Source: Mermis nigrescens (lineage: Eukaryota; Nematoda; Enoplea; Mermithida; Mermithidae). Taken from it: a stretch of 64,000 nt of DNA. Shown piece by piece: positions 1-64,000 of the stretch (positions are counted from its first letter, which is position 1; every line of letters begins with the position of its first letter). The notes beneath the pieces are model-generated. The model saw only the letters and a program-made list of their open reading frames with translations, searched no databases and was not told the DNA's origin. Where the stretch lies: positions 11,709,456 through 11,773,455 of the forward strand of contig JAVLUZ010000142.1 in assembly GCA_036768485.1 (NCBI GenBank), given 5' to 3'. Made by a program: the position numbers and the translations under genes.

Positions 1-571
1 CCATGGGCGAATCGTAGGGAATATCGGTTTGCGAAGAAAACACAGAAGCTGGAGTACTCGAGCTAGTTGGTTTTGACTTAGGTTCCGTGTCAGGCGCATT
101 GACCAGGCCCAAAACTGGGTCGGCAACGGTCTGCGATTCCTGAGCATAGAACATTGGATTTTCGAAAACGTTAACGTGAGCCATCGCATCTGTTACAGAA
201 GCGATGGTAGTGGCCGCAGCTATGGCCGCTGGCGGTTGCGGAGCTGGGCCATAAAAGTCCTCAACTGTGATTAACTCTTCGCCATTTGAATCAACTTCAG
301 CGTCAGCAGCTGTGCTGGTCGACTGTCCTTGAGGTGGCTTACTAGTCGACAACGGTATGCGCACTCTAGCTTTCGGGCCGCTAGCCTTAATATACAGTTC
401 ATCGCCTGTAAACGAAACCAACATGGGTTTTCTATCATCAGTAATGCGATTATCTTGCGTGCACCCTTCTATCAGTATAAAAATATCGATAGTTATGAGG
501 GCGTCCATTGCTAAATAATGCTGCATGTCCCGAGTTAAGGGTAAGCTCTCACGCCTGTCCGAAATTATCAG
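1..571 (-). pseudogene. Exonuclease C-terminal part (Exo III) and low-complexity tail, partial
   Basis: An open frame reads leftward from about 571 through base 1 with no stop, so it continues beyond the window; its first ATG is at 526-524. The start of the frame has a Ser-Asp-Arg-Arg stretch followed by Leu-Thr-Arg-Asp-Met-Gln and the motif YLAMDALITIDIF. This matches the Exo III Tyr-x3-Asp motif and following helix of RNase D/EXD-type DEDDy exonucleases. After about 60 residues the sequence becomes Pro/Ala/Ser/Thr-rich and looks disordered. It sits one nucleotide out of frame with the upstream exonuclease fragment (549-1385), so the domain is split by a one-base lesion. The 3' end and its real stop are not visible. 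Confidence 0.7.
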
Positions 572-1385
572 GCGCGTTCGGATCAATATACATGTCAAAA
601 AAGAATTCGGCCAAGCGCTTTAATGAGTGCGACTGCGCTTTAATGCGTAAACGACACGTAAACGCTCTCGCCAATGGCTGAATGTCAATGAAATTTGCAA
701 TGAATGGATCTTTCCAGTGCAGTTTATTGCGAATTTCTGCATCCGGAATTGCCAAAATTTCCTCAAAAGTTGGCCCGTAAACATGGAAATACGCAAGTCG
801 ATCTTGCGTCGGGTCATAACAAACCATATACACGTTAGGTAAATGCGTTTTGAGCAACTGGTGAAGCCTGAACGTGGGTTGCGGGAACTTTGCTAGATCC
901 CAACAGAACACATGGCCATTCGCACTCGCAACTTGGACGTAGCGTACGAATAGGCCATGGAGGTCCTGGTAAGTGGGACATAGTTGCTGAAAACGCAAGT
1001 CCCAGGTCTTATAATGCCTGCCTTTTCTGTCATTAACAAATTCGGAGTCATAGCCTAAGAATAAAGTGCCATTTGTCATATTCGATGGCTGAATTAACGC
1101 CAAAATGGCGCCAAACGACTTCTGGTCATTGGAGATTATGACGGTGGGTAGAAGTCTGTTCTTTGGTACATGAGGGGTTACCAAAGGAAATCTACCAAGC
1201 CTATTCTCCCACCAGAGTTGTTGGTCGTTAATACGCTTTTTATGATTTGTGATTTTATGTGCTGCTTTATGCTTTATCCATTTTGCGGTAAGTGATTCTA
1301 GACCGCCAACACGACTATTATCGTTTTGGGGCAGCGGGTCTGGTACAACCAAGCCCCGCTCCAAAGCCACACTGGTCAAGGCCAA
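549..1385 (-). pseudogene. DEDDy 3'-5' exonuclease-like domain (Exo I and II) downstream of Gypsy integrase
   Basis: A 278-residue open frame follows the integrase in the position where some Gypsy elements carry env, but no signal peptide or membrane segment is seen. Residues 109-116 (FLGYDSEF) resemble Exo I (Asp-x-Glu). Residues 185-200, containing CYDPTQDRLAYF, resemble Exo II (Asp195). Residues 231-240 (NFIDIQPLAR) resemble the conserved Asp-led stretch, and 253-263 (HSLKRLAEFFF) the Ser-Leu-x-x-Leu helix before Exo III. Exo III follows in the next frame (1-571). Order and spacing fit RNase D/WRN/EXD nucleases. The frame is open up to about 1408, so it may originally have been fused to pol. 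It could instead be a separate third ORF; biochemical activity is unproven. Confidence 0.7.
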
Positions 1386-1410
1386 ACGAAACTCGTCTAG
1401 GGACGCGGGA

Positions 1411-2544
1411 TCACGCCCTCAAATTTGCATCGGCGACCAGCTGCCTCCAGCAATGCCTCCTTGCTTGGGGTACCTTGTGCAGCCATGGGTCTGCAAAAGG
1501 AAAAACATTAGATAATGGTACGGCATGTGCTGTTTTAGAACCATTTAATAAACGTACAGGTGCGCAGTCCTTAGCTTTTTGTTCCCTGCCCGGTAAATCC
1601 TCAAAACTTATGACAACTGCCGGGGCAAGAGGGCGATGTGGTAATTTTACCAACACAAAATCGCCAGGGACATACGCATGTTTTTCCACAATTAAATCAG
1701 AATAAGGTAGTTTAGGTTCAGGCAAAAGTCTATTCCTGTGGACGAGATGAGTGATCAGAGGATTATAGACATATGCGATTTTCGCAGTTTCAGGCATAGG
1801 TAAGTCAATAATTTGGTATGGCCCAACACGCTTGGGTGATAGTTTACCGATTTCTGGTTGAATGACTGAGGTATTATTAAGATAAACTATATCCGAGAGA
1901 TTAAAATTTGTGTGCGTTACGGACTTGTCATATTGCGATTTTTGCTGCTTACACGCTTGAGTTAAATTTTGAGACGCGATTTCATGCAGATCTTGTAAAG
2001 TCAGCTTTAAATCAATGACATATTTTTCCGCAACAGATGGTAAATTCGGATTTATTACGAAGTCATTTATAAGTAAAGTGTCAAGAGGAAATGCTGGTTC
2101 ACGACCATAAAGCATTTCAAAAGGAGATATATTAGTCGATGATTGCGGAGTCGCGCGGTATGCAAATAATGCGAAAGGTAGAAATTGCTCCCAATCATAC
2201 TGGGAACGCGCACTCAACTTAGACAAACAATCAATCAAGGTGCGATTATAACGTTCCACCAACCCATCACACTGGGGGTGATATGGGGTTGTAAAAATTT
2301 TCTGAACGTTTAATAGTTTGCAAACTTCCGAAATGAGGGTAGATGTAAAATTTGACCCCTGATCTGTCAAAAATTTCTTGGGAACTCCATAACGTGGTAT
2401 AATTTCTCTTAGTAAAAAATTTGCAATTGTTGTTGCTTTTATGTCAGAAACAGCAAAAGCTTCCACGTATTTTGTAAAATAATCCATAAAAACTACAATT
2501 TGGTCATTTACGGAGGGGGTCGCGGCATTTGCAAGCAATCGCAC
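1411..2544 (-). pseudogene. Gypsy integrase core, GPY/F motif and PWWP/Tudor-like C-terminus
   Basis: This frame holds most of the integrase catalytic core: the DYFTKYVEAF strand (residues 21-30), second catalytic Asp in LTDQGSNF (Asp61) and catalytic Glu in ERYNRT (Glu97), with about 35 residues between them. The first catalytic Asp lies in the preceding frame (2508-2996). Residues 237-246 (PKRVGPYQII) are the GPY/F motif that follows Gypsy integrases. Residues 291-353 begin GDFVLVKLP, then PAVVIS, and end VPLSNVFPF; this pattern resembles PWWP/Tudor chromatin-binding folds. It begins one base out of frame with the zinc-binding part because of a C-run at about 2513-2517. The stop near 1411 is followed directly by the exonuclease frame. 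Confidence 0.88.
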
Positions 2545-3347
2545 GCAATGAGTTCAAAGGGCGCGGAATCTTTGATTGGTTGCAACGGAACGGATGTGGA
2601 ATTTAATGTGACCTTATGTTGTAAGCACACATCACAATTCCGACACCACACAATCACATCATTTTCCATGCGCGGCCACCAGTAACGCATTTGTATGGCG
2701 GGCAAGATTTTGCGCGATGAAAAATGAGCTCCGAAAATAGAGTCATGAAATTCCGTTAATATAAAACTACGCAGAGATTTGGGTATGACTATTTGATGAA
2801 CGACAGTTGGTGAACGCTTAGGTTGGAAACGACGAAAAAGTACATCATTTACGAGAAAAAATTCGTCACGATATTTTTTTGTTGTTAAATCATTCAATGT
2901 GATGCGAATTTTATGCAATTTGTCATCTGCACGTTGCTCAGCGAGTAAACGCGCAGGAGTTAGCATTTCAGCTTTTTCGGCATCGGTAAGTAACAAGCGT
3001 TCGCAAAATGTAGGTGGTTTAGAATTTGTAGGATTGGTTTGCGCAGTAGAATTATTATTTTGCGCATTTGGATGATTAATTGGTGCAGTAGGTGCATTAT
3101 CGCGCGATTGGTCAGGTGGAACCGATTCATCATCTGATTCAGAATCTTCCGATTCTAAATTTGCGATGTTAACGATATTTTTGCGCTCTACTTTATATTT
3201 GCATTCTGCATGATCATATTTAGGATGTCGTGAAAGAAGATCAGCTGCGCAGTTATATGCACCAGGAACATAGACGATATCATATTCGTATTCCTGTAAT
3301 TTGAGACCCCAACGGCGTAATCGACTCGATGGGTCTTTAACATTTAC
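2508..3347 (-). pseudogene. Gypsy pol: RNase H tail, linker and integrase zinc-binding domain
   Basis: The frame continues that of the RT/RNase H segment directly after an in-frame TAA at 3350-3348. It begins with a typical RNase H end (SSRLRRWGLKLQEYEYDIVY, then an ADLLSRHP tether-like motif). An acidic and Asn-rich linker follows, then the integrase HHCC zinc-binding module: HDSIFGAH, an RYWWPRM helix and CRNCDVCLQHK. It stops right after ELIACDCLQMP, which contains the first catalytic Asp of the integrase. A methionine-initiated sub-frame starts at 2996, but the continuous reading indicates this is simply the middle of pol. Confidence 0.85.
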
Positions 3348-5189
3348 TTACCAAGTTAATGCTTGATGGTCAGTTTCGACAATAAATTTTTTACCGTAAA
3401 GATAATGTCGATAATGCTTGATGGCCCACACTACCGCTAACGCTTCTTTTTCTGAAGTAGCATAGTTACATTCAGCAGAATTTAGTACGCGACTAGCGAA
3501 GCTAAGAATAAAACGATTTTTAGATGGTAAATGTTTTTGCGTCAAAATAGCACCTAACGCATAGTTACTTGCATCAGTTGTTAAAATAAATTGGTGCTCA
3601 TCATCGAATTTCGGTAATTGGAAAATAGGTGGGGACGTAAATGCTTTCTTCAGAAGCTCAAATGCGGTTTGGTGTTCAGCCTTCCAGCAAAATTCGACAT
3701 CTTTACGAAGAAGATGGAATAACGGTTTAGCGATTTTAGCAACATCTTTAACGAGTTTCTTAAACCATTGGACTAAGCCAAGGAATTTCTGCAAGGATTT
3801 AACGGTTTTTGGCACGGGAAACGAGATTAAATCTGCGACTTTGGACATATCAGGAGCGATGCCCATTGCACTTATGCTGTGGCCCAGAAATTTTACCTCT
3901 GCATGCGCAAGATGGCATTTATCAGGCTTTACACGTAAGTTTGCCTTTTTAAGAGCAATGAAGACATTTTCAAGATCTTTTAAATGTTCTTCGAAAGTAC
4001 GTGAAAAAATAATTATGTCATCAATGTAAACGAGACAAGATTTCCAATTTAGACCTGCGAGCACGAGCTCCATTAGTCTTTGGAAATCTGCGGGTGCATT
4101 TTTTAAGCCAAAAGGTAAAACTTCAAATTCGTAATGACCAACAGGACATATAAATGCTGTTTTTTCGCGAGATTTATTATCGAGTGGAATTTGCCAGTAT
4201 CCAGATTTTAAATCGAGTGTGCTAAAATATGCAGCATTGCCTAAGGTGTCAAAATAATTGTCTAATTGTGGAAGAGGATAAACTTGCGTTTTAGTAATGT
4301 CATTTAACCATCGATAATCGACGACTGGCCTAAGGGAACTGTCCTTTTTCCCAATGAGAAATAATGGACTTGCCCATGGGCTAGTAGTAGGTCGAATAAT
4401 TTTATCCGCAAGCATTTCATTTATAATTTTCTGCATGGATTCTCTTCTAGAATGCTCAACACGATAAGTTTTTCCAACAACGGGTGGATTATCCCCTGTG
4501 TCAATATGATGTTTCATCAAGGGGGTACGTCCGAGAGGTTCATTTTTTAATGCAAAAATTGAGTCGTATTTTAAACAAAGTTCACGAATTTGTTGCTGCT
4601 GTCTAGAATCAACGGCGGAGCCGTTTAAAGCTTTATTTATTGATGCAAAAAGTTCTGGTGTCCTATCATCCAAAGATGAAACGTGTGACACGACTTCGGC
4701 ATCAGTGGTTAAAGAACCTATTATTTCACCAGAGTCAATGCGAATTGGCGCTTTAGAGATGTTACAAACGCGAACAGGTATTAAAGGTTGTGAAGCATCG
4801 ACTATAGACGGAGCAACAAAAAGTGAAGTTTTTTCCATAAAATCAGGATTTGGTTCGGATAATGCGAAGTCAAAATTGCAAGAACCGTGACTTATATAGC
4901 CAGGTGTAATTAATTCATGCCTAGGTTGTATAATAACAGGCTCAGGTAGCGAAACATGCACACACACAACACCAGAGGTGGTTGCGTTGGGTTTCGCGCG
5001 AAATTGCAATTTTTCGTGAGATGAAAGTAAATTAACCTTTATGCCGTTTATAAAAGCACAACGCTCAGTAGGATTAACCCACATGAGTGCGGATTCGCAA
5101 AAATCATATCCTAAGAGCATGTCTTCCGGCAAATGATCAATTATAGCTACTGGGGTAGAAATAGATTGTTCCGCGATTGTTAAAGTCAT
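3348..5189 (-). pseudogene. Gypsy pol: protease tail, reverse transcriptase and RNase H
   Basis: The 613-residue frame starts inside the aspartic protease C-terminal half (MLLGYDF at residues 24-30 is the Ile-Leu-Gly-like motif). RT follows: SPWASPLFLIGKKD (270-283), VVDYRWLN (289-296), FSTLDLKSGYWQI (322-334), FGLKNAPADFQ (360-370) and the catalytic VYIDDIIIFS (387-396). RNase H follows with TTDASNYALGAIL (537-549), ATSEKEALAVVWA (577-589) and TDHQALTW (606-613). It ends at a TAA where homologues read on; the same frame continues past it, so this is a point nonsense mutation. Relative to gag the frame is +1, within the protease, so expression would need a frameshift or the copy carries an indel. 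Confidence 0.93.
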
Positions 5190-5196
5190 ATTTACT

Positions 5197-8100
5197 TTAT
5201 AACGAACGACTGCCAGTGATTTCGCCTACACCATGTACGACTTGTGAAACTTGTTTAGGTGGTAAATTAAAACCAAGACGTAAGAATGCAGACGTGGTCA
5301 TCATGGTGACCTGTGAACCCGTATCGATGAGAGCAGGTACGTCAACGCCATGAACTTTAACGAGGATGGTGGGTAAATTTGTCCCAGCATGGCTTACGAT
5401 AGGAATATTAGGATCTAAAGTCTTAGACGGAGGTAGATTGATTTTTTCGTAAGTTGCGAGACGACGTTGTAGACGTTCGTACTCTTCAAGAAATTCTTGC
5501 GACGCAAATAAATTAGGACGCGCGCTAGATTCTGGCCCTTTCGCAGTAACCGTGTTCACATCATGAGGAGATGTAAGGGTTGGCTGCGGTGGGGGCACAT
5601 TCGTGGCGGGTTGGTTATCTGCAGCGTATGTGACATATGGGCGATTAAAATTATTGTCGTTGCGATAGTTCGAGTTATAGTATGTTCCACGCTGTTCATT
5701 TGGAAATTGCACAAAAGGAGTATTTTGACGCGGTTGATTATTATAACGATTATCGTAACGCAAATTTTGATAATTAGCACGCGAATTTTGGTAATAATCA
5801 TTACGATTTTGCCGAAAATTCGATCGTGATTGCTTTGATTCAAAGCGATTATCATTATTCGCATAGTTAGACGAACGATGTTGACTAGAGTTACGATATC
5901 GTGATTGAGATCGATGTCTATTTTGCGAATTCGAACGCGATGGCGAACGATTTTGGCGCGAAAAAGAACGCGATTGGCTGTGATTGCGAGCCATAGAATT
6001 AGTATTCCGATCAGCTTGGTTATTATAATTAGCATTATTAGACGTTTCTTGCCTTTGACGCATGAAACATTCCTCATAAATGTGACCTATGCGCTTGCAA
6101 AAGGTACAATATTTACGAGAAGAATTTTCTGGTTTCTCAGCACGCGATGAGCGATGAAACGTTCTATGACGTGAACGATTTGAATCATTTTGGTTAGATG
6201 CGCGAGGAGTATCTTTAGGTACTACGCTGCCTACGGGAGCAGCTGTTACCGATACGTAAGGCGTTACTGCCTTTTTATCCTCAAATTCTTTATTAGCAAA
6301 TTCAGCGCTAAGCGCATTGTCCAAAAATTCAGCTAATGATGCTCTAGGTTTTTTGTGATATGCCTCTTTCGAAATGTGTGGTAATAAACCTTGTTTTAGT
6401 TGATGTCGCATTAAATTATTAAAATGTGGCGAGTCAACTTCAAGATATGGATCAGATTTAATTAACTCTTCGCGAAGCGAGAGATAATAAGCTTTAACCG
6501 ATTCGTTAGGCTGCTGTTTGTGCGACAAAAAGCGATTAAAGAGCGCACCGGTGTCCATTGGACAAAATTCGGTTATTAGCGCTTGCTTCATTTTCGAATA
6601 AGATTGTTGTATATCAGCAGGTAACGAATGGTATAAACGCAAAACATAAGGGTCAAGAAATCCAGTTGCGAATTTTAGACGATCAGCTTTGTCAATATCA
6701 TAGGTATTGGCAAGTGATTCAAATTCTGCAAAATATGCTTTTATGTCCGTTTTTTCGCCATCAAAAAATTTTTTATTTGCAATTGCAAATTGCATCTGCT
6801 GCAAAAATGGTCCGCGATTCAAGGAATCAGCGAGACGTGAGTCACCACGCGAGCTTTCAGATGAAGAACCTGAACTATAACGATGACGTCGTCTGCGCGA
6901 TCGACTTTTGCGACGCGAACGACGACTGCGCGGGCGATCATAGCTGTTAGATGAGCTGTCGTCAGAGAATTTGACATGTTTTCTCCTACTAGACGATTCA
7001 GATAGAGGAGCAGATTCGTTTTGCAGATGTGCAGATTCGTTGTTAATGCCAGATAAGTTTATCTCAACAGGTTGCATTTCGATATTAGAAGAATGCAAAA
7101 TAGGATTATTAGGTGGTATTTCCACATTTATAGGATTAGGTACATAATTATTTGGTAAGATTTCGCCTTGAGGTGGGAAATACTGCAGCGGTGGTGGATT
7201 CAATTGCTGCTGCGAGTTCGCAATAGAAGGATTAGGTACGAAAGAAGGCGCATTACGATTTAAGGGCAGCGACGGCCGAGATCGCGACGTCTGCGAAATC
7301 GATACCGACGGCTGCGAAATCGTAGGTATATTCTCCGAAAAACCCGAGTTTTGCACTGGTTGCAAACCCGTGTTTACAGGATTCTGTGACAAATTAGATA
7401 TCTCCGGCGCGCGATTCGTACAATTTTGAATGATATTTTCAGGAACAGTTTCCGAAGGTGAGCGTGAATTTGATGCGCTATTGCCAGTGGACAACAGTGA
7501 AGATGCCCTATGCGTACTTTGCGCACGATTCGCACTTTGCGCATTAAATTCAGAAAAATTTGCGCTATCGATTGAGTGGTTAACGCGCTCAGATACATTA
7601 TTTTCTATGCGATTCAGAACTGGTTGGGGTTTAAGCATAGTGCTTAGCTCCAGACGCAGTTTACGCATTTCATCCGCATTTTCCTTTTTATCTTGATCAA
7701 CGCGCGTAGAAAGGTCCGAAAATTGCAAATGAATAGCTTGTAGCGCTTTCAAAATAAGATCATTAGTCACATTAGCATTAGCACGCTCTCTGTCGGCATT
7801 CATGCTGCGACTATGATTACTTTCTACGTCAGAATCGTGATTTTCGCGCTCCGAACTGGTTTCAGGATTATTTGCCGTGTTAATGGTAGTCGTATTATCA
7901 ATCATTGTATGATTTGATGAATTGTCAATATTAGGGTCCGATCTAGTTATCGAAGTTTGATTAATGCGAGATCGCATGGTACTCAATGATAGTTCATCTT
8001 CAGACTGTGTATTACTCGCGGCATTTAGTGACGCGGGTAATTTATCATTATTCGCCTTAGTCGTTACGTCTCTCGTAATTGTGTCATTACTCGCAGAATT

Positions 8101-8226
8101 ACTCGCGCTATTAGAGTCAACAGGCGCGGTAGGTAATTGGCGAGCTGAAGTAGGTGGCGTAGAAGGTTTTTTCAATTTAGTGGGCGGTGTCCGCAAAACC
8201 TTTTTCCTGCCATTTTTAGGTATCAA
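5197..8226 (-). CDS. Gypsy Gag with SR-rich tracts, zinc knuckle and protease DTG
   Basis: A 1009-codon frame, intact in itself. Residues 1-430 are Ser/Thr/Asn-rich and probably disordered, with a charged stretch near 165-195 that may be a coiled coil. A first Arg/Ser-rich tract lies at about 410-465. The capsid-like retrotransposon gag domain spans about 485-650 (begins FFDGEKTDIKAYFAEFE). A CCHC knuckle, CTFCKRIGHIYEEC, is at about 705-718, and a second RS-rich tract follows. Near residue 965 the LIDTGSQVTMM motif is the aspartic protease active site, so protease starts in the gag frame. The frame ends eight bases before the pol frame opens. The long RS tracts are unusual for Gag and recall SR splicing factors. 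Confidence 0.9.
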   Translation of the reverse strand: MIPKNGRKKVLRTPPTKLKKPSTPPTSARQLPTAPVDSNSASNSASNDTITRDVTTKANNDKLPASLNAASNTQSEDELSLSTMRSRINQTSITRSDPNIDNSSNHTMIDNTTTINTANNPETSSERENHDSDVESNHSRSMNADRERANANVTNDLILKALQAIHLQFSDLSTRVDQDKKENADEMRKLRLELSTMLKPQPVLNRIENNVSERVNHSIDSANFSEFNAQSANRAQSTHRASSLLSTGNSASNSRSPSETVPENIIQNCTNRAPEISNLSQNPVNTGLQPVQNSGFSENIPTISQPSVSISQTSRSRPSLPLNRNAPSFVPNPSIANSQQQLNPPPLQYFPPQGEILPNNYVPNPINVEIPPNNPILHSSNIEMQPVEINLSGINNESAHLQNESAPLSESSSRRKHVKFSDDSSSNSYDRPRSRRSRRKSRSRRRRHRYSSGSSSESSRGDSRLADSLNRGPFLQQMQFAIANKKFFDGEKTDIKAYFAEFESLANTYDIDKADRLKFATGFLDPYVLRLYHSLPADIQQSYSKMKQALITEFCPMDTGALFNRFLSHKQQPNESVKAYYLSLREELIKSDPYLEVDSPHFNNLMRHQLKQGLLPHISKEAYHKKPRASLAEFLDNALSAEFANKEFEDKKAVTPYVSVTAAPVGSVVPKDTPRASNQNDSNRSRHRTFHRSSRAEKPENSSRKYCTFCKRIGHIYEECFMRQRQETSNNANYNNQADRNTNSMARNHSQSRSFSRQNRSPSRSNSQNRHRSQSRYRNSSQHRSSNYANNDNRFESKQSRSNFRQNRNDYYQNSRANYQNLRYDNRYNNQPRQNTPFVQFPNEQRGTYYNSNYRNDNNFNRPYVTYAADNQPATNVPPPQPTLTSPHDVNTVTAKGPESSARPNLFASQEFLEEYERLQRRLATYEKINLPPSKTLDPNIPIVSHAGTNLPTILVKVHGVDVPALIDTGSQVTMMTTSAFLRLGFNLPPKQVSQVVHGVGEITGSRSL

Positions 8227-8694
8227 AAATGTCGAAAAATGTGACCTTGGGTAAAATAAATTTCAGTACGTCGAAATTTTGCCCAAAATAAATGTTTCGA
8301 ATTTGGCCTTTGTCGATCCGAAAAACAGGTTTTTCCACGTAAATAGTACTTCCTTACGTGAAGTAAGATATACCTGACGTGAAATGATCGAAAACAGGTA
8401 GGACTAAGCCTAAAGCGCAAGAACGTGTACGTGGTTAGAAAAACAGGTAGGTAAGAACCTAAATGACGGAATTTCGTCATCAGGAGAGAAAAATGATGAA
8501 TCGTCGCCTGAGGGCCGACGTTTATAGAAAAATGAATATACGCAGCGTGAGAGCTGCCTTCGTCGATAAAGTTTCGACGGAAATAGAAAAATAACGATGA
8601 CTTTACCACGATACACAAAATCTTTACCACGGACGCTTACTTAAATTGCGCACTGCCACGATCGCGGTCGATACAACAACAAAGGTGAACGAAA
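8227..8694 (-). other. Gypsy untranslated leader between 5' LTR and gag
   Basis: 468 bases between the gag ATG and the inner LTR edge. A frame of 135 codons is open here but shows no recognisable domain. No clear primer-binding site (TGG followed by a tRNA 3'-end complement) lies immediately inside the LTR edge; the first TGG on this strand is about 35 bases in (TGGCAGTGCGC). Confidence 0.5.
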
Positions 8695-10177
8695 TGTTAC
8701 ACATTCTTAGATGGCCAAAATGATAAATTTTTGGATCGAAAAATAATTTTACGATGATTGATCAGCTCGGCTGTAGCTAGCAGCCTAAAGGAGGGAACGT
8801 CCAATGTAAATGTAGAGCCGCCTTATGTCTACAAAGAATCGACATAGGACGGATACATTACCTTCGAGATTTACCTAGGTACGTAGGTACTTAAGTCTAC
8901 GCTTAGTGCTGGCCCCGATCGCGCGGCTCTGAATGGCTTTCGATCTTTGGACCCTTACAGACCTTACGGCTTCGATCCCCTCAGCCCTAATATTGCTGGC
9001 TGCTTCTTGTCGGGTGATCTCAGCAGCTACGCCCTAAGACCTAAGGCTACCTACCTAGTCTCGGTATTTGCCGCGGAGGTCAGTTGACCTATCTCAAGCT
9101 CAAGTTGTTTATTTAACTTATTTTCAATCAGTGCCTGATCAGAAATGTTTTTGGTTCCTAATTTGTGTAGCACGCTGAACAATGAAAACAACAACAACGA
9201 GCTCTACGCTGATCAATCATCCTTAAAGATTAAATAATATTTTTGATCAATTTTTGGCTTGAGAAATAAATTATGATTTCCGAATAAAATAAACTATCAT
9301 ACGAAATTTACCTATCAGTCCACTAGATGGGTGGAAATCCTCGACGTAGGGATGGTGGCCGACCTAACCCTCGGTATAACCAAAACCACTGGGTAGGTTT
9401 TCTCTATTTTAATTCGACGTAGAATTCACGGCCTATAGCCGGACAACAAAATACGCAAAAGAAAAACGATAATGTACAGATTATACAGTCGAACAACCGG
9501 CCAACGAAAAAACCAAAAGCCAGACTAAACTACAACGTTACGTACACTGAGCCTCAAGGACCATTACAGTAAATTAAACAAAGATCAAATTAACGTAATA
9601 CTGATAAGCTTTTATCTCAGATCGAAAGTTATCGATTACACAAGCGGTATGCATGAAACAATTACTATTATCATACACTTAACTCTATGCTACCGGACAA
9701 GTATCTAAATGTTTTTTATTATTGAAAATTTGGGGAAATAATGGGAAGACCGAAGGCATAGCCCACAGTGCACTATCATAGATACAGTCCTACTCACAAG
9801 TAACGTTACATTGTTGCTGGCCATACATGCATTTTTGACATGCGCATGCCATGCGCTTGGCATGCGCATGTCAAATCAATCACAATTAATAGGTACATAT
9901 GCATAGTCAATACACCTGCTCATTAGGCGTTTGGGGCCGACATGCCATATGCATGCCATGCGCATACTATGTGCATGCCATGTGCATGCCAAGTGGTCAA
10001 AATTCGGTCAAAAAACACGCGCATGCCATGCACTTGCCATGCGCCTGGATGCCATGCGCGCATGGCAAGCATGTAATGTTACTTGTGGGTAGGACTGTAG
10101 CTACTAGTATTGGCTATGTGATGGCTATCGCGAACTGCTAAGGCGAGTTCGCCTACCGTGTAACTCTCGCAGTTACA
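8695..10177 (-). repeat. Gypsy 5' LTR (interrupted by a MITE)
   Basis: The sequence matches two other regions in the window (36710-37798, and 38113-38787 plus 42663-42879), showing it is an LTR. The right edge reads GCAGTTACA on the plus strand, giving TGTAAC at the LTR start in element orientation. The left edge is placed at TGTTACAC (8695) by the matching TG...CA ends. Without the 313-bp MITE it is about 1.17 kb. The left boundary is less sure than the right. Confidence 0.75.
9785..10097. mobile_element. TA-flanked MITE (Tc1/mariner-like) inside the LTR
   Basis: Comparison with the solo LTR at 37700-37730 shows an extra 313 bp bounded by TA on each side. The ends are inverted repeats of about 27 bp with two mismatches, starting CAGTCCTACTCACAAGTAAC on the left and CAGTCCTACCCACAAGTAAC on the right (reverse complement). 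The interior is built of CATGCGCATG-type palindromes. There is no coding capacity. A TA duplication points to the IS630/Tc1/mariner superfamily. Confidence 0.88.
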
Positions 10178-10923
10178 ATTTTCTGATGAGTCAAAATTCG
10201 ATTATTTTACTCCCAAATCGAGGGTTTTTGTCCGTAGACGTTCAGGCGAAAAGTATAACGTTGACTGTATGGTCGGCAGTGTCAAACACGGTGGAGGAGG
10301 TAGCGTTATGATCTGGGGTTCATTTGGCGCTCAAGGTGTTGGTGATTTAGTTTTCGTTCCTTCTTGCCTAAAATTTACAGCCGCTTCGTACATTGACTTA
10401 ATCGATGAGCACTTGACCTCCTCTTTAGCGACTGCTATAGAAAATCCATCGGAGGAATTTTTTCAACAGGATAACGATCCAAAACATAAGGCAAACGCTA
10501 CTATGTTGTACTTTGTGACTACGGAGTTCCTTTATTGCCATGGCCTACTCAGTCCCCGGACCTCAATCCGATTGAAAATATCTGGTGCATTATGAAAGGG
10601 GAACTTAGAAAACAGAATTTCCGTGCACACTCTAGGAATGAAATGATACAAAAATTGAAGCATATTTGGGCTTCGATCCCAAAGGAAAAATGCACTGAAC
10701 TGATCAATGCAATGCCAGTTCGTTTACAAGCGCTAATTCACAGCAAAGGCTACCCGATTGCATTTTAATCGATTGTTTTTTTGTTGATTTTTGACTGTTG
10801 ATTATTGTTCTTGTTATTTCTGTCCAGTTTTGAAAGTTTTCACCAATACCTAGTTAAGTACTTATGACTAAAACAAAAAATGCATTTAAATTGTGGGTGG
10901 CTCTAAACTTTTGAGCAGCACTG
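10178..10923 (+). pseudogene. Tc1-like (DDE) transposase, 5'-truncated and frameshifted
   Basis: The reading begins at SDESKF, which carries the first catalytic Asp, immediately after the Gypsy LTR edge. It continues through KHGGGGSVMIWGSF, then QQDNDPKHKA with the second Asp (about 10465-10500). A frameshift near 10540 moves the reading to SPDLNPIENIW, which holds the catalytic Glu, and the C-terminus ends at 10768. The right terminal inverted repeat CAGTGCTGCTCAAAAGTTTA (reverse complement) ends at 10923 next to TA. The N-terminal HTH part and left repeat are missing and should lie beyond the far side of the Gypsy element. Confidence 0.9.
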
Positions 10924-11540
10924 TATATATACAAGTTCGTATATACAGGATGTATCGAGATTTAAGAGCAGTTAAAATAAATTTCTTAGAAAATTGTATT
11001 CTTTCAGTCGAAATTCAAATTAAGCAATCACAAAGGACAGACACAAAAGTGAACGAGGGGGCAACGTATCAAAGTGAATGTGAGTTTATAAACACTAGAA
11101 TTTATTTGTTGCAGAAGTAATAAAATAATAAAAAAGAAAGCAAGAGCAAGTAATCAGTGAGAATACAAGGATAACTGAATCAATGATTACTTCATGGTAC
11201 ACATACGGCGCTGGAACAGACCTGACCAACCTGCATATAAGCTTTAGCCAAAAATAAGCGTATTACCTATATACATCGCTGCGCACATTTAAATTTTTCT
11301 GCGTCAGATGATAGAAATACGTAATAGCGATTCGAAGTAATTAGTAATTCAAAGAAACACAAGCTTAAGCCGTCCTGGCCTGTTTTTCTTTCGTCCTAAA
11401 ATCTCAAAAAGCTTAAAATTCAGATTTGATCTTCAATAATTTTGGATTTCTCACATTTACAAGTAATGTGTTGCGTTTCATCCGATTTCACTCTTGTGCA
11501 AAATTGCAAGATACACAATATAATACGTATATGCAGACAT
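10924..11540. other. 3' flank of ZCCHC9 gene
   Basis: No coding signal. An AATAAA on the minus strand at 11106-11101, about 435 bases beyond the ZCCHC9 stop, is the best candidate polyadenylation signal, so much of this stretch is probably 3' UTR. Confidence 0.4.
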
Positions 11541-11674
11541 TCAAAATTTCACGACTTTTCTTTGTCTATCTGAACGAACTTCAGTTATAGGAGCAGTAGT
11601 TTCCATTACTTCAAAATCGATACCGCTTTCAAATTTACTTTCTCTGGCGACAAGTTTAATCTGCTTGTCACAAT
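11541..11674 (-). CDS. ZCCHC9: ZCCHC9 exon 5 (C-terminus and stop)
   Basis: Acceptor CCTCTTGCTTTCAG precedes 11674. Encodes 44 residues ending RSDRQRKVVKF and a TGA stop at 11543-11541. The terminal basic-aromatic end resembles that of vertebrate ZCCHC9. Confidence 0.88.
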
Positions 11675-14600
11675 CTGAAAGCAAGAGGCGGGCGCTTAAT
11701 CGAAAATAATTACCACACATATGTAAGTCAGTACAAAGTAAACATTTTTATCTATTTATTTGATTTAATCCATATCGTCAATTTAAAAACCTTTGTAAAT
11801 TTTTGTAACTTTTATATATTCTAGCAGAGAATTTTGTTCTGAAGCTAAATATATTCAAAAGGTACTGACATGCAAAATCCGAATAAACGATTTCTTAATT
11901 TTTTGACAAAAACGAGTCGAAAGAACATCCTTCCTCTGTGAAAAGCATGCTGAAGCAATTTTAAAAACGGTGCATCAGCCTGGTGATTAACGTTATTAAA
12001 AGAACGTGTAATCAGGGTCAACCGTTCAATTTTATTTTTTTCAGTATTTCGAAATACAGTCAGTTTCTGCGTCACTTTAATATGCTCGAACTTTATTTAT
12101 CCTGGAAGCACTTCCACATATACTCAACTTAATTTTCTGGATCATTAAAAAGGGTAATTTATAACAGGCTTGGATAAACATAGCCAAACAAGCAGCACAC
12201 AATAACGTCTGACTGGCTAACATATACACAACGAATAAATAAGGAAATAAATTGTTTACCGCACTGAAAGATATTTCTAAAGAACTTATACTATGTAATT
12301 ATTTTAATGTACAAGGCCGTATTTAAGGAGGAGGGGGGCCGCCACCATAGGTGGGCGGCACCAAAATTTAGGGTAAAGGGTGCAAAATTTTTCAAAGGTC
12401 AAAAAATGGCCTAAACATGATGGTGTGGCGAAAAAAGACCATTTTTCAATGTTTCTCATCGAGCACCATCCATTGGCATACAAAAATTGAGAAAAAAAAT
12501 TTCAAAAATTGAATTCTGGGGGGATATGTTGGTTTCTCGAGGGAGTGCATACCCCCCAAACCACCCACGCCCAGGTGTGGCCGCCACCCCTTTGCCGGAA
12601 AAAATTTTGAAATGTAAGATAATGCACGGGAAGATGGGAAAATCGAATGGCTATTTCGTAAAATCTTCAAGTTTTTGGCGCTTCGCGCCGAATGTGAAGT
12701 ATTTTCCATAATTTTGGCCCAAGCGCGACCAAATAATGACACTTTTTATAGCCTTTTGTTAGAGTAAGAAAAATTTTTCACAAAGCTCGAATTTTATGAC
12801 CTTAATGGTTAGAGCACGTCGAAAAACGTCAAAAATGCGGTTTTTGCGAGCTAGCTTAGCGAATTTTCCGAGATTGACTTATTTATGTTGGGTGCGCCCC
12901 CCTTGGCCGAGTCCTGGATACGAGCCTGATAATGTACAACATGATAGTCCATCTAACTAACTAAGCGCTTAGGTATCTCAAAACGTATGCAATGATGAAG
13001 GTAAAAGAAATACTGCTCTTAAAGATACGATGCTTTTTTCATCTTTTAAGCAATGTCTACTTACGGGAAGTAATAGGCATGCAATTCACGAAAAAAGCAA
13101 GTAATTATAATATCTTACCCTTCAGAAGTTCATTCAACTTCGGACAATTTTTGACCAAGTGATCAACTTTGCCACACTCTCTACAACTTCCACCTTAAGA
13201 AAAACCTTTAATTATCATATGTCAAATAGTCAAATAGCCAAAATGTCAAATTTTCAACAAATGGGCCTCACGAACAAGAAAGAACTTATACGAAGAATAC
13301 AAACAAATCTAGCAAAAAATAAAAAATTCTTACAATGATACACAGCATGGGAATTCTGGGGCATAGGTAAAATTTTGAAAGTGCCTTTTTGGACCTAAAA
13401 ACAGTGGGTACGCGTCGAAAACATTGTTTTTCGGCGTTTCTGACCATGTTCTATCTTTCTAGAGCATAGCAAATAGCTAGCTAAAAACGCTTAGAGAGCA
13501 ACTTTCCTGCGAATTTTCAGAAAATTTTTGGAAAACTTTTGAAAAATCGCCGAATTCTGGGGAAGCGGGTGAAAAAATTTCTGGGGAGGGGGTAGGGAAT
13601 TTTTCAAGGGGTAGGAGGGGTAAACCCCCATAATCATTTCTGTTCTTAACAACATAGCTTCATCTTATGAATGTCAGTTGGGCTTTCAAAATGCAACATC
13701 TAGTTGAGTCCATAGACGCACAGCATGGCCGATCTGGATAGACGGAGGTCAGCTAGTCTAAGGAGGGGGTCAAAAATTGAGCTTTTTGGACCAAAATAGC
13801 CTTGAAAACTGGTATAAATGCTTAAATAAAGTTGACTACGTTACTCTACAGTTTCCGATAATCGCAAGCAATTTTGAAGAAAAGTTTCAATTTTCATCCC
13901 TTTTTGGCCTTTATTTTGTCTCATTTTCCCCAGAAAACTTCCTGTTTTTCATTTTTAAGGGCCCAGACTCCTCAAACATCCCTCCCACGTGGTAAACATA
14001 AATTTGATCAGTAGAGGCCGACGCTTCTATTGTTCAATCGCACGACTTTATTGCCGAGGTCGACCTTTTACGATCCAAATTTGTTTGTTGACATGTGCCT
14101 CCCCCCTAAGATGCGTTTTAGCCAAGATTTTTCCCGATGAAAAAAGACTTTTCAAAACCGTCTTTATTCATGCACAAAGATTTTTGGAAGACAAAAAGTG
14201 TAAAACGGTGTGAAATTCCCAAAACTTTTCTGTCCTATATATCTTTAAAATGGCCGAATTTGCATTTAGAATGAAAGAATGCGAAATTTTTCGGCGCGCC
14301 TTTTTAGACAACTTTTAGTAATTTTTGGCGTCAGAAACCCAGAAATTAGCTAAGATACACGTGCAAAGGTCGAAACACCCTGTTTTACCACACTAAAATC
14401 GCTTCTGTACCATATTATTGTACACAAAAATTTGCATGTACAAAATGTACAAAGACTTTGGGGTACCATCTTTGTACATGTACAAAGGGACCTTGTACAA
14501 AAAAACACTGTTTAGGACTGCATGCGGGTCGCAGGTAACACACTGGTAGTGAGTAAAAATGTATGTTTAAAAATATATTCATGTAATATATATATCTACA

Positions 14601-17600
14601 AAAATTTGTTCGCTCATACAAAGACGTTATAGGAGATCTTTGTACATGCACAAAGAAGCTCGTACAAAAAATAGTTTTGGCTAATAATAATGCACCACTT
14701 AATTTACTAGTCCCCCATTTCGGGATTTCACCCTTCCTCAACTCTGGACCTTGGAAAACTATGATCCTATGCAGGACTAAATACTTTACGACACGGCATT
14801 TGCATATTTTCCCATGATGCTTAGAACTTGATTTCTGAAGAGGGCCTGTCATTTAGTGACAAACTGTACTGTACACTCAAACATTCTCGAAATATAATAA
14901 CGCTTTTATGCTGATTAGCAGATATGGGTGTCGAAATTGCATCCGTCAACTCATTGAAAATATGTAAGTAGCATAAAAATGCACTAAAGTCGTTGAGAAA
15001 AAGAAATTAAGCTTTAAAATGCTAATTGCTGGAAATGAGCTTTAATATGCAATACATCCCTAAATCAGAGCCTCGCTAGATTCTACTGTAACAAATTCGA
15101 GATATGCACGAGTAAAAAACCTACTTACCCATCGGATAAAGGCCCTTATCATTCTGCTTGCAATTTCTAGACAGATGCCCGCTTTGATGGCAAACAAAAC
15201 AAATAGCAAATGGGAAGCCTAAAAAAAGAAACCGTCTAAGCTACTAAGTCAGTCAATAAAAATAATGTAAAGAAATTAAAAAATATACTGGTTACTATGG
15301 CATAGAGAAATTCTTTACGTCAGGTTAGATCGAATTGTAAAAAATGAAAAAATCACAAGTATTAATCATTTCCCGAAATTAGCTGATGGAATAAAAATAT
15401 CTCTAAATTTTGCAGACTATTCACAATTTTTATTCCCTGCAATATTAAATCATAATAAAGGTAGGCAGTTAAAGAAAGTACGACAATAAAATGACTGATG
15501 GGAATCATATGTGTACAAGATCAGGGTCAGCAGGGGGCGGGTAAAATCTCAGAAATCCAAAACAGTAAATTTAACGATCACATTTTTTGTTGTTTAAACA
15601 AGAAAATGGTCAAAATAGCCTATAAAACGTCTTTTCATGGTATTTCGCATTTCCAAAGCATTTTTAGCCCATTTTGACTGAATTATATAACTTTAACACT
15701 AAAAAATACAGAAATTCATCAATTTTTGGCGCTTTTTGGGTAAAAAAATACATAATCCAGAAAAAATTTTGGGACACACATGGTCAGCCCGTTAAGTGAA
15801 TTAGGCGTATATTGATCTAGACGTAGAATACCTATTATAAAGGCTCGACAGACGTGCAAATAGACACGCGGAGTAAACTAATATGAAAAAGTATATTATA
15901 TTATTACGATTATTATATATTGACCACTACCAGGCGTGACATCGGTCTCAGAGATGGAATTTAGATTTAGCTGAAGCCGCGAAACTTATCCTGTAATTAG
16001 GGATGTGCCGGTTAACCGGAACCGGAACCGACTGGAACCGACCATTTTTTGGAACCGGAACCGATTTTTGATATTCCAAGAACCGAACCGATTTTTTGAT
16101 ATTTCTACAGAACCGGAACCGATTTTTTGATTTTCTAAGAACCGGAACCGGAACCGATCTTTTTTGGAGTCGGTTCTCGGTTTTTTAAAATTAGAGTTAA
16201 AAATCGAACTTCATAAAATTTAGTGAAGACATGAAGCAGTAATTCAATCTTTTATTACCCAAAAGTTTACAGACTAAAACTTAGTATTGTTCCGGGTAGA
16301 TTATATTTTAAAGATTACAGTCGTTCTGCTTTTTCGCCATGTAGCCTGTTTCTGAGAGGGTCGTGAAATGATTCCAGCGCAACTGAACAGCTGTTCCGAT
16401 GGAACGCTTGTAGCTGGTGCTGCAAGCAGGGGCGAATCTAAGGGGGCGGGGGGCCGCCCTCCCCATTTAAAAATATTTGGCGAGATAAACAATGGATATA
16501 CAATTTGCAATTATTTTTTGGCCCTCAGTGACCATAATTTCTCAAATTTTTCGGCGCTACGCGCCGGATGATATTTATTAATGACATTTATTTACTTTCT
16601 TGGCCACCTGGAAGCCATTTTCTGTTCATGTAGGTTTCAAAACAATTTTAGCAGCAGAAACAGCTATTTTTGTATACTTTTCTTCTATTTTCAATTAAAA
16701 ATTTCGATGTTTCGCATCAAATGCTATAAATACAGTAAATCAAGCTGTAAATCATGCTTCTAGACGTCTATCCGTCTTAATCTCACAAATTTTCCGGCGC
16801 TTCGCGCCACGGTTTTTTTGTATTCGGCAAAGATTTTTCCCGATGTACAAAGACTTTTCGGGATCATCTTTGTACATGTCAAACGGGCCTTGTACAAAAA
16901 ACTGCTTCACGCCAGAATTCTGATAAAGTCAAAGAATTTTAGTGACTTTTAGCACAAAATTGTCGAAAATTTTAAAATTTTAAGAGAAATATTGCGTCAA
17001 AAGTGATTTAATGTAAATGTATACATTGTAAAACGCCGAAAAAACGCTGTTTCGCGCGTTGAGGGCAAATTTTTGGACCTATTTTTAACTGTTTTTGGAA
17101 AAGTTGGGATACTGCCCCCTTAGGAAAATCCTAGATTCGCCACTGGCTGCAAGACACTGCTTAGCTATAAACGCGAGAATCGGCAAATTCTTTGACTTCT
17201 CTTTCCACCATTGCAGTAGATCTTCGTCAGGAATTAAGCATTTCGATTTCGTATAAGCCTCTAATTAAGAAACACATAGATAATATTCAGTGATTTATAA
17301 GTAAATTGTCAACTAGACGTGAAACTTATTTGAACGTGCAGTTGCCAGATTAAAACGACTTCCTGAATAATTTATCTTTCGATTACATCGTCATATCTTC
17401 CGGTGAAGTCAGGCTATCAAGAGCGTACATACTTTAACACAGGAACCGAGAACCGGAACCGGCGGTTCTCTAGTTGAAGAACCGGAACCGGAACCGAACC
17501 GACGGTTCCAACTTACGTAAGAACCGGAACCGAAGTTCTTGTTTTCCAAGAACCGGAACCGACTTTTTTGAAAAACCTGGAACCGGAACATCCCTACCTG

Positions 17601-20260
17601 TAATGACACTACAGTTTATTTCACGAAGCCTTGTGCACGAATCACAAATTTCAAATCGATGTAAATCGGTTAAAAAAGCGATTTGAACTGAAGCAACAAT
17701 CACGATAATGTGCGTAGCGATCAATAAGCATATGAAGCTGTACAAAACTGTATTACTCTTAAGAAGCATTGAAACCAATTCTTCTAGCTACTTTCTTCAT
17801 CACTGTTCCATTCCACGCACAAGCATTCGTATGGTACTTTAAATGTAAATTCTGTTTTCAGCATATTTAATTTAGTAGCGGAAAAACCGCGTCTCAAGTG
17901 AACGGAGGCTGTCCTGTTAGCCGCAACGAATCTAGCATTGTAATAGAAAAGACCTACGAGCAAAGAATGTTCTATAAAAATGCATATTCTACCCTCAATT
18001 TGCGATTCGCATTTAGAACTTGTGTGATCCACCGACCCGCATTTGAAGCACAAGCCCGAATCGAAATTCTCCACCCGTGCAACATTATCATTAGTGCAGT
18101 CGGCTACGGTATGCCCACTTTGACGGCATTTGTAGCAAATCTGGAATTAAGTAAAAATGCAACTTTCACATGCCGAACAATTAGGGTGATATGATATGAA
18201 GATAGGGTTGGCATGCAATCATAAATGATCTTGCACAAAGGATTCTTCATCAAAAAATTTTACTCACTCAAAGAATCGCTTAATTTCCATAAATTGGCAG
18301 TAAGTTTCAAAATTTTTTTATAATTCTGAGATGTTTTCTGAATGCCCCTCCTATACAGGTTATCATGCCTATGCATGTCTGGATGCAAACCGCGTAAATG
18401 TTCTCAGCATGAAAAAGTGTGGATTCCCTCATTCTTTGGCTGCCGATTAAATTAATGTCTTTATCGCTTCTCTTTAAATATTTTCATTATGATCGACTTT
18501 TGCCTTTATGATTGAATTTCTGTATTAACAACCACAATAAAAAATCGCAACTTTGACAGCAATGCTCGTCCTGCTTGAATGTGATTTCCTTAGAATTTCG
18601 AAGCTTTAAAATTTTATTTTAAAATTTATTCAAAATCCTGATGAAATTCTTCCATTTTTATGCTGATAGACGTCAATAATAGAGAAAGAAAATTTTAGCA
18701 AAACCTTATAGTTACGTTTCACGATAAGTAAGCCGAATAAGCAAACAAGGAGACTCTCGGGCAAATGATACGATACACTTAGAAGAGCCCAATACAAATT
18801 ATTTCTCAACGTTTTGCGTAGTCTTTTTGGTCTATGAAAAATGAAGATTCTAATACGACTCAATGATTATTGATATGATGAACAATTCTTATTTTTCTCC
18901 AAGTCATAATCAATCAGTCAACTTTTCAGAACATCGAAATATCATGCAGTAAAAATGGACTGAAAATCCTTCAAAAACGATATTACCACACAAAAACTCG
19001 GTCGGGTGAAATCCATACATGGACAAAGACCGGCCTTCCTATGGATACCAGCTGCCCACATTTTTAGTTGGTTGTCCTTCTAAAAAGTGATTGTTTGGTG
19101 TTTGTTTGGTTGTTCATTGGTTGATTAAAGAATTACTGGCTGTTTGACGGGCTATTGATTATTGGTTGGTAATTTATTGATTGTTTTCTTAAGTGATTAG
19201 TTGATTTTACAAGTCATTCGCAAGCATTTTGCTAGATACATCGTTCTTTTTTCTACTTGACTGAATAATTAGCTGGTTTTAAAGTCATTTTTGTGTATTT
19301 CTATCATTTTTTCTCATTTGTACATGCATTTTGCAAAATGTCCATTGATAATAGCAGGTCTTCCCATTGATACCGACCCGTCCCCCATTTGATACCGGGT
19401 TGAATGAAGTTGTGTGGTTTGTCCATCTGTGGTGGAAACCATACATGATCTTGGGGGTTTAAGGGGTTTACACCCCCGCAGAATCATTTTTCACCCCCCG
19501 CAAAAAATTTTTCACCCCCTAGAATCGGCGATTTTTCAAAAGTTTCCTAAACTTACCTGAAAATTGGTAGAAAAAGTGTCTTTTAAGGGTTTTTGGCTAT
19601 CTATTTGCTCAAAATCGCCAAATTTTCGCGCTTCGCGCCATATATTCATGTTTTAAGCGATATATTGGTCAATTGATTCGACTTTTTTCGAAATTTTTTC
19701 ATGATTTTATGCTCTAGAAGGATAGAGTATCGTCAGAAACGCCAAAAAACGATGTTTTTCAACGCGTACCGGCCATTTTTGGGCCCAAAAAAGGAACTTT
19801 AGGTTTTCACCCTCCCCAAGAATTCCCATGCTGTGCATATATGGTGGAAACCCCCTAAAACCCCCTCAAGATCATGTATGGTCATAATTTAGTCTAATGA
19901 TCGTTTCAAAGTTAACACTTTTTCCAGTCTTATATTTTATACAAGTGCACATCATTATCGTACTTTATCACTTTTCCTCAATGCAATACGTTGCAGGCGT
20001 CGAATTTCCCGCCGTTTCCACTTTTTGACAGCTAAGCTGGCCCTTTTGTTAGTTAAGCCACTTTCCTTGAAACCTGCGATCACTCTCTTCAAATCTTTTT
20101 TGTTGATCTCAATTTTTGGTGGTTTCATACAATATGATCGAGTCGTAGGCAAATCACAGTTATTTAATGCATTTTCGTACGCTTTTGCTTTCATGCGTGT
20201 TTTCGACCTTGTATTACTTTTCCTAAGCATCTGTTTAGATTTTGAATCGGATTCAGCCAT
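11541..20260 (-). CDS. ZCCHC9: ZCCHC9-like protein with four CCHC zinc knuckles (5 exons)
   Basis: Join of 20260-19964, 18140-17993, 15218-15129, 13193-13119 and 11674-11541, giving 247 residues with phases that fit at every junction. An N-terminal basic region (KKWKRREIRRLQRIALRK) is followed by four CCHC knuckles: CYKCRQSGHTVADC, CFKCGSVDHTSSKC, CFVCHQSGHLSRNC and CRECGKVDHLVKNC. The protein ends RQRKVVKF. Knuckle number, the FPFA-C-FVC linker, GLYP(x)GG before knuckle 4, and the basic C-terminal end match animal ZCCHC9, a nuclear/nucleolar RNA-binding protein of about 270 residues linked to rRNA biogenesis and signalling. Introns have GT-AG ends. The ATG is the first after an in-frame TAG six bases upstream. 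Confidence 0.9.
11675..12311. other. ZCCHC9 intron 4, proximal part
   Basis: AT-rich intronic sequence with no exon-like coding, no clear terminal repeats and no long tandem repeat seen. Confidence 0.4.
12312..12928. mobile_element. hAT-like non-autonomous element in ZCCHC9 intron 4
   Basis: Ends CAAGGCCGTATTTAAGG (left) and CAGGCTCGTATCCAGG (right, reverse complement) are related inverted repeats of the CAGGCCCGTATCCAGG type. Flanks TTAATGTA and ATAATGTA are a near-perfect 8-bp target duplication. It contains a smaller element at 12346-12579. Confidence 0.75.
12346..12579. mobile_element. CATACGTGGG-family MITE, nested
   Basis: Flanked by an exact 8-bp duplication GCCGCCAC. Termini CATAGGTGGG and CACACCTGGG (right, reverse complement). 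The interior matches at least five other copies in the window, sharing the CCATTGGCAT(A)CAAAAA and AATTGAATTCTGGGGG blocks. 8-bp duplications suggest hAT mobilisation. Confidence 0.85.
13119..13193 (-). CDS. ZCCHC9: ZCCHC9 exon 4 (knuckle 4)
   Basis: A 75-base exon between TTTTTCTTAAG and GTAAGA. Encodes GGSCRECGKVDHLVKNCPK and a short Leu-rich tail; phase 1 on both sides. Confidence 0.92.
13310..13640. repeat. CAGCATGGGAATTCTGG repeat family copy
   Basis: Starts CACAGCATGGGAATTCTGGGG and holds the block GTCGAAAACATTGTTTTTCGGCG. Related sequences occur at 19500-19850 (inverted), 56220-56510 (inverted) and 61790-62110. Exact ends were not resolved. Confidence 0.6.
13720..13990. repeat. CAGCATGGCCGATCTGG repeat family copy
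   Basis: Begins CACAGCATGGCCGATCTGG and includes GACCAAAATAGCCTTGAAAA, CTGGTATAAATGC and an Ala/Lys-free AT-rich interior. Related copies lie at 20465-20720, 50280-50575 (inverted) and 50570-50820 (inverted). Non-coding. Confidence 0.55.
14090..14720. repeat. TTTGTACATG palindrome repeat family copy
   Basis: Contains repeated TCTTTGTACATGTACAAAG palindromes and GTACAAAAA blocks, shared with 16805-16910, 29350-30400 and weakly 61300-61370. Two frames open here (14415-14852 minus, for example) have no recognisable protein. Confidence 0.6.
15129..15218 (-). CDS. ZCCHC9: ZCCHC9 exon 3 (knuckle 3)
   Basis: A 90-base exon between TTCTTTTTTTAG and GTAAGT. Encodes FPFAICFVCHQSGHLSRNC and GLYPM. Starts by completing a Gly codon and ends in phase 1. 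Confidence 0.92.
15219..15997. other. ZCCHC9 intron 2, unclassified part
   Basis: AT-rich sequence with no exon; a stretch at 15520-15790 has GGGGGCGGG and repeated AT blocks that look like another short repeat, but ends could not be defined. Confidence 0.35.
16301..17262 (-). pseudogene. hAT transposase C-terminal dimerisation domain remnant, split
   Basis: At about 17262-17154 the minus strand reads DEDLLQWWKEKSKNLPILAF, the WW and hydrophobic motif of the hAT C-terminal domain. After the nested element, 16426-16301 continues with PATSVPSEQLFSCAG, the Ala-Thr-Ser-x-x-Ser-Glu-x-x-Phe-Ser block, and a stop. The catalytic Asp-Asp-Glu core is absent. The piece is a fossil and cannot act alone. 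Confidence 0.85.
16427..17145. mobile_element. Second hAT-like element nested in the first
   Basis: Ends CAGGGGCGAATCTAAGG and CAGTGGCGAATCTAGG (reverse complement) with exact 8-bp duplication GCTGCAAG (16419-16426 and 17146-17153). No coding capacity seen. The same insertion point is occupied in the sister hAT copy at 58583. Confidence 0.92.
17605..17992. other. ZCCHC9 intron 2, segment beside exon 2
   Basis: 388 bases of intron between the hAT target duplication and the exon 2 donor. No repeat ends or further coding found. Confidence 0.4.
17993..18140 (-). CDS. ZCCHC9: ZCCHC9 exon 2 (knuckles 1 and 2)
   Basis: Acceptor TTACTTAATTCCAG precedes 18140; donor GTAGAA follows 17993. Encodes knuckles CYKCRQSGHTVADC and CFKCGSVDHTSSKC, ending in phase 1 after an Ile-Glu pair. 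Confidence 0.9.
18141..19438. other. ZCCHC9 intron 1, distal part
   Basis: AT-rich. A TTGGTTG/TTGATTG-rich stretch at 19065-19215 looks like a decayed simple repeat, and CCATACATGGACAAAG at 19012 resembles the ends of short repeats elsewhere here. No exon found. Confidence 0.35.
19439..19881. mobile_element. TIR element, CCATACATGATCTTG ends
   Basis: A perfect 15-bp inverted repeat CCATACATGATCTTG bounds 443 bp in ZCCHC9 intron 1. The interior includes a copy of the CAGCATGGGAATTC family in inverted orientation. Flanking duplication was not clear. Confidence 0.65.
19964..20260 (-). CDS. ZCCHC9: ZCCHC9 exon 1 (99 codons)
   Basis: Starts with MAESDSKSK and is Lys/Arg-rich throughout, ending at RIALRKSDK before a GTACGA donor at 19963. 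Phase 0 junction with exon 2. The region aligns by feel with the basic stretch before knuckle 1 of vertebrate ZCCHC9. The exact donor is the least certain of the gene, since the frame reads four bases into the intron before TAA. Confidence 0.82.
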
Positions 20261-21250
20261 TTGCTATAAAACAAACCATCTTCTAGCTAGGCTTGCCCTT
20301 TTTCCCTTCTAAGCTGACTCTGGACTTAAGAGAAACTTCTTGCGTCTGTCTCTACCAGATGCATGCGACAGGAAAGCTACCACAAAATACTTATAATAAA
20401 TATTCGAATAAGCTGTGAATTAAATGCAATGCAGGTAGAAAAATTTACAAGCACAGGTGCATAGCACAGTTGGCCTGGACCTGGAGGGTCAGTCAGAGAG
20501 CTTTCTCAACCAGAATGACCTCAAAAGCTAGTATAAATGCTAAAAATCGCGTACAAGCTGTTATTTTTAGTTTCTGATCATTATCAAGCATGCTTGCAGA
20601 TAATATTTTTATTTTTATCAATTTTGGGCCTCTTCAGTATACCCCGGCAAATTTCTCGTTTTCCCATTCTATGGAGCTTAAGACCATACATGTGACAGTG
20701 GGATTTGGGGGATCCCCACCCAAGGTCGGACGTCTTCCCATCCCCTAAAGTCAGAAAATTTATGACACCGTGGTTTTTGAAGAACTTGAAATTTTTTGGC
20801 CGCTTTTTAGGGTTTTTGGCCAAAAATTTACTGGCATTCACCCCTTTGAAAATTGCCGGTGACCCCCTTTCAAAGTTTCGAACCATTACATGTATGCTTA
20901 GACCCCCACGTACACATTTGGTTATAAGCAAATTACCTATCCACAAATTTGTTACTTCGTCAGGACCTAAGGAATTAGAGCGGAGCGGAAGGCCTAAGCA
21001 ACACTTATTACAGCTCGTAGCAACACAAGTGTACATTCCATACCCACATGTATATACTGGAAGTTCTGCAGGGTCAGCCCCGAGACATTCACATGAAGTG
21101 CCTTTTAAAAATTTCAAGGCGATAGGTAGGCTAAAGTGAAGCAATCTCTAAAGTGACAAATTCGACACTAATCAGCCAAAGATTGCTAAAACAGCAACTT
21201 ATTTTCCACGATTTTCTGAAAAAATTCGAAAAATTCTAAAGAGTCGGAAT
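20261..21250. other. ZCCHC9 upstream region with repeats
   Basis: Probably includes the ZCCHC9 5' UTR and promoter near 20261-20460, though no TATA or initiator could be assigned. From 20465 a CAGCATGGCC-related repeat starts, and 20690-20910 holds a CCATACATG(T)...CATTACATGTATG-bounded segment (20681-20898). The long frames on both strands at 20584-21144 read through repeats and match no protein family I know. Confidence 0.4.
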
Positions 21251-21506
21251 CACACCTGGGCGTAGGGGGGTTTGGGGGTATGCACCCCCCAGAAAACCAT
21301 CCCCTCCCCCAGAAATCAAAATACCCCCAGAATTCAATTTTCGAAAATTTTTTTCGTTTTTTCCGCAATTTTTTGATGCCAATGGATAATGCTCGATGAG
21401 AAACGTCGAAAATGGTGTTTTTATCGCCATACCACCATTTTAAGGCCATTTTTTGACCTTCAAAAAATCTTGCACCTCCCAGAATTTTCTCTGCTACCCA
21501 CGTATG
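21251..21506. mobile_element. CATACGTGGG-family MITE
   Basis: 256 bp flanked by exact 8-bp duplications GTCGGAAT (21243-21250 and 21507-21514). Termini CACACCTGGG and, at the right, CCCACGTATG. Inverted relative to the copy at 46260. Confidence 0.9.
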
Positions 21507-22029
21507 GTCGGAATATATTTTGTAGGGAAGTCAGCTCAGCTGCCGTTCCGAGATAATGTTGCTGTCAATTGACTGCTGACACCCCAAACCCATAACATAA
21601 GAAATTTTTCGTTTTTTAAAACTTTTACTCAAAATAGCGTTATGAGCTCGCGCGGAGTCGCATCACATCCCATTTACTCAGGCTTATTTTAAACGCTGGT
21701 ACCAACATTTTGATCAGTCATGAATACACATAAGTAAACCTAGGCCTAATAATTAATTAGTTAAACTCACAAAATATAGTCATCAAATAAATAAATATGT
21801 ATAATATTCGAGCGTTCCTTAAATCGCACTTGCCCTATTCTCTAATACGTTTGATAACGCAATTCAAAAATGCCACCAATGAAATCAGCGCTTGCGAAAA
21901 AGTAGGAAAATTGTGAAGCACAAATATTACAAATTTTTCTGACCCTAGGCACAGCTTTGTTAACCGTTTTTTCACTTTATGATTTATTTGTCAACCAAAA
22001 TGTTGGAGAATGGAAAAAAAATTTGGACT

Positions 22030-22740
22030 TGATTGGACTTTGTAGGAAATTTTTGTAATGCAAAAATGCGTTTTAGAGAGGTATTATTTCAGAATTTTCC
22101 GACTTTCGCACCGGATTGATTTAATTCTTACTTGTTATTAATAATTAAGCCGCGACAGTGGCAGCAATTTTATCCACACCTTGCTCTAGAACTTCATTGT
22201 GATTGAAAATCTTCATCTTTTGCACGGATTTGGATAGTTCTTATAATCCAAAAATGCGTTCTAAAGAGCTGAGATTTCAAAATTTTTTATTCATTTAATT
22301 TTTTTAGTTGTTATTGATGTTTAAGCCGCACCGAGTTGATTGCTGCACTTTTATTGACAACTTGCACTGGAACCTCACTGTGATTAAAAATTCTATCTTC
22401 TGCACGGTTTTGTAATGGCGAAAATACGTTTTAGAGATAGTGTCAAAATTTTCAATTGATATAATTTCATTACTTTGTATTCTTGATGTTTAAGCCGCGC
22501 CGGATCTGGACAATTTTGGTTATGCGAAAAGTGTGTTTTAGAGAGGTAAGATTTCTAATTTTCTGACAAATTATTGAGTTTTCTATCATTCAAAGCGATT
22601 TCAAAAATCGGTCAAAATGCTCTATTGGAGGTAGGAAAATCAGTTTTAACAAAAATGACTCCGCAGTACAAAAATTGTCGAAATCCGTTCAAAGGATGAG
22701 GATTTTCAATTATAGTGAAGTTCTAGAGCAAGTCATTAAT
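22030..22740. repeat. Tandem/inverted repeat block of 105-190-bp units
   Basis: Units beginning AATGCGTTTTAGAGAGG recur near 22065, 22252, 22426 and 22532, each followed by GTTTAAGCCGC and TTGAAAATC..TTTTGCACGG segments. At 22680-22725 the TTGAAAATC/CTAGAAC block reappears in inverted orientation. It looks like the arm of a decayed foldback element. Confidence 0.6.
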
Positions 22741-23229
22741 AAAAGTGGGAGTTTTTGAAGAATATGGTGTGAACCGATTTTGCGCCATTCCGGCAGAACT
22801 GCCATACAATGGCGCAAAACCGATACTTTGTGTCACTAAAAGACGCGGAAAAAAAGAGATAAACCAAATCCATACAAAACTCACAGAGTTACGATACTTT
22901 CAAACATCATACTTCGACATTCACCATTTTGAGCCACTTTTAGGAATTTTTGCAGTTTATCGAAAGTTTCCAATTTTACTACAAACATATTTTTCTACCA
23001 TTTTCAAGGTCGCAGATTACAAAAAATTAAGTTATACTGCGCGGAAACCAAGATTGAAGAAAAATTTTTTGTAATTTTTTGCACAAAGGTTCAAGAAATT
23101 TTTTTTAATTTCACTATTTTTAGCATTGTTCACATCCAGTTAAAGATTTCTACTTAAATACGATTCATACAGCATTTTTGGATTATCTCAAAGTTCCATC
23201 AATTTGAAGATTCAAAAGTGGAATGCAGA
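22741..23229. other. Unclassified, with a strong hairpin at 22771-22825
   Basis: A 109-codon plus-strand frame starts at 22745 but its first third lies in a perfect-arm hairpin, and the remainder has no recognisable motif, so it is probably not a gene. Confidence 0.4.
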
Positions 23230-23239
23230 ATAACATGTA

Positions 23240-23340
23240 CCCAATTAAGGTCGACCTAAGCATCTATACATCGACCTAAGCATCTATACCTCGATCTAAG
23301 CGGGAGCGACCTCGACCTAAGCAGCCGAAATCGCCTTCTC
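23240..23340. repeat. 20-bp tandem repeat (CGACCTAAGCATCTATAC)
   Basis: Three to four copies of a roughly 19-20-bp unit, with diverged units CTCGATCTAAGCGGG and CTCGACCTAAGC. The same unit occurs inverted at 28330-28397 and 30935-30985. Confidence 0.75.
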
Positions 23341-23614
23341 AGATACACTAAGCCTAAGCCTCAAGCGTCATTTAAGCAGAAACTTGAATTTTTACATATA
23401 TTATCAAGTAAATGACAGAAAAAACATGCAAAAATTGTTTTCTAAATTTAAAAATTTTGAAACAAAAATTTTTTCCGCGCAATAAGTCATTTTTTCGTAA
23501 TCAGCAACCTTGAAAATGTCAGTTAAATATGTTTTTAGCCCAAATTCGGAACGTTTTTGGTAAACTGTCAAATACCCCACTTTTATGTAGATATATCCAG
23601 AGTAACTTGTTCAA

Positions 23615-26600
23615 TCGTTTTTTAACAACAAAGATTTATTGCAAAACGTACAAGACATGGTAAAAATAAAGACACAGCAAATGCGATACAAAGATATGAT
23701 AAAACGACATACGACTAAAACGTCAGCAACGGGACACGCAGTCACGAAAGTGAAAAACTTACGCATGCCCCTTCACATGAACAGAAAAATCAAAAGCATT
23801 GAGTTTGCGTTTGAAAATTTCTAAGCTAGGTGAATTTACAACATCAACTGGAAGTGAATTCCACAGATTCACATATCTATGACTGAAATCATACTTGAGA
23901 ATATCTGAACGAGCTACTGGAACAGTCAGTTTAAGGTTATTGACAGAGCGAGTATAGTTGCGATTAAAAGCGAAAAACTCGTCACAGAGAATGTGTGATT
24001 TTCCATTAATAATCTGATAATAAAAGGACAAAGCAAAACGAATACGAGGCGTATTTCGAGACGTTCTAACGACAGACTTTTTAAACAATCATTATATGAC
24101 AAAACCACTGTTAAAACCAAAAACACAACGGGTGAACTTGTGCTGAACTCGCTCGATACGATCAATATCTCAAATACGATAAGGACTCCAAACGGTACAG
24201 CAGTACTCTAAAAGCGGACTAACATATACAACAAAAGCACGAGACAAAATTTTATGATCACGAGAAAAGAATCACTTCAGTATCAGACTGGATCGCTGAG
24301 AAGCTTTTTTTATCACTTCATGACAGTGCTGCTGAAATTTCAAATTTTGAGACATTAGAACACCTAAATCACGGACACAGTCAGAATCAGAAGGTAAAAG
24401 TTGATTTCAATAAAATATTCATGTTTAGGATCTTCATAACCCATGTACAAAACTGAGCATTTATCAATAGATATCTGAAGCTGCCATTCACGCGACCATG
24501 TATAAAGCTTATTGAGGTCGCTTTGAAGTATAGTTTTAGAAGAGGACAAATTATACATTTTAACATCGTCAGCAAATAACCGAATATGACTACTCATATT
24601 ATCACATAAATCATTTACGTAAATCAGAAAAAGGGTTGGCCCTATCACGCTCCTGCAGGACGCCGCTAGTTACATTAAAGCTATCTGAAAAAGAACTATT
24701 AACAACTACGCACTGAGATCGAGAGGATAAAAAAGATTTAAGCCAGTTGAAAAGAAAACCATTTAGACCAGAAGCAGAAAGTTTATGAAGTAATTTTGTG
24801 TGCGATAAAGAATCGAAAGCTTTTTTAAGATGATAAAAATTACATCGACAATAGATTTTCTATCAATAAATTTTGCCCATTCGTTTTTACACTTTAGCAA
24901 TTGCATTTCACATGATCGACCTTTTAAAAATCCAAATTGAAGAGGAGAAAGCAAATTATTTATTTTAAGTAATCCACAATCTTTTTATTAACAATTTTTT
25001 CCATAATTTTACAAGGAGAGCAACACAACGAAATCGGACGATAATTTTCTACACAAGCAGAATCACCTTTATTTTTGAAAATTGGAATTACGTTTGCTTG
25101 ATACCACAATTTTGGAATTCAACCTGATCGAAAAGAAGAATCTTTAAGAAGGGTGATTATTCTTTGGTTGAAAATTATCGTCCAATATCTCTTTGTTACA
25201 TCACTTGTAAAATTATGGAGTATATCATAAACGGAGCTTCAATTGCTTCTTTAAAGTCGAAAACTAATTTCTTTTCATGTCAGTTTGGTTTTCAAAAGGG
25301 AAAGTCATGTGAAACTCAGCTTTTGAAGTGTACAAACATGTGGGTTAAATCACTTAACGCATCTATTCCTATTGATGTTGTTTATGTCGATTTTAGTAAA
25401 GCCTTCGATTCTGTCGTTTATTCTAAATTGATAGAGAAGTTGAAGCATTATGGGATAAATGAAATGCTATTAAAATGGTTAACTTCTTTCTTGACAAATT
25501 GTACACAAAAGGTCAAAATTTTTGACGCTCTTTCTGATAGAAAACCAGTTATTAGTGGCGTACCTCAAGGTAGTGTTTTAGGACCCTCTTTGTTTCTGTT
25601 GTTTGTAAATGATTTTGTTCAAGCTGTTGAGCATAGTGAAGTCTATTTCTTTGCTGATGATTTAAAGCTCTTTAATTTTCTCAAAATTATACTTTTGTTG
25701 CGAAAAGATTTAGATAAGTTGGTTTCCTGGTCTGAAGAAAATCAGTTAAGCATATCTCTCCCTAAATGTTCTGTGTTATATCTAGGTAACGCTAATCCTA
25801 AAGTTACATATCACATAAACCATTTTTTGTTATCTGATGCAGGTTCCTCAATTCGAGATTTAGGTGTTTCCTTAACAACAAACTTATCATCTAGTTGTCA
25901 TTGTACTAATATATCATGCAAAGGCTTTGAAAATGAGTGCTTTGATTTTCAAATGTTTTGAATCCATGTGATCCTAAAATGTTGGTTCTTGCTTTTAAGA
26001 ATTATATTCGGCCTTTAGTAGAGTATGCTCCAACTGTATGGAGCCCCTGCTTTGCTTTCTAGATATCAACAGGGTTGAACGGGTTCAGCGAAAATTTACT
26101 AAAAGGTCAATTGGATATATGGGACTTTCTTATGATGAAAGGTTAAAAGCCTTAAATTTAGAGAGGCTTGAACTCCGTAGAATTTATTTTGATTTAATTG
26201 TTACGTATAATATTATTCACAATAATCTCTTGCCTTCTGAAGATTTTTATAAGTTTTATGGTCATTCGCGTACTAGAAATGCATTTGCAAATCAGATCTA
26301 TTTAGAAAAATTTCGACTCGATTGTAAAAAGTATTGTTTTGCTACTAGATCAGCTAGAATTTGAGAGCGATCTTCCACAATATATTCGAAGTTCTCCAAA
26401 TGTTGAGACATTTAAGATAAATTTGAAAAAGGTTGATTTCGGGAATTTTTCGATGGGGCACACGTGAGCGCAATCTATTTGCCTGTGTGTCCAGGACATT
26501 TCGCATTTTATTTTATTTTCCTTGCGACTTTTGTTTTACACCTTGTGTTTTTTTCTCCGAATAAAGTATTAGTATTAGTATTAGTATAAGTTTCAAAAGA

Positions 26601-26985
26601 TAGAAGCAAGAGGAGAGGAAAGCAAATAACCTAGTTTTTTAATAAAAAAATGAGCATAGGCCATCAGGGCCACATGCAGTACTTGGTTTAGATTCGCGAA
26701 TAGCTCTGTAAATGGTGTCTACATCGAAATTAATTTCTGCTAACGAAGAAAAAGTACGAGCCTGAAAAACAGAAAGATTTTGATCATCAACAGTGAAAAC
26801 AGAGGCAAAATATGAGTTAAAATGATTAGCTTTTACATGATCGCCATCTAATTCAATACCTTTAGATAAAGTCAGGGGACGAGAATTAACAAAATTGTAA
26901 AAGTTACGGATATCGCCTGATTTTAAAACTTCTAGTTCTTCTTTAGTGTAAAAATTTTTGGTTTCTTTTTATGGATTTGCAGAAA
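23615..26985 (-). mobile_element. CR1-like non-LTR retrotransposon, broken, split by another LINE
   Basis: The minus strand at 25139-23615 encodes the RT from ENYRPISLC onward (FADDVKMY near 24560) and the ORF2 C-terminus (NLWNSLPVDVV near 23860), with several frame changes. Coding for the segment just before RT (ACGPDGLCSFFIKK) is found at 26700-26640. The two parts are separated by a plus-strand LINE at 25140-26587. AATAAA near 23639 on this strand precedes the 3' end. Related to, but well diverged from, the LINE at 31131. Confidence 0.85.
25140..26587 (+). pseudogene. 5'-truncated CR1-like LINE ORF2 inserted into another LINE
   Basis: The frame from 25140 begins inside RT (KKGDYSLVENYRPISLC) and runs through VDFSKAFDS, GVPQGSVLGPSLFLLFVND and FADDLKLF to 25961. 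Reading resumes in another frame from 26038 (RVERVQRKFTKR, the post-RT region) to about 26466. The copy ends with AATAAA-like sequence and an AGTATT microsatellite (26563-26587), a tail type used by CR1-like LINEs. At least one frameshift; no endonuclease domain. Confidence 0.88.
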
Positions 26986-26989
26986 CTAG

Positions 26990-27792
26990 TAGAGCTGTGC
27001 CGGGGCCTAGGCCCCGGCCCGCGGCCGGGGCGGGGCCAATGTTAGAGTCGATTATAATGTAGAAACTTGATAATGTTTTGGGCAGATTTACCTTCAAACT
27101 CAATTTCAAGCAAACCACAGATCTTGCTAATTCAAATCTTTATTTCACTATGTCAGATTGGTGCAAACTTCTAGTTAATAATCAAAATTGACATATTTTA
27201 AATTGTAATTCATATAGACGAGCATTTCCAGCTTGCTTGGTAGCAGACAGCTACGTCTATCAGAACAAATAGAATAATAAGCCTAAAAAAAGTGCAAAGT
27301 AAAGCACATTGAGAAACGCATCCAAGTCAGAGGAGTTAAATCCATACATGGGCAGCTCAAAAATTCTAGGGGGTCCAAAATTTTTCAAAGTCAAAAAGTG
27401 CCTGATAATATATGGTAGAGCGAAAAAACACAGTTTTCTCGCGTTTCTCAATGAGAGCTATCCATTAGCATCAAAAAACCGCAGAAAAACAGAAAAAATT
27501 CTGAAAATTAAATTCTGGGGGGTCTAGCGGATTTTTTTTTGGGGGGGGGAGAATAAGAATTCTGGGGGTCTAGATCCCCCGATGCCCATGTTCTGTTATA
27601 TCTTGTAATCCCAACAAATATTAACGCTTGACGTGCATATCTACAAGCAAGAATATATGCATATGTACATATAAGGGGTAGGGCAGGGTCGTACTATAAG
27701 CATGGTAAAGCACGCTATTATTGGCCCCGGCCCCGGCACCGGGCCTAGGCCCGGCCCGGCCCGGCAAAAAAGGCGGCCCCGGCACAGCTCTA
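26990..27792. mobile_element. hAT-like element with CCGG-rich ends
   Basis: Perfect 18-bp terminal repeats TAGAGCTGTGCCGGGGCC and exact 8-bp target duplication GAAACTAG (26982-26989, 27793-27800). Subterminal regions are dense in GGCCCCGG/CCTAGG. A CATACATGGG-family MITE sits inside at 27343-27594. No transposase recognised. Confidence 0.92.
27343..27594. mobile_element. CATACGTGGG-family MITE, nested in hAT
   Basis: Flanks GTTAAATC and GTTATATC form an 8-bp duplication with one mismatch. The interior shares the CAAAAATTCT, TTTCTCAATGAGAGCTATCC and AAATTCTGGGGGGTC blocks with the other copies. Confidence 0.82.
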
Positions 27793-27800
27793 GAAACTAG

Positions 27801-28329
27801 AATAGATAGTTCGATTTGTTCGAGTTTTGAACTATCGCCACAGACTTTTCCTGATGCCCTGCTTTTTGAAACACCTCATATCCACATTTATATTGTCGCT
27901 AACATTGCCTGCCATCTGAGTGCATTTATGACAAAATAAAGGGCTAAACTGGCGAATATGTGTACCAAATGAAAAGTTGCAAGCTAGTACATCGATCGAT
28001 AGTTTCTAGAGCTGATTTCAGTTAAAAAAAATTTGAGTGGGTCAGCATTATTGATGGATTTACTGTCGTTTAAAGATATCAGATTATCAAGGGGGGACTA
28101 CATGAAAAAACATCGGAAAATCGAAAAAAACGTTAGTTGCAAGCAGTACATCAATCGATAGAGATTCGGAAGCTAATTTAAGTAAAAAAAATTAGGAGTG
28201 GGTCGGCATTATTGATGGAGTTACTGTCGTCTAAAGATTTCATATTACCAACGTGATAAGATATAGGAAAATCTAAGTTTTTGCTTCTAATATACTTAGG
28301 CTTAGGCTTAGTATATCTAAAAAGGTGTT
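27801..28329. other. Unclassified spacer with a repeated segment
   Basis: Two related stretches (27990-28110 and 28140-28260), each GTACATCGATCGATAG-like followed by GAGTGGGTCAGCATTATTGATGG, form an imperfect duplication of about 145 bp. No gene seen. Confidence 0.4.
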
Positions 28330-28397
28330 TTAAGCTGCTAAGGTCAAGGTCGCTCCCGCTCAGGTCATTGTATAGATGCTTAGGTCGATGTATAGAT

Positions 28398-30934
28398 TAG
28401 TGATCGACCGGGGCGACTTTTTGGCCGGGGCCGGGGCGGTACCGGGGCTGAAAGAAAATCCCGGCCCCGGCCCGGGGCCGGGGCCGGGGGCCGGGGCTGG
28501 CCGGGGTCAGACAAGGAAAATATTATTGCATGACACATACTTGGGGTGGGCATAGGAAAAGAAATAATGAGCGACTGCTCCATTCAGTAGTAAATGGCTA
28601 GCGCAAAGTTAGGTGCGCCTTTTCATATCAAGTTTTATTACTATTTATGTCACAAGAAACAAATTTAGTTCAGTGTTTCATTGTCTGAATCATCAATAAA
28701 GTCATGTCGCTACTATTAGCACACTCTATATCATTTGAATCTTCGCTACTGCTACTGCTGCTGTAGCGATTGGATGCAATAGGTATTGGATGTAATAAAT
28801 GAGACATCACACATTCCCATAAGGGAGGAGGGGTATAACCCCCTCAGGGTCCAAGACACAAGTCACCGTCAGACGATTTTTGGTGAAAACCTTTTGAATT
28901 TTTTGAACTTAATTTTTTAGTATGGCAAAAGTGTACCTATCTATTAGAATTTCACGAAGTGGTACATTATTTTAGAATGTGAGCTAGAGTAAATAGAGAA
29001 ACTATCACAATAAAACATGCATGTAATCGCTTAAAATTTTATGAGGGTCCCTCAGTATACATGTAACGGCTGGAAATCTAGGATAGGGGTCCCTCGCCAT
29101 TTTTAGAAGGAGGGGGTTAGCGACTAAATCAAAAATGGTAAAAACACATAAAAATAGCAAAAAAAGCGCAGGTTTTTGCCAAAAAATGGGGGAGGGTGAT
29201 CAAATATTTTCTGACTTTCAAGGAAGTTCGGGGCTTCAAAGCGTCGATGGGGGTGGCCCAAACCCCTGTCACTTGTATATTTCTCGGCCATTTTCAGGGG
29301 AAGGGGGGTACGCGGCTCCATTTTTGCAGCCGCTTACCCCCTGAAAATCTTTAAAATGGTAGAATTTGCAATAAGGAATTCTACACCTTTTTACAGTTTT
29401 TTTCTCCAAAAATCTTTGTACATGTACAAAGATGGTCCTGAAACGTCTTTGTACATCAGCAAAAATCTTCGCCAAATACAAAAAAATTGTGGTTCTAAAT
29501 GTGATAATTCGGCCTGAATTTAGTTGATAATATTAGTTTGGCGCGAAGTGCCGAAATTTTTATGAGCTTTTGATGGAATTCACACATAAAACTCGACTGA
29601 GAAAGCTAAAACAACTTGTACTACAAAATCAGAAATATTACAAAAATTGTAATATGCGAATTAAATCTTGTAATAAGCAACACTGCGCTTAGAATGGAAA
29701 AATGGAAAAATGTCAAATATTCAGAAACCCAAAAATTAGCCAAATACACTACTAAAGGTCGAATATGTTCTACCACACTGAAATCGTTACTGTACCATAT
29801 TAAAGTATACAAAAATTTGCATGTACAAAACAGTGTTTTTTGTATCCGCCAAAGATTTTTCCCGATGTACAAAGACTTTTCAGGACAATCTTTGTACATG
29901 TACAAAGATTTTTAAGAAGATAAAAACTGTAAAAAGGTGGTAAATTCGAAAAAATTTTCGGCGCTTCGCTCCGATTTGAAAACTTGTCTGTCCTATATAT
30001 CTTTAAAAGGGCAAAATTTGTATTTAGAATGGAAAAATGTCAAATTTTTAGGCGCTTTGCGCCGTTTTGAGACAATTTTAGTAATTTTTGGCGTTAGAAA
30101 CCCAGAAATTAGCTAAAATATACAATCAAAAGTCAAAAGACCCTGTTTTACCACACTAAAATCGCTACTGTACCATATTATAGTAACCAAAAATGTTTAA
30201 AAATATATTTATATAATATAGCTACAAAAATTTGTTAGCTCATACAAAGACCTTTTCGGAGATCTTTGTACAAGCACAAGAGGCTCGTACAACAAAATAG
30301 AGTCGGCTAATAATAGTCCACCACTTAATTTTCTGGTCCTCCAATTTGGGATTTCATCCCCCTCAACATTGGACCTTAGGAAACTATTTGAGACATATTA
30401 AGTTTATCGGATCGGACGCAATTCTGTAGCGTAGTTTACATTCGCCTATAATTAACCTCCATCCTAATAACTATTACAAAAGAAACGCGTTTTAAAGCCC
30501 GTGGTTCCCATTCAATTGAATGTAAAAGTGTTTTTTGTAAAAATAGTTTGTCGAAAACGCACAATTTCCAACTAGAAATAGAACGTATTTGTCAACTCTA
30601 AATCTTTTAGCCATGGCTATGAATGAATGAGTTAAAAGTAGCATTTAGTTTAAATAAGTTAAGTGGAGGAATCAAAAACATGCAGATTTTCCTGAACATT
30701 TTTTCAGTAGAGGATTAAGTAAGTATACATATGGTCTAATCAGTACAGTTCTCAAAATTAATACTTGCTCATTGATAAATAAGTGCCAGTATCACAGCCT
30801 GTATCAAAATACGAATTACACTAAATTTTTCCCCGGCCCCGGCCATTTTTTGACCTTGCCCCGGCCGGGGCCGGGGATGCTCAAAAATGGCCGGGGATTG
30901 CCGGGGCCGGGGCCGGGGCCCCGGTCGATCACTA
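28398..30934. mobile_element. hAT-like element with CCGG-rich ends, 2.5 kb
   Basis: Ends TAGTGATCGACCGGGGC on both sides (inverted) and exact 8-bp duplication GTATAGAT (28390-28397, 30935-30942). It split a 20-bp tandem array. The minus strand near 28760-28670 reads an acidic Ser-rich end (DDSDNETLN stop) that may be a transposase C-terminus. The middle (29350-30400) is filled by TTTGTACATG-family repeats. A large fraction is therefore secondary insertion. Confidence 0.9.
29350..30400. repeat. TTTGTACATG palindrome repeats, two or more copies
   Basis: TCTTTGTACATGTACAAAGA-type palindromes at about 29411-29430 and 29889-29908, GCGCTTCGC blocks, and AGCTACAAAAATTTG shared with 14090-14720. Internal order is duplicated (29350-29560 against 29820-30080). 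Non-coding. Confidence 0.65.
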
Positions 30935-31130
30935 GTATAGATAGATGCTTAGGTCGATGTATAGATGCTTAGGTCGATGTATAGAGATTGACACTTTAAA
31001 TGTCTGTAACTCTTGACTGGAATGAGACCACACAAAATTTTTTTTAAATGATCGTCTCATCGGAGGTCTATCGAATGGTGTATCATTTGCTAAATTTGGT
31101 TCGGTACACATATTCGCCTAAAAATTCCAA
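30935..31130. repeat. 20-bp tandem repeat (GTATAGATGCTTAGGTCGAT), right part
   Basis: Two and a half units to about 30985, the continuation of the array cut by the hAT at 28398, followed by unclassified sequence up to the LINE tail. Confidence 0.7.
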
Positions 31131-31386
31131 ATAAAGAAAGAAAGAAAGAAAAGAAAAGATTTATTCGGTCTACAAAATACACGTACAAATTTAAAATATA
31201 CGTACACATTACAATACAAATAATAAGGAAAAGGACAAATGTCATATAAATGCATAATTGAAATTCATGTACATATTGCAAACACACGTATTTAATTGTA
31301 AAAAAACGAATAAAGTGATAAAAGAAAGTAGTGTAATGTAAATGTAAGACACGCGGGTACGTACAGGCAATGAATTATAACTGCGC

Positions 31387-34209
31387 TTAGATACGCCCCT
31401 TGAGAAAAATGGATAAATCAAATTGTTTCAATTTCATCGTAAAAATGTTCGAATTAGCTGAGCAGATGATATCATCAGGCAAATAATTCCAGACAGAAAT
31501 CACACGATTGCAAAATTCAAATTTTCTAACATTTTTGTTTACACGGTTAACGTAAAGTTTGCAAGAATTTACAGCACGATTTGAGTTTACATTAAATGTG
31601 AAGAAGTCTTCAACAGGTAACAAATTATCCTTGATTATAGAGCGTGTCATTGATAAATCACTTTGCATTCTACGTAATTCGAGTCTCTCCAAGCCCAATT
31701 CCTTTAATCGGGCATCGTAGGAGATAGTTTTATCAGAAAAAATTCGTTTGGTAAATTTTCTTTGGACATTTTCAACATTATTTATGTCACATAACAGATA
31801 AGGATTCCAAACAGACGAACCATATTCCAAAATTGGTCGGACATAGGTTGTAAAGGCTTTTACTAACAAAGTTTTATCTCTTGAAACAAAACTCCGTAAA
31901 ATCAAGTTTGCAATTCTCATGCCTTTTTTTACAATGTTTGTACAATGAGTTCTAGAAGATAAATCTTTACTTATTAAGACACCAAGATCCTTCATCTCGG
32001 ATATATCATGTGGGATTTCAAAATTATCTATACCGTAAGAGTGTTTGGGATTAGATTTTCCTAAATGCAAAACAAAACATTTGCTGAGTGAGATCTTAAG
32101 CTGCCAGATATCAGCCCACCTCTTAATATGCATTAGATCATTTTGCAAGTCCAAAAAATTGGAAGCTGAATTAGATATTTTAACATCATCAGCAAATAGC
32201 GAAATTGAGCTGGTACTTTGAAAATCACATAAATCATTTATGAATAACAAAAAAAGGGTAGGGCCTAAAACACTACCCTGTGGCACCCCACTGGAAACAG
32301 GGAGCGGAAGAGACAATGAATCTCCAACTTTAACCCTTTGGGATCTATTACTCAAAAAGCATTTTAACCAATTTAGGCAAAAACCACTTATGCCATAGGC
32401 AGCTAATTTTATAAGCAGTTTTTCATGCGAAACTGTATCAAAAGCTTTACAAAAATCGATATAAACAATATCGATTGGGCAATTTTCATCAAGATTTTTG
32501 GACCACTGATTTTTGCACTTTAAAAGTTGCAGTGTACAAGATTTATTTTTTCTAAATCCAAACTGATTTTCAGAAAGCAAATTATTTTCATTTAAATGGG
32601 TAGTTAGGCTAATATTAATTATCGATTCCATGACCTTACACAGAACACAACAAAGGGACACGGGCCGATAGTTTTCTATGGATGATAAGTCACCTTTCTT
32701 AGGTATAGGCACAACAATAGCTTCCCTCCACAGGTCGGGGATGCACCCTGTCCTGTAAGAAACTTCAAAAATTGACATCAAAGGTCTAACAAGGACTAAT
32801 TTTAGCTTTTTCACAAAATATGCACACAGGCCATCAGGGCCAAGTGACAATGAAGGTTTTAGTCGATTTAGAGCATCCAAAATTGTAAATAAGTCAAATT
32901 TGCAAGAAACACTATGATTACGGTTAATTTTATCAGGAAATACAGGTAAAACATTATTGTCATTTACAAAATTGTTGGCAAAATTTGTATTAAAAGCATT
33001 TGCTTTGTCTAAATCATCCACAATAGTGATGCCGTTGCTTTTCAACAATGGAATTTTCTTTTTATTATTTAATCGATCATTTACAAAAGAGAAAAAGTTT
33101 TTTAAATTATTCGACTTTAGTAACTTTCCTTCCTCATTTGCAAGATGTTCATTCATCAAAGTTTTTATATTTTTGGTCAATTTCTTACATTTCTCTAACG
33201 TTTTAGCATCCCTATTAATTTTGTATTTTTTCCAAAGTTTACGCTTTGTAGCCTGCATTTTTCGTACAGAATTTGGCAGAAGATTTCTGCGCATTTTCTT
33301 TTTCAGTGGAACGAATTCGGAAATAGCTGTGTTGAGAATGGACAAAAAAGCCTCGTAGAAATCATTAACACTTACACAAGACGAAAAAATTTTTTCCCAT
33401 TCAACAGATGCCAAGAAAGCTTCAATTGCTTGATAATTTGCCTTTTTGAAATCAAGCGTTATTAGATTTTCATCCTCATTGCTATTAAATGGCAAATTAA
33501 ACGAAATTATTTCATGATCACTACTAGCAAAAGGTTCGTTAACAGAAACATTAAAAAGGAGTTCACGAGATGTACTCAAAATAAGATCTAAAATATTTAG
33601 ATTTCGGTTTGGTTCGTTTGTCATTAAATTGAGACCTAGGTTTACAAAACATTCATAAAATATTTGTGTAACTGGGTTCCTGTATGCAGAATGAGAGGCA
33701 AAGTTTAGGTCAGGTAGGTTAAAATCGCCTAGTATTATGCATTTTTTCGTGTTTTCAATGTACTTTTCAAGAAAAAGACACAATTTTTGAGCATATTGAA
33801 TATCATATTTTGGTGGCCTATAGCAAAGTATAAACCGCACATATTCATCATTGGAGTGAAGTTCACAAATAAGAGTTTCAGGGCAATCAAATGGTTCCTT
33901 AAGAGTAATATTACAAATTTTCAGTGCATTTTTATACAATATAGCTACCCCACCACCTCTATAATCCAGCCTGTCACATCTATAAATGGAATAAACAGAA
34001 GAAGTACAAAGAAGACCATCAGAAATTGTATCATTTAACCAAGATTCTGTTACAAAAATGATATCGTAGGTTTCAGAAATGAGTAAAGCATGAAGTTCAG
34101 GTAATTTGTTCACTAGACTTCTAGCATTAAATAAGGCACAATTCAGTACATTTTTATCATTTTCATCATTTTTTGAAGTTAAATCGGGTTTAACAGGGGC
34201 GTTAACTCC
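31387..34209 (-). CDS. LINE ORF2: AP endonuclease and reverse transcriptase
   Basis: Open from the codon after the ORF1 stop to a TAA-type end at 31387, about 940 residues. Endonuclease motifs: NARSLVNK, VTESWLND (catalytic Glu), GGGVAIL, YRPPKYD, GDFNLPDLNF and SSDHEIISF. RT motifs: ENYRPVSLCC, NQFGFRKNKSC, IDFCKAFDTVSH, GVPQGSVLGPTLF and FADDVKIS (catalytic Asp pair). The C-terminus includes SVWNPYLLCDINNVENVQRK and ends IFLKGRI. No ATG occurs between the ORF1 stop and the endonuclease, so initiation must be by readthrough, reinitiation or a non-ATG codon. The reading is otherwise undamaged, indicating a recent copy. Confidence 0.93.
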   Translation of the reverse strand, partial: GVNAPVKPDLTSKNDENDKNVLNCALFNARSLVNKLPELHALLISETYDIIFVTESWLNDTISDGLLCTSSVYSIYRCDRLDYRGGGVAILYKNALKICNITLKEPFDCPETLICELHSNDEYVRFILCYRPPKYDIQYAQKLCLFLEKYIENTKKCIILGDFNLPDLNFASHSAYRNPVTQIFYECFVNLGLNLMTNEPNRNLNILDLILSTSRELLFNVSVNEPFASSDHEIISFNLPFNSNEDENLITLDFKKANYQAIEAFLASVEWEKIFSSCVSVNDFYEAFLSILNTAISEFVPLKKKMRRNLLPNSVRKMQATKRKLWKKYKINRDAKTLEKCKKLTKNIKTLMNEHLANEEGKLLKSNNLKNFFSFVNDRLNNKKKIPLLKSNGITIVDDLDKANAFNTNFANNFVNDNNVLPVFPDKINRNHSVSCKFDLFTILDALNRLKPSLSLGPDGLCAYFVKKLKLVLVRPLMSIFEVSYRTGCIPDLWREAIVVPIPKKGDLSSIENYRPVSLCCVLCKVMESIINISLTTHLNENNLLSENQFGFRKNKSCTLQLLKCKNQWSKNLDENCPIDIVYIDFCKAFDTVSHEKLLIKLAAYGISGFCLNWLKCFLSNRSQRVKVGDSLSLPLPVSSGVPQGSVLGPTLFLLFINDLCDFQSTSSISLFADDVKISNSASNFLDLQNDLMHIKRWADIWQLKISLSKCFVLHLGKSNPKHSYGIDNFEIPHDISEMKDLGVLISKDLSSRTHCTNIVKKGMRIANLILRSFVSRDKTLLVKAFTTYVRPILEYGSSVWNPYLLCDINNVENVQRKFTKRIFSDKTISYDARLKELGLERLELRRMQSDLSMTRSIIKDNLLPVEDFFTFNVNSNRAVNSCKLYVNRVNKNVRKFEFCNRVISVWNYLPDDIICSANSNIFTMKLKQFDLSIFLKGRI

Positions 34210-35085
34210 CTAAGGGCGAGGCATGCGCACTTTATATTGTTTCAATTCATACGAGTTACGGTCAATAAACCAATTTTCCTCGCCCGCGTCCCGTTTTTCC
34301 TTCAAATCAGCATTCAATCGACGGAGAGCCTCACGTTGTTGCCAGGTGCGATCCGGCCGGGCGTAGATTTTGGATTTACGCCCCTTATCCGCGTATTTGG
34401 TGGCCAACTGAATCAACTCGGCCCTGGAGGACTCCGAGTCGCACTTGACCTTGATGATGCGGGGCAAGGTGGTGCCATCCTTGTACGATTTGACCTCCGG
34501 GCCGGAGCGCCGAATGCCGACGATTTTTTTGGGATCGAACCCGGCGGTGGTGACGTACTGCTTCACGTCGTCCTCCAAGCTGCTGTCGTCGCCAATGGGA
34601 ACGAAATTCTCCAGGACGACGGTGGTTTTCTTGGAATCTGCCTCCAAGGCGTCCTTCACTGCCGAAACGACCACTTTGTTGATGTCGATATCGGCCATCC
34701 GCGGCGGCCTCATAGGCGCGAAGTTAGGTGCCGCAAAATTAGGAGCCGTGAAACGCGGTGCCTGCGATTGGGTGACCTGCTTGGCTAAAGAGTCCAACTG
34801 TTCTTTAATAGATGCTTCGAGAGAGTCGAAGCGATTTTCCAAAGTGGAAACTTTCTGCTCCACTGTCAAAAGTTTCTTACCAACCGGTAAGCACATCGGG
34901 CAGAGAAACAGCTGGTCCAACAGTGCCAAGACGCTGTATTGGGCGTCGTTCAAACCTACGCAAGCCGTGTGAAACCAACAGTGGCAAAGGTCGCATTGAA
35001 TCCCCTTGGAATTCGGGTCGACCGCTTCGTCGCATTTCGGGCATTTGCACACTTTATCCGAAGCCAATTTCACTTTACGACCCAT
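34210..35085 (-). CDS. LINE ORF1: PHD-finger nucleic-acid-binding protein
   Basis: A 291-codon frame from ATG at 35085 to TAG at 34212-34210. Residues 13-60 form a PHD-type C4HC3 finger (CKCPKCDEAV, CDLCHCWFHTACVGL, LFLCPMC). A coiled-coil-like stretch follows (about 72-108), then a Pro/Ala linker and a C-terminal RRM-like or RNA-binding region (IVGIRRSG ... RIIKVKCDS). ORF1 proteins of CR1-like LINEs bind RNA and act in the ribonucleoprotein. GC content is clearly higher than the surroundings. Same reading frame as ORF2. Confidence 0.9.
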   Translation of the reverse strand: MGRKVKLASDKVCKCPKCDEAVDPNSKGIQCDLCHCWFHTACVGLNDAQYSVLALLDQLFLCPMCLPVGKKLLTVEQKVSTLENRFDSLEASIKEQLDSLAKQVTQSQAPRFTAPNFAAPNFAPMRPPRMADIDINKVVVSAVKDALEADSKKTTVVLENFVPIGDDSSLEDDVKQYVTTAGFDPKKIVGIRRSGPEVKSYKDGTTLPRIIKVKCDSESSRAELIQLATKYADKGRKSKIYARPDRTWQQREALRRLNADLKEKRDAGEENWFIDRNSYELKQYKVRMPRP

Positions 35086-36071
35086 TGGAAGACGCGGGTA
35101 GCGAATTAATCGTCGTTGGTAAATTTATTTTATTATTTTATTTACCTTAAGTCTATCTTCACCAATAGTGGTCCGTTTTCCATGAAATTTTTTCCCGCAC
35201 TTTCTTTTTGCAAGTCCTCCTCATTTAAACCAATGTATTTCCTTTCCATACATCTGCAAGTTTTCCGTTCACACCATAAAGTAAAGTTTAGCCTAAAAGG
35301 GCTGCGATTGGCGCGGCGCGCCACGAACATAAATAAAAAACAACGCATTTTTGCATTACAAAAATTTTCCACATATGAACCAAGTCCGAAATTTTGATTC
35401 ACAAAAAAACCAAAATGTGAAAAAGGCAGCGGATATTTGGCAACATTACCGTCAATTTTGTGCTAAATGGCAATGCTGGCAAGCAGATTAGCCCTCCGCG
35501 AGATATTTTGCCAATGTTTTTCCGTTTTAAAATGAGGTTAGCAAAAATGTGCTTTTTCCAGTGGTTGAACCCTTACTACCAAACGCATTAGGAAACTATA
35601 CCACTGCGCATCAGACATAGGTTTCCGCTATTCCGACCAAATCGTCGTAATAAATTATGAACATCACAGTACATGCTTTTGTTGCAAATCCGATTGTTCT
35701 TAACTTCATGCTTTCTAACCATCTATTCATTCCTCTATCACGTGCTTTTGATTATTTATTTCTATAAATGATGTTTCGTCTCTGAGATTAGAAACGTCTT
35801 ATTATGCTCTGCATTCCTACTATATTTGTCTAATCGCTTTTCACATAACTGAATCGCCTCTTGTCATTCGCTCTTACGTTACATGCATACTTACATACGA
35901 CAAAAAAACCGCTTTGCGTCGATAACGACTATAGTCTGTTCCATTCCAAACGGCCCGTTTTCGCTAAATTCTTATTACTGTAGGTATATATTACTTTTTA
36001 GCTCCATAAATGGCAGCTGCAATGATGCTCTCGTGGTGGCTAAGTGCTTTAAATCTCCTTTTCGAAGTTAT
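35086..36071. other. LINE 5' flank and unclassified sequence
   Basis: The first part may include LINE 5' UTR. 35936-36000 holds an AGTCTGTTCCATTCC segment related to the TIRs of the MITE family at 36072. No host gene found. Confidence 0.35.
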
Positions 36072-36293
36072 AGTCTGTTTCATTTAACTTTGCGGTTTTC
36101 TTCTAAAATTTTCCACAATAATCAGGCTACAAAAGCGGTTTAAACTTTTGATGCAGTAATGCGGCTCAAAACAAGCATACGTCTCTATATGACTCGACAT
36201 GCTATAGAATATCATATTTATTGTATTAGTTTAAAACACTTTTGTAACCGCTTCAAACTTTTTCAGAAACCTCAAAGTTAAATGAAACAGACT
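36072..36293. mobile_element. AGTCTGTTTCA-family MITE
   Basis: Inverted ends AGTCTGTTTCATTTAACTTT on the left and the near-identical reverse complement on the right, 222 bp apart. TTA occurs on both flanks, suggesting a PIF/Harbinger-type 3-bp duplication, but the exact left edge is one base uncertain. Confidence 0.7.
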
Positions 36294-36589
36294 TTAAATG
36301 TGCTTCGCTTAGCAAGTGGCGGATCTGGCAAACTGTCGCAACCAGCCTAAACGCACAAAACATTCTGCAGCAGTGCGAAGCGCATAAAGCAAAAATGGAT
36401 CATTAGAATGGAGACACACTTCACGAGGACTGCCCCCAGGGCGGAGAAACCCCCGACGCAATCGGGGTCAGCTTCACATATGAATAATGTGGTGCCCCGT
36501 TTCCGAGCCCCTAAAGCCCCCTTCAGTTGTAGAAATTTTAGCGGAAATAAGGTTGGGGGTGTTTGACCCTGATGGGCCTACTGCGGGAA

Positions 36590-36705
36590 CGCCGGTTCCG
36601 TCACTTTGGATCGTTTCCGTTTCCGGTTCACGGCTTTTACCCATTGTTTCCGTTTCCGTTTCCGGCTTTTACCCATTGTTTCCGTTTCCGTTTCCGGATT
36701 TTACC
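36590..36705. repeat. 36-bp tandem repeat rich in GTTTCC
   Basis: Three units of GTTTCCGTTTCCG plus GCTTTTACCCATT, lying just before the solo LTR. Confidence 0.75.
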
Positions 36706-36709
36706 CACG

Positions 36710-37798
36710 CCAGCAGCTGCCTCGCGCAGGAAAGATGCAAATACAGGGCCGCCCTATGTCCACAAAGAATCGACACAGGACGGGCCGTAGCTTTTGCCTT
36801 CCGAGACTTTCTTAGGTTGCTTAGGTGCTTACATAGACCTGCTCTTAGCGCTTGGTCCCGATCGCTTAGCCTGGAATCGCTTCGGTCTTTGGACCCTTAC
36901 AGACCTTACACGGCTTCGATCCCCTCGGTCCTAATATTGCTGACCGCTTCTCGTCGGGTGATCTCAGCAGCTACGCCCTAGAAGCCTGAGTGCCTACCTA
37001 AATCCTCGGAATTGTCGCGGAGGATCGAGTTGATCCTATCTCAGAGGCTCAAGTTGATGATTTAACTTATTTTTCTGAGTTCGATTCGATCAGAAATGTT
37101 TTTGGTTCCTAGAGTACGTAGCACAATGAAATTTGAGAAAACAACACCAACGAGCTCTAGACTGATCAATCATCATTAGGAGATTCAAAATAATATTTTT
37201 GACCAATTTTAGGATTGAGAAAAGAGATTAAGACTTTTGAGCTGAAATAAGTAATCATACGAAATTTACCTATCCTCCACACAGAATCCCGAAATCCTCG
37301 ACGTTTGGGAATTTCCGACCTATACCCTCGGTATAACCGAAACCCCGCGGTAGGTTTTTCGAATTTATTTCGATCACTATACGCGGCCTAGCTGCCGGAC
37401 AACAAGCTAACGTCAAAAGAAAGAAAACGAACTCCACTAAACAAGCGTACGACTGCCAACCAAACTAACTACGATGGCCTCGTAGGACCATTATAGTAAA
37501 TGGAATTAACGTCAAAATAGCTATAATAATGGAATACTTTTATATCAGAATCGAATGTTCTCGATTATGATAAGCGGTTATGCATAAAATAATTACTATT
37601 ATCGCCTGTACTTACTCTATGTTACCGGACAAGTATCTTAATGTTTTATATTATTGAAAATTGGGGGAAAAGTGGGAAGACCGAAGGCATAGCCCACAGT
37701 GCACTATCGTAGATAGCTACTAGTATTGGCTATGTAAAGTGTTGCTACCGCGAACTGCTAAAGGCAAGTTCGCCACACGTGTAACTCTCGCAGTTACA
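36710..37798 (-). repeat. Solo Gypsy LTR
   Basis: About 1.09 kb matching the LTR at 8695-10177 across most of its length (for example GGTGATCTCAGCAGCTACGCC and AAGACCGAAGGCATAGCCCA) and ending in GCAGTTACA at 37798. No gag or pol follows on either side. The left edge is approximate. Confidence 0.8.
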
Positions 37799-38329
37799 AA
37801 AACAGGTAACACCGCGCCAGAGTGGAATTCCGTATTCCTCGCTGTACGAATACCGACAGACCAGACCAAGCGGCGGCTAAGTTAAAAGTATTGCATAAGC
37901 AATTGCCTATGGCGAATCAGCGAGAAGGCAAGGCAGGCTAATAAGAAACTGCTATTTGCGATTGGCTGCAGTTTTAATGCTTTTGAATCACCGTAGGTAC
38001 TGTAAAATGTCACCGGAGTGTTTTTGAAACAGAAGGTAGTACGTTTCATTTAACTTTTGAGTTTTTGAAAAATATATAGTTCATTACGAGAGTGTTTTAA
38101 ACTAATGGTGAATGTGATTTCCTACAGTATATCGAGTTCTACGTAGACGTAAGCCCGCTCTACCTAGATCCCGGAATTGCCGCCAAGGTCAGTTGACCTA
38201 TCTTAGCTCAAGTTGATTAATTAACTTGTTTTCGAGTTCGAATCAAATAGAAATGTTTTTCAGTTCCTAATGTAAGTAGCACTTTGTAATTTGAAAACAA
38301 CACCAACGAGCTCTAATCTGATCCAGTCG

Positions 38330-38362
<33 letters not shown>

Positions 38363-38929
38363 AAAGGAAAAAGTTAAATAATATTTTCGAGCAATTTTTA
38401 GAGTTGAGAAAAGAATATTAAATTTTTGAACGAAATAAATAATCGCTTGGGAGATTTACCTATTCCTTCCGCCAAAAATAAAGAAGTCTTCGGCGTGCGC
38501 GGACATCCGACCTCACCCTCTGGTATATGAGACCCCTGGGTGGGTTTTTATATTTTATTCTGTACACACGGCCTTATGCCGGGAAAGAAGAAAACAAAAT
38601 AATCTAACGAATAAGACGAGCGACCGATAAAATCGTCCAAAAGCCAACTAACTCCTATCCCATCAGGGGATCGCTTTACAGTAAAACATAAGTTTAAGAT
38701 AAACTAACGTCAAACAAGAATACTCTCGAATCGAGGTCTTTTGGTATGATAATGTCTGATAAATAAAGTAAAGCAATTATTATCATAGGTAGCGCGTTAG
38801 CGCGTACCTATAATATACTTGGGTACCCCCAACACCTGGGCACCCCCTACAGCTATAACGGGACACTTCTGGAAGGTGCGGTTTTTTTAAAGAAAGATAA
38901 TAAAAAAATTCGCTGCCCGTGTTTTTTGT

Positions 38930-40930
38930 TTTTCTTGAAACTCAAAATTGACTGTGTAAAGAAGGTGTAAAGTTTTTGTGTAACGTTATAACATAGGACA
39001 AATTTTGGGACCTTTTTACTGCGGCATGTGGACAACTGAGTATTGATGACTCGAAGGATTGAACAGAATAGGATAATAGAGGGATAAATTCTACAGATGA
39101 TACTTTTTTTTGTTTTTGAAATTCGCATTATTTATCGAACGGCAGTGTAAAGAGTGCGAAAATCTGGGGGTGAAAAAGCACTTTTTGGTCGAGTTTTCAA
39201 CCTTCCTATGTCCGATACTAACTCCGGTTATGAGGTTTTTAAAATGTTTTCTGACAGAAATGTAGAGCGGATCAAGGGCTACATTCTGCATATAAGCAAA
39301 GTCTTGCTATGCTCTATGGTGAGTTAGATCCTGGGGTTTAAAGTTTACACTCTAGTGGATGGTGTAAAAAAACGGATTTTAACTAAGATTTCTCTGCCAA
39401 ATTTTTCCGCTTATGAGTCAGTGCAAATCGAAGACAGCATTAATAAAGTGCCTCACAGGGGCTAAACATCGCAGCAAACCGCATTTAAAAAAACGCAATA
39501 TTGAGTTATTTATGGGGGTGTAAAGTTCGAAATCAGAGGTAAAAAATGGGCTAAAAAACACGTTTTTTCCGAAGTTTGATTGATAAATCATGCCAAATAA
39601 TTTTTGCAACAGAATTTTGGCACACAGGAATGTACTACGATTTAAAAGCTACAAATTGTACCAAACCGAATTTCTTTAAACTCAATGGGGAGTTCGGTAC
39701 GGAATTTTAAAGTTTACAGTGTTCTAAATGATGGAAAATACGTTTTTTGTTGCGTTTTTTGTTCGCCACTTTCTCCGTCCAGAAGTCGGGATAAGTCTAA
39801 TAGAATAAAAATAAAGTGCTTTATATCGGGTGCATGTCAAAGCAAATTGTCTATACATTAATATTTAGCTGAGTGTAAAGTCAAAAATTTGGAGTTTTAA
39901 ATGCGTTTCTGTCTTGTTTTTTCTGCCTGCTTCTCCGGTTACGAGTCAGGGACACGTTTATCAAGTCTAGAAATGGACCAGGAATCAAATTTGATATGCC
40001 AGTCTGGCGCATATGTTTACACTCTACGGTGTTGTAAAGTAGTTTACACCAATTGTTAGTTTGCCCATAGAACATTATGTAGACTTAATTTTTTCATAAA
40101 TATTAATCGTAATATCGGAACAATATCAAAATTACGAATCTGACTAAAATCTTCTTTACACTAGGTGTTTACATGAAGTTTACACTACATATATATTTAT
40201 CTTCGTTTTTGAGCATTCCTGAAACCTAATTTTTTTCTTGGAGCCTAGAAGTTTTCAAAGGATCAAATGTGAGACGTCACGTAGGCGCGTTTGTTTACAT
40301 CCAACAGTGATGTAAAGTAGTTTACATTCATTGTTTATATGTCCTCAGACCATTGTAGAGACATAATTTTTTCATGAATGTTGATCATAATATCCGAGTA
40401 ATTTTTTACACTGCATGTTAGCCTTTGTTCTAGAGCATTGCAAAAATCGAAATTTTTTCCTGAGATATAAAAATTTACAGGGAATGAAATATATACGTCA
40501 ATTGGGCGCGCTTGCTTACACTCAGCAGTATTGCAAAGTGGTTTAAACCTAATGTTTATTGTCTTTAAAACATTATGGAGACTCATTTTTCCATAAATGT
40601 TGAAAGAAATATCGGAGCAATATCAAAATTACGAATCCGACTAAAATATTCTTTACGCTATGTGTTTGTGTAAAGTTTACGTTACGTGTTAACCCTAATT
40701 CGATAGACTTGCAGAGACTTTGTAACTGAAGTCAAGAAATTTTCAAGGATTCATATGTGAGACATCAATTAAGTTGAGTTTGTTTACCCTCAAAAGTAAT
40801 CTAAAGTGATTTAAAAATTATGTTCAAGTGTCCTTAGATCATTGAAGAGATGTAATTTTGTCTTAAATGGGTTGCATTAAAGTTAAATCTCTCTTAGCCG
40901 TGTTTATAATATGTTTCACAAAATCTTGCA
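38930..40930. repeat. Divergent array of GTGTAAAG/TTTACAC units
   Basis: About ten units spaced 120-240 bp, each marked by a GTGTAAAGT or AGTTTACACT core, often both in inverted pairs (for example 40010-40050, 40285-40330). Related units lie in the headcase intron at 54390-54990. Too diverged to call a satellite. Confidence 0.6.
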
Positions 40931-41500
40931 CATGGAGGCTATCGTTTAATTGATGTAAATTGCCTGCAAAAGTGGTTTTAAAATGAACCAGCAATCACAC
41001 TACTGTGCACAGAAGTCGACAAAGATATACAGCTTTATTGTAATCATGTACATTAATAAGCCGTAAACTGTTAGTATTCTCTACACCTAGTAGTTGTGTA
41101 AAGTTTGCACTATTCATTTGTTGTTAATATGTAGTCTATACTACAAATTTATTTTACTACCAAATCAAAGCGTTAGTGTTCCTTACATTTGATATTTGCG
41201 TGAAGTTTTTGAATTTTTGCCGAAAATCTTTGCCTTCTAATTTACCAACATCCCGCCTTTTCCATTTTCTTGAAGTTTAAAATCTTTTATAATTCTCTCA
41301 TAATTTAATGGTAGGTTTTAACTTTAAGTTTCTCTTGGTTTACAACTCTCGCTTAGCAAGCTCATTTTTCAAAACTTTTTCATAGTGATCAGATTAGTTG
41401 CGTTGCGTTTAGTTTGGAATTGGTGGACGGTCGTTATTTTATTACTCGGCTTAAATAAACCAAGTGACTATCTTTTGATTATTTTCTTCATCGCAAATTC

Positions 41501-41590
41501 AAACACCCAATTTTCAATTTGAAAATTGACCCAATTTTCAATTTGAAAATTGATCCAATTTTCAATTTGAAAATTGAAAATTGGGTGTTT
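41501..41590. repeat. Nested palindrome, CAATTTTCAATTTGAAAATTG units
   Basis: Three tandem near-palindromic 20-26-bp units enclosed by perfect outer arms AAACACCC and GGGTGTTT, giving a 90-bp hairpin. Confidence 0.85.
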
Positions 41591-41894
41591 TCAATTTCAA
41601 AAGTCACAACACATTGTGCTTGTGTATTGATTGAGTGAGGATTTGCAATGTGAATTCGTTGGTTAAATTTTGTGCTTGATTATAAGTGAACTGCACATTA
41701 AGAAGAAATAACTTAATGCAGTTTTAATTTGAAAATGGATGGTGTCAATAAGGTTGTCTTGTTTAAAAAGGATAATGCTGATGTTAAGAACAATATTGTT
41801 TTCCGCGTTCTTGGACTGTTGTCATTATTGTGGCATGTTACTGATTGTGTTTACTGACTGATGTACTGAAATCACGCTAATTAAAAGTAGTGTA

Positions 41895-42658
41895 CTAGCA
41901 AAAGAAAAATGCTCCGATGGAACAAAAAAGATGAATATACTTGGAATTGTGGATTATTATGGATGTAAAAGGAGGGGACTAGGAAAAATCTACCTAAAGT
42001 CGGAAAATCTGCTAAAAATCACACTTTCTCTAAGCAACGCAAAAAATCGATGTATATTCTGCGGCCTCTAAAAAAGTGTCTTTTTTAAATAATGTTCGAA
42101 GTTTCAGATAAGAGTGTATAAAACGAAATCTATCAAAGGTTACTTTTTTAAATTGCTGGCACCTGATTGATAGAAAACTAAGAGGTATTGTATTTAAAGT
42201 TGTTTTGTTTTATGAGCATTATAGCAAGCAAAGCAGGAGCCGATTGATTAGTGCACACAATCGTTTCGGGCATGCTAGTGTATCTACATTAAGTCTGTTT
42301 CAAGTCAACTTACGTGTTTCCTACTGTTTTTAACCAACCATGTCTTCAATTGTCTTCGATGTTTGCTATTTCATTCAATTGGCTTGGAAGACTGTTAGTT
42401 TACTTAATATCATTTCCCATAGCTACTGCATAGCTAACGTGCTGCTGTTTCAATCATTGTTATGGTTGAATATTTATTTTAATCTGTTGGCCGCAGAATA
42501 TACATCGATTTTTGCGTTGCTTAGAGAAAGTGTGATTTTTAGCAGATTTTCCGACTTTAGGTAGATTTTTCCTAGTCCCCTCCTTTTACATCCATAATAA
42601 TCCACAATTCCAAGTATATTCATCTTTTTTGTTCCATCGGAGCATTTTTCTTTGCTAG
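41895..42658. mobile_element. Foldback element with 180-bp inverted ends (CTAGCAAAG)
   Basis: The left arm 41895-42075 is repeated inverted at 42480-42658 with high identity (AAAAATGCTCCGATGGAACA, AAGGAGGGGACTAGG, ATATTCTGCGGCC). The left side is flanked by TA, the right by TT. A related element is at 59534-60091. Confidence 0.85.
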
Positions 42659-42887
42659 TTAGCATATACTTAATTCTATTCTACCGGGCAAGTATCTTAT
42701 TGATTTTTATATTGAAAATTGGGGAATAGTTAAGAAACTGAAGGCATAGCCACAAGGACACTATCGCGCAATAGCTACTCGTATTTGGCTATGTTAACCG
42801 ATACAGAACCAAGCTGTTTTCGGCATGGCTTCCGCGAACTGCTAAGACTGAGTTCGCCACGTGTAACCTCGCGGTTACATAGGTAAC

Positions 42888-43012
42888 CACACTCGGAGAA
42901 ACGTTTATCCCGGAGAAACGTTTCTCCTACCTGGAAAATTTTGATGGGAGAAACGTTTCTCCCTCCGGGGCAATTCTGATGGGAGAAACGTTTCTCCCAC
43001 CGGGGAAACTAC
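42888..43012. repeat. Palindrome array GGAGAAACGTTTCTCC
   Basis: Four copies of a 16-18-bp palindrome (one imperfect) spaced about 40 bp, starting directly after the LTR end. Confidence 0.85.
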
Positions 43013-43126
43013 TAGTAGGATTTACGGGTTGGCCCCCGCCGGCTGTTTTTTCGCTTCACCACACGTTCCCCCGAATTTCCCAGATTTTCTGCCGGCGATA
43101 TCGGCGATGTCTGCGACGATATCCCT

Positions 43127-43640
43127 TAACGGATCTAGGATTTTCCTAAAGGACGGGCGGTATTCCAAAAAAGTCGAAAATATGTAGGTCCGAAAATTTG
43201 CCCTTCACGTACAGAAATAGCGTCTTGTGGTGTTTTGCTCTGTCTGCTTTTAGTTAAAATAAGTTTTGACGCAACATTTTTGAAAAATTTTAAAATTTTC
43301 GGCAATTTCGCTCGAAAAATCAATGATTTCTTTGATTTTAACGAAAATCTGGCACGCACCGGAAAATTTGTGAAATTAAAGCGGACAACCCTATGAATTA
43401 CTGTTCGATCTCCTAGCATTTGACGCGGGTCGAACATTGTCAAATGCTCGAAGAACATAATAAAACTATGCAGACAAAGCTGTTTCTGCTTGAAATCATC
43501 TAAAATCTATTCTCTGAGCAGAAAATATGGCTTCGGAAAAATTTGAGAAATTATGAACTCTACAGCCAAAAATCATTGCAAATCACATATTCGTTCTTTA
43601 TCTCGCCAATTATTTTTGGCCAATTAAGGGGACGGCCGCC
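43127..43640. mobile_element. Decayed copy of the CAGTGGCGGATC hAT-like family
   Basis: GGATCTAGGATTTTCCTAAAGG, GTAGGTCCGAAAATTTGCCC and related blocks match 16427-17145 (inverted). The left end has lost its first bases; right end near AAGGGGACGGCCGCC. No duplication seen. Confidence 0.6.
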
Positions 43641-43821
43641 ACACTTTTAAATCTGCCCGTGGCGGTATCACCGATCTTAGGAAGCAAAATCAGAGACAAA
43701 AGTCAGCGATATCGGCGATATCACCAACAAAATCGGTGATATCGCCAACACTTATAGTCTTTCACATAACTTCGTGCAAAAATTCTAGAATTTTCGTCGA
43801 CAGTAGGCCAAGGGTTACGAT

Positions 43822-44088
43822 CATACGTGGGCAGCATCGAAATTCTGCGGGGTGCAAGATTTTCCAAAGGTCAAAAAATGGCCATAAAAATGGTGGTATG
43901 GCGAAGAACACCATTTTTCAACGTTTCTCATCGAGCACTATCCACTGGCATCAAAAAATTGCGAAAAAACAAAACAAAATTTTTTTAAATTGAATTCTGG
44001 GGGAGGGTATTTTGTTTTTGGGAGTATTTTGGTTTCTCGTCGAGGGGGTTCATACCCCCCGAACCCCCCCCTCCCACGCTCACGTGTG
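43822..44088. mobile_element. CATACGTGGG-family MITE
   Basis: 267 bp; flanks GTTACGAT and GTTATGAT (8 bp, one mismatch). Ends CATACGTGGG and CACACGTGAG (reverse complement). Immediately followed by a fragment of the AGTCTGTTTCA family (44093-44190). Confidence 0.88.
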
Positions 44089-44190
44089 GTTATGATATTT
44101 ATATATCAGATCAATGCTATAATCGCAATCTGTCAGCTTATTGCCGCAGATAGTTTTAAAATTTATGACCGAAGTTGTGTGAAGTAGACT

Positions 44191-44896
44191 ATACCATACT
44201 TCTGAAGCGGGCTAAAGTTCTAAAACTATATATCTCCGACGATAAGCCAACAGATTACTATTATAGCATTAAGATCCTTATGCAAATATGTACCTATAAT
44301 TAGCATAATCTGTCGGCTCATTGTCGAAAAAAATTCTTGAAATCTGTTGGTAGTACCTACCTACATACCTATGAATGTAGGTACATCTCGCGCCACCTCT
44401 TGTCTTGATTTGATTTATTTGAATAATGTGTTGAACGTGCAATTCTTACCTATGTATTTAGTCAAAGATTCAATCTCATATGGTGTCACGTTGTGAGTTG
44501 TGACGTGCACAATAAAACGTTCCTCGACAAAACATACCCAACAAGTTCCCACGATGAAATGTTCCCTACAAAACATTTCCAGCAAAGCGTCCTCAGACAT
44601 GCGCATTATTTCACGCATTTTGTAGTATCGTTGTTGTTACCTACCTTCCTACATAGGTAAGTAACTAACTAACTATCTGCCCAGATAAAACATGCATGGT
44701 AATGCATTAGTCTGATTTTTATATTTCCTATGTTGCATATTGCACTTGATAGGTGCTTATCCTTCTCAGAAGCGCTGAAGGCATAGGCTATTTTACCCTT
44801 CAATTTTTGCCGGATGGTATGGATGGATTCCATTAGCACTGCGTTCCATGTTTATCCTGCCTGGTCAACGCATCAAGGAATTTTTCATTTCTTCGT
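44191..44896. other. Unclassified intergenic
   Basis: Short repeats TACCTACCTACATACC at 44350-44390 and similar at 44638-44670. A further inverted AGTCTG-family trace near 44200-44330. No gene recognised; a 67-codon minus frame at 44415-44618 has no motif. Confidence 0.35.
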
Positions 44897-44904
44897 TGTT
44901 TATT

Positions 44905-45086
44905 CAGGGGCGGATTTAGGGGGCGGGGGGGGGGGGCGGCCGCCCCCCTCATTGGCCCGAAATAGTGCGCAAAATTAAGGATTTTTGAACGATTTTTGGC
45001 TTAAATGGCTAATTTTTCCGCCCAAGTCAGGGTTCCGCCCCCCTGAGGGGTACCGCCCCCTTAGGAAAATCCTGGATCCGCCACTG
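44905..45086. mobile_element. Miniature hAT element, 182 bp
   Basis: Ends CAGGGGCGGATTTAGG and CAGTGGCGGATCCAGG (reverse complement), exact 8-bp duplication TGTTTATT (44897-44904, 45087-45094). Same terminal family as 16427-17145. Confidence 0.93.
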
Positions 45087-45333
45087 TGTTTATTCGCATC
45101 TTATTGATCTAATCAGTGCTTTAATTTCCGTAAAAGGGGCGCTTTTCCTATTCACTTCGTATTTTTTATCTATTTTCTTCATTGTTCTTTTCATATTATC
45201 TTCTAATTTGTGCCTCAGATTTTGATTTATTATTTGGTTTAGGCACTGTACTGTAGACATAATGCGAAGATGCTTATTACCGGAACGTTTTGGCGATTAG
45301 GAGTCGCATGGCCAGCCGGGTTCACTTGGCCAG

Positions 45334-46258
45334 AATATTCAGATGGCCAGCGTATTCAGATGGCCAGCCAAAATGATCTATTTCCGATGCCCGCCAACGT
45401 ATTCAGATGGTCAGCGTATTCAGATGGCCAGCGTATTCAGATAGCCAGCATAATCAGAAGGCCTGCATATTCACATGACTAGCGAAGTCCGATGGCCAGC
45501 CTAAGGCTTGGCGAGAAGGTGGCGGGTTGGTGCCAACTGGGCCACCATGTTTGAGTGCGCTACTAGATGCACATACATAAGTAATCCTACCATGTTACTA
45601 AGATAAATATAGTAATCAATAGGAAAGCGTTATAGGCACACATTAATCGCTTCTATGTTTCTTACGCATTTTTGTATGGCAGTCCTGAGATTTAAGGGTA
45701 ATTTGTTTAAATTAATAAAAGTAAATATAGATAGGTACATATATTAATATAACATTTTAAACAATAATGGTACAAATATGCCAGATGAATAGATATTTAC
45801 GTACATATAGAAATAGTTTAACAAGTAGAAAGAATGTGTACTAATGACCAGCAGAAGGTAACTAAAATGATGCCTGGGATTCTTATTCAGGGACCTTGGC
45901 GTTCTCAAATCCAATAGCGCACCCAGCTTTTCATCCCTCTGGGTTGATGAATGGAAAGCTACATTTGTTTGGCGAAGGTTAAAGCTCTTGGGAGTCGCGC
46001 GCGACCTCCTTTGTAGTATCTCAGCAAGAATCACACCTCGGTGTGTTAGCAATACTCAGTATTGGATGGAAAGCCAATCTTTAACCTTTTTTCTCAACCT
46101 TTATTGGCCTTATGCTGGCCATCTGAATACGCTGGCCATCTGGATACGCTGGCCATCCAAATACACTGGCCATCTAAATATGCTGGCCATCTGAATATGC
46201 TGGCCATCTGAATATGCTGGCCATCTGAATACGCTGGCCATCTGAATATGCTGGCCAA
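45334..46258. mobile_element. Foldback element with 18-bp subrepeats
   Basis: Left arm 45334-45500 has about eight decayed copies of TATTCAGATGGCCAGCG; right arm 46111-46258 has eight well-kept copies of the reverse complement. The 600-bp centre has a minus frame (45744-46052) of unknown identity. The right arm abuts a MITE at 46260. Confidence 0.75.
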
Positions 46259-46259
46259 G

Positions 46260-46523
46260 CATACGTGGGCAGCAAGAAAATTCTGTGGGGGTCCAAGATT
46301 TTTTGAAGGTAAAAAATGGCCTAAAAAATGGTGATATGGCGATAAAAACACCATTTTTCGACGTTTCTTCATCAAGCACTATCCATTGGCATCAAAAAAT
46401 TGCGAAAAAAACGAAAAAAATTTTCAAAAATTGATTTCTGGGGGGGTCTTTGATTTCTGGGGGGGGGGTCTTTTGGTTTCTGGGGGGGTCCAGACCCCCC
46501 CAGACCTCCCCCACACCCATGTG
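46260..46523. mobile_element. CATACGTGGG-family MITE
   Basis: 264 bp with exact 8-bp duplication TGGCCAAG (46252-46259, 46524-46531). It inserted at the edge of the 18-bp subrepeat array, so the duplicated target is itself part of the subrepeat. Confidence 0.9.
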
Positions 46524-46633
46524 TGTGGCCAAGTGTCCCCTACCCGTTTTGGCGTAGGACCTTTTGTTGGAGATGTTTGTCCAAATTGCGGGACTGCAAT
46601 TAAATTTTCTTCAAATTTGGAGTGCTCACTCAC

Positions 46634-46869
46634 CATACGTGGGCGTTGGGGTTCGGGGGGTATGCACCCCCAGAAGTTGAAATACCCCCCAGAATTCAAA
46701 TTTTGATTTTTTTGCCTTTTTAGCGATTTTTGATGTCATTGGATAGTGCTCAATGAGAAACGTCGAAAAATTGTGTTTTTTCGCTATACGACCACTTTTA
46801 AGACCCTTTTTTTACCTTTGAAAATTTTTTTACCCCCCCCCCCCAGAATTTCGGTGCTGCCCACCTATG
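46634..46869. mobile_element. CATACGTGGG-family MITE (inverted)
   Basis: Ends CATACGTGGG and CATAGGTGGG (reverse complement). Flanks GTGCTCAC and GTGCTCTC resemble an 8-bp duplication, with four extra bases (TCAC) on the left. Confidence 0.75.
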
Positions 46870-47109
46870 GTGCTCTCTGCGCACTAAACCCACCAATATA
46901 AATTTTCTGAAATACAAAGAAATTTTCAGGATATTTTCAGTTTTCGATATTTCGGTTTCAGATTTTTGCTGCCCCGGAGGCTAGACTCGAAGATAACCTT
47001 TTTCGCTGATGATTTTTCGTTTAGCTGGAGCATCATTGTCCAGCCGATTTACTTCATTTTTTGTCTGAGAGCACAATTGTTCAAGAAAAAGGTTCTTTGC
47101 CCATATTTC

Positions 47110-47266
47110 AGTCTGTTTCACATAAGTTTGGGCATAAAATTTAAGAATTTTTTCGAAAGTCGACGGATTACGATAATTATTTATCAAATCAATGCTAAAA
47201 TCGCAATCTGTCGGCTTACTGTCGGACAGTTTTTGAAATTTATGCCCAAACTTGTGTGAAACAGAC
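47110..47266. mobile_element. AGTCTGTTTCA-family MITE
   Basis: Inverted ends of about 30 bp (AGTCTGTTTCACATAAGTTT and its partner at the right) around 157 bp; the interior shares CAATGCTAAAATCGCAATCT with the copy at 47756. Confidence 0.8.
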
Positions 47267-47299
47267 CATACTTATCTGTTAAAAAAGATAGGTATTCTC

Positions 47300-47755
47300 C
47301 TACACGTGTCTTTGAATGGTCAGTGTTAGTAACTACCATAAATGAGCAGCAAGAAAATTCTGGGGGGTCACTCAGGATAGGTAAACTCGCCAAAAGTTTT
47401 ACTAAAAATAGAATTCTGGAAGTTCTACATTAATCCGGGGGTTCTACAGTAATCTGAGGTTTTTCAACTTCGGGAGGGGGGTTCTATAACCCTTAAACCC
47501 CCCTAAGCCTATGTGTGGTAGCTACTACATGTGCTATTTATATATTTTTCAGAAATTGGTTATACTTGATTAAACAAGTTCGGATTTTTAGCAAAACTGT
47601 GCAGGAAATGCTAAAATAAGGTGCAGAACAATGTTTTTTTGAAGATTCGACCAATTTTGATGAAGTTAAAGGTGCTGTAAAATTCTACAGTGCATCTGTA
47701 TAGGCAGCTTGACATTTATCCTTCGATTTCCTCTCTTTATTTTCCCTTGGATTAC
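47300..47755. other. Unclassified, with partial MITE
   Basis: 47335-47515 has ACCATAAATGAGCAGC...CCTATGTGTGGT, reminiscent of a decayed CATACGTGGG-family element. The rest is AT-rich without a gene. Confidence 0.4.
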
Positions 47756-47920
47756 AGTTTGTTCCACATAAGTTAGGGTATAAATTTTAAGAATTTTTTC
47801 GAAAGTTTACCGTCGGATTACGATAATTATATATGAGATCAATGCTGTAATCGCAATCTGTCGGCTTATTGTCGGACATAGTTTTTAAAAATTTATGCCC
47901 GAACTTGTTTGAAACAGACT
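47756..47920. mobile_element. AGTCTGTTTCA-family MITE
   Basis: 165 bp, ends AGTTTGTTCCACATAAGTTA and matching inverted right end ACTTGTTTGAAACAGACT. TTA beside both ends. Confidence 0.8.
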
Positions 47921-48327
47921 TTAGGTTTTTAGTTGCTTCACACAAGTTTCGACATGAATTTTAGGAATTTTTACCAGCAGTAAGCCGAACGTTCACGGCA
48001 ATTATGGATCAACCGTGTGTATCTGTCAGCTTCTCGATCTCATTTAATCTTGCGGTTTCTTTAAAATCAAACTGCCTATCTATTAAGCGGTATAAGTGGG
48101 TGAATTAAATCTTAGAGAAACCGTATATGCACATGTGATCGTGGTTTACATCGAGTAATTGAAGACGGTTTACAATTGATGCCCTATTTATAGTATCTAC
48201 ATTTAAGTGCAGTGAAATTTCAGGTTATAAGTCGGCTTCCATCCCGATCGCATTCGTCGATCTGATCGCCTTGTGCCAATTCTTAACGGTTGCATTTTTG
48301 TCGACTCTGGAGTTTCTTCTCACGACA

Positions 48328-48372
48328 ATGGTAAAACGAAGGAATAAATTTGATCCGTTGACGGAGCTGCAA
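48328..48372 (+). CDS. hdc: Headcase exon 1 (15 codons)
   Basis: ATG in good context (ACAATGG), encoding MVKRRNKFDPLTELQ, then a GTAATT donor. It ends in phase 0, as needed by the next exon. Basic N-terminal residues are common in headcase proteins. Supported only by phase, context and position, so moderately sure. Confidence 0.55.
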
Positions 48373-51300
48373 GTAATTATTTCCACGGCAATAAATATTT
48401 CTAATTGTTTGCGTATAAGTAAGTACCTACCTACTTAAGAGGTAGATAATTAAATGACCTGTATGCGCAGATGAATAAATCGTTCGAAAAAAATTTTATG
48501 ACAAAAAGTCGCATCGACATTTCTCATAGCTAAACAAAACTGGATTTCGGTCTACCAAGTAGCTAAAACAGCAAAAAAATTTGAAATTAGTCTAAATCAC
48601 GAGACATTGGGCATACTTATAGAATCAGGGACCTATCTTTTCAGCATGCAATAGTAAAGTACAATGCGCGAGCGAAGAACAAAATACCCCCAGAAATCTA
48701 AATACCCCCCAGAATTTAATTTTTAGAAATTTTTTCCGTTTTTTCGCAATCTTTTGATGCCAATGGATAGTGCTCGATGAGTAACGTCGACAAATGGAGT
48801 TTTTTCGCCATATCACCATTTTTAAGGCAATTTTTTGACCTTCGAAAAATCTTGCACCCCCCCCCAGAATTTTCTTGCTGCCCACGTATGGCCGCACACC
48901 GGCTATAACACGATAGTATACGCCGCTCGCGCATTATACTTCACTGCTGCATGTAGAAAAGATAAGTCCCCGATTCTCTAAGTATGCCGAGGCATTGTGC
49001 TTGAACATCAAATTTGGGAGCTTAAGATGTTTACTAGGAAAGTGAGTTATAAACAGTCTACAGTAATGCAATTTAGCACGAGTAAAACTTCACTCGCTCG
49101 CCAATTTTTATGCACAGTATCGTGCTTATCGCTTCAATCTAAATCGTGTTTGTAATCCATCTGTAGTCCTTTCAAAAATTGTGATCCATGCACAAGGTTT
49201 CGTCAGATAAACTGGCACCATTGGTGGATCCAAGATTTTCTGACGGGGGAGGGCGGAACACATTTCACTAATAATCTTAAAAATTGTCGAAGAAATCTGT
49301 CTATTATGCTTGAAGTATCGGGTTTTGCTGTCTTTTGATAGACAGAATCATTTGTGATCTAAACAAAGTTGAAAATTTTCGAAAGTTTTCTGCGAAAATG
49401 CGCTAAGTTACTGCTGAAGTCGGCGCAAAGCACCGAAAAATACTCGATAAATTATTGTAGGAACTGAAAAATCCTTGTTTTGTTCATAAAATGCTCTTCT
49501 GGCTTGAAAATAAAGTTTTTAGAGCACCAAATAAGTCAGTAAATGTCATTAATGAGTCGCCGGATAAATTTAAAAAGTCTTGATTAATGGCTACAATCAT
49601 CAAAAAAAAAATTGCGCCCAACTATTTTTTGACGGCGGGACGCCCCCCCCCGCCTTCTCTAAATCCGTGCTTGATTTAGAAATAGCCGTACCTGCCGTGC
49701 TGATTGTTTGAGTTAAATTATGATTTTAATGTGTTGATGACGGTGCATGATTTTCTAGGTCAATGGAGACAGACAGTATAAAACAAATAACAAAAATCAG
49801 ACGCAAGAGCAAGAATGGCAGAAAATTGATGCTAAAATAGGTTGCATTTGTCCCTTGCCGGATGGGTGTCGAATTGGCGAACCAGTAAATGCCGATGATC
49901 CTGGCGATGCCATCAAATTTAGTTGTTCAAATGAGCCAATTAAATGCAATCAATTGCTTTTTATGCATCCAACGTGTTGCGAAGATTTTGAAAATTATCT
50001 CTTGCGCATGTACAGGTATGCGGTATTTACATTTTATCAACTAAGTCAAACTTCCGTTTACGACTTTCGAGTTTTTTTTAAAATATAATTTAGCAATTTC
50101 ATTATCCGCACATTAAGAAGATTATATTCATGTAATCAGAATTTGCAGGCAGACAATATCAACACTTTTTATATATTTTTCATCAAAATCAATATGCTAA
50201 ATTTCCTTCAAACACATTCTTTTCATAGCGAATAATTACTCGTAAGTAGACATGCAAATAGGGTTTGGGGGGTATAGACCAGACATGCACGTGAGGAAGG
50301 TAGGGGGTCTAGATTCTAGAACTTAGTCCACCAGAATGGAAAAATGAGACATTTCGACGGGAAGATGAAGCAAAACGAAGGCAAACACGGAAGAAAATTG
50401 AAAATTTCCCTCAAAAAGTGCTTAAAATTAACCAGCAGGTGTATAATAACGTAGTTTTGACGTTTACCGCTTATACCAGTTTTTGAGGTCATTTTTGGCT
50501 TTAAAAACTTCAATTCTTGACCCCTTACCCAGACCGGCTGTCCCCCACAGATCGGCCATGCTGTGTATCTATGGTCTAGACCCTCAGAATGGAAAAAATG
50601 GGAAATTTATCCGGAAAATGAGGCATGCCAAAAATAAGTGAAATTTGAAAATTTTCTCCAAAAGTGGTTGAAATTGACCAGAAAACATGGAACGACATAG
50701 TTTTAATTCTATTATAGCATTTACACCAGTTTTTGAGGTAGTTTTGGCCCTACAAGCTCACTTAGTGATTCTCCCAGATCGACTAGCCTTCCAGATCGGC
50801 CATGCTGTGCATGCATGATCACGACACGACTGATTCACGTTATAGATAGCGTGAGATTGTTGAAAAATAAGGGTATTTTTCGTAATGAAGTGACAGCGAA
50901 TGACTTTCAGTTTGATGTTTTATGTTATGAATTTAATGTCATGCCAGACATGCATTTGAGGAATTTGAAGATTTAGACCCACAAAATGCTAAAATCGGAA
51001 ATAATGAGGAAAAAAGGCAAAACGAAGTCCAAGAATAAATTAAAATCAGAAAAATTCCTATAAAATTGATTGAAATTAGTCAGAAACTGAGGATTGATAT
51101 TTTGTTATTTAATCATTTATACCTACCTTTTTTTGCGGCCGTTAACACTTGGTAGTGTCAGGCTGAAGGATAGCCGACTTTAAAGTTCGGTTTCCTATCC
51201 AGTCCTCCCGTGTCATACCCCTAAATCGGACATATTGTCACGTTAAATAGGGAAGCTTTGGTTCGAAGAAGCTCTCTGGCTACTTCCCCAGACCGACCAT

Positions 51301-54300
51301 CTAAGGTCATGCTTTATAAGAATTATAGAAGTTACAAAAGATTTTATACAACAGAGCCCTGGGCCTGGTTGCTCGACTCGACCATTAGCTTTCCGACTTT
51401 AAGGAAGTCTAATAGTCGATTTTAATTTCGGTTGCTGGACTCTTCCTTAGTGCAGCCATTAATTAAGGCTCAGTTTTTAATGTCTACCGTAAGATCGGTT
51501 ACTCGACTGAAGCCTTAATGCTCTCATTGAGCGTTTAATGGTTTCTTTAAGGTAAATTGGGTTGCTGGGCTTTACCTTGACGACTTTAATGGTGTTGTTA
51601 AGGTAAATTTCTAAAGGTAGATCGGGATCTACCTTAACGAACTCAATGATTATATACATTTCACACTTAAAAAGTAAAGCTTCTTCCATAATTCTTATAT
51701 TTACTAATATGATACATGCTCGTCGATCCATTGTCAAATGAAGTCCTTTGGTTCATTTTAATGACAATAAATTTTAATAAAGATTTTATTCGAGAACGAG
51801 TTTTTTCAGTTGGCTTCTTCATTTTCTTTAGCTGATGCCGAAAATGCGCTGAAATCAAAAGTTTATTTCTCTATTTTTTCAATTTCCATATAATCTCAAG
51901 CAACCACTTACCCAGACTAATAAGCGTTCTTTTTGTTAGAACGTGAAACTTTTAGTTGGAGCTTGTTTCTTTTGCAGTAACCCAAAATGCGATAAAACAG
52001 ATCAGTTCAATGATAGCTAAATAAAGTGACTTCAGAATAAAACAAGTTTCACTGAACTGTTACAGAATGTTGTGAAGTTACAGGGCGCAAGTTCAATTAA
52101 TGTTTCTTACAGATGCTTTAATGACTCAAAATAACGACTTTTACTAAATTGCATGTAACTTTTGGACAACGCAATAACTAAAACTGTCACTTTAATTCTC
52201 TGTACAGCGACTATGGACTTTTTATCACAGCATACCGCATTCCATTTACTTTCGTCGTTAAGAAGTTATATGATCCGATAGGCGTTTCGTATTTTATGGA
52301 CCACCCTGAATATCGTAAGATTCTTAGTGCATTGACAATTTCTAGAGATTCTTAAGTCATTGGCGATCTGTAAATCTGTTCGACTTTTAGATCCAGCGGT
52401 CCAAGGGCACGCAGAGACGATCACATGACACGCTTCTGTGCCTTGAATTTGAAGCATTTGTGGACAGGCAGCGCTTTTGGGAAAATAGAACCATTCTCCA
52501 AATGTACATGTGGCGGATTTCTACGAAGAGTAGTCGAAAATAAGCCAAGAAACAGCGCTGAAGAGGGCGATAAAGCAATTGCGCGCAAAAAGAAACCCAA
52601 GAAGGACTTGCCCAATCTTGTGGTGAATCGACCTAGGACGCCCGGACCAATAAAATTCAATTGCAATAGTTTCAAGTTTAGCCGTCGCCCAAACTTTTTT
52701 GCTGAGGAAGGTAAATCGCTTTTGCTTTGCTCTTATGTTTTTTCGCAAGGAATTACATGACAACTCTATTTTCAGTGTCGAGTTTTCTTCGAGGATAATC
52801 GACCTGATTATTCAGTAAACTTGAGAACGTCGTGATTTCTGATAGAATATTGTCCCGGGTCTGGATAAAGGTCGAAAAAATTGAAAAAAATTTTCAGAGA
52901 TTCACAAATTAAAAAAATGGCAAAAATAAGCGCAACTCTGTGGGTAATAAATATATTAAATTGACCTATGGGATACAAACAATTGAATCCATGCATAAAC
53001 ACGTAGCCTAGTCAGCAGCGTGAGATTTCAGATGCAGAATCAAGAACTATCCTCCGCGTGTAACATCACTATGAATATTGGCGTTATGTATTGATGAAAT
53101 CTCGATTTATTGTGTTCAAAAGAGGATAATTTTGATTTATCCATTTTTCGAGATACAAACGTAGATAAAAGGGGCGGCTGCCGCCCTCCTGTCGAGTTGT
53201 TGTGATACTTGTTGTCGTTCTTAGTTGTTGTACTGAAATAAATGGAATGTCTTTCCAGATGTTTTTAGACATTGCCTATCATGATTTTTGCGTATGCAGC
53301 GATGATTTTGTGGCTCTTTCTTGATTAGAATTGCGGTAATTTAAACAATTTTATGGAATTTTCAACGAAAATTCTATTCTGCGCTTCGCTTAATTTTCAC
53401 TAGTAGTAATCTCTGAGTTAGAAATTTTGACACTCTGCGGTGGGTCTTTAAATCAACATTACTAAACGATCTTGACAGAGTACGGTAATATTACATTACT
53501 TCGATTGTAAATCAACTTAATATTTTACTGAATTAAATATGAAATCCAGAATCCCTGAAACGAAAATCACGAAAATGCGATTGCTTAAATGTATTTGTAA
53601 ACGATCCACTCGATATCGAGGTGTATGCAGAAACTAAAGCATTTATTTCTGATTTAAATTTAAATTTGCATGCCTATTATCTCTTTCGTTATGTTGCCAT
53701 CGGCCCCGGCGCGGTTATTTGCGTGTTGGTCATCTCGCTATTTATTTATTATAACCCTTTCATTAATTTGCATGTGTAATCACACTATACAAGTGTTACA
53801 ACTTAGTAAAGAAAATAGCCGATCAGGTTTTGATGCCTTATTTGGAGAAAAAGGAAACAAAAAATAGGTAAGTACGTTAATTTGAATGTATAATTTACGA
53901 AACGCGAATCATTTACCGTTTAGGCATTTTTCGTTAGTTCGTCTCGATTCTTAACGCTCAAATTTCGCTCCTTAGCCGCTTAGCTCCGAAAAACTGTTTA
54001 ACTCTTATAACGTCCGATTATTCCGTTCACTAACATTTACTCGCTCCTTCCGTTCCGATCCGACTGCTTCTGATTTCTGATCGTGTTACTAACTATTTCG
54101 CTAAGTTCTCTCGCCTTCAATCGGAGCTTCCTTCACTCGCCTGGAGGAGTTTATGCCTTGTTAGGGCGTTGACTGTGGCCCTCGTTCAATTCGCTTCTGC
54201 AACCCTTAATAGTTCTCGCTTTACTCGCTACGATAAATGCAAAAAACGTCAGCCTTTGTACACTTTCATTTTAAGCATATTTTGAGTGTCTTGACAGATA

Positions 54301-57300
54301 ACGTGTCTGAGTAACACATTCGCTCACTTGTTGGGGGCTAAAACGTTTCGACGAGCTTTTCAAAAATAGCTTAAGAATGCAGAAAATTATAAGTGTAAAG
54401 TGTAAACCGAAAAATCAAATATTTTGCGGAGGGCCAATTTTTCTTTTGAAATGTTGCCCCTGAGTTGTAGATTACGAATCTTAATTTAAAATTTCTTACA
54501 CTCAATGGTGGTTGTTGAACAAAAGTGTAAAGTGTACGCGTTTTTTACTCTTTGCGTATCCTAAAGCTTATCTAACTCAATTTGGGTTTCTGTGCAGTCC
54601 AATTGGTTTTATAATGTAGAGGGTTGCAATATCTCAAAACCAAAATTTTTTTCTCTTTTAAGGCAATATTTCTTGATCTGTGATCGTTTTTGTGTGAAGG
54701 GTTCGAGATGAAAAAAATTCTTTAGCTGCTCCGCTAAGTAGGCGGAACATGCTGATTATGCTTAAGATACGCCCTGACCTAAGCGTTACACATTCTAGTT
54801 TATTTTGTTCCTATACACCCAATATTGCGTTATTAGCGCAAGTGTAAAGTTTACACTGAGAAGCAATTATCCGCTCAGAGCAATGGGTATGGTCATTCTT
54901 ATTTTAAAAGTGATCTCCGTAACGTCAGAATAACGAATCTGACCTTTAAACTTTTCTACAGCCGGAGGTTGTTGAGCTGTGAAGAGGTGAAGTTTTAATT
55001 AAGCACATGCTTGCCAATGCCAATACTTAACTCCGTATTGCATAATTTTTGATCAATTTTTTTATTTCAAAGATTTTTGACTCATCTTTAAATCATTTTA
55101 TTCGCAAACATTTATTGTTTTGAAGGTTAACTGGAATGAGAAACATTTTTCAAAAGACTACCAGCAAATTACTTTATAATAATAATAATTCTCATGCGCT
55201 GTCTTTATCAAACCGATTCCAATATTTTTTCTTGTTAAAATCCATGCATATTTATGTCTGTCCATTTTTGGAATGTATGCGGCTCATAAATTTCCCTAAA
55301 TTGTTTGCATTTGCTGACACATCGACCGGATTGTTGATTTATGGCTGGAATCGTTCATGTTGTCTTGTTCCACTACTAATTTTTGTTGCTTTCTCGTGCA
55401 TTGTTCAATTGCATGCGATTTTTGGCGGCCGACACATCATTGCGTTGGTTTACACACTGATGTGTTTGTTGCCTCATGCCTGGCTTTCGCTTGCTGTTTC
55501 TGTCGATGCAGGGGCCGGTTTCAATATAGCGACTTAAATCTGGAATCAGACTTAAGTTCAAAATTAGAACTTAAGTCTGAACTTAGCGGTTTCAATAAGA
55601 ATTTTAAGTTCAGACTTAAAAGTCCGAACTTAAGAATAAGCCGGTTTCAATAAAGTTAACTCACTTAAAAAAATTAAGTTCCGACTTAAGTTGCAAATAT
55701 TTAAGACAGCAAGGAGCTGTCTTAAGTCAGTTAATTGGTACGAGTAGTATTTTATAGCTATAGCTATCACTTTGGTTGTAATAAATATTGTTTTATTGTT
55801 TTCGTTTAAAGGGTTTATCATTGCGATGAATATTGAATAAGAGTTCTCGAAAATATATGATTGTTTAAGTATAAAGCCAGTTTATAAAATATTTTTGGCA
55901 TAAAAGCTAGATTTAGAATATTATTTTTATTCATTTCCGGAATAAATATAAATATCTTTATTCTACAGGATTTAGAAACTAATGTAAACAAAAATAAAAA
56001 AATTAACAACCAAGTTCGGATTAAATGAGCAGAATTATCAGGAAACGTGAAATTTCAGCCTACGGTGATCCTGTAACCTAAAAAACCATCGGTGATCTAA
56101 ATTAGAGTGAGAACTACTACTCCAAAACTAGACAACTCTCATAAAGTTAGGTTTTCTCTAATGTAATGAAATGTTTCAATGACAGGCGTGGACAGCGTTT
56201 CATCATTCGTGATTATGCAGAAAATTCCTAGGAAGGCGCTGTTTTTAGCTATCGTTTTGCTAAAAAAGCCAAATTTTCGGCGCTTCGCGCAGCATATATC
56301 CATTATTCGATTATACGAGCATTTTGTGTAATTTATTCAAATTTTTCGATATTTTTTCGAAATTGCTTTTGTTTTTTACGCTTTAGAAAGATAGAGCATC
56401 ATCATAACGCCAAAAAATGTTTTTAACCCGCATCCACCGTTTTTGAGCTCAAAAAATTCTAGAATAACTTTTTGGCTCCACTCCCCTGCTCCTCCAGAAT
56501 TCCCATGCTATGCATGTTTAGTAATGATCAATTTTTTGTAACCAAAAATCCTGTGATATTTACGGTTAAATTTATTGAGTTAACGGTTTATAATCTGTGT
56601 TTCGGCATGTTTGACTGCTCAGATAGCGTACGTGCGCTCATGATCTTAAGTTTGAACTTGTTTAGAACTTAGCCGTATTCTACAGGCGATTTGGCGTTGA
56701 ATCGATTTAAGTTGGGCATTTAAATCGTCGTAATATGTTAAATCGTATTTACAAAGGCGATTTAGCTTAAATCGATTTGAAAATCACTCCCTTTTAAATC
56801 GAGATTTTAAATCTACTGGAAGCAGGTTTAGAGCTCGATTTAGGGCTGTCATTTGTGTTGTTTGCGACGTTGTTTGATTATGGAATTACTAGTTTTTCGA
56901 TAACATTGATTGAATAGAAGAAATAGATCAGAATCATGTGGATCAAATTCAACGGCAAGTGAAAGAACGCAACAATCCATTTATTGCTGACTAGCTGAGC
57001 TACCCGGCGTTGCCCGGGCTGAACTTAGGCCTGATAGCTATATGGAATTGAGATATCTCTTGTATTTTTTATTTTTCGGGACTTTTGATGTTTTTGGGAT
57101 ATTTCTAAAAAAATTGTTGGTAAAAACCATATTTAATTTTTTGGATTATTTTTAAATGTTTTTTTGTCAATCACTTTTTCGATCAAATCCATATTTTTGA
57201 CGTTACAGAATGGTTTTGAAAATTCTTTAGCTAAAATCATATTTTTGATGTTTTGGGATGTTTTGGAAAATTTTTTTGGTCAAACCATATTTTTGATGTT

Positions 57301-60300
57301 TTAAAAATTTTTTGTTTGTTGTAGCAAAGGGTGTCATATATCACGTGATATCTTATATCACTCATATGTTATAGCAGAGGGTATCTTCTATCTTATATCA
57401 CTGCATGTTATGGCACAGACAGGGTATCTTATATCACATCATTGTACCGTATAGCATTGCCCATCTTGTAGCATTATGTAGGCCATATTACGTCCGATCC
57501 TATGTTATAACGCACGCAGCGACAAAAGCACCGTAACCCGAAAATAGTGTAAGCTGAATTTATTCCGATTTTCGAAATATGGTAAAAAAATCGGCCATGC
57601 TTGAGCATAGGAACGCCTCCCGCTTTACTCCTGTACAGGGTGCATGGGTGGGGTTGGTGAAATTTAAATGTCGCTACTACACCCCCAGCCGGTAGGCCGA
57701 GCTCGGGCCACGTCAGCCCACCAAGTGTTATGGGGCCGGAGCCAACCCCGAACATACAAACGCTCTTTCACAAATATAACTATAGTCGATAATGACGAAG
57801 AGTTTCGAATTCACTATTGCTTAAGAAAGGAAACAGAACCAACATTTATCTTTATTAGCCAATGCTTTTGAATTGCTTTCCTTGTTTTCCAATATTGTTG
57901 CTCTTTGACGAACGCATTCAAGTGAGAAATACAATGCCTCAGTCTCGAAATTTGGTTTCCTAGCTTTAGAATGACCCGACATATTGAATTCGTTTGTGGA
58001 AGTGTATACGTAAATCAGCAGTAACTATCAAAAGTTTCACTCCAGACGCAAATTTTTCCACATTATAGTGCAAAATGTCAAGAAGACAATACGGAAAACC
58101 TTTCAAAACTACCTGTGTACATATTTTTTGCTTGTTCCTTCATTATTCTTGTTATGCAGACAGTATTTTTTATGCACTTTAGGTAGGGATGTCCGCTTCC
58201 AGGTTTTTCAGAAAAATCGATCACGGTTCCGATTCCGGTTCTTGGAAAACAAAAATTTCGGTTCCGGTTCCGGTTCTCGGTTCCTATGTTAAAGTATGTA
58301 CGCTCTTGATAGCTTCACTTCAACCGGAACATGTGACGATGTAATCGAAAGATAAATTATTCAGAAAGTAGTTTCAATCTGGCAACTGCACGTTCAAATA
58401 AGTTTTACGTCTAGTTGACAATTTACTTATAAATCACTGAATATTATCTAAGTGTTTCTTAATTGGAGGCTTATACGAAATGGAAATGCTTAATTCATGA
58501 CGAAGATCTGCTGCAATGGTGGAAAGAGAAGTCGAAGAATTTGCCGATTCTCGCGTTTATAGCTAAGCAGTATCTTGCAGCCAGTGGCGGATCTAGGATT
58601 TTCCTGAGGTGGCAGTATCCCAATTTTTCCAAGAACAAGTCGAAAATAGGTCCAAAAATTTGCCCATAACGCGCGAAACAGCGTTTTTTTGGCGTTTATT
58701 TTTAAAATATAATTTACCCGGAACAATACTAAGTTTTAGTCTGTAAACTTTTGGGTAATAATAGGTTGAATTGCTGCTTCATGTCTTCACTAAATTCTAT
58801 GGAGTTCGATTTTTAACTCTAATTTTAAAAACCGATAACCGACTCCAAAAAAAGATCGGCTCCGGTTCCGGTTCTTAGAAAATCAAAAAATCGGTTCCCG
58901 GTTCCGGTTCCGGTTCTTTGAATATCAAAAAATCGGTTCTCGGTTCCGGTTCCGGTTCCAAAAAATGGTCGGTTCCAGCCGGTTCCGGTTAACCGGCACA
59001 TCCCTAACTTTAAGTCGATTTAGTTAAAATATTGTTGAACCGTCCTGTTTAAATACGATTTATCCCTAAATCGTCGTTGCCTTAAATCGAGTTAAATCTC
59101 GATTTAGTATAATCGATTAAAGCTAAATCGCCTTTGTGAATAAGGCCCTTAAGTTCAGACTTTGATTTAATATGGAACTTGTCTTATTGAAACCGGCCCC
59201 TGGATTTTACTTTAATTAGATTAGTAACGTCATTGGCGTGAATTTTAATTAAATAAATTTCCTGACTGTCCACACTTGATATTGAAGCTATAAACTATTG
59301 AAGAAAAAGTAAAAATTGTTGCTGCTAATCTTTGCTTAAGCAAGCTCTGGATTTAACTTTCCTCGAGCAATTCTGGTTTGAAATACATTAAAAAAATATT
59401 TACGCTAATTTTTAAATCTATGCAGCGGGCACTTCTACGTAGCTTTTTTCCTCTGATTAAGGTTAATTAGATTACCTTTTTGTAATGAGAATGCAGTGTT
59501 TAAGAGCAAAATCATGCTAAGAAAAGTATAATACTAGCAAGAAAAAATGCTCCGATGGAGCAAAAAACATTAATATTCTTGGATTTCTTTATTCTTATGG
59601 ATGTAAAAGGAGGGGACTAGGGAAAATTTCTCTATACGCGCAAAAGCCGTAAGAATGTGCTGAACAGTTAGACTTCCGCTAAACAGTGCAAAAATGGAAG
59701 TATATTCTGCGGCCTGTGAAAAATCAAGTTTCAGTCACAAAAAAATTTTCACTGTTTTGCTAAGAATGATTGAAAAGCTTTCATGTTTGTTAAACAATTG
59801 ATTTATAATTTATTTCACGTAACCGTACCTTTCAACATGCTCTGATGGAAAAACAAGATTATCGAAGTAAACTTTACACCTCCAGGCCAACTTAATTCAG
59901 TCTTCAGAAACAGGCATAAGCCGCAGAATATACTTCGATTTTTGCGTTGTTTAGAGGAAGTCTAGCACATTTTTATGGCTTTTGCGCGTATAGAGAAATT
60001 TTCCCTAGTCCCCTCCATTTACAGCCTTTAGAATAAATAAATCCATTTATATTCACCTGTTTTTGCTCCATCAAAGCATTTTTCTTGCTAGTAATTGACT
60101 CAGTCAGAATCAATTGACAGTCAAGTGCGCGCCGCACTTAGAAGCGCCACAGCATGACATAAATCACCTCATTGCCATCCGTACAAAATACTCATGTAAC
60201 AATAATAATAATAATAATAATAATAATACCAAAATAATAATGATAATAATAATAATACCAATAATGAATAATAATAATAGTAAAAGTAATAGTAATCATA

Positions 60301-60412
60301 ATAATAATAATAATGATAATGATAATAATAATGATAATAATAATAGTAATAATAATAATATTACCAATAATAATAATAATAATAATAACAATAATAATAA
60401 TAATAATAAATG

Positions 60413-60494
<82 letters not shown>

Positions 60495-60523
60495 CAATAG
60501 TAATAGTAATGATAAAAATAATA

Positions 60524-60574
<51 letters not shown>

Positions 60575-60945
60575 TTCTGACTTAATTTTTCTTAGAATCA
60601 GCTGAAGTTCCTGGACTCTATAACGCTGACAAAGTTGTTCGCTCAGTGGACAATACTGTCTCATCAATGACTAAAATTAATGACTCGACATATGTCAGCA
60701 TTAATATGAGTACCACGACCAAGGACTATGAGCAGTTGCCAATTTGCGATGAGCCAACATTGTTCGATATCTTTATCGATTTTTTCACCGATTTCTCGGG
60801 TGACTCGGACGAACTTGGAAGATTTGTTACTACGGTTTTAGCGAATTGTCACGAAAATGTTTTATCGTATATTGCTCAATACGAAAGTGTATGGCATTGG
60901 CTGGAGGCTGATAAACTGATTTGGGGATTGGATTTCGATTTTTAG
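48328..60945 (+). CDS. hdc: Headcase-like protein (hdc/HECA), 4 exons
   Basis: Join of 48328-48372, 49759-50015, 52391-52710 and 60596-60945, 323 residues, with matching phases (0, 2, 1) at all junctions. Residues from about 45 (CICPLPDGCRIGEPVNADDP, then FSCSNEPIKCNQLLFMHPTC) resemble the N-terminal Cys/His-rich headcase domain. HLWTGSAFGK and KCTCGGFLRR in exon 3 match its Trp-Thr and Cys-x-Cys-Gly motifs. Exon 4 has DELGRFVTTVLANCHENVL, like the middle headcase domain. Headcase proteins control tissue growth and progenitor quiescence in insects, with Unkempt as partner. This one is short and lacks the usual C-terminal Cys-rich part. Exon 1 is inferred. Confidence 0.78.
48610..48988. mobile_element. 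Long-TIR element with 9-bp duplication (Mutator-like), headcase intron 1
   Basis: Arms of about 65 bp (48610-48675 and 48915-48988, inverted; GGCATACTTA ends). Flanks GAGACATTG and GAGGCATTG form a 9-bp duplication with one mismatch, as for MULEs. A left-truncated CATACGTGGG-family copy fills the centre (about 48676-48890). Confidence 0.75.
49217..49672. mobile_element. Decayed CAGTGGCGGATC-family hAT-like element
   Basis: Left CATTGGTGGATCCAAGATTT and right GGATTTAGAGAAGGCGGG (reverse complement) match the family's ends. Lies in headcase intron 1. No duplication recognised. Confidence 0.5.
49759..50015 (+). CDS. hdc: Headcase exon 2 (N-terminal Cys/His domain)
   Basis: Acceptor TGATTTTCTAG, donor GTATGC. 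An in-frame TAG lies just before the exon, consistent with an intron. Encodes the Asn/Gln-rich lead-in and the C-x-C ... C ... C ... H..C zinc-binding pattern of the HECA domain. Confidence 0.85.
50280..50830. repeat. Two adjacent CAGCATGGCC-family repeats
   Basis: In headcase intron 2: 50285-50575 and 50570-50820 share TTATACCAGTTTTTGAGGTC/TTTACACCAGTTTTTGAGGT and end AGATCGGCCATGCTGTG. A third, weaker copy is at 50945-51240. Confidence 0.6.
51360..51660. repeat. Repeated GGTTGCTSGACT units
   Basis: Four imperfect units (GGTTGCTCGACTCGACC, GGTTGCTGGACTCTTCC, GGTTACTCGACTGAAGCC, GGGTTGCTGGGCTTTACC) at 50-90-bp spacing, alternating with TTAAGGTAAATT blocks. Headcase intron 2. Confidence 0.6.
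52391..52710 (+). CDS. hdc: Headcase exon 3
   Basis: Acceptor GTTCGACTTTTAG, donor GTAAAT. Begins by completing an Arg codon, then SSGPRARRDD, the LKHLWTGSAFGK motif and SKCTCGGFLRR, followed by a Lys/Pro-rich linker (RKKKPKKDLP). Confidence 0.83.
52711..54389. other. Headcase intron 3, first part
   Basis: AT-rich, no exon with matching phase found. 53160-53200 has GGGGCGGCTGCCGCCCTCC, a repeat fragment. 53935-54240 is unusually rich in CGCTCC/TTCGCT words but not clearly tandem. Confidence 0.35.
54390..54990. repeat. GTGTAAAGT units in headcase intron 3
   Basis: Three to four units with GTGTAAAGTGTAAAC, CTTACACTCAATGGTGG and GTGTAAAGTTTACACTG cores, related to the array at 38930-40930. Confidence 0.6.
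56990..57480. repeat. ACCCGGCGTTGCCCGGG repeat and ATATCA-rich tract
   Basis: CTAGCTGAGCTACCCGGCGT followed by TGCCCGGG at 56991 resembles a widespread arthropod repeat end. 57330-57470 has irregular repeats of TATCTTATATCAC and GTTATAGCA. No coding sequence. Confidence 0.5.
58184..59006 (+). mobile_element. Sister copy of the chimeric hAT
   Basis: Ends TAGGGATGTCCGC and TAGGGATGTGCC (reverse complement) with GGTTCCGGTTCC arrays; flanks ACTTTAGG and ACTTTAAG (8 bp, one mismatch). The plus strand at 58463-58582 encodes the dimerisation fragment (EDLLQWWKEKSKNLPILAFI). At 58583 the CAGTGGCGGATCTAGG element begins at the same point as in 15998-17596; an internal deletion then joins to the tail. 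Confidence 0.9.
59534..60091. mobile_element. Foldback element (CTAGCAAG), second copy
   Basis: Inverted arms of about 180 bp (59534-59715 and 59918-60091) match those at 41895-42658. TA on both sides. Lies in the headcase last intron. Confidence 0.85.
60198..60572. repeat. AAT trinucleotide microsatellite
   Basis: About 375 bp of AAT/ATA repeats with scattered variants, ending 23 bases before the headcase exon 4 acceptor. Frames through it give Asn, Ile or Tyr runs only. Confidence 0.97.
60596..60945 (+). CDS. hdc: Headcase exon 4 (C-terminal part)
   Basis: Acceptor CTTAATTTTTCTTAG directly downstream of an AAT microsatellite. Phase fits exon 3. Contains an acidic stretch and SDELGRFVTTVLANCHENVL, then ends LIWGLDFDF and TAG. 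The match to the headcase middle domain is weak-to-moderate. In the -1 frame 60921-61115 is also open, so the true C-terminus may differ. Confidence 0.7.
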
Positions 60946-61115
60946 CAATGGGACAGCATATTGCAAATGATTTAGATTCCACTTTAGATGAAAATAACTC
61001 CAGATGGTACGCTAACGGTGATAGATTAATAGCAAATGATACTATTTCTGAGGTACGATTTATCGCATCAGTCAACCATATTTTAAGTACTGTTTCCCAA
61101 TTACTAAATTATTAA

Positions 61116-61788
61116 ATTAAATTATCATTCCAAATCAATCAATAATTTTCCAGTCAATTCCAAAATGACATCTCTGACACCGTCTAACATTGAATTATTT
61201 TTGATGGGTATCTGACAAACATTCATGATTTTGAAATTGATTTTTTGTGACAAAAGACTCGTGTCATGGATAGCCAAGGTGGTCGTCGCTGCTTTTTTTG
61301 CATGAGCTTCTCGTACATGTCCGAAAATCTCCGGAAGTCTTTGTACGACCGGAAATTTTTTTAAAATTTTTATAACCTTTCAGCTAATCTTATACTGAAA
61401 AACTGGATGAAAGCTGAAATAACTTGTGTTTTCTGACTTAAAAATGATTCTGCGATTGCAATATACTGACTGAATCTCGCAATTAAGATCCTTGTGCATA
61501 TGACTCTAATGTATCACCTAAATATAAGGAAGTTGATTTTCAAAGAACGGAAAAAGTGCTGACTGCTGAGTTGTCAAATAGTTCTTATTTCCTGCATAGT
61601 GATAGTTGGAATTTTCAAACGATGAATTGAAATATTCTCTAGCAAAACGCAGCACACCAATAACGCACAATTTTATTCGTACTATTTCCTTCAACATTTT
61701 TTACTATATTTTTGGCCTACTTTGGGTATAGGGAATTGTATTTCGAAAAAATTGAATGTACATTACAATACTTGTACATATGACAGCA
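61116..61788. other. Downstream of headcase
   Basis: Probably 3' UTR at first. ATTAAA occurs near 61114. From about 61300 weak TTTGTACG repeat traces. No gene. Confidence 0.4.
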
Positions 61789-62135
61789 TGGAAATCCTGG
61801 AGAGTCAGCTTCGAAAAATTTTTCAAAGTGTTTTTCTGGCTAAAAACAATGGGTAGACGTCAAAACAATATTTCTGACGTTTTTGACAATATTCGTCCTT
61901 TCTAGCGCATGAGAACATAAAAAGTATCGAAATAAACGAATTCTAGTGAATTGAACAAAATATTCAAAAAAAATGAGCAAGGCACGAAACGCCAAACTTT
62001 GACATTTTTTAGCCAAAAGTTAGGCAAGGACGCCTTAAAGAGCGTTCGGAAAATCTTGAATTCTGAGGACATCGCAGCCATTTTGTGGGGTCGGTAGCCA
62101 TTTCAGGGGTCTAAATGCACCAAACCCCTACCATA
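61789..62135. repeat. CAGCATGGGAATTC-family repeat copy
   Basis: Starts ACAGCATGGAAATCCTGGAG, holds AAACAATGGGTAGACGTCAA, and ends near ACCCCTACCATAGG. Confidence 0.55.
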
Positions 62136-62179
62136 GGTGCGCAAGGTCAAATTTTCAGGGGGGTGGTGAAAACCAAAAA

Positions 62180-62555
62180 TCGGTAGATAGCTATGTGCTT
62201 CGTAAAAACAGATCTATAGCCTTTTTGGGCTCAGAAAATTAGCTAGATAGCCTTTCTGGGCTCAGAAAACTAGCTATATAGCATTTTTGGGCTCACAAAT
62301 ATAGCTACATAGCCCTTTTTGGACTAAAAATAGCTATTTACTCCTTTTTGGAACCGAAAAAAACAGCTATGCATTTATTTTGAATTGAGAAAAGACAACT
62401 ATATAACAATTTTGAGCTCACACAATAAGTTTCAGAGTCCAGAAAAGGCTATACAGCAAGTTTTCTGAACCCAAAAAGGCTATATAGCTCGTTTCTTGAG
62501 CCCAAAAAGGCTAGATAGCAATGCTTTTTTGAGTCAAAATGGTTGTACAGCTATT
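62180..62555. repeat. Head-to-head tandem array (AGCCTTTTTGGGCTCA)
   Basis: About five units of TAGCCTTTTTGGGCTCAGAA at 35-45-bp spacing (62210-62345), then several decayed units, then the same unit inverted (GAGCCCAAAAAGGCTATATA) at 62440-62530. Confidence 0.8.
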
Positions 62556-64000
62556 TAGTCTTTCAAAGTTTAGGGGAATACCCCCTCAACCCCATGCTCT
62601 TGTATGCCTCTACACACTAGAAAATGCATGCTCATATTCAGGGGGCGGGAAGGTGGAAGCCGCCCTCACCGAAATGGTAATATTATTAATAATATTATTA
62701 TTCTTTTCAATTATATATTATTATTAATATCACTTATTATTATTAAGATTAAATACATGACAGAAGCTAGGAAATTATTCGTAATTCTTGGGAATCTATC
62801 GATTTTGGGGTAGTAGGCCTTCCCGAAGTCCAATCCTTCCTCTGCCCATATTTAACTTGCAGTATTCTTCTCTGAGTCGCTTAGTGGACAGTTTTGTAGT
62901 ACTGGGCTGGTTGCGATTGTTGTGCATGTGGAGATGGGTTGGAAGGAAATTTAATTTTCTCGAAAAATGGAAAAGTGAAATATGGCGCAAAGAAAACATA
63001 ATTAAAAATTTACAAAAAATGAAAAGTTTTTCATGTAATTAATTACTTTTCGTTCACATCAACATAAACTAGTGAAATCAGTTTTTTTGCAAAATTTTGA
63101 TATCAACGGTACGTTTATGCGATTTATTTTCGGAACTTGTTCCAGGTTGGCCCGAGTCAAGTAGTACAAACCCATGGTTGCAAATGCAATCAGGCCCGTA
63201 TCCAGGATTCGACCAATCAGGCCCAGTATCCATGATTTGGCTAAGGGGGCGGGCTCAATAGGAATAGGATATCTCTGAAACTTCGTTGAAATTGCTTGCA
63301 AAAATCGTATTTTCGAGGTCTTCGTCAATGCATCCTAAAGATCATAAAATGTTAAGCTTTCTGAAAAAATGTTTGCTGGAAAGGCTATAAAAAGTGTTGT
63401 TTTTGGTCACGCTTGAGTCAACACAACACCATTGAAACCACTTTACATATGGCGCGAAGCGCTGAAAATTTGAAGATTTAACGACAAAAAGTGCGGTTTT
63501 TACATCTTCCATGCATTACCTTATCGTTTAAAATTATTTTCTTCGGTCAGGGATGGGGGCTCGACTTCTCTCCATAAATGTGACCATGGTTGCAATAATT
63601 TGTCATAAGACTCGACCTTGAATCTCCAAGTTATCTGATCACGAATTAATAACCGGATCTCGACAGAGCATTGCTGCTTTGTTGAATAAGCCGTCGAGTT
63701 TACGTCCCAATATATTGAGTCGGCTACTGAATGAATAAGATACCGCTTTGAATCACCGGCTCATGAATTAGTAATCGAAATGGAAAGATGTGACATCATT
63801 AATTTTCGGGAATGGGAATATCAAAACAGCGAGCGTTATTCCGTCCCATAAAGACAATATGTATCATTCGATGTATTAAATAAGCTGACTGCCGATCCTC
63901 AAACATTGGCGCTGACCCTCAACACAATTTCTTATTTTCCACAAAACCCAAGAAAACTTGCTGTTTTAGCGTTGTAGCGAGTTTCCGCTTAAGGTCTTAC
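62556..64000. other. Right end, repeats without a recognised gene
   Basis: AT-rich AATATTATTA tract at 62676-62750. At 63190-63250 CAGGCCCGTATCCAGGATT and a second CAGGCCCAGTATCCATG look like hAT-type ends. Frames here have no recognisable domain. Confidence 0.4.

Follow-up and report, generated by a model that had tools for sequence, protein, structure and literature searches.

A Ty3/Gypsy retrotransposon of the nematode Mermis nigrescens with a DEDDy-type exonuclease domain downstream of its integrase

DEDDy exonucleases are already known from retroelements, the closest case being the Juno and Vesta LTR elements of bdelloid rotifers, in which Rodriguez, Kenefick and Arkhipova reported DEDDy-bearing ORF3s in 2017, together with a DEDDy domain in the bdelloid Terminons (PMC5408684). 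In the available text of that report, protease, reverse transcriptase (RT), RNase H and integrase are followed by an RNase D-like DEDDy ORF3, the LTRs have TG...CA ends and measure 159-551 bp, several DEDDy-bearing families occur within one genome, all of them have a dUTPase between protease and RT, and the roles discussed were RNA 3'-end processing, silencing and an env-like function. The rotifer case is repeated in PMC5718144, and a paper from 2019 counts, in the part accessible to us, the DnaQ-like exonuclease among the well-known accessory domains of LTR elements (PMC6338049). The Terminons, giant Athena Penelope-like elements of bdelloids, have in common with our element an accessory DEDDy exonuclease ORF, but they belong to a different, Penelope-like, class of retroelement (PMC6431247). 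The cellular DEDDy families (WRN exonuclease, RNase D, EXD2, Nibbler/MUT-7 and Egalitarian) share the fold and the catalytic residues; they are, however, host genes without a retroelement context and show 9-22% identity among the matches listed.

Two further systems are relevant to the integrase. Chromoviruses are Gypsy elements whose integrase carries a chromodomain. In lentiviruses, the partner is a host protein: the PWWP domain of LEDGF binds H3K36me3 and tethers HIV integrase (PMC8149907), and PWWP is discussed as part of LEDGF in the accessible text of both that paper and PMC11054761.

The element described here resembles Juno and Vesta in the order of its pol domains, in the DEDDy ORF3 behind integrase, in its TG...CA LTR ends and in the occurrence of several DEDDy-bearing families within one genome. 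It differs from them in its longer LTRs (~1.06 kb), in an ORF3 of ~1390 codons with a large extra region, in strong purifying selection on the exonuclease, where the extra ORFs of Juno and Vesta showed no significant departure from neutrality, and in a PWWP-type domain on the integrase, where the available rotifer text reports no chromodomain and does not mention PWWP (PMC5408684). The original prediction, which was made from the window alone, had set the DEDDy domain against standard Gypsy elements, which end at integrase, a chromodomain or env; the Juno and Vesta ORF3s are a precedent. The kind of element is already known; judged against the accessible text of these reports, what sets the present elements apart is the PWWP integrase, the long ORF3, the purifying selection and the lack of a detectable dUTPase.

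Layout of the element and its third open reading frame

The window, that is, the whole 64,000-nucleotide stretch of M. nigrescens DNA that was analyzed, contains part of a Ty3/Gypsy LTR retrotransposon on its minus strand (10177-1); the left end of the element lies outside the window and the whole spans ~14.7 kb in genome coordinates. The 5' LTR (8805..10177, minus strand; TGTAAC...TTTACA) was delimited by alignment to the 3' LTR, which is located to the left of the window, at 8507-9567 in the fetched copy L009 (the window copy). The LTRs have TG...CA ends with a 4-base target-site duplication, AAAT, on either flank, and they differ by six substitutions in 1054 aligned bases, besides several 1-2-base gaps and a 315-base insert at 9785..10099 (no strand assigned) that is missing from the 3' LTR and brings the 5' LTR above the ~1.06 kb given above. 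The insert was recognized as an alignment gap, its ends look complementary by eye, and it is perhaps a small non-autonomous DNA transposon. A putative primer-binding site, beginning TTGGACG, was placed by position only just inside the 5' LTR (8785..8804, minus strand). Terminons are not known to have LTRs or an integrase.

Pfam matches on the minus strand followed the order weak gag, protease, RT, RNase H, H2C2 and integrase. The gag region and the first part of the aspartic protease are encoded at 5197..8226 (Retrotrans_gag E 0.0016, below the cut-off; protease E 1.1e-5), in an ORF where a zinc-knuckle-like motif was also seen by eye. RT and RNase H are at 3348..5189 (E 1.2e-35 and E 1.4e-28, respectively), preceded by a frame change near 5213 and closed by a stop near 3348, where the RNase H match ends. 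These are followed by the zinc-binding H2C2 domain of the integrase at 2508..2996 (E 3.8e-19) and by the integrase core and GPY/F region at 1411..2544 (core E 7.5e-11), the latter after a frame change near 2517 relative to the H2C2 piece. No dUTPase was listed for the gag-protease and RT-RNase H pieces of the window (Pfam, E up to 0.1). The window copy is broken: its protease, integrase and ORF3 contain frame changes, ORF3 having two within the window, and the RNase H match ends in a stop; in copy L022, pol lies in a single open frame. A 9,985-base stretch comprising the left part of the element together with the flank on that side recurs at 100% identity ~2 Mb away on the contig (L010, G000:C48 9710300-9720299), which represents either a segmental duplication or an assembly duplicate.

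Elsewhere in the window, two large ORFs on the minus strand at 31387-35085 resemble, as judged by eye, a LINE-like (non-LTR) element; one, of 291 aa, has a Cys-rich, PHD-finger-like start and the other, of 908 aa, has endonuclease and RT motifs. A fragment resembling another LINE-like reverse transcriptase was seen by eye on the plus strand at 25164-25961, and repeats occur at 16080-17561, with AGAACCGGAACCG at several places. Scans of the window gave no Rfam or tRNA match.

Downstream of the integrase, the minus strand encodes the three exonuclease motifs in the place and order originally predicted. The N-terminal part of ORF3 (534..1507, minus strand; frame changes near 1406-1418 and 534-547) carries Exo I, GYDSEF, at 1038-1055, with the catalytic Asp and Glu (DSE) at 1041..1049, and Exo II, CYDPTQDRLAYF, with the catalytic Asp at 801..803, both in the ORF 549-1385. 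Exo III, of the Tyr-x3-Asp form (YLAMD(AL), 503..517; Tyr 515-517, Asp 503-505), is in the other frame, in the ORF at 2..547 that encodes the end of the exonuclease and the start of a variable linker and runs past the window edge. All five catalytic residues (D-E, D, Y-x3-D) are present in the window, split across two frames. Such a split had been noted, but near 570 rather than at ~534-547, and without the second frame change near 1406-1418; the extent of 1..1409 given at that time was incomplete, since the element passes the left edge of the window, beyond which alignment to the sister copy L015 places ~890 more ORF3 residues.

Where sister copies are open, the exonuclease forms no fusion with pol but heads a separate ORF3 overlapping the end of pol, which stops ~110 bases past the opening of the ORF3 frame. 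That frame is 1390 codons long from stop to stop (1421 in L023), and with the first ATG at residue 8 it encodes ~1383 residues from the ATG, in the order exonuclease (~residues 120-360), variable linker, middle region and basic Gln/Arg-rich tail. The elements that we read were grouped into lineages A (that of the window), B, C, D and E, and the middle region of ORF3 has a counterpart in lineage D, to which it is 21% identical across 280 residues (E 2.4e-11). Pfam gave no match for the remainder of ORF3.

Support for the exonuclease assignment came from an HMM of the DEDDy domain, built on ten cousin ORFs belonging to lineages B and C, which scored 30.9 bits (E 1.6e-8) against the window frame alone and 57.4 bits (E 1.2e-16) against the whole ORF3 of L015; given that the top score among 2000 residue shuffles was 4.6 bits, the match is beyond chance. 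The standard exonuclease profile, which had been proposed as a check, gave a divided answer. The window pieces yielded no exonuclease in Pfam at E up to 10, the sole row being an unrelated beta-propeller (0.21), and for the sister copy PF01612 was the sole family listed, below its cut-off (E 0.014, 15.6 bits versus 23.6). Several cousins did exceed the cut-off, in lineages B (L026, L029, L034, L055), C (L033, L039, L050, L051) and E (L045, L046), with a best E of 3.6e-10, and three fell below it: L044 of lineage D (15.5 bits), L048 (18.2) and L047 (19.0). The exonuclease profile A3 found WRN (E 1.6e-10), and the domain is therefore divergent rather than absent. Its structure model has an RNase H-like exonuclease fold, the closest folds being those of cellular DEDDy enzymes, at moderate Foldseek TM-scores (0.31 to 0.48, normalized by model); a separate structure prediction from 10 near-identical rows (pLDDT 35.5) was discarded. 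Egalitarian was among the top matches by sequence and was also close in fold. Overall, EXD2 was no closer to the domain than were WRN, Egalitarian and Nibbler, and by sequence WRN was slightly nearer. We regard its identity as a DEDDy 3'-5' exonuclease of the WRN/RNase D/EXD fold as almost certain.

In the protein collection nothing matched the window frame at E up to 1 (402 candidates) or residues 8-430 of the L015 ORF3 at the same threshold (the 7995 candidates sharing most words), nor did the A3 profile give a match at E up to 1e-5 among 2958 candidates. None was found in phage records by tblastn or in viral contigs with the L015 exonuclease as query. The nine rows returned by a PDB sequence search with the window frame were all tRNA ligases (E 0.45-0.51) and were set aside as chance matches.

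Selection on the exonuclease and its possible role

The genome searched comprises 524 Mb in 860 contigs. The sister-copy sample consisted of the 139 best-scoring of 1700 candidates and is hence biased to good copies; these matched 276 to 278 of 278 residues at 91-100% identity, the domain was without a stop in 135 of the 139, and the open frame reached at least 1388 codons in 27. Fifteen copies were fetched, and all 13 open ORF3s among them have the five catalytic residues in one frame. The region is accordingly kept in sister copies, as the original prediction would have it, but not in one ORF with pol. Across lineages, the D-E-D-Y-D pentad was whole in 20 of 26 aligned rows and incomplete in six (four Exo I substitutions, one Exo II substitution and one truncated row); loss of catalytic residues does occur in some copies.

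Omega values were obtained as pooled pairwise estimates from copies chosen for open frames. Within ORF3 (13 open copies) the exonuclease had an omega of 0.047, compared with 0.199 in the N-terminal part, 0.311 in the linker, 0.125 in the middle region and 0.296 in the tail, and within pol omega was 0.037 for RT (8 copies), 0.046 for RNase H (13), 0.014 for the integrase core (8) and 0.044 for the C-terminal part of the integrase (12). The value for the exonuclease is near those of RT and RNase H, and the domain is therefore guarded much like the replication enzymes. These results bear out the view of the element as a Gypsy retrotransposon carrying a DEDDy exonuclease downstream of integrase, and also the suggestion that it was probably functional until recently, in light of the six LTR substitutions in 1054 bases and the strong purifying selection on the open sister ORFs.

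With regard to expression, a putative 3' splice-acceptor-like site, TTTTTCCTTTTGCAG (1491..1505, minus strand), is directly upstream of the ORF3 ATG (1484-1486) and is identical in 15 of 15 fetched copies, including the window copy and its duplicate L010; because the site sits within pol coding sequence in the window family, its invariance may partly reflect pol. In the lineage B copy L026, TTTCCTAG immediately abuts the ATG, and TAG sites are found 12, 8 and 24 bases ahead of the first in-frame ATG in L029, L038 and L039, respectively. In all, splice-like sites were suggestive in four of 19 cousin rows, the other 15 being without a clear site (some start inside the ORF and two have no ATG). 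From these sites we infer that ORF3 may be expressed via a spliced subgenomic mRNA, an env-like strategy as in retroviruses.

We propose that ORF3 would be translated from such an mRNA, that its protein would bind nucleic acid via the basic Gln/Arg-rich tail, and that the exonuclease would trim 3' ends during the element's own replication, before integration, the most likely substrate being 3' ends that are single-stranded, either on the cDNA or on the element RNA in the particle. Taken as a whole, this explanation, a Gypsy element with a separate DEDDy-headed ORF3, putatively expressed from a spliced mRNA, serving in 3'-end trimming and inherited over a long time, is in our view highly probable. 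That the domain is an active enzyme employed in replication is rather probable, and the exact role as a trimmer of the element's own 3' ends is put forward tentatively.

The DEDDy fold is common to DNA-acting enzymes, RNA-acting enzymes and catalytically dead binders such as Exd1 and Egalitarian, and two other roles were weighed. One is counter-silencing, in which the exonuclease would trim or destroy host piRNA or siRNA and so shield the element, an inverted use of the MUT-7/Nibbler activity. Proteins in conflict with the host are often under relaxed or positive selection, whereas this exonuclease is about as conserved as RT, and by sequence the domain is slightly nearer to WRN, which is a DNA enzyme; we consider this role doubtful, though the strongest of the competing explanations. 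The second is a catalytically dead nucleic-acid binder, similar to Egalitarian or Exd1, that packages or localizes RNA. Its appeal lies in the position of Egalitarian among the top sequence matches and close folds, in the basic Gln/Arg-rich tail and in the catalytic residue lost from some cousin copies, but dead binders tend to lose the pentad and here it is kept in 13 of 13 open ORF3s and in 20 of the 26 rows, making a binder unlikely.

Inheritance of the exonuclease

A cousin ORF3 used as query listed 137 matches at 23-100% identity; besides numerous fragments, these included long open frames (285 to 966 codons). L047 and L028 seem to represent additional lineages; upstream of L047, at L065, there was no open frame of at least 90 codons on the strand read, hence no integrase was seen.

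Trees of integrase and exonuclease were computed for nine elements, including two of family A, and our conclusions rest on the stronger nodes alone; at weak nodes the two trees disagree on where B and E belong and on whether C is one group. Lineages A and D were joined in both trees (support 100 for integrase and 99 for exonuclease), as were two pairs of C elements (86 and 98 for integrase versus 81 and 77 for exonuclease). In the integrase tree the four C elements grouped together (90) with B beside them (72), while in the exonuclease tree C was not one group and E was joined to B (75), with one C pair as their neighbor (48). Pairwise identities of integrase and exonuclease were correlated, with r of 0.93 over 36 pairs and 0.96 over the 28 pairs retained with one family-A copy, values reached by 1 and 3 of 5000 label permutations, respectively. 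Between A and D, the closest cousin read, the integrase is 59% identical and the exonuclease 35%, from which it follows that the acquisition is old and not recent. This pattern fits an exonuclease that would have been inherited alongside pol for long in several lineages, perhaps with some exchange.

The original prediction had instead pictured one element lineage capturing a host EXD-type nuclease. The nearest folds are indeed those of cellular DEDDy enzymes, and the genome has a probable spliced host gene with a DEDDy domain on C728, with several exon-like matches (PF01612 E 3.1e-12). However, all five integrase lineages read carry the exonuclease, the identity correlation (r 0.93 to 0.96) and the agreement at supported nodes speak for common descent with integrase, the 35% identity between A and D points to an old acquisition, and EXD2 is no nearer than WRN, Egalitarian or Nibbler; a recent capture of this kind is very unlikely and this part of the prediction was abandoned. 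The C728 locus (G000:C728:216624-221285), probably a host DEDDy gene of several exons, is the strongest PF01612 match of the genome (E 3.1e-12). A chance motif match or an unrelated host gene fragment, to which the lack of a meaningful Pfam match on the window pieces and of any relative in the protein collection could be ascribed, is refuted by the profile, fold, selection and copy evidence, and its probability is negligible.

The C-terminus of the integrase

A PWWP-derived domain is located at the C-terminal end of the integrase, at 1480..1665 (minus strand; residues 294-355 of the ORF 1411-2544). Seven integrase tails of lineages C, D and E exceeded the PF00855 cut-off (E 2.4e-8 to 3.2e-14), and PWWP-bearing copies include L033, L039, L063, L064, L066 and L067; a Pfam scan did not find PWWP in two lineage B tails. 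The window tail by itself was below the cut-off in Pfam (E 0.0098, 16.8 bits versus 25.6), but it matched a profile of six cousin PWWP tails from C, D and E at E 7.1e-10, the best of 2000 shuffles scoring 10.1 bits. A PWWP profile from lineage C only, which lacks E as well as D, the closest cousin, gave E 0.047 (best shuffle 1.0). The window and L015 read LAPA in place of the WPA of six aligned cousin tails, so that the WP of the motif is missing, and omega for the PWWP tail in the window family was 0.037 (13 copies).

In the PDB, the lineage C tail of L067 matched DNMT3B, HDGF and LEDGF, and for the lineage D tail LEDGF/p75 was the best solved match (E 8.5e-5). LEDGF/p75 (PSIP1) and these elements have in common a PWWP reader linked to an integrase, yet LEDGF/p75 is a host protein bound non-covalently to lentiviral integrase, as described in the available text (PMC8149907), whereas here PWWP is inside the integrase polypeptide and the window family has another residue in place of the motif's Trp. 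The window family would thereby have lost a key reader residue, so its choice of target may have changed. The likeness to chromoviruses is that a chromatin-reader-type domain is fused to the integrase C-terminus behind GPY/F; the domain is a chromodomain there and PWWP here, and Pfam scans (E up to 0.1) listed no chromodomain at the integrase C-terminus, leaving the element without the mark of a chromovirus. No description of a native PWWP integrase was recognized among the papers listed, as judged by titles and abstract starts.

Combining both domains, it is conceivable, at somewhat less than even chances, that these elements represent an undescribed and diverse Ty3/Gypsy group defined by a LEDGF/HDGF-type PWWP integrase and a co-inherited DEDDy ORF3, which would be read from a spliced RNA and be required for replication. 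The 3' ends of the cDNA may be what the exonuclease acts on ahead of PWWP-guided integration.

Our results indicate that an LTR retrotransposon can keep a DEDDy exonuclease durably, under selection at about the level of RT, and not as a passenger; the earlier rotifer work, in its available text, found no clear sign of benefit (PMC5408684). Since one genome has many open copies, the use of the enzyme to the element becomes testable. If the reading of the integrase is true, a PWWP integrase would contain as a built-in part the kind of tether for which lentiviruses rely on a host protein, and PWWP integrases, if confirmed, would allow self-tethered integration to be studied as a natural experiment, alongside the case of LEDGF and HIV.
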